Source: Echinarachnius parma (taxonomy: Eukaryota; Echinodermata; Echinoidea; Clypeasteroida; Echinarachniidae). From it: DNA of 64,000 nucleotides. The notes below the pieces were generated by a model. It was not told the DNA's origin, ran no database searches, and saw nothing but the letters and a program-made list of their open reading frames with translations. A program made the translations under genes and the position numbers. This document shows positions 1 to 64,000 of the stretch, piece after piece (positions within the stretch are counted from its first letter, which is position 1; the number at the start of each line of letters is the position of its first letter). The stretch is from the NCBI GenBank assembly GCA_037951105.1, contig JBAMJV010003289.1, positions 62,001-126,000 on the forward strand, written 5' to 3'.

Positions 1-530
1 CGCTCGGCTCGGCGAACGTGTGAATGTGCAGCCCGCGTGCGTGCGAGCTATGCTGGGGGCGGCCGCGTGTAAACACTCTGTCACACAGCCACGAGTATCC
101 TCAGTCCAGCTCCGCGATGGCTCGCCCCCTTCTCTCTCTCTCCTTTTCTTACTCCTCATCGACATGATCGAGGTGCCAGAGCGGCCCATTGTGAACCATC
201 CATCCGTACGTAATACAAATCATTGTCAACGCAATATTGACAAAACTCTTGCCATGTGTGTCATTACAACGGTTGACCTTTGTTCAGGGCACTCCGTGTG
301 TATGCAGCGCCCCATGTCCGACCATCCCTCAGTTTTCTTGCGACGAATTCAATACCAATGGTCATCTTCAAGTTCGTCTTCGAAGACGCAGCCAGATTGT
401 TTTACCCCGCTCAACGCGTTTTCTCTATTCCCGTGGAAAACAATGACAGAGGTAGCTTTTTTTTTGCCAGTGACTGACTTACGGGCAGAATAAAACTATT
501 TTTGATCGCAAGGATTCCACTTTTGCTCTA
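1..530. other. CpG-rich left edge, no confident gene
   Basis: The first 130 bases are rich in G, C and CpG, unlike the AT-rich sequence that follows. This could be the edge of a promoter or first exon of a gene lying to the left. Several reading frames stay open to about 490 (for example 20-493 and 280-477, plus strand). A short stretch from an ATG in good context at 358 reads MVIFKFVFEDAARLFYP and is followed by a weak GT at 452. I do not recognise a family, and a real exon here is only a guess. Confidence 0.2.
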
Positions 531-674
531 GCTCTGGCATGCCTGGTTAACTCGAGGTAAGTTAATCCTTCTACAACTTATCAAAGTCTTTACACGGCTC
601 CGGCTCTGGCATGCCTGGTTAACTCGAGGTAAGAATAATCCTTCTACAACTTATCAAAGTCTTTACACGGTAAC
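531..674 (+). repeat. 72-bp tandem duplication with a donor-like motif
   Basis: Two nearly identical 72-bp units start at 531 and 603. Each contains CTCGAG followed by GTAAGT (first copy) or GTAAGA (second copy), a good 5' splice-donor consensus. If an upstream exon ends here, the donor has been duplicated. There is no other coding evidence. Confidence 0.6.
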
Positions 675-1095
675 GGGGTGAAAATCTAAACTCTATTGTT
701 GCTACCAACTGTCAAAGGCGAGAGCCGCGAATTGGAAAAGAAAGAACAATTATAATACAACGCTGACAACTAAATGACTTCTTCTTAATACTTGTCAAAA
801 ATGCACAGGTGTTCTGCATAATGAAGACTTATGTATGTATGGAGAATGAAAAAGTACAATTAAGTGTTTATTAATATTTAATTTGTGTACGATTTAAAGA
901 AGATTTTCCCGGACACTCAATTTTCGGGATGTAGGTCGCATCAAGTTTTTAATTCCTACGATGATTTCCCTAACACCAAAATCTTTTGAATGAATGCAGT
1001 TTGCGCAAATTAATTGTTCACAATAATTATGTCGAGAATCTTTGGGTAAGCCATTTCCTGGCTATCTTAGGTTTTAGTGCATGGTCTAAATTATT
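675..1095. other. AT-rich spacer
   Basis: No open frame of useful length, RNA gene or repeat was recognised. It precedes a remnant of the TTAA MITE family. Confidence 0.5.
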
Positions 1096-1545
1096 TTAGT
1101 TTTGGTATAGAGGGCGCTGCAAGAATTGTTTTTGTTTTGTGAGATAATGAAAAGCTGAGTGTAAAATTCGAAAGAGAATACAAATTTAATGGCAGAATAA
1201 ACTTTATTTGATCAAATTCGGTTCAGAAACGGCTGAAATATCAATAAATATATCCGATCGGAATAAATATAGGGCCCAGATTTATTCGATGATTTTTTTT
1301 TAAATAAAAAAAATTCTTACACTATTTCAAAAAATTTTCAAAAGAGGTTTTTAAGTAGTTGTTGATGATCTCTCTAATCATTATTTCCTCAAAACATCAC
1401 ATGCATAATTTTGTATGAAAAAATGGTTGAAACCAATACTTTTTTAGAGATCGACATTTTGTGTTTTTTGAATGATAATAGTCTTTTTACTTAGTCGTTT
1501 GTAATTTTCCATACCTTTTGAGCATGGTGGAGTTATAAATATTAG
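1096..1545 (-). mobile_element. Remnant of TTAA-flanked MITE family (family K1)
   Basis: This segment aligns by eye with the complete copy at 44989-45548 read in the opposite direction. Shared landmarks are GAGGGCGCT, the GAAA...TGAGTGTAAAATT block, CGGTTCAGAAACGGCTGAAATAT, the ..GGGCCC.. block followed by TTATT, GGTTGAAACC and TAT(A)A(A/C)TATTAGTT. The terminal TTAA/AGGGATAGTTGAGT sequences are missing at both ends, so it is an old, worn copy. The strand is given relative to the 44989 copy. Confidence 0.65.
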
Positions 1546-1643
1546 TTACCCTAACCCTAATTTGGCTGCTATATACAGTTAAGATTTGGTGGCTATAAGA
1601 TAGATTTGGTGGCTATAATTTTGATTTAAATAATTTAGGCCAC

Positions 1644-1962
1644 TACCCAGCTAGCCACCTGACGTTGGGCCGATGTCGGAATTTGGTTGCCGGATGTCGG
1701 CATATCGCCGTTGGCTCGAGGTTAAAATGTCCGCCAGCCTAACATCGTCACGACGTCATTTTTGTGATATATTGGCATAAGGTCATTTTCCGACAATGGC
1801 CCAACATCATGTCATGAGATGATGTTGGGCCATTGTCGGAAAATGACGTTATGCCAATATATCACAAAAATGACGTCGTGACGATGTTGAGCCAACGGCG
1901 ATATGCCGACATCCGGCAACCAAATTCCGACATCGGCCCAACGTCAGGTGGCTAGCTGGGTA
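1644..1962. mobile_element. Palindromic MITE with about 155-bp arms
   Basis: TACCCAGCTAGCCACCTGAC at the left end is matched by its reverse complement at the right end. The two halves pair along almost the whole length around a centre near 1815. The ends are TA-CCCAG and CTGGG-TA, which suggests a TA target duplication of Tc1/mariner type. The left arm has a short extra segment (about 1720-1735) absent from the right arm. There is no coding capacity. The RNA or single strand would form a very long hairpin. Confidence 0.85.
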
Positions 1963-4100
1963 ACCCCTCTCGTCTACATCTATTCTTCATAATTATATAA
2001 GATTTTTTTTCTTCAAACGTGATATTTGAAGCTTCAATAAAATATCTATATAATGGTAAGATTCTTCTGAATGATGTGATAGTTTTGTAGAAAAGGAATA
2101 CTGTCTTCCTAGTGGAAATGGTACAAATTGATGTAAGATCAATTTAATATCTTCTACTGCCTATTGACTTTCATTAAAATCGAACGCGTCTATCTCCAAC
2201 TAACTCCATAATTAGGAAGTAAAACGAAAAAAGAGAAGAAGAGAAATTTGAAAGCTCCAAGTGATTTTGGTTGAATTTGACAAAGTTTGAAATATTAGTA
2301 GAATTCAAATTACATTAATATGCATATTTGTAAAAAAAAAAGGTTACAATCTTACCAAAATACTCGAAATATCAACAATGTATGTTTGCACGCTTGATTG
2401 AATGTATTGACATGTTTTGACAAGAACAAAATGTGCATTAAATACTATATTAGCTTGCCACTCTGTCTTCGGATAAGAAACGTCCATACTCGATAGTTTA
2501 ACATCCGAACACTTCAATCGTAAATATCTTTTGAACGAAATGGAAATTTGAAAAACCGAAACCTGTCCTGTGCTTTTATTGTTAATATGAATATGACAAG
2601 GTATGAGAGAACCACTAGAGTTCCAAGTAAGTTTTGAGGATATTGACAATGTTACTATTAAGTCTCTTTAAGTTTTATTTCCTATTATCAAGTTAAAGAA
2701 TACTGATGACCCAATATTAGAAAGGGTTTTCTAATAAGTGATGTAGCCTGTATTCAAAATTGTTGACACAACTTCATAACGACTGACATCATGGATATGT
2801 CCGTGTGAGGCGTGTTCATTGTAATTTGAAGAAGTATATTATATTTTAATACATCGATTGGTGTACGAAACGCTGTGTTTGCAAACTCTTATAATATTAT
2901 ATTGGAGAATGTTAATTATAGCGTAAAGAATCTGTTACGTCCGATCACGTATAAATTATTTATTACTTACACTGAAAGAACATAGAATGACATACAAGAG
3001 AATAAAGGAAAGAATACAAGGGTTGGACTACAAATATGATCTCATTTATTATCCTGTCTTATCTTATTTCTTGGTGATCTAATGCGAAAAGTAAAATAGT
3101 GATGAAACACCAGTTAATTGGAGGCTGAATGTTTAATTGAATGGCGTCTTTCTGGCTCTAGAAACATGATAAATAATACATACATTAACAGGACCAAATG
3201 ATAACAAGTTAGGAGGCTAATTGGCTTTTAAAGATGCTTGGTAGGCTTGACGTAGGGCAGATTGCACAACTGTTCATTGTGGAGGTGATATATCAACATT
3301 CATGCAATATGTGTGTAATGGCCTTGTATAACACGAATGTTCTTTGTGGAAATTATCAATGTATCAGAATATATCTTAACTTCGTAAGGTTCTATAATTA
3401 AAACATTACAGTCATGTTCCGCTCCTCCTACTCCGGTGATTTAATTTGTTTTAATTTCATTTATTTTGATTTGTGCTTGTATCTTATAAGCCCAAACTAA
3501 TCCGTTCGCAATTACATTTTCATAGATATTTTGCAAACATAGGCAGTTAATTTGCTATTTGACTCTCCCGGCTACCCAACTGTTGTTTTTGAGCGTGGCA
3601 ACGAGGCGAACCAGTCATTCTTATTTAAGAGCCATTACAGGCCTTAACATCCGCTTAAATTTATCAAACAACTTATTTATGAATAATTATTTTAATACAA
3701 ATAATTTGTAAATATTTCGATGCGACTATACTGTTAATGTGTACCAATCCTGCCCGTATGCAATTTTCTTTTCTATTGTCAGAACGAAAAAAATAAGAGT
3801 TTTGGTAAATCGTTTAAAGAAATGGCAAATAAAGGAATTATATATTTTTTCTTTCGCCTTCTCGGCATTTATTCATTACTGCACATTTCATACAAATTTA
3901 CAAGTCATGCACTTTTTACGATTGGTTAACAACTAGAAGCACATTTTTAAAGCATTTGGTAAATTTTGCAGTGTCTGTTTTCCTTCTTTAGAAAGATAAT
4001 CATTTATCTGCATGCGTGAGTAAACTTCTTTTAAGAACATAAACCATAATTTGTTTTTCCTCTCATCTTTTCCAAGGTTGTTTCGAATGACTATCAATTT
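1963..4100. other. Intergenic AT-rich sequence
   Basis: Only short shadow reading frames are present (for example 2344-2649 minus and 3739-3936 plus), with no recognisable domain. No RNA gene or clear repeat was seen. Confidence 0.5.
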
Positions 4101-4403
4101 TTAAATACTCCAAAAAGCTAACGTTAAAATATCATTAATTTTTTTGTCTGTATTTCTCTTCAATAAGGTAAATGTGTTAATTTCTACGTGGATGTTATAA
4201 ACTTTTTGCACCATCTGCGTAAACTTTCTAAAGAACGTGTCATTCATGGTGCATTTAAAAAAAGCGTGTTCTATGTCTTCTTTACATTGACATGCTTCAC
4301 ATGTATCTGTGAAGGAATTATATAGTGAGGTTGCAAAATGAAGAAATGTTAATTTCATATATTTTATCACTTTTAATTCATACGAAAAGAGCAGGAATAT
4401 CAA
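4101..4403 (-). mobile_element. C-terminal remnant of an L1-like retrotransposon
   Basis: The minus-strand frame (100 aa) has the cysteine/histidine cluster CEACQCKEDIEHAFFKC, the C..C...H....C pattern found near the C-terminus of L1/Tx1-type LINE proteins. It is preceded by the usual hydrophobic and basic stretch and followed by a region rich in K, F and I. No reverse transcriptase core is left. The sequence is clearly different from the nearly complete LINE at 27611-32962, so it belongs to another subfamily. Confidence 0.55.
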
Positions 4404-5684
4404 TACAAGGAACCAGAGTGTATATATTTGTATGTTTTACAGTTTACAAAATCTGTAACGATTGTAATTACGGTCAAAGAGAGTGCAAGGTGATATAAAT
4501 GCCTCAAGATAGTAATTTAAGCAAGCCCAATTTAACTCGAACGATACAGAAATAAAGAAAATAAATAATTAGAGGAACGGACGCTGTGAAAGTATTCAAT
4601 TTCTGTATACAACTTTAACGATCAGCATATCAGAGGTGACACATGGCTCAATAGATGCTGTACAATTATGAACGTGTATTGTGCGAACTCGTATACCTAC
4701 GGCATCTTGAGAGTTAAGGTGGGAGTGACCCGTACAGTCGGGAAGCAAGTTCTTGACCGAACAATGGCGCGGGAAAGTTGCATGCTCCCAGCCCAAGGGG
4801 GCTAGTGGGGCCACAAAATGGTGTAAACTTGTCTTGAAGGTTATTTGGAGGAAGCATTGGATTACATTCCCTATACTATCGATGAATAGGCTTCTATGGC
4901 AGAGGGTTAGAAAGTTCTTTGTACATCGGAGGAAGGATGAAGACGGATGATATTTATTTTACCAGCTGTCTTAAAAAGTTCCGACTTTCCAACTTAAAGG
5001 TATTTGGGAACTTGGTCCAAACCATTAGTTGGATGGTCAACATATGATTAGAATTATCATTATTTAGTCATGTTGATTTTATGCAGTGCTTGGAAGAGTA
5101 GTGTTCACGTGTTCGTCACTACCCTGGGTAAATCAAACGTTATCATAATTATTATTATGTATGCATGCAAAATAATCTGTGAAAGTTTCATGTCAAAGAG
5201 AACTGCTTTAGCATGTTAAGCTAAGACATGAGGGAAAATGAAGACAATAAAAAAAAAAAAAAAGACGTTTGGATGAGAGTTACACGCAACGCTTGTAAAC
5301 AAAATCTTATTTATGTTCATATCTTGATCATTTTTGCGAACTTTTGTTTTATCATGCAATGAGGCAACCATACACGTAGGACTACAAATATTTCATCTTC
5401 CACTATTAACTTTGCAATAAGTCCTCCTACAGTGTTACCGAGTACCTTTAAGAGTGTGAATGACATAGCCAAGAAAGGTGTTTATTTTCTCATGGCATTA
5501 GAAGGGTTGGATTTCATTGGAGTTCATTATCATCACCTTAAGCAATTGTCCCACTTTAGTATTAAGTTTTATTGAAAGAATCGATGCATTTTAAATCTAG
5601 GTTATTATTTTCAAGAAAAATGGTGACGTGCGTGATGCTAAAAATACAAATTTGAATTAAAATTGTATTCAAGGATACACAAAC
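4404..5684. other. Intergenic sequence
   Basis: No gene was recognised. It holds a short poly-A run at 5249-5263 and scattered AT-rich sequence. Confidence 0.5.
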
Positions 5685-5742
5685 ACACACCATATGCACA
5701 CACAAACACACGCACGGAAACACATATTGACACGTACACACA

Positions 5743-5787
<45 letters not shown>
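5685..5787. repeat. (CA)n microsatellite
   Basis: An imperfect then perfect CA-dinucleotide tract, purest at about 5744-5787. The minus-strand VCVCVC-type frame over it is an artefact of the repeat. Confidence 0.95.
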
Positions 5788-5788
<1 letters not shown>

Positions 5789-7764
5789 AATTAACACAAA
5801 CATACATAAACTCAAATAAATAAACAAACATACACAATTATAGTTCTACACATTTACAAACGTGCACTGTGTTTCTAATTTGTATACGTAATTTAAAGAA
5901 ACTTTAATACCAAAACCTTTCGCTAAAATGTTAAATGGTTAACACTATCATTCAATGCAATAATATACGTAATCACCGAACACCGGGCACCGAACAAACG
6001 TATTTATATATTTATAAACTATATGCAGGATACTTTAAAATTATAAGTTTGAACACACATGCAATAATTATTTTTTTAATTTTTATTTGCTGAATATATG
6101 CCACGTTGATTATGTCTTGGAATTGAATACAGTTTAGACAAATATCTTTATTGGAAAACAATGCAGAAACATATCTCCAAAATCCAAATAAAAAAACAAA
6201 AATTTTATTGCTGTAATGTTTGATTTCCGTTTGGTTTTTATTTAAGACTATATTTGTTTAACATTGCTGCATTATGGGCAATAGAAAATGATGTAAATTG
6301 TTGTAAAGGTATTACAATGATGATACAGTGTATCAATTCAGACAACAGTGAAAGAGTGCAACAAGTGTATACAAGTTGAAAAAACAAATTTTTAAGATTT
6401 AACTTACAGTCTATTTTACAGCGCTATGTCATTTAAAAGTTCGCCCCTGCGAATTTCAAACTTCATAGAGAGATCCTAATTCAGTTACGAAATAACTATT
6501 AGCCCATTTCAGCCATATCTCACCGTTATGTATACATATAATGGTAGTGAAGGGCAAATATTTGTATCAAATATCTTTGGAGTAATTACTGTTTGATTAG
6601 GCGTATATGGACTATACATCTCTATTGTTCATTTCGGGAATGTGTTGTCAGTTCTGTATTATTACAGACGTCACCTTGACTGAAGCCTGGTGAAAAAAAT
6701 GCGGTGTTTAGATTGGGGAAGGATAATAAAAGGCCATTTGCAGATGGTCCCCTCGGATCTTCAGTGCAAAGTAATATTGTCAATGGCCCTTTTGTAAACT
6801 GGTAACCGCAGCTGTACAGAGTGTAGACAATATTCCTGTCATATCGTAGTCGCTCGCAAGTCCCCCTTGTCAAGCCCAAACACCCGTACAAGTTTTTATC
6901 GCCTTGGTAGACGCGGGAAAACCCGCGGCGGACTAGGGTACAAAAATTGGCGACTTCGGACTTCGATCAAATTTCAATGGCGTCTGACAGTTATCTTTGC
7001 AGATAAGAGATAATGAAACAGTTGGTAGCAGGACTGACGAAAACAAAATCAACAGTCAAAACTTTTCTTTTGTGGGCATATTAAAAATAGCGGCGTGCGT
7101 CGATAGTTGACAATGACCCGTCAAAGTCGTATACAACTGATTAATTAACTGGTTCATAAATCATTAATTTATTCTTTTCTCGATAACCCATTTACAATTA
7201 TATCGGCTCGTGCTCGAGTGCTCGAGTTCCAGTATTACCGGTCTGGTGAGTGGCCGTTTATAATCCTCTCTACCTTTAAACAAAAATATATATTTTCCAG
7301 GCGGGTGATACTTATCTTATTTAAAGAGGTGAGCCGTTTTCAGGTTAACTCGAAGATAAAATCGTAATGCCAGTAAAGGCAGTAATCGCCATGGCGGGAA
7401 ACTTAAGAACGTTACCATGTTTCATTTTCTAAATTTGATTTCAATTGAACATTGATCATCGGATGATAAGGTTTATAGTCTTTGTATCAACATATTGAAA
7501 TGCTAGATAATGAAGGAGTTTTTCTTCTGTTATTTTTTTAACGTAGACATGAGAAAGAGCAAACTTCGTTTAAAAGTCTGAATGAATTTCGCCTTAGAGC
7601 AATGATCGTTTGAAATCAGTTTGCTGATATGACTTACAAATGATACACATAATGAAAAAAAAAGTGCATTCATAATCTAAACAAATCGCTGAAATAAGTA
7701 TTAAGAAATAACTTGTGGTTATATAGCCGTTAAAGTGATATTATACATTTTTTTTTATTATATA
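5788..7764. other. Intergenic sequence with a GC-rich hairpin
   Basis: No gene was recognised. At 6912-6927 CGCGGG and CCCGCG pair around an AAAA loop, a strong small hairpin in AT-rich surroundings. A minus-strand open frame at 6622-6891 has no recognisable domain. Confidence 0.45.
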
Positions 7765-8160
7765 AGATAGGTTTAGAGGGCGCAATTAATATTTTCTGTG
7801 AGTTATTGAAACACTAAGTATAATATATGAAAAAAACACAATTTTAAAGACAGCGTAACTTTGTTGAAATACAGCTGAAATAATTTATATCCGATTGGAA
7901 TAAATGTTGGGGCCCAACATATATTCAATGATTTAAGAAAATATGTATAAATCCTACACATTTTTGAAAATATACCAAAATGGCTTCAAATTTAGTTTTG
8001 ATGATCTCTGCATAATGATGAATTATTTTAACCAAACATCACATTCACATGTTTTTTAAAGATACAAAATGGTTTAAAGTGAATCAATACATGCACTTTT
8101 TGTTTCTTATTGTTTAATGAAAATGCAAGGAATAATCATAAAGGATGAGGATAAGAAGAA
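7765..8160 (-). mobile_element. Second worn remnant of MITE family K1
   Basis: It shares landmarks in order with the remnant at 1096-1545: GAGGGCGC, the GTGAGTTATTGAAA block, CAGCTGAAAT, ATATCCGATTGGAATAAATG, GGGGCCCA, the GATGATCTCT block, ACATCACAT and GGTTTAAAGT. The ends are not preserved. Confidence 0.55.
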
Positions 8161-9038
8161 GTAATACCTGTGTTTAATTGCTTGAGCTATAATTTCTTTA
8201 ATTTAAGCATACCGTCTGTTTGTTCCCGGCTTCAAATGAAATAATGACGCAAATAAAGACTATTCTTCTAGATTCGACCTACATTAATCAGATAGTTCTT
8301 CGTGAAGATAATGGAAGTGGACTGCATATAAAGTTTCGATGCAAAACGTAATAAACGCCAGTTTTGAAAATGTTGACGTAATTACAAAACGTAAATAGAA
8401 AAAGATGCCTTTCAAATCATATGAATCAATGTATTTCTTTGAAGTATATTAATAGTATCACATAATTATTTGCTTTATATTTCAGCAGTTTCAATCGTAA
8501 ATATGTCAACATAACAAAAACGGATATATTGCGTTTTGCTTTTCGTATGATTCAAGACATGCCATTTCGTTTGTTTTTTAGTATGTTTTTTTAGGATGTT
8601 TTTAGTATAATAATTTATATCAGTTATTATTAGTATATTTGTTAATATGTCTTTGAATTCAAACATCCGCTAGACCTTCATAAAACAATAATTACAATAT
8701 TTTCAATATCATGTGATGATGTCATTGCAAAACAAAATATATTATGATGAATTCTTCATCAACATAGTAATAATAGAAGTATGACTTGAATCAATATAAT
8801 GAAACCATGAAACGATTCTGTTTCATATTATATTTTCCGTTTAATTATAAATTACAACAATTACAACAATTGAAATGACGCACTTGTCTTGTTTCATTAA
8901 GACAAAGAAAGTAGTTTTATGTAATTGTATCAAATGATATTTATTAGCTACCTTTGCTTGCTCTAATCAAAATTAAAACTCGTTCGTACATCAGGTTTAA
9001 TATACCAAACATAATAATGGCATGGTGCTTTAATTGTA
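8161..9038. other. Intergenic AT-rich sequence
   Basis: I see only short shadow frames; no domain, RNA or repeat is recognisable. Confidence 0.45.
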
Positions 9039-9271
9039 ATGGCCTAGTCACACTACCCCGTTTCTCCTTCCGATTCCTATCCGTTTGACATCCGGAAGGT
9101 ACAAGCAGGAAAGGCCATGCTGCGGACCAAGTTCGGAATGGACTAGTATATAGGATACCTTTAATTCGTACGGCTACGTTTCGCGTGACGTCATGTAATT
9201 TCAAAATTTGCTAGATACTGATCGTTTCGCCACATTTCGGACGGAGAAACGGTTCAGTGGGACTAGGCCAT
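9039..9271. mobile_element. MITE with GGCCTAGTC inverted ends, copy 1
   Basis: Starts ATGGCCTAGTCACACT and ends AGTGGGACTAGGCCAT, an inverted pair. The inside matches the element at 24762-24985 in several blocks (CGTTTGACATCCG, ACCAAGTTCGGAA, CTTTTAATTCG, TACGTTTCGCGTGA and related). No coding capacity. Confidence 0.7.
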
Positions 9272-10736
9272 GATGAAGCCAAGTTTCCTCACTCAATTTA
9301 CTATAAACAACATGAACTAATATACAATTGTATATTTGTTGATATTTATACCATAACTTGTATAATTAGTTCTTATCATTATTCTTTCGATAATTAGATA
9401 ATTACACATTCACTTTGCAAAATGTATTAATTTGTAGTCTTGTTTCACTGTTTAAAAAAAATATTATTACAAATTGACAAATTACTATTTGCATTAAAAA
9501 AACTACTTGATAAATTGCCTATTTCAAAGAAAATCTGATGAGCAATGTTAGAATAACAAGTTAGAACTCATATATTCAAATATATATATGATAACATACA
9601 TTCATACATTCAAACACACACTGATATTCGGACACACATACACAACAACAACAACAACATTATAAATGCCAATGAAACAAATCTGGACTTAACCATAGAT
9701 GTCCATTCTTCAAAGCATCCTTCCTTGGAATTACTTCTTCATAAATATCGCCAGAAGAAAAAAAAGTGATTGTCTTTCTGCCGACAATCATCGTTCCCTT
9801 TATTTTCCCCCGATAATGTTTATGGCCAATTTTATATGACTTCCATCATAAAGTAAAGTAATAATACAATTCCAAAGTCGGCATCGATAGTACTTTAACC
9901 TTTCTCCTTTACCTGTGTTCGCCAGGTGTGCCATGGCATTTCGGAGACGAAAAAAGTACATTCGCTTCTTGCCCTTTAGCCATTCCTTAAAGACAATATC
10001 CGTGAATTGAACGCTAAAAAAAATCTAAAATCACATGTATATATTTCTGTAAGAAGTGAACAGTTTTAATTTCATAAAGAATAAACTTAGAGTCTTGATT
10101 TGACGGTGTCTGCAAAAATCTGACGGACGCCTTTACTTGGGGACGCCGTTCGGGGACATTTTGTTTTAGATTTATTTCCTTTCAGATAGAAGGCAACATG
10201 GACAGGTGGAATTGTAATTTGTATGGTTTATTTAAGGCACTTTATTGTCTGTTCGCAATGTTTGTTAGCAGTTCACTGATAACATGGATAAGAATATCGT
10301 ATTTATTACCATAAATGTATTTGCTTTTATTTAAATGCGATCGAAGCATAAATCTTTCAAGTTCAAGATTTTTAAAAGAGAGGAGATAAGCCTTATGACT
10401 TTGAAATATAATTATGATCTATTTTTTCGACCAGAGGTTTTTCAATAATCAGATATGAATTCATGAAGGAAATCATTAATCTGAGATGTTTGCTTCATGG
10501 GAATACATAGCCGGGATCATTTTGAAAGCCTCAAGAAATTAAGTAAAAACTACAACTCTATATAGTTGTAAACCACCCTTTTTGTTCATACCATCAATTT
10601 GTAAACATTTTCTATGACAACCATCTTTTATGGAATAAATTCATATACATTCAAATTAAACAATTCTTACAGAAACACCGGGTCTTCTCATTAGTCGCCG
10701 CTTCTCGAACGTCGTCCAACCAGGCGATTGATCATC
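9272..10736. other. Upstream flank of the P450 gene
   Basis: AT-rich sequence with a short CAA repeat at about 9640-9660. A TATATAG motif at about 10560 lies some 175 bases upstream of the P450 start and could be a TATA box, but the transcription start cannot be placed from sequence alone. Confidence 0.35.
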
Positions 10737-11115
10737 ATGGCGCTGTCCGTCTCCGGAGTCGTTCAGGCGCTCGTACCGTCGATGTCGACCTCCATCCTCA
10801 TCGTTCTCCTTCTCATCTGCGTAGTCCTACTAACGTTGCATCTCCAGCTGAAACCCAAGGGATTTCCGCCCGGACCGCGGGGCCTGCCACTCGTAGGCAA
10901 CGCCTTCGATTTCGGTCGCGACGACGCATTTGCCGATACGTTCTTGCAGTACTCGAAGAAGTATGGCCCGGTGTTCAGCGTCCAGATCGGACTTAGCAAC
11001 GACGTAGTCGTCAACGGAGCCGAAATGATCAAGACGCTCCTCGTAAAAAAGGGATTGGACTTTGCCGACAAGCCCCATCTTGTGGAGGCAGATCTGTACA
11101 ACAAAGAAAGGAGAG
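10737..11115 (+). CDS. P450 exon 1 (membrane anchor, proline hinge)
   Basis: Starts at the ATG at 10737, the first ATG of this frame, and encodes 126 codons plus one base. Residues 18-38 are strongly hydrophobic (ILIVLLLICVVLL), followed by LKPKGFPPGPRGLPLVGN, the classic anchor-plus-proline-rich hinge of microsomal P450s. It ends ERRG across the GT at 11116. Confidence 0.9.
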
Positions 11116-14100
11116 GTCAGTGTTTAAATAAATATAATTCTTTCCTCCACGATTTCTTCTATTTCGCTTTACAATTTAGAAATTGCCGAGTATATATAAT
11201 TAACAAACATAACATAAATTAACAGGAGCAATGCATTCATTTTAAACATTGATTGTGCATGAATAAAAAAAAATAGTGTTTAAGTGTCCATCTTTTAGCT
11301 TTAATCTTGGCATTTCTGCTCTAGTTCATTTTGAACATTTGTGCTAACCATGCAGATGCAGTCAAAGTTTTTTTTTCTTACTTGTGGTGCATTTTAAAAT
11401 GTTATCAGTTTAATCAGCGTTGAAGTAACACCCATTTTCCGTGTTTCCATTCAGACTGTAGACTCTAGACTGTAGACTGTGTGTGTATATGATTGATTGT
11501 TTTAATAACGCTTAACTTTCAGCTCCTACGATTAGTTGTTACAATAACGTCTTATCGTAAAATACAAAGCGTCGGCATCTTTTACAAGTCTTCAAAACGG
11601 CTTCAACTAGTTCTTTCTCTATCTCGCTGTATTTTCTCTGTTTGCAAAGATTTCATATTTATACCTCGGGATATTTTCTAGACTAATATAGATCGGTAAA
11701 CAATACAAAGTACTTCTGACCCAGGGAGCTTTGCTAAACACACATTCGAGAATAAATCTCTAGAAATTAACAAAACGTGGGTTCTTTAGTCCTAAGATCG
11801 TGTCATTTCGATAGCTGCATGATGATGCGATAACGCAATGCCACTTTATATACAGCCAGATACGCAGCTTATAGGGAGGGGAGAGGGAATGATAGCCCCG
11901 CCCCCTCATGTTGGGACCCCACTTCGCCTCCTTTGGACGAAATCAGACAATATAAGTAATATATGTGTTACTTGATTGTAGATGCCAGCTCTATACTACT
12001 CCCATATGGGATCCATCGCCCTTTCCCCCCTTCTTTGCTACCCTTCTTTCCCACTCGTCTGCTCGGAGTATGGCTACGCCATTTTACGCCGGTTTTCTAC
12101 ACCCATTCGAGTTCACGTGATGACAGGGCTAGATTAGATCAGTTGTTGGGCTAAGGTCATAATCGCGCCTAAGAGCGAGTCCTAATCTCGGTTCAGGAGA
12201 CTGAAGAAATGTTCCGCACAATTTCGCAAAAAAGTTTTACTTTGGCGATTTTTCTTTCTCTTCCGTGCTTCATCGCGGAATTTTAATATTAATTATTGTG
12301 GTTTTGGACAAAATTGTTTTAAAATTGTACAATACTAAAATTGTCATGATGATTAAATAAGTTTAGATTGTCCAAAGAAACTGATCACTCTTAAAACAAA
12401 AGTATATTGTAATACAGAGAGACGTTTTGCTAATTCTGACAGAATGTAATTCAATGTATACTGCAAGTTTAGCACTTCAAACGCAGAGGTCTACGTCATT
12501 AAAACATTATGTATACATGCAAAGAACACACTGATAGAGCCTTGTCGAGAGACTAATAAGACTAACGATGCTTGGTTATAAACTTTGATTTGTCGAGAAC
12601 CGGGTTGTAGAACAACGAGGGGGTCATGAGGGTCAGCAGCGAAAAGAGCAAAGACCTCCGACGCATCTTGCGCTCGAGAGAGCCCCGTCAGACCCACCTC
12701 TCTTCGGCCCTTTAACTCTTTAAATACTCGTGACAATGCCGATCTAGTGACAAAGTGTCATTGGGGTAAGCAGTGGTGCCTACAAGGGGGAAGAAAAGGT
12801 AGCAATCGCCCCCCCCCCCCAATGGAAACTTTACCCCTCTCCTGCTTGCCTCCTCAATGTGGATTATTACATAAATAGACAGATAACCAATTCCATCTTC
12901 ATACAGTGACGTACTCTGTATCCCCCCTCTAATATTGGTAATGGAGCAGCATGAGCCATTAATGAATTATGGTATTATATATTTCGTTATGGTTGTTTCT
13001 CATAGGGGGAGGGGGAGGGGGTAGACAGGGGGTAAGCCTCCCATCTGCAGATTATTGCACTTCTCCTCCTGTTGCCCCCCCCCCCCCCCCACTCTTCGGC
13101 AAGTAAGACAATAAATACACCATCATTATTCTTTGCTGCTCACTGTTCCCCCTCCTCCTTTGTGGAAGTAGGGCAGTGTGAGCATAACCATGGATAGTGT
13201 ACTATCCATGGCATAACAATGTATTTTGTGGTTATGTGCTCTTCATTAAGGGTGTCAAGGGGGACAACAAGCGGGTAACTAGCCCATCAACCATGTCAAC
13301 GAGATCTTTCTCCTACCCTTTCCCCTCTTTATGGAAAAGAATTATAAAGAAATATATATTACCACATTTAGTTTTGTTCCACTAGGCCACGCTGAACCCC
13401 TTTTTGTTCCCGTCTGGTTTTACCCTGACTACGCCTTGACATAGTGGGTACGGATGGTACACAGAAAGTCACATGTGCGCTGCAGACCCTGCAAGAAGGG
13501 TTAACAAAGTCCATTCTTTCCCGTCAGCGCTATAAATCATAACTGCTGCTATTGAATTGATGCGAGAATTCTGCATTCAACAACAACAAAAAGAATGTTT
13601 GACAAGATTATACATACAGTACTTTAAATCGATGCGTAATATTTCATGAGTGTTTTTTTCCTCTCACTCCTCCTCACCTTTGTTACTTAAACGTTCCTGT
13701 CTAAAGTTTGATTAAATACACTTCTTTGACTTGGCGTTGCTGCTGGCCTTTTCATCATAATCACCGGTACGTCCCATCAAAATCGGGGTATTCGTTTACT
13801 TTTTGCCCATTATTCATGATTTTGTTTAGCTTATTCCTGCACCTACCACCTCTACTTGTAACTGGTTGATATACGAGTCTGCAATGAAAAGAAAAGTCAA
13901 CATTATCACAAGTGCAGTGACTTAAAAGTGTTGCTTTCATTTGATTTGCATGTTTATTAACACTTCATATGCAGAGGACATAGCTTATATACTCTGACAT
14001 TTAAATCATCATCTAACGACAATTGCAAGGACCTAAATTGTAAGACACAAATATTGAATTGTGTTTTTTTCTTATCAGATCAGGGATTTGATAAACAATA

Positions 14101-14484
14101 TTAATTCCGTACAATTTGCTCTACACAGAACACAATTCGCGGCATTATTGTCCCCAAACTTCGAAATAATAAATGATGATCTGAAGAAAATGGCAAATAA
14201 ACATTTATATAAGTAATTTATTTATACTATTTTATAATTCAAGTTTGTCTTCTTTTTCCAACATCCAACATAATCCAATATCGGATATCCTTGTTTCTAA
14301 CTGTGCGGATACAGGACAAGTGACACCAAGGCAGTTTGCCTAAAGCATGGCATACAGCATGCATCAGAGAATGGTTGAATGACGTACTAATGATATAACA
14401 ATAGTCATTAGTATAAGTATGATGTTTATAAAACCACGTTTACCATAATTATTATGCTTTGCTTACATATAATTTTGTGTTATG

Positions 14485-14565
14485 GTTACACTGCGCGGAG
14501 TGCTGGACAACCCATAGACTCTGGACAGAAGTCTTAGAGCCGATCATCCAGACGCCGGATACGGG
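14485..14565 (+). pseudogene. Degenerate copy of P450 exon 2
   Basis: CACTGCGCGGAGTGCTGG at 14490 resembles exon 2 CACTGCGCAGAGGGCTGG, and further on TTAGAGCCGATCATCCAG resembles CTGGAGCCGATCATCAAG at the exon's other end. The middle is not conserved and is shorter. It lies about 320 bases upstream of the true exon and looks like an old partial exon duplication. Confidence 0.45.
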
Positions 14566-14808
14566 GTGACCCAGGCCAGAGAGTCTTTGCATAACTCCTT
14601 GAGTGCCAGTGTCACATATTTGCACAACACAATAATAATATACACACACATGTCACAGAGCTGTAAAATCCCTGACACTCAAAGAGTTAATATACTGCGC
14701 TCGTGGGATGGGTCTGGAAGGTATATGCATTTAGCCAGTCGTCCATGAGGATTATATTAACACTATTTTCTTTTCTTTCATTTTTGTTGGTTACTGTTCA
14801 TATTGCAG

Positions 14809-14951
14809 GTATCTTTGTATCGCACTGCGCAGAGGGCTGGGCCTCTCAGAGGCGCTTTGCCCACACCACCCTGAGGGGGATGGGCTTCGGCAAGGTAGCC
14901 CTGGAGCCGATCATCAAGGAAGAGGTGGAAGATACAATCAAACAGTTCACG
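14809..14951 (+). CDS. P450 exon 2 (helix C)
   Basis: 143 nt following a pyrimidine-rich acceptor (...TATTGCAG) and ending ACG before GTAAGC. It completes the split Gly codon of exon 1 and reads GIFVSHCAEGWASQRRFAHTTLRGMGFGKVALEP. The WxxxR motif of helix C, whose Trp and Arg contact the heme propionates, is present as WASQR. Confidence 0.9.
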
Positions 14952-17900
14952 GTAAGCGTAGAATAATTGGCATCTTGCGTATAGTTACACATTTGCCCAC
15001 TTAACTCGCGGTGAAGATGATTGAATTTTGTTCAAGCATGCATGCAGATACTAGACTATTTCTACTCGGATTTGGAAGGAAGACTGTTGGTTCATTGACA
15101 TTATTCTGACCAGACAAATCCGATACAAATGTTATTTGATGACGAAAGTGGATTTGTAGATGCCTGTCGAACGAGTTGACATACCATGTATACTGTGTGC
15201 ATACTCACAAAGTAACTATGAATACAATGATAACAATAAGTTAAATGACATTTGATCATGAACATTTTCTAGTGTAGTAATGTTTATGTCTATATTTGAA
15301 AGCATGCAAACAAGATAATACAAAGCTGAGAAATAACGAACTGTTATATCGGAATATTTTTCTTTGTAACTTGTATACATTGTTTTTTTAAATGTACTTG
15401 TACATAGTGTTTTTATTTGTATGTCGCTCTTATACTAATAAACTGAGTGTTCATTGTGGAATAAAAGTATTTTCATTCACATAATTAGGATAAGATATAG
15501 AGTTGATATGAGAATAAAGGAAATGCAATATCATGAAAATGATGTATGAGGTATAAGAAAAGGTTATGACATAACGCAGTATCGCTAACGGAAATACATT
15601 GTTGAGATGATTTACTATTATATCATTGTAAGTAGAGATATAAGTAATCCCCAAAAGATGTGGATATCAGCGGAGATTTCGTTATTGTCATATCGCTGTA
15701 TATACATTTGATTGTTGTAATGAGAGGAAAGTATTTAATTCATTATTACATGAAAAGGGCCGCTAAGTGCGTTTACCTGGTTGGGATGTTAACAAACTGT
15801 ATAACAGTTGATACAGATGAAATGATACGGAATCTGCGACAAGAAACGTGTAAGTGCCCAACGCGCATTACCACAAATAAGTAATGATTATTTTTGCGGT
15901 ATTGCGAGTAGGTATTCATCGACAAGATGCCAGGTTTGATTTATTTCTCCAAATGATGTCACTCTCCGTAAAGTGCAAGTTCAAATCGGAAAACACAACC
16001 TTAATATATTTATTCCGGTACACATCTATTCCCCTGATCATCTTAACATCGTTGAGGTATTTGGATTTAATGTAGAAACATTTCCGCACTGTATTTTCTA
16101 CCTTCGCTCGCGATAACATTATGCTATAAATTCTCCGAACTTGGCACTGTTGTTAGTAAACCACAAAGTGCCATCATATTGCATCATATTCATACATGGA
16201 TTCTACAGTGATTAAATACAGCTGGCATGGCATGGTGACTCTTAACTTTCTATAGTGAGTTCAGTCAGTTCATCTCGCATCGGTTATACATTGGAGTATG
16301 TTTCGTACCCTTTCTTTTCTTTACTACTATTCCTATCTATGTTTTAAAGAGATTTTCTTCTATTTCCCCTTTACTAGGCGTACTTCTCCCGTTTGTGAAT
16401 CTTCTTAATAGAAAAGAAAGCGGCATTACACATCTGCCGAATTCAAATGATTTGAATAAACAAACATGATTTATATTTACCATAAACAAGACATAGATTA
16501 TATCACTTTATTTTCCCAATTCCAACGATGTCGGTAATATAGCATTGATTGTGTAAGGTAACGTAATGAACATGTATTAAAAAAGAAATCTTACTATTGT
16601 ATTATCCGCTCTAGGAATGGAGGGATATAGGCTACGAGAATCACTGTCATCATTTTATTTTGACCGGAAATAAATACAAAAAGGGGCAGTTTGCCTTCTG
16701 TATAGCTATAGAAATGCTACATATTGCCCCCACTCTTATCGATTAACTAATTCTTCATCCCCCTCGAGCTAAATCTCCACTTCAATAATTGTCTTGTTGT
16801 CTCTTCAATTTCATTTATTTGGCGGATGAATATTTCTACCGCGTTTCCTGGGGCCATTGATTCGTAGCTTTGTGTTACATTTCTTTCAATTCGACTTTCC
16901 TTTTCCATTAAGAAATCAGTTAGAATGATAATGAAGATTGCATTTTCTCTATTGTGGATGCATTTCTCTACAACATAAATTGATTTTTTTGGTGAAGTCA
17001 TTATCATAATAATAAATTTCTGATATAACGATGTCGTTTTTAATTACACAATCGTAAAAGGCCAACCACTATCGAGATTGTGCATCGCTCGTCATGTTTG
17101 ATGCACCAGGTATACTGCAAGAAACTTCATTATTTTTGCAATATAGAAATACATTTATTTAGGACTATTCAAAAATTCATTTTATTATCCATTTGTTGGT
17201 TGATTTCATTGTAAAAAAATAAATCCTAATTGTGAAATATGGAACTTACTTTCAATAAACATCAGATCAAATTTATAGTTTTCCTAAAACAATGCTAATG
17301 CAATTTTGAATTTGAATTCATAAAGAAGCACATTTCGCCTTGGTATACGTTTTAATCTGAAAGAAAACAAATATGATTATATTTTAATTATTATTCCTTT
17401 CTATTTTTTCACAAAAATGTGCCATATTATCAACACAATTTCCATAACTTCGAAATTAACTACAGTATACACTACAATTACAATACGCCTGATAATTAAA
17501 GCGGTAGATTATCAGAAAGCCAACACAATAATTTTAAAATGGCTATACGTAGATCACGTCACGCATACTACTATACTCTCTTCCCTCTAAATTGTAATAA
17601 TCAAGGCGACTTCCAAATGCCAATTTGAACATTTATGCGGAAAGGGAGAACTGCCAGAATATGATATAATTGTTATTGTTCTTAAGATATACTTGATTAA
17701 TGATTTTCTTCAACATTGTTTGTGAGTCTTTTGTGTGGTTTTGAATCCATTTAATATAATGCTTACTAAGGGCGCTTATACATGAGAATGAGTCCTCGAT
17801 CTTCAAGATCTCGTAAACCTTTGAAATTCTTAGATTGAACAAAGCGAAACACTTACTCTTCTATTTTAATATCATTCCTTCATTATCGGTTTTACATCAT

Positions 17901-17992
17901 GTTTTATGCGAATACAAAATTCCACAGTACTCGGTTATCTTTTAAGCATGTTTGGAATATGCGTCATTTATTAATTTAGAATGTATATTATG

Positions 17993-18559
17993 ATAAAGGG
18001 GTATTCCGGGCCTTATAAAACTATTCGTTATTCAAATAAGCATAACGAGAGGAATAATTGGTGAAAATTTGATCACAATCGGACAAGAAACACGGGAGTT
18101 ATACCTATTTGAACATCATGTAGTAATGAGCGATCGTTTCAAAATTGCCGCTAATTGCAACATCATTCACGAGCAACTCGCCATGGCTTTATTACATAAA
18201 AATACACTTATTTCTCATTTTCATAGCTAAAAATTAATTTTTCTCTGCTTGTTTTCACGAATTCATAGAACAATATCGATGGGCCTACCTCATTGGAATT
18301 TGTAAGCTCATTAATTTGCTTTGTTATGAAGAAAATTTCAATTTTGTAAAATTTCCATGTAGAAGTCAAAATGGCTGCAGCTCGTAAGTGACGTCACGAT
18401 CTATAGCAATTGCGAACGATACTAAAAATCGGAGCACAGTTCATCCTGTCATAACTTTTGTATTGCTCTACCGTTTTGGCTGAGATTTTCGATAATGATT
18501 CTTCATATTCACCTCATTTTATAGCAGACATCACATTTCTTGGTGGAATTCCCATTTAA
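17993..18559. mobile_element. Possible TTAA-type inverted-repeat element in P450 intron 2
   Basis: The left end ATAAAGGGGTATTCCGG and the right end GGTGGAATTCCCATTTAA are imperfect inverted repeats, and the right end carries TTAA. The inside is non-coding. It ends only about 65 bases before exon 3. It resembles the other TTAA-AGGG families in the window but is not the same sequence. Confidence 0.45.
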
Positions 18560-18624
18560 CTTTCGCTTAGAAAATCTTAATTGCATGTTGATTTCTTTTT
18601 TTTATTCACAATTATCGTTTTAAG

Positions 18625-19154
18625 GTGCATGCAGGAAAGCCTTTCGATCCACAAGAGACGCTAGCCCTGAATGCATCGAACATCATCTGCCGGCTGACGT
18701 TCGGCCATCGCTTCGAGCACAGCGACCCAGAATTCCATCAGCTCATGACATACCTGCGAAGCATCATGGGATTCCGGGCGGAAGAAGAGGTCATGGTGTT
18801 CCCGTTCCTCAGACATTTCTACTCCCGCAAGGAAAGATGGAGAGACACAGCGAGTCATGTCAGTCATTCTACAAGTATTTCGGCTGCAAGATTACTGAAC
18901 ATAGGGCGATAATCAATGCGCGGCTGTCTGACGCCTCGACTTCGACTGACCCGGAAGTACATGATTTTATTGACGCCTACCTGCTGCATGCACGCACCGA
19001 CCCCGTGCACTTCAATGACGACGAACTGAAGGTCGTTCTCTGTGACCTCTTCATAGCTGGGTCAGATACCGTATCAACTACTATAAGCTGGGCAATACTC
19101 TACATGGCGGCGTACCAGGATATACAAGAAAAAGTCCGGGCAGAAATTCATGAG
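18625..19154 (+). CDS. P450 exon 3 (helices F-I), one frameshift
   Basis: 530 nt. The first part reads in frame from VHAGKPFDPQETLALNASN to about YSRKERWRDTASHV. From about 18850 the P450 sequence continues one base earlier, as SFYKYFGCKITEHRAIIN through to the helix I motif LFIAGSDTVSTTISW and VRAEIHE before GTAATA at 19155. The shift equals loss of one base near 18855-18865, where GTCATGTCAGTCATTC is itself repetitive. Confidence 0.88.
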
Positions 19155-19244
19155 GTAATATAACAAATAACATGAAGTGAAATAGTACTGAAAACTAATC
19201 AATCGACTGTGTAATAAAACGAGAGTCAGTATATAGGAACATAC

Positions 19245-19475
19245 AGCTTTCGATCCAAGCAGGTCACTATAATACTGATCTAACGAAGAACCTGCTAGGA
19301 TCCGAAAGCTAGGCTCCTTGACTCCCCCCCCCAAAAAAACAAACAAAAACAAAACAAAACAAAACAAAAACAACAACCGGAACAAAGTAAAAAGTACTTT
19401 TTATTGGGGTATAGCTTTCCGATCCCAGCAGGTCACTACTGATATCTGACGAAGAACCTACTAGGATCGAAAGCT
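19245..19475. repeat. Two tandem stem-loop units in P450 intron 3
   Basis: AGCTTTCGATCCAAGCAGGT at 19245 pairs with ACCTGCTAGGATCCGAAAGCT ending at 19310. A second copy of the same hairpin lies at 19413-19475. The 168-bp unit also includes a C-run and an AAAAC-rich stretch. Confidence 0.7.
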
Positions 19476-19845
19476 AGGCTCTTTGACTCTTTCCCCCAAC
19501 AAAAACGGAAACAAAGTAAAACAAAATACTTTTAGGAACCTTGGTGGCGAGGGAAGCGAAATGAGTCGAGGTATATTTTCTAGACAAGATTTTGTTTTAG
19601 ATGATCACAAGGTGGCGACAGCATGACAAATTCAACCAATCCGTTTACTCCTGCAGATTGCAGCTATCACACCCTCTACCCCTCTCTCTCTATATACATA
19701 TATTCGCAAGGTTGGCTGTGACCTTGGTTCTTGGTACTTTGTAGTTTAATCCTTCTGAATACTCCAAGGAGTTTGAACTGGAGGAGGGTCAGAGAGAATG
19801 GTTAGCCTCTATTAACAAATATAACCAATGCGATTTCCCCTGCAG

Positions 19846-20027
19846 GTTGTAGGTGATGGAAGCATATCTCTGTCGCATCGTGGGCGCATGCCATACACAG
19901 AAGCCACACTAATGGAGCTACAACGACTCGCTAGCGTCATCCCCATCAACCCACACGCTGCCTACACGGACTCGGAGCTGGGGTGGCTTCAAGATCCCAA
20001 GGGTACTCGGATCTGGATCAACATGTG
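19846..20027 (+). CDS. P450 exon 4 (helix K, ExxR)
   Basis: Reads VVGDGSISLSHRGRMPYTEA, then a segment with ELQR, then NPHAAYTDSELG and KGTRIWINMW. ELQR is the invariant ExxR of helix K. RMPYTEA and PKGT are hallmarks of CYP2-type proteins. The exon ends in a split Trp codon. It is followed by a 14-base C run (20041-20054). Confidence 0.9.
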
Positions 20028-20459
20028 GTAGGTAGTGTGCCCCCCCCCCCCCCCAACTCGTCTATTCGCATTGCGTGCTTACCCTATCTTAGTTTGACAT
20101 TGGCTGCATCATTAATGCCACATGGCATGCATCAGACACAGATTGGACCCCTTTGAAGCCGACAAGAGTAATCCATCCTACAATCATTCATGAAATAAGA
20201 AGTTACTATAAAGAGACAGATAATTAAAGTAGCAAATCAATTAGTGGCATATTGTTAAGAAGACGACATCTTTGTATCAAGTAAGTTTGAACACTTCCTC
20301 ATCCCACGGTTTCTATTGCAATCACTTCAACAGTAAACATAAATCCTATGTTATTTCATATCCTAACTATCATGACTATGGTACTTCATTTACATCTGGG
20401 GAAGAAATGAACGTGATGACTCTAACTTGAATCGCGTTCCCCTTCCTATACTTGCGCAG

Positions 20460-20579
20460 GTCTCTATTCCACGACTCAGATGAATGGCCGAACCCAAGAA
20501 GTGCGACCCGACTCGCTTCCTGCTGTAAGGATGGTTCCAAGGTGGTACATAAGGACAGCTACTTGCCCTTGCTCCGCTG
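20460..20579 (+). CDS. P450 exon 5 (meander), three frameshifts
   Basis: Begins WSLFHDSDEWPNP in frame. It then continues one base out as KKCDPTRFL (the PxRF of the meander), returns to frame as KDGSKVVHKDSYLP, and needs a third shift to give SAG across the junction with the next exon. The single-base changes lie near 20494, 20522 and 20570. All three pieces match the expected P450 order without other gaps. Confidence 0.8.
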
Positions 20580-21149
20580 GTAAAGCTTTTAATATTCATT
20601 TTGTTTGTTGATGAAAAATAACTTGCGAGTTGCTTGTTGGTTGTATTATTTTTTACGTAATTTGTTACGTGTGATTTAAAGGGAGTGTCCGGCTTTTAAC
20701 AAATCGTCCTGACAGTTTCCCAGAGGACGGATGGGGATTGAATGTAACACACACACCCAAAAAACACAGATCCAACAATCATATAATTTGGATTCTACGA
20801 ATGAAAAACGAATGTGTAGAATCATCCCTTCATCGAACTATATTATATCGGCCAATAAATGTGCAATATTTGATTTATTCTTGTAAAGGTATTGCAAAGC
20901 CGACATTTTTAAAGTTATACAACGGAAAAGGGTCTCAATAATAAGGAATATATAATAATATGAAGTCAGTTTTTTATGTTATAAGTTATATGTTATTTTT
21001 TTTAGTATTCGCTTACGCCGTTGTGTTCGATCACAATTGGTATTATGTGTTCAAATGGTTGGAAACATCGCACATTTACGATGGCACAGAGAGGGAACTT
21101 ATGTATGGCAGAGCACGGGCGTCGATCTGTGATTGATACCCATTGATCA

Positions 21150-21169
21150 GGGGGGGGGGGGGGGGGGGG
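21150..21169. repeat. Poly-G tract
   Basis: About 20 consecutive G in P450 intron 5. Confidence 0.9.
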
Positions 21170-21607
21170 TGATCCAATCATCAATCCCCCCTAATGAATT
21201 GGTATCGTAGCCCATAATGCAGAGATATGACCGTAATCTAGACCACAATGAATGACTTTGGTCCTGCAATATGACGTTTTGCCTATAATTGAAAACGATA
21301 TTACGAATTATAATTGATTTGATGTTTATAATTTATGAAACAATGTTTTTTGTATATTTTTGACGGCCAAATAATTCGCACTTTACTCTGGAAATGAGAA
21401 ATAAATGTGCGGCTCTCCATAAAACAATAGGTGTTTCCAACCAATTGTTAACATTCCAACCAGTCTATTTATAGGTTACACCCTTTACATGCCGTCTGTA
21501 TTGAAGCTTATACCATGTATACAGTATTCATTTATGTTGTCTACTTTAGTTTACGATCATCGATAGCAAGAGTTGATTATCAGTTGATATTTTGTGTCTG
21601 TTCACAG

Positions 21608-21823
21608 GGCGTCCGGGCGTATGCATGGGAGAACTGCTCGCCAAGATGGAGCTTTTCCTCTTCTTCACAACTCTGATCCAGCACTTCAAGTTCGAGTTCG
21701 CTGATCCAAATCATCGGCCGTCTTTCGAGGGAGTGGTGGGCCCTCAACAGACAACCCAGGCCCGACGAGGTTCGGGCCGTTCCGAGAGCAGCGAAAGTGC
21801 AACGACTAGTACGTGATGAGTAG
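21608..21823 (+). CDS. P450 exon 6 (heme-Cys loop, C-terminus), one frameshift
   Basis: Joins as SAG/RPGVCMGELLAKMELFLFF, giving the proximal Cys, and continues FADPNHRPSFEGVVG. One base is extra in GGGCCC at about 21742. After it the P450 C-terminus is LNRQPRPDEVRAVPRAAKV and so on to TAG at 21821-21823. Relative to FxxGxRxCxG there is one extra residue (RPG before VC), so the conserved Arg two before Cys is lost. Confidence 0.85.
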
Positions 21824-22225
21824 AATTCGTGAAACATCCGCATTGGACAAACAAAATAATAATGAGATGGTTCTAATTCTCTCACTAAAGACACACAGTC
21901 ATAATGAATCATCAAGACATTATACATTATTATTGTATTTTCGAAAATAATGTTCTTAATTTTAACGCATCATTTTCTTATGACAAAGTTGTGGATGCTG
22001 TCAAACGGATTTACATGTCTGGGTCATTTAAAATGTGTCCTTAGCTTACTTGAATGTTTTGTGTTTTTGTTATCAATCAAGTGTCAACACTTGTTAGAGT
22101 TATGTTAAAATACATAACTATCAAAGAACATAACAAAACGCATTGTTACACCAGCTGACATTTCCAGTACCAATGGTCTCTCCTTATTGTCGATAGATAG
22201 TAAGGACCAACCTCACCTACCAACC

Positions 22226-22448
22226 TGCAGTGGCGTAGCGTGGTCGGAGTGATTGGATACTTTTTTTTTGGGGGGGGGGGGGGGTGAGGGGCGGATGCCA
22301 TATGTATTTCCTTGTTTTTTGGTTTGTAAATGTCCCCTTATGTTTTCAATTTTTTTCCTAAAAATTATTGGGTGGGGGGGGGGGGGGGGGGAGGGGGAGC
22401 ACGTGCCCCCACGTGACCCCCCCCCCCCCTTCCGTAGCTACGCCGATG
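22226..22448. mobile_element. Poly-G-bearing repeat, copy A
   Basis: Begins near AGTGGCGTAGCGTGGTCGGA and ends CCGTAGCTACGCCG, an imperfect inverted pair. The inside (AAATGTCCCCTTATGTTTTC, AAATTATTGGG plus long G runs, GCACGTGCC) matches 44700-44905. It is a dispersed non-coding repeat rather than a gene. Confidence 0.6.
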
Positions 22449-22679
22449 TTGTGATTAGTATTACTTTGCAACCATACTTCAAACTGATGTCAATCCCTAT
22501 GTCACTATGTTTATTCAAATGATTATTATTATACAGCGATGATGGCGCTATAATAATAGTTCTGTGGTACATATTGATGGGTACTGTAAGTGCTAGTGTG
22601 ATGATAATTGTATTGACAAACCTACAGTTAAAATAAAAAGGATATAGTGGCAACTAATTAAATACAGTGTGCGGAGACT

Positions 22680-22975
22680 GTGATGAATCGCATTATCCCA
22701 TGGCGGCAACAGGCGGGAGGGGGGTGGACATGCCCCCCCCCCCCCATTTTCTTTCATAAGTGTATATATTATGTATGTCTGATCCATATATTTCACTCTG
22801 ACATACATTGTGTATGTGAAATTTCTGTCTCAGATATGAACCAAGTCGCACAATTTCAAGGCCGAAAGTGCAAAAGCTCCCGACTGTAGGAGGGGGAGTC
22901 CCACACCCTCCCTCGCCGATGTCCCCCCCCCCCCCACCATTTCGAAAATCTGTTGACGCCCATGGCTTATCCGAT
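22680..22975. repeat. Dispersed repeat with C runs, related to 43965-44540
   Basis: Contains the block ATGAACCAAGTCGCACAATTTCAAGGCCGAAAGTGCAAAAGCTCCC in diverged form, found also near 43985 and 44337 (CACCAGATTGCA..TTTCAAGT..GCAAAAGCTCCC). It is flanked by C runs at 22733-22745 and 22923-22935. Confidence 0.55.
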
Positions 22976-23078
22976 GCCGATGAGCTGTAATACTCTTAGT
23001 TGTGTTATGGGCTCCGTTGCAGAAATAGTCGCAATTGCAAGTCAGGGGGTGTATTCAGTAAACGATTTTAAGTTTAGA

Positions 23079-23178
23079 AATTTATTGTATCTACGCCATA
23101 TCTACGTCACTAAAACTATAACATTTATAGCGATTTGCTAAAATATATTTTAGTGACGTGGATATGACGAAGGTACAA
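23079..23178. repeat. Imperfect inverted repeat (MITE-like hairpin)
   Basis: TATCTACGTCACTAAAA pairs with TTTTAGTGACGTGGATA, and the outer ATTGTATCT..GCCATA pairs loosely with TATGACGAAGGTACAAT. No coding capacity. Confidence 0.6.
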
Positions 23179-23281
23179 TACATACCAGGATTCATGTTTA
23201 CTATACATGCGCAAATCTGATTGGTTCAAATGAGCATTATGTTCAATTATAGAAGGACATTTTTACATTTGTTTGCAACGG

Positions 23282-23362
23282 GGCACTGGTCTAGTGTTCA
23301 GTGTTATGCATGATATGCATAGCCTGCACGAGTCGATCATGGGTTCGAAACTAGGTTGAGTC
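23282..23362 (+). ncRNA. tRNA-like (SINE head) sequence
   Basis: GCACTGGTCTAGTGTTCAG resembles a tRNA A box, and 50 bases on ATGGGTTCGAAACTAGG carries a B box (GGTTCGAAAC). The cloverleaf is poor, so a tRNA-derived SINE head or old tRNA pseudogene is more likely than a working tRNA. Confidence 0.4.
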
Positions 23363-23379
23363 TCTCGGATGACTTAACT

Positions 23380-24165
23380 GATTAACCCTAATTAAGAACC
23401 AATCAGCCATCTGACCATAGAATCTCCTTTTAAAATTGAACAATTTGTGGACGGGGTGTAGTCCCGTACGTTTATAACGGCATAGTAATATTATGGCGTC
23501 ACAATACATAACTAGCATGACTATGACTATAGCAAGACAGCTCGACAAGAAAGTGATGCGCTTATGAAAAGTTCCAAAGTGCAAACATTCTTGGTGTTTT
23601 TGTAAAGTTTTAAGTGGTATTTTCGCACGGTATTCTTATACGTCAAAGTACGATTTATGCGTTGTATTCAGAAACCAGTAGCAGCTCTATTTTTTTCTCT
23701 CAAAGTTAACTTTCTGAGTGGATCAAAAGAAGTAAAATACTTTGTAATTGTCATTTTATACTTTTAAGTGCGTACTAAGAAACCGGTGAAAAATTAACTG
23801 TCAATTTAGTAGTATTTATTTTGTGATGACAGTGAAAATGTGACGATTGAAGATATGCAAGATATCGTGTATTTTTTAACCTATTCAATAATTATTCTTT
23901 TGACACGAAACATTATACATATAAATCGATTTTATCCGCTGCTTTCGTATTGCGTAAGACATCGTCATACATGTTCTCCTTATTTTCACATGGGAAATGT
24001 TTGTTTTAGAATAGCAGTGTTTGGGATAATACGACAATATACACCATGACTATGGTAACTGAATTCTACTTGGTTTAACAATTATATCAAGTGATATACG
24101 TAGTGATAATGTAACTCTATCGACTTTTTGTGTGTGTAAATATGATACAACATCTGCAACTCTAT
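23380..24165. other. Intergenic sequence
   Basis: Only short frames without recognisable domains; nothing else seen. Confidence 0.4.
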
Positions 24166-24330
24166 GGCCCCGTTGCATAAACAGACAGCAATCGATTATA
24201 AGTTACAATGAATTGTAAGTCAAATAATGCGTTCAAAATGGACAATTTTGATTGGTTAAAACGCGCCAATTTTTTGACTAAAAATTAATTGTAACTTACA
24301 TTCGATTGTATCTCTTTCTGCAACGGGTCC
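24166..24330. mobile_element. 165-bp MITE with GGCCCCGTTGCA ends
   Basis: GGCCCCGTTGCATAAACAGA at the left matches the reverse complement of TCTTTCTGCAACGGGTCC at the right. CAATCGATTATAAGTTACAAT pairs with ATTGTAACTTACATTCGATTG just inside. Non-coding foldback element. Confidence 0.75.
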
Positions 24331-24761
24331 ATAACTAACAAGGTTACTCAGTAATCCACGTTTTCATTGTACAGGTTATAATGTCATGTTTGTGTTGATG
24401 ATTATTGTCTTATCTTGGTAAATATCTTTACAGCTCATCTACACAATTATACTAGTTAATTATTGTTTATAGGCAAACACCACACCTTCATCGTTAGAGT
24501 AAAACTAAGCTGTACATACTCCATTTTTTGTTGTTTTAACTCAGGCTACTAGCAAATACACATCGCCGTGTATTTTCGTTTAAATTATCTTATATTAAAT
24601 TATTGTGTGCCAACATTCTACCCAGTATTAAACGTTAATCAGAACTGGTCAAACAGAAGAAGTGAGAGAAATTAAGTTATCAAGTGTGGTTTAGTTTAGG
24701 AATGTAGATTCAAAAGAATATTTACTAAGACTAGTAACGACCATGGACACGTGTATGTTCC

Positions 24762-24985
24762 GGCCCGGTCCCACTATAGCGTATCTCCTCCCGTTTCCTA
24801 TTCGTTTGACATCCGTTTGACATACTGACAGGGAACGAAATGATGCGACCAAGTTCGGAACGGATACTTTTAATTCGGCTCCGTTTCGCGTGAAACGAAA
24901 CGTCATGTGCTAACTTACAGACCGTTTCGCCTCATGTTGGTCGGCTAGGAAACGAAAGAGGATTCCCTTTAGTGGGACTAGGCCA
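24762..24985. mobile_element. MITE with GGCCTAGTC inverted ends, copy 2
   Basis: The right end TAGTGGGACTAGGCCA pairs with the left end GGCCCGGTCCCACTA. The inside matches the copy at 9039-9271. Here the TCCGTTTGACAT block is duplicated in tandem. Confidence 0.7.
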
Positions 24986-25260
24986 CTCGTTTGTAACTCA
25001 TGGTGTAAATGTTTTATGTTGTTTGCTTGTATGTCAGCGGAAAGCTTTATTGCTTTGTTGTTATTTATCTTAAAAATACAATTTTAAGTTTGTTTTTATT
25101 GCTTGATTCGGGTCACCAAAATACGCAATGGACAGTACTGATGTACAATGATGCATATTAAATATATATGTGTATGTACACAGAATAAAACTTATTTGTT
25201 GTAATCATTGTTGTGTACCAAGTGTCCGGGACTATGGGCATGCCTTTTATGTGCTCTATA

Positions 25261-25494
25261 CAGGGTGGCCCAGAAATAACGGAACGGGGTGCTTGCTATA
25301 TTGAAGACACATGATGCCCGTCATAGCAACTAGTAACGTTCAATGCGTGCGCCATTGTTCTTCTCTAGCTCAATACACAGCTGAACGCACACTCACAATG
25401 CCGCACGGTTGATCGTTTACTCGATGCAGTATGGCGGGCATCATGAGTCGTTAGTGTGGCAAGTACCCCGTTCCGTTATTTCTGGGCCACCCTG
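25261..25494. mobile_element. 234-bp mariner-like MITE
   Basis: Ends CAGGGTGGCCCAGAAATAAC and its reverse complement, continuing to GGAACGGGGT, flanked by TA (or TATA) on both sides. CAGGGTGGCCCA-type ends with TA duplications are typical of Tc1/mariner elements. It has no transposase frame. Confidence 0.85.
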
Positions 25495-27110
25495 TATAAC
25501 GCCCCCTCTCTAAATTTCCTTCCGTCCTTTCAGGTCACCATTTATGATTCCATAAATTGTATCATTTGTTGTTTCTTCTTTCTCGAAACAATCCTTTTAT
25601 ACACTTCGAATTTGTTAAATATTTTATCTTTACTAACACTATGTGGAAGTTGCGTATGTATACTGCTATGAATGTACAGTATGTGAGGGTGTGCGTGTTT
25701 GTTTTGCTGGGTGTCATAGTGTATTTAATTGGGTTAGATTTGTATTTTGCCTGATGGACTCAATCTGGAGAAATAAATCACACAATAGTTATTTGTTTTT
25801 TAGTTTAATTTGATATTAATCTATACAATTAGATAATTTCACGTGAACGTATTTCATTAAAACATTAGTTTATAAAACTCTTTCAGAATAAAATAAGACA
25901 CTGATTATTAAAATATACAAACACAACATATCAAATCTATGAAAGATCATATAATTCCTAAAAAGTCATACAAATCTATATATAACATGATCTATAAAAA
26001 TGTCAAGATATAAAAAGGAGTAAGGCATACGATTGATTAAGATTAAGGAATAACTACGAAGAATAAGTGCGTTTGAATAGATCTATCTATCCCAGAAGTA
26101 GTGTTGTGAATTGTTCGTTACAGGCCTATGTTTATGATCAAGTGAAAATAATCATGGTAATATAGCTTTAAAGATATTTCAAAGCGCGGATTCTAATTGG
26201 CTATATAACGCACCCATGCATACACGAGGGATGGATAACGGAATTCGTTTCTACTGATTTATTTCATAAACAACTACCGACATAAATAGAAGTTCACATA
26301 GTATAGTCTAATATGGATACAAAAGTAATTCAAGCATAGTTAAACAGACCAGAAGTATATAATACAAAGGAATAATGATCACAAAAATAGGGTATCCCCG
26401 GAGAATTAAACCCTATTTTCTTTGCTCATTGTGTAGAAACAAGAGTAAACGGGAGTAAACAAGCCTATTCTGGCATATATTGCACCAGAAGAAGCACATT
26501 GCTACCCGTATGTCTCAACTTACCACTATAAAACATATTAATTGTATACTTTCGACACGGTAGAGGTAGCACAACATATTTGTACTTGACAAACATGATA
26601 CAAATAATTATGATTGCCAATGACTGCACCCAACTTAAGTAGTAGTACACGTGAAATGGTTGCAAACATTATAGTAGCAATCAGTGTATTTTGACAATTC
26701 ATTACATAAAACTACTGTTTAAACAAACTATATACACTTCCAATTAAAACGCATACGGATTATTCAGAGTATTGAGGAGGATTAATATAACCTAAACCAA
26801 GTACCAATTAAGAGATCAAACTGGTCCGCCCTGTTCGATATACATATTACTATACTGTATGTACGGTGTACCAAAACAGCGAATCGGCCGAAATATTTTA
26901 ATATTGACATGATCACTGATGATTGAGGGTATCAAAATTGCCTACTGAATCTAAAATCAGTAAGAAACTGGTTCGGATATGGGTCATAGTTTCTCTACCA
27001 ACACCCTTTGTGAATTTAATTGTCAGCATCTAAACCGGCAATTATTGTATTCAGCTAAAACATTGACAACCCGTTTCGAGGCTACTCTGTTTTGCAGATA
27101 TCCCTTCACC
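25495..27110. other. Intergenic sequence downstream of caveolin
   Basis: AT-rich, with no recognisable gene, RNA or repeat. Confidence 0.4.
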
Positions 27111-27189
27111 CAGACCTTCGTCACCTGATGGGATGTGACATATACGATGCAGCCATGGAAATGTACATAGTAGCATTTCTTTTACCCAT

Positions 27190-27360
27190 CAATGTAATGT
27201 AATCAACTATGGATACATAACCGTATACAAAATAATACTTCCGACACCTCTGATAACTGCTATTCATATTGTTGTGCCTGTTTGTCCGGCGTAGTGAGTA
27301 TGAAGATGAATACATAAACGTATATAATATAATACTTCCAACACCTCTGATAAACCGATA
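27190..27360 (-). repeat. Tandem copy of the caveolin 3' coding end and 3' UTR
   Basis: The block from CAATAATACTTCC..ACACCTCTGATAA to TTGTGCCTGTTTGTCCGGCGTAGTGAGTATGAAGATGA, roughly 27225-27306, repeats the sequence at about 27330-27416, which is the caveolin C-terminal coding end plus 3' flank. The unit is about 105 bp. The outer copy lies beyond the stop codon and is non-coding. Confidence 0.7.
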
Positions 27361-27547
27361 TTAATAGTGTTGCGCCTGTTGTGCCTGTTGGTCCGGCGTA
27401 GTGGGTATGAAGACGACCTTGATCTTGGAGAACATGAGAGCGACGCTTTCGTAGCAGGGATCGCAGAATGCCTTGACGCAGATGGCGTAGCTCTTGGTAG
27501 CACACACCATCTTGATCAGGTAGGCCTTGATGCACGGGACCACACAC
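27361..27547 (-). CDS. Caveolin exon 3 (C-terminal domain)
   Basis: Completes the split Trp codon of exon 2 and reads CVVPCIKAYLIKMVCATKSY, continues AFCDPCYESVALMFSKIKVV and ends TTPDQQAQQAQHY with TAA at 27361-27363. VVPCIK.YL, ICV and FCDP are caveolin family hallmarks. Acceptor: TTTGCCTTGTGCAG. Confidence 0.93.
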
Positions 27548-30500
27548 CTGCACAAGGCAAACACATCAAAGGGGTATTATGATAATAATAATAATAATAA
27601 CGTTTTATTCACCTAGGGTAGCCACTTTAGTGACGAACACTGCTCTTCCAGGACATATATATTATCAAAATTACGTTTACACCATGAGCGACTCTTCTAG
27701 CGCCGCCCTCAACAGGAGCGTCTCGCCGCCCCCCGTTCAAACCATGAGCGAATATACTAGTCCCGTCCTCAACATGAGCGTCTCTCCGCGCCCCGTTCAC
27801 ACCATGAGCGACTCTCCGAGCCCCGTTCACAATAGGAACGACCCTTCGAGCCCTGTTCACACCTTGAGCGACTCTCAGAGCCCACAGCGTGATGGTGACA
27901 AGTCGCGATATGTCACAGCCACGGTACACGCACAAGACGACGCCTAGTTATCTGCACAACCCCGGTAACTATTCATAAATGTATACTTTCGAGTCGAAAT
28001 TATCCGAAATAGCAACAGCGTTAATATACTTTTGTTTTGTTTTGTGTGTGTATAACTAACGTTCCGATGCAGTGAAATTCATTATGTAGACTATACAGAT
28101 AACAAAATAAAAGAATGTATAGCGAACTCGGTGAATGAGTTCATTTTCTTTGTTCGATGTCGATTCACATGCATGCCATGAATCCTGTTTATTGCGGCAC
28201 CAGCAACTAAAATGGCCAGGACAACAGGAGGATCCATAGCGGACTCGCGTTCACACCATGGAGCATATCACGTATATTCTAATCGCGATCCTATCGGGCT
28301 ATATGCCAATTATTAAGTTATGAGCCTAATTATGAGTTTGAATTGCTCATAAAATGTTTATTTTGTAATTAATTAGCATTTTTGCTTTGTGTGGCATGTG
28401 TTTATATACTACATGATCTTATTGGCAATGAATTTTAAGACAACAGGAGGATCCATAGCGGACTCGCGTTCACACCATGGAGCATATCACGTATATTCTA
28501 ATCGCGATCCTATCGGGCTATATGCCAATTATTAAGCCATGAGCCTAATTAAGAGTTTGAATTGCTCATAAAATGTTTATTTTGTAATTAATTAGTATTT
28601 TTGCTTTTTGTGGCATGTGTTTATATACTACATGATCTTATTGGCAATGAATTTTAAGACAACAGGAGGATCCATAGCGGACTCGCGTTCACACCATGGA
28701 GCATATCACGTATATTCTAATCGCGATCCTATCGGGCTATACTTAGTATTGTTTTTTGTTTGTTTGTCAAACAAGTTTTATTATATCGTATGACATTATT
28801 TATGTGTTACATGCAACGCATCTTCCACCCTCTCGGAGAAAGACGTTTTTTTTTTTAGTCGCAATCATGTTTTTGAGACTGTTTATGTTTATTCTCAAAG
28901 CTAGATTGTTTTATTTTTTAATGATGAATGGAAAAGGCTCCACTGTTATAAGTACACTTAATATACAAATGCTTTGTTGTAATGTGATGTATTTTCATAA
29001 TTTCTGTACATTTAATTTGATACTTTCAAAATGGTATTTTAACGTTTTGATGTGTGTGTTGTGTTTAAGGTCTAACATGGGTGAAACGACAAACGCAAAT
29101 GAATTCATTTGACATTTATTCTATGAATGTTCGAGGCCTGTGCGATCGAACTAAACGTATGCATGTTTTTGCTTGGCTGCGCGACAAAAATGCTAGTATT
29201 TTTTGTTTTACAAGAAACTCATTCATGTCCACAAGATGAAGCAAAATGGAAGGAAGACTGGGGAGGTGGCGCGCTTTATTTTTCACACGGCGCTACGAAT
29301 AGTAGAGGAGTCGCTATACTATTTAAAGATGTACCACATATTACTATTAATAAATGTTATCACGATGACGATGGGAGATTGCTTATTTTGGATGTGGTTC
29401 TTGGGAATCAAAAAATCACTCTTACAAATGTGTATGGGCCAAATATTGATGATCCGGTTCTTTTTATTAATATTCTTCAACAATTTGCAAATTTTGATTG
29501 TGAATCTATAATTTGGTGTGGAGATTTTAATTGCGTGCTAGATATTAAATTAGACAAAAAGGGTGGTCGCCCCATTACCCATGGACATTGTGTTAATAGT
29601 ATTAAAGAAATAATAGATGAATATAACTTGATTGATATATGGAGATTTAAAAATGCGAATGTGTCTATGTTTACTTGGCATACAAAAGACATTTTTTGTC
29701 GTTTAGATTTTTTTCTTATTTCAAGTAATTTGATTGCACAAGTTGATAAATGCGTTATATCGTGTGGGTTTAAAACGGACCATTCCGCTATAATATTATC
29801 TTTAACTACAGTGAATGAGGCTAGAGGAAGAGGTTTTTGGAAATTTAATACTTCGCTCTTGCAGGATGGAAAATATGTTAAATTGATACGAAGTTGTATA
29901 CAAGAAAATTTATTGTATTATTCTCAAATATTGGATCCTAACACCTTTTGGGATTTTTTAAAATGTCAAATGAGATCCATATCAATACGATATTCTATTG
30001 ATCTTTCAAAGACTAAACAAAATTAGAAACGAGTTTAGTTGAAAAATTAAACAAACTTGAATTGGATTACGCTGAAAATCCAACTGAAATTGTATTAGAT
30101 CAAATTAAATTTTGTAGAGAAGATTTAGATATTTTATATAAAAAGAAAGTTGACGGCGCTTTTATAAGATCTAGATCCAATTGGATTGAACATGGTGAAA
30201 AAAATACACGTTATTTTTTAAATTTAGAAAGAAGAAACCAAAGATTGAAATGATGAAAAAGGGACAAATTCAACAGTCCAATAAAGACATTTTAAAAACT
30301 GCTAAAGAGTATTATGACAAATTGTATACTTCCAATAACCCTTCACTAGCTAATTTTGTAGAAATTTTACCTCAAGACTGTCAGAATGTTGAATTGTCAT
30401 TGAACTCCAAAGAAAAGTGTGAAGGTTTGTTAACATTGAATGAATGTTTAAATACACTTAAAACTATGAAAAATAATAAAACACCTGGTACTGATGGGTT

Positions 30501-33500
30501 TCCTTGTGAATTTTATAAATTCTTTTTTAAAGATTTAGGCGTCTTATTATTAAAAACTTTTAATTATTCATTTCATTGTGGTAAAATGTCCCTTGATCAA
30601 AGAAGAGCCATAATAAATCTAATTCCAAAGAAAAATCAAGACCCCTTATTTTTGAAAAATTGGAGACCCATTTCTATTTTAAATACTGATTATAAATTAT
30701 TGGCTAAATGCTTTATAGCACACAGGCTAAGAAATGTATTATCTGAAATTATAAGTTGTGACCAGACTGGGTTTATGAAAGGACGTTTTATTGGAGAAAA
30801 TATTCGTTTGGCTTTAGATATGATTGATTACCTTTTTATACAAATTTTTATGATATCCCCGGTTTTATGGTGCTAGTAGATATTGAAAAAGCTTTTGAAA
30901 AGCTAGAGTGGTCGTATATGTTTCAGGCATTAAAATATTTAAATTTTGGTGATGATTTTATATCCTGGATAAAACTGTTGTATAATGATATATATTCTTG
31001 TGTTATAAATAACGGCCATGCCTCTGAATTTTTTAACGTTACTTGTGGTGTTCGCCAAGGTTGCCCTTTAAGCCCATTGCTTTTTATTATTTGTAATGAA
31101 ATAATGAGTATTTGGATTAAGAGTGACACAAACATTCAAGGAATTGTGATTAATGATACAAATATAAAAATAAGCATGTACGCTGATGACACAACATTTT
31201 ATGTAAAGGACACTCACTCTTTGTCTAGAATTATATATATACTTGAAGTATTGAAAAGGTATTCAGGGTTAAATATAAATCGTAATAAATCAGAAATTAT
31301 AGCTCTTGGTTATTACAAAGCTAACCCCCCGGACGTAAACTTTACAGGATTGAAATATGCTAAAGGTCCATTTTATTTATTAGGCGTGCATTTTTCAATG
31401 AACTCAAATGATTTATATGAATTAAATTATGTGCCTAAATTACAAACTTTAAAACGAATTTTGGGAATATGGTCGATGAGAGACTTAACGCCAATGGGTA
31501 AAATTATTATTGTGAAATCATTTGCTATTTCCCAATTTATTTTTCTTTTATCAGTATTACCTAAGCCCCCTGATGAATTTATTCATGAAGTTGAATCGGT
31601 TATATACTCTTTTATTTGGAATCATAAACCAGATAAGATAAATCGGAAAACAATTATAGCAGATTATAATGAAGGGGGTTTGAAAATGTTACATTTACCA
31701 TCAATTATTATAGGACTCAGGATCGCATGGGTAATGAGATTGTTAAATACAGAAAATACAGGCAACTGGAAATGTTTTTTTGAATTTTATATGAGAAATT
31801 TAGGTAATGCCTTATTTTGGACTTGTAATTTAAAAAGTAAAGAGCAATTGATAGAAATTGATAACGCCTTTATAAAAGAAATTTTAGTAGCCTGGAGCGA
31901 TTTAACTTTTTCTGAGAACCCAAATGATAATTTTATTCATATTCAAGTAATATGGAATAATTCATGTATTCAAATAAATGGGAAGGTTGTTTTTAAGTCC
32001 GATTGGATAAATAATGGTGTAGTAAAATTGTTTCATTTATTAAATAAAGATGGGTCATTTTTGAGTTATGATGAATTTGTACAAAAATACCATATTCGTT
32101 GTAATTTTATGGAGTTGTATTCTGTTATATCCGCCATTCCTGTACAATGGAAACACATTATTAAAAATGCTCCCATTTCAAATATTAATCAGCATGAAGA
32201 TTTTATTAGTACGTTGAAAAAGAAAACAAAAATATGTAAATTTATTCATAAATTATGCATTGATCAAATAATTCAAATTCCAATTTCACAAACAAAATGG
32301 AACTCAATTTTATTGCACCCGATAATGGATTGGAAAGAAATGTATGCTATTCCTTTTAAATATGCGTTATCAATAAAATTGCGTTATTTTCAGTTTAGAA
32401 TATTACATAATATTCTTGGGGTAAATAAATATTTGAAATTGGTAGGCATATTAGATTCTGATCAATGTGATTTTTGTTTAAATGGTGTTGAATCAATCCC
32501 ACATTTGTTCTGGGACTGCCCTGTAACTCATCAATTTATATTACAATTTCAAGAACACACTTTAAATGACCAAATTATATTGACTATGAATTCATTTATA
32601 TTTGGAATTTCTGGAGGTAATTTCTGCCACTTGGATTTTGTTATTTTATACGCAAAATATTATATATTCTCTACAAAGTGTAAGAATGGTAAACTATCAT
32701 TTGAATTATTTAAGAAACAGTTGAAATATTATTATGACCTTGAACGAATAATTTATTTAAAACAAGACAAATTTGTTTTATTTCTTGATAAATGGAGAGA
32801 TGTACAATTAATTTGAAATGTATTATGATATGTATCATGTATATTACGTTATTGACATCACATACATTATTTTGTATTTTGTACTTACTATATTTCTGTT
32901 AACTTGCTTTGAGAATTTTGAATAAACTTTTATTTGAAAAAAAAAAAAAAAAAAAAAAAAATACGTTTTATTCTACAGAATGTATATATATTTTGTTTAC
33001 AACTAGGAGAAAATAGGAGCGGTATATCCATAGCAGGGGTGGCGCACATACTTTTCGCGTGGCTCTTAACATCCGGATTCGAACCTACGATCTCCTGTTC
33101 ATGATCATGATGGTATTAAAATATGATAAATACAATAATTTTCTGACAAGGTGGGGTCCATGGCCCTCCAAATTATGTATTATTATAATATCATACAAAT
33201 AGTAATAACATTAATTGGCAACTAAATGATTTTTGACAAAGCATAGTATGCAGTTGATCAAAAGGCCATGTTCGCATTAATTTTGTAGCCTGTGTAATTT
33301 GGAGGTATAAAAGTGAACTGAGACTTTCTAATAGAAAAAAGGTGATATCATATTAATTTGTATAATATATATTTACCAGATGTGGCAGAATGAGAGGATA
33401 GCGAAGTAGATACCCCAGCAGAATGCGGCTGGGATGCTGCAGACGGTTGTGCAGCACGAGTAGCAACAGTCCTTGCTCCAGTTGTACGTGTCGTAGCTCT

Positions 33501-36465
33501 TGATCCACGTCTTGTCTTGACTGTGAATGCCGTCAGGTTCTGCGAAGATTTCTTGCCAAAATACCTATTACGAGAGTGAATATCAAAATACATTGCATTA
33601 AACATGATAAATACATTGATTAAGCGAATGTACGTGAGTTCAAACTACACAACGCGTTGACGATGCCAGGCAGCAACAGCCCTTGCTCCAGTTTAAGGTG
33701 TCGTAGCTCTTGATCCACGTCTTGTCATGACTGTGGATGCCGTCAGGTTCTGCGAAGATCTCTTGCCAAAATACCTTTAAAATAAATATTAATTCAAATG
33801 TTGTTTTAAATGTCAATCAAAACGACGTTTACTCAACAAGGAAGCAATTATACCCCCTGATCCAGTTGTATATGTCGCAATGATGTATTGAGCAAGATAA
33901 CTTGCAAATACGCGGAATTGATAAAATATGAAAATAATAATATTTGTAAAAAGTATTAATCTTGGGATAAATAACCTGCAATAACTAAGCTCAACAGCCA
34001 ATGATATTTTAGTAAATATCATACAAAATGAAAATCCTGTAGACGGTCCTATAGTTTGTGTATTAGACCTGGAGACGTTCTTTAGTACAATGTTTGTTTA
34101 TGGATTCATATTCTTGAAGGGTGTAGAATAAATTAAAGCTTTGTTGCCACCTCGGCAACCTTGGGCAACTTTTTTATAAGCATTATAAAGATAATGAGCT
34201 AATTTGCATATTTATGAAATAAGGTCAGGGGTCATTTTGTATCTAGGAATAGTACAATAGTGATCAAAACTATTTTGGAAGGGTAATTTGGGGCAAGGAA
34301 TACATTTCCGGTGCTCATTTGCATGTGTCATATGGGCAACACATTGAAATCAAAGATGGCTGCCGCTAATTTGCATATTTATGAATATTATTGATTTTCA
34401 GTGACTATACAGCCTTTAATAAACAATTATTTAAGATCATTTTCTTTAATCATGTTCTAAATATGTACTAAAGATGTTTAAGAATTGTTACCACCATGGC
34501 AACATCTAGATATGCATATTATTTGCATAATTAGGTTATTTACCTCATTTGCATATTCCCAAAAATTGCGTATATTGGAAACCCGGAAAGTAAAAATGAC
34601 AAATGATACCATTTTCCCAAGGTTTTAGGGGGCAACAAATCAATTTTTGATACTTATTTTTATATATCACCATGGCAACCTGCTCAAATCCAAGATGGCT
34701 GTTCATCAAATTTCATACAGGACTTCATTCTTTTGGTTATATTAGATCAATATTATAACTTTGGGACTGTCCATTATTGGATTTTGCAAGTAGAACACTC
34801 GAATTATAATGTAGATGGGTGCTTACAGTAAAAATATTACAGTTTTATCAAATAAATGCTCTTAAAGTGAAAAAGGGCATTATCTCCATTAAAATATCAA
34901 AGGCGGCCATCTTGGATTTATGTTGGGTGCAAAGGTGATACATCTATTTAAGTATCATAAGTGGATAAGTGAACCATAACATTTTTATTTCAAAAGTTTC
35001 TAGGTGTGTAATGAACGTATCATAAATACAGTAGCCTATCATGTAATCACAAGTGTGTAGCGGAACCCCATCTCGGACTCTCCCCCCACTCGCCACTACG
35101 CGGCTCGGGTCAAATACACCCCCTTAGCAAAAAGCTAGATCCGCCCCTCGTAATATACCATAACATTTTTATTTCAAAAGTTTCTAGGTGTGTAATGAAC
35201 GTATTATAAATACAGTAGCCTATCATGTAATCACAAGTGTGTAGAGGAAGTCAAGCATAATGTTACATAATGTGGTTTGAGATATTTCTTTCTTTTTTCT
35301 CCACTTAAAATGAACAGCTGGGGGTCTTGCCCCTTCAGCCTAAAGTGGCGAAATTCAGCTATAGTGAACGAGTGATATGATGTATGATCTATATGGTCAA
35401 ATTGAAGGTGTGGTATTAGGGAGATTAATCATTATTGTGGCGTTGCAAACATGTCCCATTGTGTCAACAACATTCCTCGTTACGTTAGTCGTGTTTGATA
35501 TCCTGACAGATTAAGTGTAATGAGATATACAAAACCTGAGTAAACACAAGATACACAAAGTGTATTATAAATAAACTATCTAGTGGGTGGTGTCCACCCC
35601 ACTAAATTGCATATTTTTTAATCATTGGAATTTAAAATTGAGGAAATACCAACCTGCATGCCCCTTTCTACAATTAAGTTCAGAATAAAAAGTTTTTTTT
35701 TAAAGTTGATACCTTCACATTTTACGTCCAGCTTTAATAAAAAATGAAGCTCCATCGCCCTTTTACATTTAGTGTTTCCGCTCAATATAGTATCAGAATG
35801 ACCTGAGCAAACATGTCACTGTACTGTACTACATTTAACATGGATAAGAAATACTCAACTTAAAGGGATAGTTGAGTATTAGTAAAACTTAACTTTAGTA
35901 ACCCAAACCTGCACCATTACGGTACAAAATAATAATTATAACTTCACCATGCTCGAATACACAATTACAAACGACTAAATAAAACCCCCGTTATCATTCA
36001 AAAAGAGCCATTACAACTCAAGAGGGCGCTCTCTAAAAAATTATTGTTTTTAGCAATTTTTCATACAAAATTGTGCATTTAATGTTTTGTTAACATAATC
36101 ATTCAATATAGATATCATAAATAACTTTTGAAAAACCTATTCAGATGTTATTCAAAGTAGTCTTTAAGCGTTTTTAAAATGTTGTCTAAAGGTCAAAATA
36201 TAGAATTTGTTAATACAAATATGTTCATGGATATTACCGCTACGCCGTTTCTGAACCGATTTTGTTCAAATTTGTTTTATTCTGACCTGAAAATTGTACG
36301 TTCTTTCAAATTTGACAGTCAGTTTTTCATTATCTCATATAAATATTTTGTGAAGTGCCCCCCTATACTAACACTCAACTATCCCTTTAATGTACGAATT
36401 AATAAATGTATATAATTATGTATGTGTATGTGTGTGGGGGTTTGTTTATGTGCTTGTGCTAGTGT

Positions 36466-36512
<47 letters not shown>

Positions 36513-36515
36513 TGC

Positions 36516-36557
<42 letters not shown>

Positions 36558-39500
36558 GTGTGGGTGTGTGTGTGTGTGTGTGAGTGTGTGTGTGTGTGTG
36601 TGTGTAAGTGCGTGTGTGCGTTTGAATGCGGGTATGTGTGTACGCATGTAGTATGTATGGATGGGTGGTAGGAAATGTATGTGTGTGCATGTGCCTGTGC
36701 GTGTGTGCGTGGCAAATTGGAAAAATGCATTTAGCAAGTCACCAATTCAATAATATACGCTCGGTTTACTTTTCGTATTTCTTACCCGTAAACAAAATTA
36801 CCGATAATTGGAAAATCGAATGAGCGGATGCTACGCTCTGATGTTAGAAAAGATGAACATGGACGGAGAAGCATGCATTCGTCAGCACTACCAATATAGT
36901 ATAGCGTGGCGCAGGTTCTCTCCATTGGGGTTTTACATTTGCGTGTGTGTGTGTTTGTGTTTTATATTGCAATTTTCAGGTTTATTTTAAAGGCTCTATG
37001 GTAATCGTTATTGTATCATTCATTCATATGTAATTTATATTTAAATTTTGGGAGGAATAGAGGCATTTCGAAAAAAAAATGGTGTGTGAGTGTGACAAAC
37101 ATGAGGGTGACACAACATTGACTATTATTCCTTAGTTACCCCCCAGTTCTTCTTTTTATTTGTGGACACATGAGGGGGGAGGGGTTCCTACATTACATCT
37201 GGCCACTATATTTGGAAATCAAATCATTTATTAGTGTATTTATCTTCATGGGATACATGAAACACGTGTTTAACCATGCCTACTTTTACAACATGTAACG
37301 CATTATAATCGAAAGGATTCTATCATAAGGTATTGAAAAGGGTGCGGTTCGTTATTCCGAAGGTTCGTTATTCCGAAGGTTCGTTATTCCGAAGGTTCGT
37401 TATTCCGAACACGCAAATTTCCTATACCTGAGTGTTCGTTAATCCGAAAATGAAATAGGGTTCGTTAATCCGAACATTTGTTGCATTATTCCGAAGGTTC
37501 GTTATTCCGAAGGTTCGTTATTCCGAAGGTTCGTTATTCCGAAGGTTCGCTATTCCGAAGGTTCGCTATTCCTAAAATGAAATCGGGTTCGTTATTCCGA
37601 AGGTTCGTTATTCCGAAGGTCCGTTATTCCGAGAGTTCGTTATTCCGAAGGTTCGCTATTCCTAAAATGAAATCGGGTTCGTTAATCCGAAAATGAATTT
37701 GGGTTTGTTATAATGCTATAATTTCATATAAAGAGATAAAATAAACTTAAATGTTTGATTGGTCTGGCCAAGGGAGGGAAAGGGGGAGGGGTATGCTTAA
37801 TGCAGGCTGTAAATTAAATAAACAAAAAACAAACTATAGTGTTATAACAAGCCCGATTTAATTTTCGGAATAACGAACCCGATTTTATTTTCGGATCAAC
37901 GAACCTTCGGAATAACGAACCTTCGGAATAACGAACCCGATTTTATTTTCGGATCAACGAACCTTCGGAATAACGAACCTTCGGAATAACGAACCTTCGG
38001 AATAACGAACCTTCGGAATAACGAACCTTCGGAATAACGAACCTTCGGAATAACGAACCTTCGGAATAACGAACCTTCGGAATAACGAACCTTCGGAATA
38101 ACTGAACCTTCGGAATAACGAACCTTCGGAATAACGGACTGTAACCATTGAAAAGGTCGTTTTTTCTTTTAACTTTGTAAAATAATACAACATAACTTAT
38201 GGTAAATATAGCTTCAGGATATAACGGGCATGAGCGTGAGAGTTAGACTACAAAGCGACTGTTCTTTTTTTTTATGCATCATTTGAATCGTGTATGATTG
38301 TATCCGTGTGTTAAGAAATCACCAAATTGATGTCCATAGTATGGTAGCGGTGTGAAATTTGTTTACGGAATTAGAAAATGCATGTTCGAGTATTTTTAAG
38401 TGACTGTTCAAGTAAGGTCGTTCTACGTACTTCGTTTTAAACAATATGTATTCGTTGACCTTTTCCGGTGGAGCGAGATATTATTGTGTTCAGACCAGTT
38501 GCAAATTTAATACATTTTGCATACACTTGCTATTTGCTTCGTCGTAGCTATCTATCTATAGAACATGTTGAACAGAAGATGGTGCTAAACAAACAGTTAC
38601 GTAAAAAGACAATCACGTAAACCACGAGATAATGACTATACGTTGGTTGTCCGTTATTAAAGGGAGTGGCTACGTTGTACCAGGAAAATGGGAACCCTCA
38701 TTTCAATGGTTGTACGGAACTCTAAAAATGGTCTGTATTAAGTAGACTACTACAAATGTATGAAAAAAAAACAAGGTCAGGTACACTTGCATTCAATTTG
38801 AATCAAAGTAGAGACGTATTATCATACTTCATAGAAAACATCTAAATATGTATGTATAAGAGTTGTACTTTGCCACCTATAATATTGTTACATGAGGGTT
38901 GACATCATATTTTATTTAATGTCCATGACCTCCTGTTTTCCAGCTTCTCGCTCTTATATAGTAAAAACAAAAACACTAAATTTGTTATCAAACATTATGC
39001 AGGTACAGTAATAATTACCTTTACTTCCTATAGAATGTATACTATTTTCTTAGTTTGTAAAATGATATGTCTACAAAGTTATACACGCACTATAAAGGTA
39101 TATTGGTGAATGTGGACTATTAAAACATCCGTGGTGTATATTCAGAGATTTCATATACATATAGCAGAGTAGTTTGTGTGATTGTCAATATACATTTATA
39201 ACACACAAATTAATCTACTATTTAAAAAGGACGTTCTAAAGCCTCTTCTTTCAATTTCAGAACAGTCCTTTGGGTAGAGTATTGTCGCAGTGTCTCGAGT
39301 CCAACCTATAGTTCCCTAATGGGCTCGTATAAAATTGTATTTATCTTTTTGTATATAGACCAAATTACTTTTGCCCTAATTCCATGCAGATTGTTGAATG
39401 CACTAATTACCAAGTTATGTAGTTTACAATAATATGTCAGCGTACCATTTTCCATAATGACATATACGCAACTTTGCCTCCTACAGGTGCATAATCGAAT

Positions 39501-40114
39501 TTTTATACCGTGGTTTCATTACAAAATATAATGATAATTTTATACCGAAATGCATTTGTTAAATGCTTTATAAGCCATTTGGGTGAAATATACAATTCAA
39601 CACTAATTTCGTTAATGTATAATTATGTAAATTCGTTTTTATTTTGTATTCAATAGATTATGTCAATATGCAGGTACTTTTCTTTCGAAATTGTTTATAT
39701 CAATATGTTATTGAAAATGTGCAAATAAATTAAATCAAATCAATCTGAAATCTTAACTTAACAGCCCTTGACTTGTCTGTTAATGTTATCTGGATGTCGG
39801 TGTAACATTCCTTTTGTTAAATTATATGAAAATGTGCAAATAAATAAAATCAGTGTGAAATCATCAATAAACGCACCTTAACGTGGCTGTTAATGTCATC
39901 TGGATCTCACTGGAAAATACAATGAACATTCCTTTTGTTAAATTATATGAAAATGTGGAAATAAATCAAATCAACATGAAATCATAACTAAACACACCTT
40001 GACGTGGCTGTTAATGTCATCTGGATCTCGATCTTCCATCTCCAGGCCATCGGGGACCTTCAGCACCACATCCTGCCCCTTCCTCGGTTCGTTGGCTGGC
40101 TCGTTGGATGCCAT
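27361..40114 (-). CDS. Caveolin (three exons, minus strand)
   Basis: Caveolin forms membrane-embedded oligomers that shape caveolae and act as a scaffold at the plasma membrane and Golgi. Exons: 39998-40114, 33377-33564, 27361-27547 (492 nt, 163 aa plus stop), with in-phase GT-AG junctions and no frameshift. Exon 1 gives MASNEPANEPRKGQDVVLKV and then RDPDDINSHVK, like the RDPxxIN..K lead-in of vertebrate caveolins. Exon 2 starts VFWQEIFAEPDGIHSQDKTW, the caveolin signature region, and ends in the intramembrane hairpin IPAAFCWGIYFAILSFCHIW. Exon 3 continues VVPCIKAYLIKMVCATKSYA, CVKAFCDPCYESVALMFSKI and a Gln-rich tail. Many Cys in the C-terminal part could be acylated. Vertebrate caveolins are 150-180 aa, so the length is right. 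Which caveolin paralogue cannot be told. Each exon has a nearby partial copy. Confidence 0.95.
27681..27890 (+). repeat. Seven 30-bp coding repeats near the LINE 5' end
   Basis: Units start at 27681, 27711, 27741, 27771, 27801, 27831 and 27861, exactly 30 bp apart, each around (A)CCATGAGCGACTCTCCGAG-type sequence. They encode a 10-residue Ser/Pro-rich repeat such as TMSDSPSPVH. A frame of 87 aa runs from the ATG at 27684 to the stop at 27947 and could be a short ORF1. The opposite strand is open too, which is expected for a repeat whose length is a multiple of three. Confidence 0.75.
28221..28742 (+). repeat. 219-bp tandem repeats in the LINE 5' region
   Basis: Copies start at 28221, 28440 and 28659 (ACAACAGGAGGATCCATAGC), 219 bp apart and almost identical. 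The third stops after about 84 bp. The layout resembles the promoter monomers of mouse L1 and may drive LINE transcription (inference). Confidence 0.9.
29099..32816 (+). pseudogene. LINE ORF2: endonuclease and reverse transcriptase, frameshifted
   Basis: Starts MNSFDIYSMNVRGL, then after a one-base shift in the T run at about 29206 continues LQETHS. Endonuclease motifs: GVAILFKD, TNVYGPN, WCGDFNCVLD and SDH-like KTDHSAI. After shifts near 30016 and 30245 come the reverse-transcriptase blocks TPGTDGFPCEFYK, LIPKKNQD..NWRPISILN and DQTGFMKGR. After a shift near 30866, VDIEKAFEKLEW, GVRQGCPLSPLLF and MYADDTTFYV (catalytic YADD) follow. The C-terminus has CDFCLNGVESIPHLFWDC. This order and the YADD box place it in the L1/Tx1 group. 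Complete protein would be about 1240 aa. Confidence 0.88.
33040..33115 (-). ncRNA. tRNA-like (SINE head) sequence
   Basis: On the minus strand GGTTCGAATCC (33074-33084) is a perfect tRNA B box, preceded by a plausible T stem. No clean A box or anticodon arm is visible, so a tRNA-derived SINE fragment is more likely than a working tRNA. Confidence 0.4.
33377..33564 (-). CDS. Caveolin exon 2 (scaffolding and intramembrane domain)
   Basis: 188 nt, opening at a TAATAG acceptor. Encodes the FAEP signature, the scaffolding region WIKSYDTYNWSKDCCYSCC and the hydrophobic hairpin up to CHIW, which is split across GTAAAT. Confidence 0.93.
33669..33778 (-). pseudogene. Partial duplicate of caveolin exon 2
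   Basis: A copy of the first two thirds of exon 2, offset by about 210 bp, that still reads VFWQEIFAEPDGIHSHDKTW and on to WSKGCC without a stop. It keeps an AG at the acceptor position. It lacks the intramembrane hairpin and any donor at the right place. A third, shorter and more worn piece lies at about 33836-33880. Confidence 0.8.
34140..34960. repeat. Quasi-tandem repeat in caveolin intron 1
   Basis: The motifs CCACC(T/A)(C/T)GGCAAC, AAGATGGCTG and ATTTGCATATT recur at about 34145, 34340, 34490 and 34670, 160-185 bases apart. It looks like a decayed repeat; the rest is AT-rich. Confidence 0.4.
34973..35244. repeat. Direct repeat of about 90 bp flanking a GC-rich insert
   Basis: ACCATAACATTTTTATTTCA at 34973 and at 35157, each running for some 90 bases to AAGTGTGTAG, almost identical. 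Between them lies about 95 bp of GC-rich sequence with C runs. Confidence 0.85.
35860..36390 (+). mobile_element. Complete TTAA MITE, family K1, copy 1
   Basis: TTAA then AGGGATAGTTGAGT at the left, matched exactly by ACTCAACTATCCCT then TTAA at the right (531 bp with the TTAAs). A TTAA target and AGGG-type ends suggest the Kolobok superfamily rather than piggyBac, whose ends begin CCC. No transposase. Confidence 0.88.
36466..36620. repeat. (TG)n microsatellite
   Basis: Long, slightly interrupted TG tract in caveolin intron 1, with a short TATATA inside. Confidence 0.95.
37342..38146. mobile_element. Foldback-like element with 16-bp tandem repeats as arms
   Basis: The left arm (37346-37695) is made of GGTTCGTTATTCCGAA units, the right arm (37858-38140) of the same unit inverted (TTCGGAATAACGAACC), around 160 bp of unique sequence. 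The direct repeat ATTGAAAAGG at 37332-37341 and 38147-38156 looks like a 10-bp target duplication. Tandem-repeat inverted arms with a 9-10 bp duplication resemble Foldback elements of Drosophila. Frames with SLFRRFVIPKVRYSE-type repeats are artefacts. Confidence 0.75.
39705..40030 (-). repeat. Tandem copies of the caveolin exon 1 end and donor
   Basis: The end of exon 1 with its splice site (plus-strand CCTTGACGTGGCTGTTAATG) recurs at 39877 and, worn, at 39767, at offsets of 121 and 110 bases. Each copy is followed by the same AAATTATATGAAAATGTG(C/G)AAATAAAT intron sequence. The middle copy keeps the donor context almost unchanged. Confidence 0.85.
39998..40114 (-). CDS. Caveolin exon 1
   Basis: 39 codons from the ATG (40112-40114) to the AAG before GTGTGT. 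The encoded N-terminus is acidic and Lys-containing and ends in RDPDDINSHVK, the family's usual exon 1/2 border. Confidence 0.9.
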
Positions 40115-41585
40115 TCTTCAAGGGTAATGGTTTAGACAGAGATTTGTAGTTAGACCGTCGAATCAATTCAGGGTTCTCCTCTCGAAACGAAATAGTGGGT
40201 CCTTTCTCGCTGTTGCATACGTTGCCTGTATGTGAGTATGTATACAGCACCCTACAGTTATACAAGAAGCCTTGTGACGTGTGGCGTCGTCTATGTGACT
40301 ATACAATAATTACAATGGTTAACAAGCATCTCCTCAAGTTACAGCGCGTCATATCCCTGGATAAATATTGCATAGCTTATATACCAAATGCCAATACCCA
40401 TTTTTGCTGGGCCCTGGTAAATAAATACTCCACCATCTGCCGACGCCGCCTGCAAACGCTATAGGCTTCCATGTACAAGGTGCGCTTCAAGTATTGGTAT
40501 CAGCGAAGGAAGATGGAAATCGGTCTCTTGTTTGAACACGGCATGCGCCAATGCATACAAGTCAACAAATGGAAGACTCACTATGCCATGCATTATCAAC
40601 TGATTGCGGTTGACTAGAGAAAATGAGCAAAATTTGCAGACTATTCAGTAATGAAGGTATCCTGCTGTGCGTTTGAAGGACATTCATGTATAGCTCTCGG
40701 TAGCAACATGAATATAATATCATATACAAATCAATTCTATATCGTTCACTTGTGTGCGACTGTAGATAAATATGCATAGTGTGCATGTGTAAACGCGTGT
40801 GTACGTATGTTATACATGGGATTGAGTTAGTTTGTTACTTATTATCTACGTTTACCCTTATTACGTTTACCCATATAATTTACTTTTAATTGATTCAGAG
40901 GGAAAATTACATCATGATAGCTTTTTATATGAATTCATGTGTAACAAAGAAATATCCAATTATCAATGTTTGTTTAAACCATGAGTGAAGATAAAGTTGT
41001 TTATTATACTTGCATTATGAAAATATTGTATCAAATATCAATTTCAATCGTATTTCCCAATTTTAACATAAACAATGACATAGGCCTACATTTCTTAAAG
41101 CCAATATTAAATGGAAGATGCATTAAACTGATTATATTTTCAAAAGAAATGCACTTTGGGCACTCGAATATAATTCGTGAAAATTATCTACTAGTTTACA
41201 TATACGGTACCTCATGATTATGGGTTAAAGTTTAAACTATCTAATAAGAATGCTATTGCTGTCCATATGAACATCTTATACAGTGCAGTCATTAAAATTC
41301 GCAGCACGTAACATCTGTCTTAGTGGCCACCTGCCTATAACAGCCAATCTGCCAATAACTAATTATAACGGTTAATATTAAACATAGCGCTATTCACGTG
41401 ATTATCACTTTGCATCATTACTACAACACCGATCAACGGATACACAACGACGCGCACTTTGTCAACTTCCTTGGGAATATTCCAGCCAGCGTGATGCTAA
41501 GGAACCACCTTTCCCGGTACCCATTTATACACCTTGATCGAGAGCCGCAAATGTGGATACATTTCTTGCTGAAAGAAAAACACAA
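40115..41585. other. 5' flank of caveolin, intergenic
   Basis: Probable caveolin 5' UTR and promoter in the first few hundred bases, but no TATA box or other element can be assigned. No other gene seen. Confidence 0.35.
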
Positions 41586-41797
41586 ATTCTGGTTTCAAAC
41601 TCGGGACATCACGATTGGAAGGCACACGCTCTACCAACCTTGTCACACCACGTCCACCAAACGAGATCATCTAAAGAGAGAAAACATAATGATTCTGGTT
41701 TCAAACTCGGGACCTCACGATTGGAAGGCACACGCTCTACCAACCTTGTCACACCACGTCCACCAAACAAGATCATCTAAAGAGAGAACACATAATG
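41586..41797 (-). repeat. Two tandem tRNA-Gly-like (SINE) units, 106 bp each
   Basis: On the minus strand each unit reads GGTTGGTAGAGCGTGTGCC (A-box-like), CTTCCAA (anticodon-loop-like, TCC, as in tRNA-Gly) and CCCGAGTTTGAAACC (B-box-like). The units start at 41586 and 41692 (plus numbering) and differ at only a few bases. A pair of tRNA-derived SINE heads or tRNA pseudogenes is likely; the mutated B box argues against a working tRNA. Confidence 0.6.
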
Positions 41798-41799
41798 AT

Positions 41800-43800
41800 G
41801 AACACGTCTATATAATTATGTAGAGGTCACTGTCTATAACTATGGCGCCCTTTTAAAAAATTATACGATGGCCACTTTAATATACACAGATTCGAACAAT
41901 TCAATTACAACTACAAAGTCCATGTCTGTATTATAATGCCATTTAATTGTATGGTAACAGAGATACATTTAAGCAATTACGTTGTAAGATGAAAAATGTA
42001 CTTTAGGTTAGTTGTCCGTTTGCTCCCTTTGCCCCTCTCCCCATAGCTACAGTTGTACGGTGGATAGCAGGTGGCGGTGCCTTTCAAACCATCCTCTATT
42101 ATTGTTATTTGACTAAAAAGTCATTTGAAGAAAAAAACAATCTCCACTGCAAGTGATATGGTTAAAATAATATTGCTATGTATGAATGAATCGTGTAACC
42201 ACGTTCCAAGTTTCCACCACCAATTAAATTGTACAGGTATTCGATGTTTAATAGGTTATTAAAAACGTATCTGAAGTTAAACATCACGTGTTTACCACCG
42301 CCGTTCTACATTATGAGCCCATTATACAGACCATCAGTCATTTAAATTTTGCTTTGATTGTTGTTTTCCTTAAATTTTGCTCAACATGTATCAATGGCAT
42401 GGTGCTGTGCTTGAGACAAATCATTAAAGCCAAATAACGGTATTGCATGGGAAAGTAAAAAAACAAAAACAAAACACATCTATATTGGCCAAACTAATTT
42501 ATCAATATTGTTGAACAAGTATAAATAGGGCTTGTGTGGTAAAATCCGAACCTTATATCGTTAAATACAGAAATATCGGAGGAAATCCAATGCACGCCAA
42601 TGAAATTTGGCCTAAATTCACCGCCCGTTCGCACATGTCCGCGCCACTAGCGCTGGCTTGGAGATATCGACAACTGGGCCAGCGTACCGCGCGCGAGCAT
42701 AATCGTTTGCACGTATAGCGTTATTTTGGAACCTATTAATGTTCAATTAGTAAATTCAAAGCAGTGTTTGTCCAAATATTGCATTAAAATATCAAGTTGG
42801 ATATATTCTTTCACGTAGGTGAGTAGGTGAGGAAAGCATATTTTTCATGTTTGTACACATGTGTGGAGCGTTTCCCAGTACTGCTTGGCTTTAATAATAT
42901 TCAGATTTGAAGCAAGACTTGCACAGCAACAAAAGACAACGCAAACAAAATGTTGGTATACACGGTGGCAATATACATCAAATAAATAAAGACACAATAC
43001 TATTTCACACTAACAAAAAAAAAAAACTAAAAACTAAAAACGCCGGCAAAACTGTATTAGTTTCAGCTAAAAATATGTGCATGTGTTAGATGTGGGTAAA
43101 TATAATACTCTACTGTCTGAGACTTTAACAAAATAAATACAATAAATAGTTTATTTGTAAAAGACAATCACCCACCACTATTGTGTTTCGGCTTCTGAGG
43201 AGGGGCGGGGTGTAGTTCCCCACTCCACGAATGTAGTAGCATCTCCCCCCACCCAGACTATAGCCCCGCACTAGCATCTCCCAACCCGACTATTTCCCGC
43301 ACAACCAAGACCTGTCCTCTGTGTCAACAAATGAGTGATGTATGATGTTGCATATAATGTAGAAGAGTAGCCCAATTTCGAATAGACCAAAATACCGACC
43401 GTCTCTTGATGTGGAACGTTTTTAGATATAAGCCTCATAATATGTTCATACATATTTTGGTGTAAGAAAAAAGTCGTATTATGTTTTGTTTTTTGCTACA
43501 GTCTCTTTCTTCAATTGCCTTCGTGCTTAATAAGTGCATGGGTTCCCTTACTTTTTTTTGTGGAATACAACAATATAAATCAATTCTGTATATTAAAAGA
43601 TACTGTTTTTTTTATTTGAAAGAAGTTGCATTGTGGTAAAAAGATTCTATTAACATTGTCAAAATCCACAAAACTTACTTAGAATTATATCGGTTCTCAT
43701 ATACATCGTCGTATTCTTATTACCAATGCATGGAACAGGTTTCGGATTTCGGATTTTCTTTTTCGTTATAATCGTATTGATGATGAAGCACTTTCGTACT
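41800..43800. other. Intergenic sequence
   Basis: No gene recognised. A plus frame at 42536-42718 and others have no recognisable domain. Confidence 0.4.
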
Positions 43801-43805
43801 GGTGT

Positions 43806-43856
<51 letters not shown>
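43806..43856. repeat. 51-base poly-G tract
   Basis: Fifty-one consecutive G. This can form stacked G-quadruplexes and is hard to sequence, so the length is uncertain. Confidence 0.95.
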
Positions 43857-43964
43857 CTTGTAAATAAAATTAAATCATGGCTTAGGCCTATTCTAATTCG
43901 ATACCAGTGATTTAAAAAACGGTTGTTTCTTGAAACATGATGAGTTAGATTCTACTTCATGTCA

Positions 43965-44540
43965 AGTCCAATTTCCCTCCTAGGTATGCACCAGATTGCA
44001 TAATTTCAAGTATGAAATTGCAAAAGCTCCCTAATACCGTGCATGGACAGACACACACCTCCGTCAAACCCTCCCTATATCTATGCCCTTTCGGTCGCTT
44101 CGCTCCCTCGGGGATCGGCCTTGTCTACGTCTGGTATACCTTGTTCATGCTGTTGTATCATAAATATTATGGCATTTGGTGCAATGTTTGAACTATTGGT
44201 CACTTTGCGAATATATTTTTTGGTGCATATTTTTTCATAGTGTTATATAACTATTTCCCCCCCCCCCCCAGTCGGTAGAATTCATGACGCACTTACCTAC
44301 ATAGTACATGGTGTCAAGTCCGAATTTATTTCCTAAGAATGCACCAGATTGCACAGTTTCAAGTCTAAAAAATGCAAAAGCTCCCTTATACCTTGGGAGG
44401 AGGACCCCCCCCCCCCCCCCCACCCCTCGGTCAGTCGCTTCGCTCCTTCGGGCTTGGTCGCTTCGCTCCCTCGCAAAGTCCCAGACTCACCGCTTGCTCA
44501 AAGTTGGCAACCTTTTTGTTCATTACGCCACTGCATGATT
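43965..44540. repeat. Dispersed repeat, two direct copies
   Basis: GTCAAGTCC..TTTCCT then CACCAGATTGCA and GCAAAAGCTCCC occur at about 43962-44035 and again at 44312-44393, followed by runs of C and TCGCTTCGCTCC blocks. Related to 22680-22975. Non-coding. Confidence 0.6.
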
Positions 44541-44696
44541 GAAGTGTTCGGATTTGAAAGTCTCCCTGGGAGATTTTCTTCTGTGTACAAAGTTAATGCA
44601 ATGAGTTTGCAAATAATATTATCACTTTGCAGTTTCGCTTATTATACTCGGTCCATTATGACAATAATCTACCTTAAAACATATCACTCAGTCAGT

Positions 44697-44908
44697 GCTT
44701 GGCGTATATCATGGTCGGACTGATTGGGGGACACGCAAACTTATTGGGAGGGGGGGGGGGGCACACCTTTATGTACTTCTTTGTTGTTTTAAAACAAATG
44801 TCCCCTTATGTTATCTATTGTTTTTTCCCTCCAAATTATTGGGGGGGGGGGGGGGGGGGGGGCACGTGCCGGCCCCATGCCCTCTTCCCGTCGCTACGCC
44901 ATTTCAGA
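44697..44908. mobile_element. Poly-G-bearing repeat, copy B
   Basis: Matches 22226-22448: GGTCGGA(C/G)TGATTGG, AAATGTCCCCTTATGTT, AAATTATTGGG with a long G run, GCACGTGCC and a terminal GCTACGCC. Confidence 0.6.
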
Positions 44909-44988
44909 TAACACAACATTTTATCAACCCTTCGTCAGTTTTTGCATCAATAAAGTTATTATGATCCCACTCATATTGTTTTCATTAC

Positions 44989-45548
44989 TTAAAGGGATAG
45001 TTGAGTTCTGGTAAGAGTACAGTTTTGGTGAAACTGAATTTTAGTAACCAAAACCTGCATCATTACATTACAAACTAATAGTTATAACTAGAAAGGAACA
45101 CAAAGTTACAAATGACGTAGTAAAGATCATGTTATCATTAAAAAAGAGCCGTTAAAACGTAAGAGGGCGCTCTCTAAACACTCATCGGTTTCAACCATTT
45201 TGAATAAAATATTGTGCATGTGATGCTTTGTTGAAATAGTGATTAGATAGAGAAATAACCAACAACTATTTAAATACCTATTTTGTAACTTTTTGAAAAG
45301 AGGAAGCATTTTTAAAACAATTTTAACGGCTGGTTCAAAATTCTCTAATAAACCTGGGGCCCCAGGTTTATTACAACTTGTTATATTTATGGATATTTCA
45401 GCCGTCTCTGAACCGATTTTGATCAAACAAAGATGATTTTATTATTTAAATATTATGCTCTTTCAAATTTTACACTCGGTTTTTCATTACCTCACAAACA
45501 AAAAAGTAGTCTAGCGCACTCTCTACCAAAACTCAACTATCCCTTTAA
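44989..45548 (+). mobile_element. Complete TTAA MITE, family K1, copy 2
   Basis: Same TTAA-AGGGATAGTTGAGT inverted ends as 35860-36390 and similar inside (AAACCTGCA(T/C)CATTAC, GAGGGCGCTCTCTAAA, ATCGGTTTCA). 560 bp with the TTAAs. It has a GGGGCCCC palindrome near 45357 that copy 1 lacks. Confidence 0.88.
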
Positions 45549-46724
45549 GTTCGCTTAATTAGTTATTGTAATTATATTTAATACTATGAAACTCAATGAT
45601 TATATATATATTTGTAATTTTTTATGAAATTATTATTGCATTCACAGGTCAGTTTTTGTTACAACATGCTGTCTAGCTATTATTTGCAAATATTGGCTAG
45701 CCTATATAGCTCATGATCATGCATCATTAGTTGACATTTAAATAAATCCATACAATCACATTAAATTACAATTACATTGTATTTTGTTAAATCGGTAAAT
45801 AATGAATTATTATAAATTTGCTTTTTATATATTAGAATTTCACTCAATTTTATATTTTACATTGTATTTGTATGCATGCGGATAGCTAGCGTACGTAACA
45901 CTTTTTTTTTTCATTTGTGTTTTTCACATTATAAATTAATAACTTAGGCAAAAGATAAAATGTCTTTGTGATGTAACTGATCAAAATACGCTCTACACAG
46001 TCATATTTTAGCAAAATTACGTGCCTAGCTATAATGAATTTTCATTTTTGTTGATGATATATCATGAAGAGACACAAACTGTTGATTTTTGTGTAAGCTT
46101 ACTTTTTCAGAATTTGACATACTGTGGAGTGATTTGAGAAAGTACATTTACTTTTTCATTATAAGCAAAAAAAAGATAAGACCGGAAAGTCTACAGGAGT
46201 CATCCTTCTTTTCCGTACCCTGATGTGATGTGTTGCTGACAACACTGGGCTCAAACAGGAATGCCCCACCCCCACATTATTATAGTATACCCATAATAAT
46301 ACCTGTGGCCGAGAGCACGATCATGACCCAGGACCAGACCTAGTTCCACTGATCTCTAGATATGCTTTACGGTTGAATGAGTAAGGGCGGTATGTGTGCT
46401 CTGCTACGTTCTGTTGATTTGTATGTAATTCTAGCATATTGACATCGATGAGTTAGAGCCAATGATGCTAATTACCATGTCGCCATGTCGCTGGTCCGTA
46501 ATCGGGCCCCTGCCCCCTCTACACCCACATCGAATAAACTAAATTGCTGAAGCTAGCATACAAATTATTCGTTCATTGAAGTTTACGCTGCTTGCAGAGT
46601 TGTGGCGAGCGCTGAGCTGTGCATATGGTTGCGTATTGGTCGATCATTTCAATTCTCTACTTCACCTGACTTGGCTTGTTTTTGTTGTTGTTGATGACGA
46701 ACAAATGCGAAAGACAAACGAGGG
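45549..46724. other. Upstream flank of the UBA/UBX gene
   Basis: AT-rich, then more mixed composition from about 46200, probably promoter and 5' UTR of the gene starting at 46725. No clear promoter element. Confidence 0.35.
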
Positions 46725-46742
46725 ATGAGTTCTTCTAGCGAT
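46725..46742 (+). CDS. Probable 18-bp first coding exon of the UBX gene
   Basis: ATGAGTTCTTCTAGCGAT followed directly by GTAAGT, a perfect donor. It would give MSSSSD joined in phase 0 to TIDQLLVTLASMGF, which puts the UBA domain at the extreme N-terminus as in UBXN1. No other ATG exon in phase is apparent in the 11 kb before exon 2. Confidence 0.45.
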
Positions 46743-49700
46743 GTAAGTCCTCGTTTTTACAATATATTTACCTTCAATATAACATGAACCACATTTGTTG
46801 ATGTGATATTTAGCATCTATATACTACTAAAGTAGAAAATGATGACTAAAGGCACGAGCCTTGTGAATCAAAGATTTGCTTGGTCATGTTGGTCCGACGT
46901 GATGATTTTGGTGTGGTACCGTAGGTGCTGGAGAACCCGGACGGGGGGAGAACCCGGACACAAAATGGACAGGGCTACCTTTGAAATTAGATTTGCCGAT
47001 AATGCACTGAACATGCGACTCGAAACTTATATCAAACGATTTATCTGCATATTGCTCATAAAATACATGTATATTGCTGTTCTGTAGTCCTCCTGGTTAT
47101 CCAGAAAATCGCTTGAAAGTCAGTCTTTAAACTCCAACATTTGTTATTTTTTATTTTATTCACGATAATTTGAGATTACAATTTTTATAATCTTTATTCT
47201 CGCTTTTGTAAATCTACGCTCAGTAGTTCATTTCGGTAGAAACTTACACCAATTGGACCGTAATATCGCGGTGCCTTCGCTGATAAAAAATTATCGCTCA
47301 ACGGCAAAGCGGGTTTCCGCACGGCGCGATTTCATGCACGAAGGTTCAATTTATCGCAGTGCAGGAGAACCCGGACACCGCGCACGGTGTGTGTACAAAG
47401 TCAATGACGCACTGTGCTATCTGTGTTGTGTGTGACTGTCCGGGTTCTCCAGCAACTACGGTAATTGAGTCAGAGAGTCGAACCATAAATACATAATTCA
47501 AAATTTCTTGTGCGATGTTGGCATTATTTCACAAATTTCACAAAAATATTCGTAGCGGACGATAAACGCATTATTTCTCCTCGAAATTTCGACCAGTGCA
47601 GTTTCTAAGGGTAGCGCGCATCATCACATGCGCGATTTTTCACAACGCGCGCAAAAACAAATATTACGCGGGGTGCCGATAATAAAAACAGTGCCGATGT
47701 TTACTACACATAGAATTATGAATAAACAAACCAACCCATTTATAACTAGAAGGCCAACTTATCGCGCGCAAGTCACGTGTCCAATAGACTTTCTACATGG
47801 GCAAGATGATTTACCAATCATCATGCTATGAAGTGCGTAGACTATCACGCCTATTTTCCTGCGCACTGTCCTAGATTTTATCACGCTTATGAGTTATGAG
47901 AACAATGGGATCCATGGTGACGTATGCATATGAACTTGTTTTATTGACCTCGATCCGGTGACGAGAAATGTTGTCCGATTTATAAAAGTTAATTTGTATT
48001 GTTTTCCATTATGATTACCCCCACCCCCATCTTGCGAATGGAGCATCCCATTTCATTGTGAATTGAAACTGACTCAATCGGAGACAGCGAGCGGTGTATA
48101 ATTTTCAAAGGCCATCAGTATAATGTAAACATGGACACGTAATGCTCACCTGAATGGCTGCAACACCGTTGCCCATGGTAGCTAGCAAGTCGCCAACCAA
48201 CGCAACAGCGTCATGATCCGGCTGGTAGTTACAGGCCGGGCACAGGCTGGGCTGGTGGGGTGAGCGCCAAGACTGCCAGGAGGGCAACAGGTACAACCAT
48301 CCAGGCTGGAGTCCACATTAACACTGGTCTTGCCTTGGTCATCCTGTACTCTCCACCACCAGCTTAGATACATACTACAAGTACAAGGGCATGGTCTAGT
48401 GGCCATACCCAATACATCAGCTATTGTGTCTATGCATTCACCCATACTGGGTGCACTAGCTGTCATGCCTGTATGCACAGGCATATATACAGTATATAAT
48501 ATATATCCAGGCCACTCCTAGGAAGAGAACAGTGTAATGCTATCCAACATTACAACATTCCTCCCCATCCTAAAAAGGAGTGTCCTGGTCTAAAGAAAGT
48601 TTCTTACTTTTAAACTAACATTACACAGTCACATAAAATCATATATTTCAAGTAATCAATTACAAGTGATAGTGTATCACGTTTTAAATCCATCATAATC
48701 AAAGAATATCATATTCCAAATCTATACAATAATCCCAAAATAAATAATACCACGATTACCACAAGAAAATACAAATAATTGCCTTCTAGCAACTGCCCCA
48801 ATAAGGAGCTTCAAAAGGTGCCGGCCCGCGCGAGCCCCCATTGCGTGTGATCACCATGAGCTGGGCTCTGAGTCTAATGGACTCTAGCCATATACTCTAG
48901 CCCCTCCTGGGATCCACAGGTGGGCATCAGCGCAAGGGCGACCCTCCATGAATGACTCTGATATTGAGAGCCCATCGAAATAATAGAGTTTGTGCACCCT
49001 GGCGATAAAACTAATTAATCATAACCCACAACATAAATTCCAGGCTAATGTAACACCCCAAAGGTCCAAATAAACATTGGCAACAGTATATTACAGCCTA
49101 AACATAAACTAACAAAGTAACATATTGCACAAATGCTAACAAATTACATTTTAAGGACCCCTCAAATCCACTTACATATCTTATTGGACTCAATTCTCAT
49201 CAACCAAAATTCTATTACTCGGACATTAAATAATAGAACCATGTGCGTCAAATAGACACATTAGTTACTTACAGTGCACACACTGCAAAATCACAGTACA
49301 TAATTTCCACAGTATAATTATTCTACAAACGTCATTCAAGTTTTAAACTTATAATAGACATTCAAATCCATGGCCTGCTTGGCCACCTCTAAGTGTGCTA
49401 GCTTGCACTAAAAAAAACAAGTATGAATCTTTCATTAATTTTCCTTCAAGTAAATCAACTAAACATAAACTAAACTATAACACTCTGAGTGCAACTCGCA
49501 CAAATACTAAGTTTTACTAGTCTACACATCAAACTTACTTACAATTTACTCAAATTATTCAAACATCATACTCTTGTGCCACATGTCTATTCAAATCCAA
49601 ATACTTTATCCCACATGTCTATTCAAATCCAATAATAATTTGACTTCCTTTTCTTTCTCTTCTTTCCTCCCCAGGAGATTTCTTCCCTCCTTTTCCATTT

Positions 49701-52700
49701 CTCTTTTCGAGGACTTTCCACCCTTGGACATTCTTTTCCTCTTTCTTTCAACTTTTTGGGCTTCTCCTCCCACTGCCCCTTTCTTTTGGGCTTTTTCCTC
49801 CTCCTCTTTTTCTTGGGCGACTCACTCCTTCCCTCGCCCAGCCCATCATCCTTGGCTGTAACAGGTTCAGCCATAACACTAGGCTCTCTTTCACAGAGTG
49901 TGCCTTGAGTTAGGTACTCCAGTGATTGGTTGGTTTCAATCACAATTTCTACTACTTCTAAATCTACCTCATCTACATGTATATTGACCTCTTTATCGAA
50001 GTTATTTACAATTACTACTTCCTTATCTATACTATTACATACTTCTCTATCTTCATCTACATTAATCATATCAACTAACTTACTGGTACCTACACAACGA
50101 CTACCACCACCAACAATCATGTTAACAGGGTTGCCATGGAGTTGGCCATTACCTGACCGGGCCGAAGGAGGGCCAGGCTCCTCGACCCGCTTAAGTTTGA
50201 CCCCTCCCTAAGTGCTTTGGTGGGGTGGTCTCTGCCCAAACTCTCAAATGGACCATGGCTCCCACAATACTCTACCAAACTCTCACAGCCCATATTGTAC
50301 GATGGGCATGGGGATTCGCCCCAAGAGCTACATGTATCTACTGGGCATGGGCTATCACACCCAACATCATTTGGTAGGGATGAATGGCCAACATCAACAT
50401 TGTATGATGGGCTATTGGCCTTCATCTTACCAGAAAGGCCATTTACACCATAGCTCTCTTTGATAGGGGTTTGAGGGACACTCTTTGATGAAGAGGCAAA
50501 CCTAGTAAATACTGAAGTGAGAGTGCACATGGCATCTGCCATCTTTGCCACAGATGATGTTAATTCATCAACACGAGCTTCGAGTTTATTGACACACTCT
50601 ACAAGTGAAAACATATTTTCCACCCGGGCTGCCATCCTCACCAAGTGCCCCTCCAGCACCTTCATTCTAGCTTCACAACCACAATGGGAGACACACGGGG
50701 GTTCAAAAGGTGGAAGCCCGGCCCTTGGCTTGGGCTCCATAAAAGCTTGCCTTTCACCATAGTGATTTCCTGGGTTTTCAAATGGGAAGTGCTGGTGTGA
50801 AGTATTGCAACTAGAGATTGGTGTTTGAGGCCCGTCTGAAAGGTTCGGTTGTACAAAACAGTCACTCATCTGCGCAACAAGGTCATAAAACTCTATGTCT
50901 GGGTTATGCTTAATGAGAGTATCATACACTGCACGAGCCTCCCCTTTCAGACACCACCATATATTCCTCTTACTCTCTTCAGGTGTCCAGCTGCGCCCTT
51001 GTGCATCGTGTAAAAATGCAGAAAAAAAGGTATCCCAACTACCTGTTCCATTAAAAACCATATATTTTTGCAATTTATTGGCAAGACTAGTATGGACCCC
51101 AAGAACATAAGGAGCAGAGTATATGGGCGACGACATGACTATATAACCTTAACAAACTAATCAGTCACGAATGTGTATAAAAAAATAACTAATTAATCAA
51201 ATATCATACCCCATATCTAGTAGGACTTTATCAGTATCAAACAACCTGGATCTCTGCATCGCACAAGTGCTTCCCCTAAAATACATCCAATAAACAAAAT
51301 TAAACCGAGAGAGTCTATACACAAATAATGAGTCTATAAGTATAACCGACAGCAAACATTCAACAAAATTTAATGAAAGCCAAAAAAAATGCTAGTATGT
51401 GGAGAAATAAACGTATATGGTATACAAAATAACATCGCAAATTATGCATGCGCTATATCACTAACAAGTGATACCTTCTCCCTTCCCCAAATAGGAAGAT
51501 GTGCAAAAGCTGAGCAGATTATAACCAATAAGCAAATGCCACAATCAACAGAAACAAATAAAAATCAATCAATCATAAACAGCCACAAAAATTCATAACA
51601 TAGACAAATACGAGTTATAATCCAGAAACAAAATCAAATTGCAAAACCACAAGTGTCAGTGCCAAATGGCATATCCCCCAAAATTGCGCCAAAATGCACA
51701 TGTGTCAAAAAGAGCGGGAAAATTAAACAATAGAAGTACTGTTCAAAATTCAATGAAATCAAATGGAGTATTCCCAAAATTAAATACGCAAAATTAATGT
51801 TCGGTTAGTCGCGGCGCCATTAATGTAAACATGGACACGTAATGCTCACCTGAATGGCTGCAACACCGTTGCCCATGGTAGCTAGCAAGTCGCCAACCAA
51901 CGCAACAGCGTCATGATCCGGCTGGTAGTTACAGGCCGGGCACAGGCTGGGCTGGTGGGGTGAGCGCCAAGACTGCCAGGAGGGCAACAGGTACAACCAT
52001 CCAGGCTGGAGTCCACATTAACACTGGTCTTGCCTTGGTCATCCTGTACTCTCCACCACCAGCTTAGATACATACTACAAGTACAAGGGCATGGTCTAGT
52101 GGCCATACCCAATACATCAGTTATTGTGTCTATGCATTCACCCATACTGGGTGCACTAGCTGTCATGCCTGTATGCACAGGCATATATACAGTATATAAT
52201 ATATATCCAGGCCACTCCTAGGAAGAGAACAGTGTAATGCTATCCAACATTACAACAAGTATTTGTTTTGACAAGAATAAAACTCCACAATTTGAAAATA
52301 TTTCATTTTATGAGGTTTTCAAACAGTAATCTACAAAAACAGTAAGGTCAACTGTCTGAAATGTGAGAGTATATTTCCAAATTATGAAATTTGTTCATGC
52401 AGTGCAGTACAGTAGCCGTAAATTGATTGATTGACTGTGCATGTGACTCTGTCGGTGAGTGTGAGTTGTGAAGCCGATGTTGTGACTTGCAGGTAATATT
52501 GTTTACGAAGAATCTGATGTTTGTTTGATCAATAAAACACCACAATTTTAAAATATGGCATTTGACTAAGGTTTTCAGACAACATTGCACAGAATTTTGA
52601 GGTCAAATAACGGTGAATATTCCTCTTCTACCATTTTTGTTTTGTCACAGAACCTATGCCGAGGCTATGCCTGTGTCTCTTTTAGAAGTGAAAATGTCAA

Positions 52701-55700
52701 TCATGTGTATTCGATCGCTGTGATGTTTTGATGAAGATAATGAATAAAAAGACCTGACACACACACTAATTCATGTTTATTTAATTCATCTTGCAAAAAA
52801 ACAAAGGGAAATTAAAAGAAAAAGTAATATCTAGCCTAGTACCCAGGAACTATGTTATTGTAGTAATTCAATTTTGTTTTTCTTTATTTTTTTGGGGCCA
52901 GCACACAACACTACATTGTAATGCTGCGCTATACGGGAACAATGTGGGACAGTACAAAAAAAGTTTGTCAAAATTTCACACAAAATTCTTATCTTAAATT
53001 CAACAAAATCAATCATGACTGGCCCTAAAAATGATACAAGTGTTATATGAACTTACCAAAATGGTCCAAATTATTCTTCAAATGTCGAAAAAAATGGAAA
53101 ATCTGCAGTTTTGGAAAATAAAAAGACTGAGAAAACCTCAGTCGTGATCCCTCTCGAAAGTGTTGCTGCTATCTGGATGACTGTCATGTATTTCCCGCAA
53201 GCTTCCCACACCACACGTGTTACCGTATCCGAATTCTGACACGGCGTATCCGAATTCTGATACGGCGTATCCGAAATCGGATACGGCGGGCATGCTTGCA
53301 GATCGCGAGTTGGCTTGTTTTGGACAATAATAAGCGGCCTCCGCATGTTGCGGGCGGGCTTTCTTTGTTTACGATGGGACATCGAGCAGGAAGAGAAAGA
53401 AATGGAACTTATATGACGATTTTTGTAAGTATGACTTATCATTTTGAAAATGAAATTTTGTACAATAAATCATAAAATCAGCTTCAATCTAGGTATGCAA
53501 TTTTTTACTTTAGATATGCTGTTCTTTTCTCTCTGTTTGTAGTTCAAATTGTGTCCCGTAGATTTTTACCACTGTGAGCAGTAAATGGTCCTATCAGGAC
53601 CATTTACAATACATTGTAGATGTGGGGGCCAGTAGATTTTGGTTTCGGGCCACCAAAATTGAAAAAATACTAATTTTACTACCAGCAAAAAAAGTTAATT
53701 TCGAGCATTGCAATTATAAGCATTTGCTTCCTTTGGGAAGCATGTGCTTGTGATTTGAGGCCCCAACACAGTAAATTATACAATTACAAATGACAATTAA
53801 ATGACAAAACAAATAGATAAATAGTTATTTAAACAACAACAACAAAGTTACTTAAATGCATGAAGCAGTTGTCTACAAGATACATCACACTCGTTACTGC
53901 AGTATATGCAGTTAACCCCTTGACTTGTAGGGGTGCATCACACTCATACACACATTCACACAGGATAGGAAAGATGAGAGAGAAAAAGGGATCTAGTCAG
54001 CCGTGGATGACATTAAATGTATAGCGTTTGTACAGAACTTTAAATCGAGTAAGGGTGGAGTTTGATTTAATATCGTTGCTACTGGAATTCTATTCATGGA
54101 CACCAGTAAAACAAATAGAATGGGCTCTGATTGTTAAAGGGTACCACCACCCAAAAATAATATTCTTATTAAAGAAAGGTAACATCTTTAGTAATCCATT
54201 CCATCAACAAGTTCACAAAAATATGTTTCCAGAAAGAAAAAAATATAATTGGAAACGCATCACCATTCTAAAGCATGCGTTCATGCGGTCTGAATTACGC
54301 AGACTGCTATGTGTGCGGTGAATTGCAATGCGTGCAGAGCGAACGAATCGCCCGGGAATCTATTGTTTACAAACGTGCGCGTGAATAGCTGCATTGGCGC
54401 ACTCGCAAATGGTTGGCCCGTATGGAACCAGTAAATAGCAGTGGTTCCGTAGGTGGTGGAAATGAATTGCTTTGTTCATGAATTACACAACCCTTTGCAA
54501 AATGTTGGGTATCTATTTGATATCACAAAACGGTACCAAAACATATAATAATGTGTTGTTCTTTGCCTGGTGGTCCCCTTTAAATGCACAATCATGACAA
54601 CAGGTTTGTGGAGGTTATGACTGCTACAAGTAGGATAAGTATGAAACAAATCATTAGTCTTTTTAAAGGGAGGATGCCTACATGTATAGAGCTATGAAAT
54701 TTAAACATTAGTATATGTGACCGGCTCTGTCACTTTGGGTAATTCATCGGGAATATCAAAATTGAGATTTTTAGTGTTTTGAATTCTCTAGGATTTCAGC
54801 TTTAAAATGATATACAACTTGATAAGTATGAGTTTCTTGAAGGCTAGAAAAACGCAAATTAATAACATGGACCAGAGCCCCGTGATTTGTCAAACAACGG
54901 AGAAAATCGCTTCTAAAGTTTTGCATCCATTCAGAAAAGCATTCTCAGACACCGAGCGAGAAGTTGAACGGTTCGCTTTCACCTTTCCGCTTTTCGTTAT
55001 CGATCAGCAAACGAAATAATGCATGCGCAGTTATACTGTTATTCATCGGCCAATCAGCAACGCTTTCGCCGGTATTACGTAATTGTACAAAGCCTCAGCC
55101 CTAAGTCTCAGTTGATCGACAAACTAGCCCATGTGCTGCCCTTTGATGTGCATGTATTACAACCGCGGTGTATTATGTATGTACGTACCGCCATGAACCA
55201 CCGCATCATATTCACCATACCGCCGCGGCTGTTATACCACCGGTAGACAAAAGAAAAGCGCAGTTTGATACCGTATGATATGGTACGCTGCACACGCACA
55301 CTGCACACTTGCGGCATGCCCAGCGCGATTCAATGCGGTACCCATAGAATTATAAACAATCCAACTACTCGTTTACTATACAGTAAGTTAAATGCCGCGA
55401 ACGCTTCCTGGAAATGTACAACACATGGACAATACAACTCTATTCAGGTTAGTCTGACCAATCACTGTACAGCTACAGTGCTTTCTTCTTGCAGCTCGCC
55501 GCAGCGGTACGGTCGAATCACACACACATATCTGGCGCGTTCGTTTCACAATCGATCATGATCAGCCAGCGCGGATTTACTGAGTTTCTGGTCGAAACCG
55601 AAATGAAGGTTGCTTAGAAAAATCATTATTTGCAGCATAAAAAATTTGATTAAGGACCTGAAATTTTCAGAGAATGTAGATGAAACATGTAAGTATCAAA

Positions 55701-58700
55701 TCCCATAAAGTTAAAAATTTCAGCCAAAGACAATATTTTATGATTTTGAGGCTCTAAGTACTAAAGACCCATCCCGACTTTACACCCATTCTCTGGGAGC
55801 CGGTCTCATATTAAGTCTTACAAGATGAAACAATGGAAGAGTTTTCAACTTTACAAAAAGAGGAATTGAGTGGGTATCAAATTTACTGTTTGTTAATATA
55901 CGTATGGCACGTTTCTGGAGCAAAAATAACTAATTAGTATGCACTTTGTATTGTACAGACTGTCCCAGAAAAAACGAAACCGGGTTTCATGGCAGAAATT
56001 TTCTGTCATAATGAATAATTTCTTTGATGATATATATATGTCTGAAAAGCTCTGTGTCTCTTCTTTCATTTGATGTACAACTTATGGCACATAATTCACG
56101 CAAGACTGAATTAGAACAATGGAAAGAGGTGTTACCAAAATTCGATTTGCGCGCAGAAATTGCAAGTTTGGGTGAGGTTTTGGGGTGAGTTTTAACGGTA
56201 GTAAACGTACTTATTTTGAGAAAAGACAAACACCTCATAAAAATACATAATTTTATCTTTTATATGACACCTCATGATTAAAAAATAAATGATTTATGCC
56301 AGAGAACGAGTACAATGAAATCATGCTTGATTCCAGCCCAAATGGGTAATATTCCTGATCTAGCCTGTTTCCCATGGTTTCCCTGATCCCCATGTTTGTG
56401 TAAATTCACTCATGCATCAAAGTCCATTGTCAGGAAAGGTGAGCGACTTCTTACTCAACTTTCACTCATTTGGGCAGAAATCAGGCATGGTTTCATTGTA
56501 CTCGTTCTCTGGCATAAATCATTAATTTTTTTAGCATGAGGTGTCATGTAAAAGATACAAATATGAACTTTCATGTGGTGTTTGTCCTTTTTAAAAATAG
56601 GTACGTTTACAACCCTTAAAACTCACCCAAACTTAAAATTTATGCGTGCAAATGGAATATTGGTAACACCACTTCCCATTGTTCTAATTCAGTCATGCTT
56701 GAATTATGTGCCATAAGTTGTACATCAAATGAAAGAAGAGACACAGAGCTTTTCAGACATATATATATCATCAATGAAATTATTCATTATGACAGAAAAT
56801 TTCTGCCATGAAACCCGGTTTCGTTTTATCTGAGACACGGTGTATTTCCCCATATTTCATTACAATAATTCAAATGAGGTAATATAACCACATTATAAAT
56901 ATAAAACAATATCTTGGGAGGTAGAAAGGCTTTTAGTTCATACAACACACCTATACTTCTTGATAGTTTAGAGGAAATATTAAAGGGGACCACCAGGCAA
57001 AGAACAACACATATAATTCTATGTTTGGGTACCGTTTTGTGATATCAAATAAACCGAACACAAAAAGTAAGTACCCCCCTAAACAATTGACCATAATTTC
57101 ATAACCAAGAATCGTTTCAAGATTTCGTCTTGCCAATATATCCGTATGGTAGTTAAGAAAACAATGTGTAAAAATAAGAGGTAACCATTAATTCATGGTT
57201 GAGTGAGCACATATTACAGAGAAAATAGTCATATTTCAAAATTCGCAAAAGTATTATCATCATTACAAATGATTGAGAATTGGAAAATTTAAAAATGCAC
57301 TGTTTTACAATTGCAATTAATGCATTTTACCACATGTGCCATAACAAAATCAAAATGAATGGAATATCAAACAGCATTGTTTCATAAACCATAATCAATG
57401 CATTCAGCCACATGTGCTGTTTCACAACAATGTATATAGGCACGCGCAATGCCTTGTGACTTTTGAATTGGGCCATTTTGTCTTTAATCTGTGCTCATTC
57501 AGCCATAAAGTGATGAATATCTCTGATTTTCACACATATCGAACATAACAATTGTGCCAATATTGTGATTAGATGAAATTCTGAAACAATTATCGGTTAT
57601 GAAATTATGAGCAGTTGTTTAAGGGAGTAGTTACTTTTTGTGTTCGGTAAATATACCCAACATTTTGAAAAGGGTTGTGTAATTCATAAATAATGCAATT
57701 AGTTACCAACACTTACGGAACCATTATTATTTCATGGTTCCGTATGCGATTTGCGACTTTTTAACTCTTGATTCATAATAGACATTTATATAAGTAAATT
57801 TACGTTTTTTATGGGAATACAATACAACAGTGTCATTGGCAAAAAGTAAAAACTTTAACAATTTTGAGGTATTAATCATATATATCATTTACATACATCA
57901 AAAACAAAAGTGGACCTAGAACAGAACCTTTTGGCACATCAATGCCTACATTTAAATGTAAATACTATATTCTTCAAAAGTTTTCTTGTTTAGATGTAAT
58001 CCAAATTGTTTCACTCCACAGACGATAGACCAATTGTTGGTCACCCTTGCCAGCATGGGTTTTGACCTGGACAGAGGACAAGCAGCCGTCCAGGCAGGAA
58101 AGCTGACCGTCCATCAAGCCGTTGAGTGGTGAGTTTCACCAATGGTCTAGTACGTGATTATGTCACAAGTAGGCTCTGTCCTCACATTCACAGGTTAATT
58201 TCGAGTTCACAGGTCGTGTGTGCCAAATTGGTCAATCGGGTCAAATCCACCAAATCGGTGGCATTGTGCTCAACTGAGACAGTTATGAATGTGGGGGTGG
58301 GGCCTGACCGTGATGTCATCATGTTGGTCTAGTCCTACAAGAAATAGATACAGTGGGGTCAAATTAACCTGGTGCCAAGGTTAACAACTTGCTCAGGTTA
58401 GAAAATTACTCTTATTCCCCGGTAGCCCATTTAGGCAAAATTAAAGAAAAATCTTCTAATTTTGGAAAACGTAAACAGAAATTGGGCTGCCCTCGTACAA
58501 AGAATTTTTGTTTGAATAGTCATTGATATTTGGTGTTAATTTTGAAAAAATATACATCATTGTGATTTATGAAATGTTTTGAGACTTGCCTCAAATTAGT
58601 TTTGCATCGAGCTTAGGGGGCTCATGATTTGTATTATTATTATTGTTTAAAAAAAAATATAAATGGCTCTTTTTCTTGGCCTTTAAATCACTCTTTTATT

Positions 58701-59122
58701 ACATTTGGGCACTTTCAGTCTCAGTCTTTCAGGCCCCGATTCACAAAGGAGGTTTGTAAAAACCATGGTTTACATCTATGGAGTGCCATTTGTAAACTGA
58801 GGGAGAAAGAATGTAAACTCCTTACTTGTTGATGCTACACATTTACTTAATGCACCAAATTAATGTTGTCTTCTCAGATGGTGAAATTTGCTGGTTAGCA
58901 AGCACTAACAGTCATATCGTTATAAATTATAAATTGTTTTACTTGTCTACGAGCAGCACTCCATAGATGTAGACCATGGTTTAAACCATGGTTTGTACAA
59001 ACCTCCTTTGTGAATCCGGGCCTCAGTCTTTTTGATAGAAAAAATGTTCCATATCCTAAAATGTTGATAATTACACGCCTATTTTCATTTTGAAATTGCG
59101 TTTGTCAAATTATTGATGGTGT

Positions 59123-59153
<31 letters not shown>

Positions 59154-62100
59154 GGGGGGGGACGACGAGCTATGAATCTCAACAATCAATTGAACAAGTA
59201 AGTGGAAGTATGGTGCCAAAACTGAAGGTAAAATGCTTTATACTGTATATTATTTCTACAATTTTACACATTGAAAGTTTCATTTTCTGTTTATATATTT
59301 GTCAGGCTATTACAAGGTGGCGATAGCAGAGAGACAATACCATCAAGATCCACTCCTACACTCTCACTAAGACCTTCATCTCAGGTATGCTTCTATCATA
59401 GTTGTAATATAAATCAACATCTGCAAAATCTTGACACATGTAAAGTCAAGCTTTTTGAACTTGAAGCAGAATAACTCTAGACAACATCAATAAGCTTGCA
59501 TTTATTTAATATCTTCTGTTAGTTCAATAAGTTTTAAAGATTATTAACTCACCAGGAATTAATTTCAGTCGTTAACTACCCACCTACGTAACACAGAAAA
59601 CCTAAACAGCAGTATAATTTTGAATCGATCTTTCTGAGCATGTAGCCATGTATACAAAATAGACAATAAGATTTTATAACCATTTTGAAAAAGTGCCTTA
59701 TTTTTGCAGTACAGTTTATCACCATGTCTCCGCTTGTGTCAATTTCTTCTCCCTCTATGTTTAACCTTTCCCATGAAAGGTTATTCAAGAGGAATATTAC
59801 TGATCTTTTAAAGAGGCAATTTTTATTGAAGCTGTACCTAGATGATTCTATTGCCAGTGATATAATGTTTTTCTCGCTAATTTGTTTTCTATTTTAATTG
59901 GTCTTGATTTGATAGACCCCATCACCACGACCAGCGGCTGAGGAGCAGAACTACCTTCCTTACAGCCTTCCCCCCGTCTCCATCCCGTCAGAATCCCCCT
60001 CTCAGACCCCTGCACCCGATCTTCCCCCTTCCGACCAACTGCCCCCTGGAAGTAGTGAGGATGCCAAGGTGTCCAGCAGGTTTTCCCTGTCCGAAAAGAA
60101 GAGGCAGGATAAGGCACGGTGGGAGCGAGAGCAGCGTGAGGAACTGGCTGCCAAGTTCAAAGAGGAGAGGATGCGAAAGAAGAAGGTACAGCCTTTCACC
60201 TTTTCTTCACTGACTTAAACAATTCATAGTCCTTTATCTTGCAATTGGGGTGGGGGAGGGGGGTGGGGGGGGGGGGGGGGGTGGGAACATTGTTTCAATT
60301 TTATAATAATTATTCCACATTAAAGCAATCAATTAGTTGAGTGAACAATAAATGCATGTATAAATAGTGAAAACGCACATTGGCCCAGGGCAATTAAATA
60401 ATAATGTTTTGATTGTTATAGCTCACCAAATAAGAATCATCTCCCAGCACTTTACAATTATTACCCTGGTCACAAAATGCCTTCCGGCTACATAATTTCT
60501 CATCCAGTTCACTGTAAAACAAATTTTCATGTTGCTTTTTCTATTGGGGTGAGCTTGATATACCAGAGACAGAACATTATCTTCCCTGTGTACAAAACAT
60601 TGCCCCTCTCCAACAGGCCCACACCAAGGTGCTGCAGGATATTGAAGATGATCGCAAAGGCAAGCATCCCACTGAGAGTACAGCTGCACTCTCTGAGGCT
60701 ACATCTGGGTCATCTTCAGATAAAAGTGAGCCGAGCGGCGGCACACCCTCTGTAGACTCAACGAGCACAGAACCCTCCGTACCGTCACCTGCTGCAGCGG
60801 TACACACAGATGTTGCACCTGTAATCGTTGCAGCTGGTGCATCTACTGCTCCCTCTGGGCCTGTGCCACAAGTCGATGCAATGCCAACAGGGCAGGAAAA
60901 GAAGAAGGAAGAAGAAGTTGAGAAGCCAAAACCCCCCACAATTTGCACTCTTCAGGTAAGATTACATGTACATGGATTTATCGACTGTTAACCGGTTGCT
61001 TACGGGAATCGGATTGGCTATGTACAAAGTCTGTGGGGATTTCAGAATCTTGAGGTGAAGGGGGTTTATTCCAAATTGGTGAAAAGGTTTAAGTAACTTG
61101 ACCCTGATATAATCGTGCACATCTAAAGAAATTCATTTGAGTGGTGGTGTAATGTTTTTTGTTGTTGCAAGACAGCTATACAATTTGACAAAGATTTTAT
61201 TTTACTTTTGAGTGACAGTATGTCATGATGACATGGTGGACCTTTTACGAGGAAATTAATATTTTTTGCAGTTGCATTATAAATTTGATGAAATAATCGT
61301 GCACAATTAGGAATACATTTTTTTTAAATGTCTGCATTTCTTTTAAATTCTTTAGGTTTGAATATATTTTTTCCAAATTAACAAAATTGCAATTTAATAA
61401 TTTTGAAGAAAAATTACTGTATAAAAGAACAAAACATTTTTGGAAACAAGAATTTAATCATGATTCTAAACATATGTTAACCGTGTACTGCAATTTGATA
61501 TAAGCACTGGACTAGAATTCTGTGTATTTCTAAAAATAGTGACATGTCACCATAAAAAGAGGTTATTGGTTGACCTGTTTTCATAATTCTTTTATTTTTT
61601 CTCAAACAAATGGCATTACTCCATGGGAGTGCTTTAATTACATTTCTAGCTTGTGTTTCAGCTTGTATATAGAACAAACTAGTAATGTTTTTCTTTGATT
61701 ATCAACAATGGTTGGCTGAAACCTAATGTCAGAGCCAATTTTATTGATGGGTTAAATATATATAGTTAACCTTTTCACTATGTACTGCACTATTTAATAC
61801 ATCCATTTAAAGGCTTTTGTCTTATATATAGTGTCTAGATGGACAAATGCGCTCACAGTATAGATGAACAATTACTGTTCTAATTTTTATTCTAACGTTC
61901 TAATATGACTGGCAGATTCGGCTTCCCTCTGGCCAGCACTTGAGGGAGAAGTTCTCCTCTGATGCCAGGTTGGATGAAGTTGTTGCCAAGATACGACAGC
62001 AGCAGCCTGGCCTTGGTGATGGTGTAGAGCTATTGCAGGTGATTATTATGTTCAAAAGCTTTATCTGATTGGGATAGCACATGATCTTGAATAATTCCTT

Positions 62101-63659
62101 CTATAGATACAATCAGTAAAAAGATATTGCTAATTGGTTACCATTTGCTAGTTTATAATAAAGATTGTCCAGGAATCATCCCTTTCTAAACAATTGATAG
62201 AGAGATATTGAGAATAACTTTGTTGTAAGGCTTTCCTTTCTTAGTTTCTGCAAATCTGTCCCAAAGAATTTTCTGCTTATGCAGTCAATACTTTTTTGTA
62301 TTTAAGGCTTTCATTTGGCAAAAATCGTTCCCCTTTATGAAGTGAATAATAATGCAATGAAAATAACCTTGTAGAATGGCTTTTGTTTTCTAGTTTGTGC
62401 ACACTTGTGTGGAACAGTCTTTATTATTTTACAATGAAAATGCAAATTGATGCAGCAGAAATTCTACCCATTATGAATGTTGACAGCCTTTTCCAAGGAG
62501 GGTGTTTTCTGCGGAGGAGTTATCTCAGACACTGCAGGATCTTGGCCTCACTCCGAGTGGTACACTGGTTGTCAGGGCAACCAGCACTTCACAAGGTACA
62601 TTGACAATTTTATATGACATAACATTTTTATGAAATATATGTTCAATTTTATATTTGTTTCACATTGGACAGACTGTTGCTTATCAAACACATATCCAGG
62701 TGACTATCATTCCCTGTTGAAACAAAAATGTTCATTAGACTACATGTACATATTCTTCTGCCTCATATTTACTTGCTTTTAACACAAATTTACTATGTAA
62801 TTGCACACTGCTTTAAAACTAATACATTAAATCATAAAGCATTCATAGAGATATTGCCAGATATTTCTTGGGAAAAGTTCCATTTAGCTAAAATTACTAT
62901 TTACATATCATTGGCTTGGTAAACAAGGGTAGGCTCTATTTATTGGTGGTAAATCAGCAAAACATTGCATTTCTATAATGCCCACATATATCAAGGCTCG
63001 ACACTCACGCGGTGGCCCGATGGCCCGGGGCCAGTAAAAACAGCTGCCGGGCCAGCATATTCTAAAAATAAGTAATCTGGCTGGCCCGATCGGGCCGCTA
63101 AATATTCTGTTCAGCTACGAGTGAAAATGTCATTCATGTTTTGTATTACATCGCACGTGTTTTTACTGCATTCGCACTACCAAAATCGGGGAAACAATTA
63201 ATACAAAAAGTCGGGAGCGCATATCAAAACACTCTCTTCAATTATCTACTTCAAAAACAAAATGCTGTTAGTTTTAGCAAACACACACCTTCCCTGGGAG
63301 TCTTTGCAACACGTAGAATAGAGGGAGGGTGTGCGTATCAGCGAAGCCCCTTCAACACATGCCCAGCTACCTGCTTTGCCCGCAATGGCTTTGAAAAAGG
63401 GATCAAGGAAAGGATCGAAAAATCACATTTGGGAGAAATGAATGGACACCAAAATGATATATATCCATACCAAATATATCAAGCTTATATTTCATAGGTA
63501 TGTTTGCATTTCATAATGTCTTTTTGTGACATTTCACATCGTGATTCTGAGAATTTTCGGCAAATTAAATCCACAGAACGAGGCTCCCGCTGGCAAGGTA
63601 CTATGCCAGGAGTTGTGGCCGGCGAATGGGCTAGCTGTGGTGTCATCCATGGTGATTGA
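46725..63659 (+). CDS. UBA/UBX-domain p97 adaptor, UBXN1-like
   Basis: Proteins of this type bind ubiquitin through UBA and p97/VCP through UBX, linking ubiquitinated clients to the p97 ATPase. Exons: 46725-46742 (probable), 58022-58128, 59306-59384, 59916-60185, 60617-60955, 61916-62038, 62487-62595, and possibly 63577-63659. All junctions are GT-AG and in phase. The UBA domain is in exons 2-3 (LVTLASMGFDLDRGQAAV to EWLLQGG), a Pro/Ser linker follows, then a charged helix (LSEKKRQDKARWEREQREEL) typical of UBXN1, a low-complexity Ser/Thr/Ala/Pro linker, and the UBX domain (ICTLQIRLPSGQHLREKF to LGLTPSGTLVV) with the p97-contacting FPR motif in PFPRRVF. Domain order fits UBXN1/SAKS1. UBXN7 is unlikely because no UAS domain is present. 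The end of the gene is uncertain. Confidence 0.8.
46919..47461. mobile_element. TA-flanked inverted-repeat element
   Basis: Left end CCGTAGGTGCTGGAGAACC, right end GGTTCTCCAGCAACTACGG, both flanked by TA. The inside holds two more GGAGAACCCGGAC copies at about 46947 and 47363. 543 bp, non-coding. It lies just inside the first intron of the UBX gene. Confidence 0.8.
48122..48557 (-). repeat. 3' LTR
   Basis: Starts (minus strand) TGTTGTAATG and ends GTTTACATT; a TATATATA stretch near 48484-48504 could be the promoter. One base differs from the other LTR (48421 versus 52121). Confidence 0.9.
48571..49622. other. Non-coding internal part of the LTR element
   Basis: About 1 kb between ORF2 and the purine tract, where pol would be expected; no open frame of use and no pol motif. 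Probably untranslated region and deletion remnant. Confidence 0.6.
49623..50120 (-). CDS. Second ORF of the LTR element, basic C-terminus (165 aa)
   Basis: Begins within the gag ORF's stop (ATGA, 50117-50120). The N-terminal half is acidic and Val/Asp-rich; the C-terminal half is very basic (KKKRRRKKPKRKG), suited to nucleic-acid binding or nuclear entry. Family unknown to me. It may stand in for a nucleocapsid domain (inference). Confidence 0.6.
   Translation of the reverse strand: MIVGGGSRCVGTSKLVDMINVDEDREVCNSIDKEVVIVNNFDKEVNIHVDEVDLEVVEIVIETNQSLEYLTQGTLCEREPSVMAEPVTAKDDGLGEGRSESPKKKRRRKKPKRKGQWEEKPKKLKERGKECPRVESPRKEKWKRREEISWGGKKRKKRKSNYYWI
50117..51136 (-). CDS. Gag-like protein of the LTR element (339 aa)
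   Basis: Starts MSSPIYSAPYVLGVHTSLAN. Residues about 30-100 (WDTFFSAFLHDAQGRSW..NIWWCLKGEARAVYDTL) match the general retrotransposon gag core pattern of a Trp-rich helix followed by L.G.A. A Cys/His-poor Ser/Pro-rich region follows, with a possible coiled coil around KLEARVDELTSSVAKMADAM. No zinc knuckle. Presumably forms the particle. Its stop overlaps the next start (ATGA). Confidence 0.75.
   Translation of the reverse strand: MSSPIYSAPYVLGVHTSLANKLQKYMVFNGTGSWDTFFSAFLHDAQGRSWTPEESKRNIWWCLKGEARAVYDTLIKHNPDIEFYDLVAQMSDCFVQPNLSDGPQTPISSCNTSHQHFPFENPGNHYGERQAFMEPKPRAGLPPFEPPCVSHCGCEARMKVLEGHLVRMAARVENMFSLVECVNKLEARVDELTSSVAKMADAMCTLTSVFTRFASSSKSVPQTPIKESYGVNGLSGKMKANSPSYNVDVGHSSLPNDVGCDSPCPVDTCSSWGESPCPSYNMGCESLVEYCGSHGPFESLGRDHPTKALREGSNLSGSRSLALLRPGQVMANSMATLLT
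51822..52257 (-). repeat. 5' LTR
   Basis: Same 436-bp sequence as at 48122-48557 with one difference. Short frames inside the LTRs are probably not coding. Confidence 0.9.
53225..53287. repeat. Three 21-bp repeats
   Basis: GTATCCGAATTCTGATACGG-type units start at 53225, 53246 and 53267. Each unit is partly self-complementary (GTATCCGA / TGATAC). Confidence 0.8.
53581..53607. other. Perfect 12-bp hairpin
   Basis: GTAAATGGTCCT and AGGACCATTTAC pair around a 3-base loop. The position alone does not show whether it is a terminator, MITE core or chance. Confidence 0.8.
54134..54583. mobile_element. TTAA-flanked MITE, family K2, copy 1
   Basis: TTAA-AGGGTACCACCA at the left and TGGTGGTCCCCT-TTAA at the right. 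450 bp; shares its right part with 56980-57755 inverted. Confidence 0.75.
55956..56842. mobile_element. 887-bp element with about 370-bp inverted arms
   Basis: The left arm from CAGACTGTCCCAGAAAAAAC to about 56330 is matched in reverse at about 56475-56842 (ending GAGACACGGTG), with TA on both flanks. Matching blocks include the start GAAACCGGGTTTCATGGCAG and the AACGAGTACAATGAAA.. / ..TTTCATTGTACTCGTT centre. Non-coding. Confidence 0.85.
56980..57755. mobile_element. MITE family K2, copy 2, interrupted
   Basis: Starts TTAA-AGGGGACCACCAGGC and follows the reverse of copy 1 through GGTACCGTTTTGTGATATCAA, is broken by the insertion at 57052-57648, then resumes with CCCAACATTTTG. The far end is missing or worn. 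Confidence 0.7.
57052..57648. mobile_element. Nested inverted-repeat element inside K2 copy 2
   Basis: Ends ACCGAACACAAAAAGTAA and TTACTTTTTGTGTTCGGT, with flanking AAATA (57047-57051 and 57649-57653). K2 copy 1 shows the uninterrupted site. Non-coding. Confidence 0.8.
57800..57945 (-). mobile_element. Dead reverse-transcriptase fragment of a non-LTR element
   Basis: Minus strand reads GIDVPKGSVLGPLLFLMYVN, then after a shift LLKFLLFANDTVVLYSH. These match the GVPQGSVLGPLLF and FADDT blocks of Jockey/CR1-type reverse transcriptases, with the catalytic ADD changed to AND. It lies about 75 bases upstream of UBX exon 2. Confidence 0.7.
58022..58128 (+). CDS. UBX gene exon 2 (UBA domain)
   Basis: TIDQLLVTLASMGFDLDRGQ and so on to VEW, split across GTGAGT. 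The MGF loop is the ubiquitin-contacting signature of UBA domains. Confidence 0.85.
58730..59023. mobile_element. 294-bp hAT-like MITE
   Basis: Ends CAGGCCCCGATTCACAAAGG and CCTTTGTGAATCCGGGCCT, flanked by the 8-bp repeat CAGTCTTT (58722-58729 and 59024-59031). The 8-bp duplication points to hAT. Inside, AACCATGGTTTA blocks pair too. Located in intron 2 of the UBX gene. Confidence 0.85.
59137..59161. repeat. (TG)n followed by a poly-G tract
   Basis: GTGTGT then about 24 G. Confidence 0.9.
59306..59384 (+). CDS. UBX gene exon 3
   Basis: Completes Trp then LLQGGDSRETIPSRSTPTLS and on to Gln before GTATGC. Ends the UBA domain and starts the Ser/Thr/Pro linker. Confidence 0.82.
59916..60185 (+). 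CDS. UBX gene exon 4 (linker and charged helix)
   Basis: 90 codons: Pro-rich (TPSPRPAAEEQNYLPYS) then the charged helix LSEKKRQDKARWEREQREEL ... RMRKKK, predicted coiled coil. Confidence 0.85.
60617..60955 (+). CDS. UBX gene exon 5 (linker to UBX)
   Basis: AHTKVLQDIEDDRKGK, resembling the I..D(R/K) run of UBXN1, then a long Ser/Thr/Ala/Pro region, and PPTICTLQ, the first strand of UBX. Ends before GTAAGA. Confidence 0.85.
61916..62038 (+). CDS. UBX gene exon 6 (UBX core)
   Basis: IRLPSGQHLREKFSSDARLD to LLQ, strands and helix of UBX, 41 codons, phase 0. Confidence 0.87.
62487..62595 (+). CDS. UBX gene exon 7 (UBX end, FPR motif)
   Basis: PFPRRVFSAEELSQTLQDLG and LTPSGTLVVRATSTSQ, ending in phase 1. 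FPR makes the main p97 contact in UBX domains. Confidence 0.87.
62596..63576. other. 3' part of the UBX gene, no exon seen
   Basis: Intron-like sequence. Around 62995-63110 a GC-rich block with repeated GGCCCG (imperfect palindromic) stands out. Confidence 0.4.
63577..63659 (+). CDS. Possible last exon of the UBX gene
   Basis: After an AG in ATCCACAG, the phase left by exon 7 reads ERGSRWQGTMPGVVAGEWAS and ends at TGA 63657-63659. It is more GC-rich than its surroundings. The pyrimidine tract is weak and I recognise no family match, so later exons beyond the window are equally possible. Confidence 0.25.
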
Positions 63660-64000
63660 ATTTGAGTTTGAACTTCGATTGAAATCACTTATCCAGTTTT
63701 TATTTCAACATCCATAACTTATTTCTATCACACCTTTCTTTGCAATAAGTACATCCTTGTATTTCCCTCTATTTGTTTAGCTTTGTTTATCCTGTGAATT
63801 TATTTTTATTATCAAGATTTCAATCCATATTCATGATAATTGTCTTGTTCTTTTTCTCAGCGTAGATTTCATCAACTTCTAACAATTTGTTTGTTTCTGG
63901 TTATTGTTGTCTTTGTCGCTGTGTATTGCTTGCTGTCTTTAATCTCATTATGATGCTAATTCCTCTGAGATATTTACTTTCCATCATCATTATCATCATG

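What the first reader, a model, noticed from the sequence alone, without database searches (positions are those of the whole stretch)
37332..38156. Foldback-like element built from inverted arrays of a 16-bp repeat
GGTTCGTTATTCCGAA arrays in opposite directions flank a unique centre, and a perfect 10-bp direct repeat (ATTGAAAAGG) brackets the whole. This has the architecture of Foldback elements in a repeat usually read as a simple minisatellite. The unit itself is nearly palindromic (TTCG-N6-CGAA).
Basis: partly seen in the sequence, partly recalled or inferred. Interest (0 to 1): 0.7.

Follow-up and report, generated by a model that had tools for sequence, protein, structure and literature searches.

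The report
Short foldback-type DNA transposon copy
This looks like one copy of a small 'foldback' jumping gene in an animal-like genome, with long mirrored ends built from a 16-letter repeat and a short duplication of host DNA on both sides; such elements are known, though this copy was not matched to a named family.

Summary
Two arrays of GGTTCGTTATTCCGAA in strictly opposite orientation (18 plus-strand units left, 16 minus-strand units right; no other match with up to 2 mismatches to the core in 64 kb) flank a centre of about 106 bp. A perfect 10-bp direct repeat, ATTGAAAAGG, brackets the whole (37332-37341, 38147-38156). A shared 10-mer in 16-bp stretches occurs in 23 of 200,000 random pairs. 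Both arms follow the same order (16-mers outside, 26-mers with an A-rich tail inside, then a shared degenerate end), so they look like one ancestral terminal inverted repeat, not two independent minisatellites. No open frame within the element exceeds 82 codons. Best reading: a non-autonomous foldback DNA transposon, moved in trans by an unidentified transposase, the repeats probably serving as multiple binding sites (inferred). The 8-10-bp duplication fits Mutator/Phantom-type foldbacks (Tm1, Tetris) but does not prove the superfamily; likeness of the unit to Tm1's repeat is at chance level. The family-level test (other copies, empty sites, transposase-bearing relative) could not be done: the own-genome search was unanswered nine times and the other collections used are viral, plasmid, phage or prokaryotic. 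Ordinary kind, one copy.

The parts
37332..37341 (+). Left copy of the putative target-site duplication ATTGAAAAGG (8-10 bp; ATTGAAAA if the tips are taken in register)
   Evidence: Sequence; only shared boundary word of 6 or more bases; chance 23 of 200,000
37340..37345 (+). Left tip, GGGTGC (or GTGC from 37342), not the same as the right tip
   Evidence: Sequence
37346..37409 (+). Left arm, outer array: 4 exact 16-bp units
37410..37495 (+). Left arm, irregular stretch: 24-bp sequence (37410-37433) absent from the right arm and found once in the window, two TTAATCC units, one degenerate unit
37496..37691 (+). Left arm, 90-bp duplicated block of 16-mers and 26-mers, then a TTAATCC unit
   Evidence: Tandem repeat, period 90, 2.2 copies, 95% matches
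37692..37724 (+). Left arm, inner end: A-rich tail and degenerate unit running into non-unit sequence shared with the right arm
   Evidence: Inverted pair 37618-37724 / 37831-37937, 85% complementary; alignment
37725..37830 (.). Centre, 106 bp, without a second copy in the window; holds a purine-rich stretch (37776-37787) one mismatch from Tm1's motif D
   Evidence: Distance between arms; self-comparison
37831..37963 (-). Right arm, inner end: degenerate unit, three 26-mers and two 16-mers
37964..38139 (-). Right arm, outer array of eleven 16/17-bp units
38140..38146 (-). Right tip (GGTTACA on the minus strand)
   Evidence: Sequence
38147..38156 (+). Right copy of the putative target-site duplication ATTGAAAAGG
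   Evidence: Sequence

Best explanation
A single copy of a non-autonomous, foldback-type cut-and-paste DNA transposon of about 805 bp. Shown: two long inverted arms (about 380 and 310 bp) built of 16-bp and 26-bp tandem units in opposite orientation, a short centre, no frame over 82 codons, and a perfect 8-10-bp direct repeat abutting both ends. Inferred: a transposase encoded by a relative elsewhere in the genome binds the repeated units in both arms, pairs the ends, cuts at the tips and inserts the element at a staggered cut of 8-10 bp, whose repair leaves the duplication; the arrays have since grown and shrunk independently in each arm by slippage or unequal exchange. The superfamily is most likely Mutator/MULE (Phantom-like), judged only from the size of the duplication and from known relatives.
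For: Strict orientation switch, 18 plus then 16 minus units, no further match in the window. Perfect direct repeat next to the tips, improbable by chance, and the only shared boundary word of 6 or more bases. Both arms have the same order of modules, with tails of the type AAAATGAAAT (3 of 4 left) and AAAATAAAAT (2 of 3 right) and a shared inner end identical at 20 of 24 positions. The single strand folds back on itself: -304.8 kcal/mol against -109.1 (sd 5.6) for 20 shuffles, which any such inverted repeat would do. Tm1 (PMC3169594; abstract and passages) has the same plan: asymmetric 7-bp tips, arms of a ~14-bp tandem motif whose copy number differs between arms, 8-10-bp duplications in 45 of 53 complete elements. 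The one stretch of the window within one mismatch of Tm1's motif D lies in this element's centre (37776-37787). [quoted passage not shown] passages).
Against: One copy only: no empty site, no second copy, no transposase. The tips are alike at only 8 of 12 positions, so the exact ends and duplication length are uncertain. The unit's likeness to Tm1's motif C is at chance level (2177 of 5000 shuffled units score as well). The motif-D match was looked for after the fact, 17 of 100 shuffled windows hold at least one, and it lies in the centre, not at the inner end of an arm followed by a unit as in Tm1. The first ~10 bases of the shared inner end resemble a unit start, so its control (16 of 20,000) is too favourable. 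A 99-codon open frame (37943-38242, minus) runs from the right array into the flank; its only Pfam hits are 11 and 15 residues long and are taken as chance.
Confidence: 0.85

Rival explanations
1. An ordinary minisatellite of which one part was inverted or copied as a palindrome by breakage or template switching, so that arrays face each other; the 10-bp direct repeat is coincidence.
For: The arrays clearly expand in place (90-bp duplication left; 58-bp spacing of 26-mers right).
Against: Does not predict a perfect direct repeat abutting both ends (23 of 200,000 random pairs). A palindromic copy could explain the common order of modules in the arms, but not the direct repeat.
Confidence: 0.07
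2. A foldback-type element of another superfamily (P/Galileo-like, hAT or other), not Mutator: same mechanism, different transposase. This is a sub-reading of the best explanation, so the odds overlap.
For: Foldback structure occurs in different superfamilies (PMC4079207 and PMC3169594, passages); an 8-bp duplication, which puts the tips in register, is also usual for hAT elements (recalled, no call).
Against: Galileo duplications are 7 bp (PMC3573991, passage); most foldbacks are said to belong to Mutator (PMC4079207, passage). No transposase was seen either way.
Confidence: 0.35
3. A composite history: a short inverted-repeat transposon (MITE) whose ends later grew minisatellites, or a larger element that lost its transposase gene and kept the arms. 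Also overlaps with the best explanation.
For: The centre is only about 106 bp and the element has no frame over 82 codons; other MITE-like inverted repeats are in the window.
Against: No copy with plain ends or with a transposase is available to test it.
Confidence: 0.3

Closest known systems
Tm1 Mutator/Foldback family of root-knot nematodes (PMC3169594; abstract and passages seen)
   Same: Arms of short tandem units with different copy number in the two arms, asymmetric short tips, 8-10-bp duplications, non-coding copies; a purine-rich stretch one mismatch from motif D
   Different: Unit is 16 bp, not ~14, and no more like Tm1's motif C than shuffled units are; the purine-rich stretch is single and lies in the centre; Tm1 has copies with a predicted transposase
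Tetris, Drosophila virilis (PMC4079207; passages and section 10 seen)
   Same: Foldback architecture with tandem-repeat outer domain, inner domain, middle without apparent coding capacity, 8-10-bp duplications, autonomous copy not found
   Different: Tetris units are about 220 bp; arms up to 1,735 bp, with an external flanking domain
Sea urchin TU elements
   Same: From memory only: foldback elements with arms of short (about 15-bp) tandem repeats and 8-bp duplications; PMC4079207 lists the sea urchin among hosts of foldbacks
   Different: No TU sequence was on hand, so no comparison was made
Galileo (Drosophila, P superfamily; PMC3688188 and PMC3573991, passages seen)
   Same: Long, internally repetitive arms; transposase domain binds sites in the repeats; arms change length independently
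   Different: 7-bp duplications; much longer arms, with repeats of about 210 bp in the F group

Membership tests
Foldback-type transposon (structural class) | Long terminal inverted repeats containing tandem direct repeats | tested here: met
Foldback-type transposon (structural class) | Target-site duplication abutting both ends | tested here: met
   ATTGAAAAGG, 10 of 10 identical; chance 23 of 200,000
Foldback-type transposon (structural class) | Dispersed copies at unrelated sites | not testable with these tools
   Own-genome search unanswered; one copy in the window
Foldback-type transposon (structural class) | Empty site without the element | not testable with these tools
   Joined flanks match only themselves in the window; no relative genome available
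Mutator/MULE superfamily (Phantom) | Duplication of about 9 bp (8-10 in Tm1) | tested here: met
   8-10 bp; compatible, not specific
Mutator/MULE superfamily (Phantom) | MULE transposase in an autonomous relative | not testable with these tools
   No DNA-transposase family in the 26 ORFs scanned of 53 with 95 or more codons; relatives not available
Tm1 family | Motif C tandem unit | tested here: not met
   Best local score reached by 2177 of 5000 shuffled units
Tm1 family | Purine-rich motif D at the inner end of the arms, followed by a motif C unit | tested here: inconclusive
   One match with 1 mismatch in the window, at 37776-37787 in the centre; 17 of 100 shuffles have at least one; position and single copy differ from Tm1
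Sea urchin TU family | TU arm sequence | not tested
   No TU sequence on hand; literature searches listed PMC4079207, and one search also a midge survey (PMC8504770, listing only)

The most novel reading that the evidence does not exclude
A foldback family not yet described, in which near-palindromic 16-bp units form a multivalent transposase-binding array that is kept uniform across both arms (by hairpin-mediated gene conversion or by selection for binding), while the non-unit parts of the arms drift. Support is slight: 14-base cores are exact in 10 of 18 left and 12 of 16 right units, whereas the shared inner end is identical at 20 of 24 positions.
Probability: 0.2. Interest if true: 0.4.

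Novelty: new member of a known kind. Interest (0 to 1): 0.22.

Why it matters
It shows that what a repeat finder lists as separate tandem arrays is most likely one mobile element, and adds a compact example of the link between foldback arms and tandem repeats. Whether the repeats of foldback and Phantom elements act as transposase-binding sites was called untested in PMC3688188 (2013; passage); a compact element with a 16-bp unit would be a convenient substrate once its transposase is known.

Tried and rejected
Exact-pattern scans for the arrays in viral contigs and prokaryote genome contigs: 0 stretches each. Distant BLAST against plasmids and phages: no match. These collections are not of animals, so the misses say nothing about copy number.

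Text search for the unit (both strands, 14 bases) in the held papers: 0 papers. Supplements and repeat databases were not searched, so this does not show that the family is undescribed. Six further literature searches gave the four papers of which I read passages (PMC4079207, PMC3169594, PMC3688188, PMC3573991); the other papers listed were seen in the listing only.

Likeness of the unit to Tm1 motif C looked promising by eye and was rejected after shuffling (2177 of 5000). A likeness of the tips to Tm1's A1/A2 motifs was considered and not used, because the orientation of A2 is not clear from the passages seen.

My first control for the direct repeat (78 of 200,000) included pairs of nearly overlapping stretches; it was repeated without them (23 of 200,000).

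Protein search for relatives of the LINE reverse transcriptase in viral contigs, to place the organism: 10 stretches matched a pattern, none confirmed. Rfam at gathering scores: nothing. Pfam hits of the frame overlapping the right array to Leader_Erm (E 1.1e-05, above its cut-off, 11 residues) and CBP_BcsR are taken as chance in a frame that overlaps the repeats.

Empty-site search inside the window: the joined flanks match only themselves.

Full report
WHAT IS THERE. The stretch 37332-38156 reads as described. Tandem Repeats Finder lists it as separate arrays: period 16 at 37346-37662, period 90 at 37496-37691, period 16 at 37890-38136, plus period-26 rows. A scan for the 14-base core with up to 2 mismatches gives 34 matches, 0.47 expected, all inside the finding; the 18 left ones are plus, the 16 right ones minus. 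The exact core does not occur elsewhere in the window on either strand, and not in the wrong orientation within either arm.

ONE INVERTED REPEAT, NOT TWO ARRAYS. Read from outside to centre, the left arm is: tip, four 16-mers, a 24-bp stretch that is absent from the right arm and occurs once in the window, two TTAATCC units and a degenerate unit, 16-mers, then 16-mers mixed with 26-mers (16-mer plus A-rich tail), then a degenerate unit and non-unit sequence. The right arm, reverse-complemented, is: tip, eleven 16/17-mers, then two 16-mers and three 26-mers, then the same degenerate unit and non-unit sequence. The inner end GGGTTTGTTATAATGCTATAATTT / GGGCTTGTTATAACACTATAGTTT is identical at 20 of 24 positions, and 16 of 20,000 random window stretches align as well; its first ten bases resemble a unit start, so this control is too favourable. 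The tails lean arm-specific: AAAATGAAAT in 3 of 4 left, AAAATAAAAT in 2 of 3 right. So the arms share ancestry and order, but each array has changed on its own, by a 90-bp duplication left and a 58-bp spacing of 26-mers right.

ENDS. ATTGAAAAGG lies at 37332-37341 and 38147-38156. In random pairs of 16-bp stretches at least 500 bp apart, a shared 8-, 9- or 10-mer is found in 402, 121 and 23 of 200,000. An earlier run without that distance rule gave 479, 162 and 78 of 200,000; 25-bp pairs gave 186, 41 and 9 of 20,000. It is the only direct word of 6 or more bases shared by the boundary stretches of the element. Three other inverted repeats of the window treated in the same way show no shared word of 8 or more bases that abuts both ends: 1644-1962 has GGTGGCTA, 36 bp outside on the left and inside the arm on the right; 55954-56844 has the 6-base TGTATT at its ends; 57053-57648 has a 7-base word that lies inside the right arm. 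If the duplication is 10 bp, the tips are GTGCGGTTCG and GGTTACAGTCCG, two bases out of register. If it is 8 bp (ATTGAAAA), the tips are GGGTGCGGTTCG and GGTTACAGTCCG, in register and alike at 8 of 12 positions, and the extra GG on the right is a coincidence of about 1 in 16, or 1 in 30 at the window's G content of 0.182. I therefore give 8-10 bp.

FOLDING AND CODING. As single-stranded DNA the element (37340-38146) folds at -304.8 kcal/mol against -109.1, sd 5.6, for 20 shuffles, as any such inverted repeat must; it is no separate evidence of function. The longest open frame within the element is 82 codons; one of 99 codons overlaps the right array and the flank. No DNA-transposase family was found in the 26 ORFs scanned against Pfam, of the 53 with 95 or more codons in the window.

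MECHANISM. Inferred from anatomy and relatives: insertion by a transposase supplied in trans, at a staggered cut of 8-10 bp, with the tandem units as multiple binding sites. For Galileo, binding of the transposase's THAP domain to sites in the arm repeats was shown; for foldback and Phantom elements it is called untested (PMC3688188, passages). Independent length change of the two arms is described for Galileo (PMC3573991, passages).

COMPARISON. The plan matches Tm1 (PMC3169594; abstract and passages) and Tetris (PMC4079207; passages and section 10). Tm1's tandem unit is not related by the test made. Tm1's purine-rich motif D has one match with one mismatch in the whole window, and it lies in this element's centre (37776-37787); 17 of 100 shuffled windows hold at least one such match, the comparison was made after the fact, and in Tm1 the motif sits at the inner end of the arms, so it is a hint only. 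Sea urchin TU elements, from memory, are a close structural parallel, but their sequence was not on hand. It works like a foldback transposon; membership in the structural class is met on the two features that one copy allows; membership in Mutator is open.

HOST. The window has two exon-like pieces of cytochrome P450 (the solved chains nearest to the first piece are CYP2R1 and CYP17) and a LINE with endonuclease and reverse transcriptase domains, so the genome is eukaryotic and probably animal (inference). The organism was not identified.

LIMITS. One copy only. The own-genome search was unanswered at every try, and the other collections used are viral, plasmid, phage or prokaryotic.

Noticed in passing
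window 55954-56844: Long inverted repeat (arms 233 nt, 92% complementary, plus an inner pair of 168 nt, 87%) with tips TACAGACTGTCCCAG... and TACACCGTGTCTCAG..., looking by eye like a Tc1/mariner-type non-autonomous element with TA ends.
   Followed up: partly
window 1644-1962: Nested palindrome: outer arms of 74 nt, 100% complementary, and inner arms of 74 nt, 97%, with no spacer; no shared word abutting both ends.
   Followed up: partly
window 57053-57648: Inverted repeat of 188-nt arms, 73% complementary, with tips ACCGAACACAAAAAGTAA; an old MITE-like element by eye.
   Followed up: partly
window 29127-32816: LINE with endonuclease, reverse transcriptase and zf-RVT domains, in three open frames, with a 25-A tract at 32937-32961.
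   Followed up: no
window 43806-43856: Uninterrupted run of 51 G, and further G runs at 59137-59161 (25) and 60247-60285 (39, imperfect).
   Followed up: no
window 28220-28741: 2.4 copies of a 219-bp repeat, 98% matches, just before the LINE.
   Followed up: no
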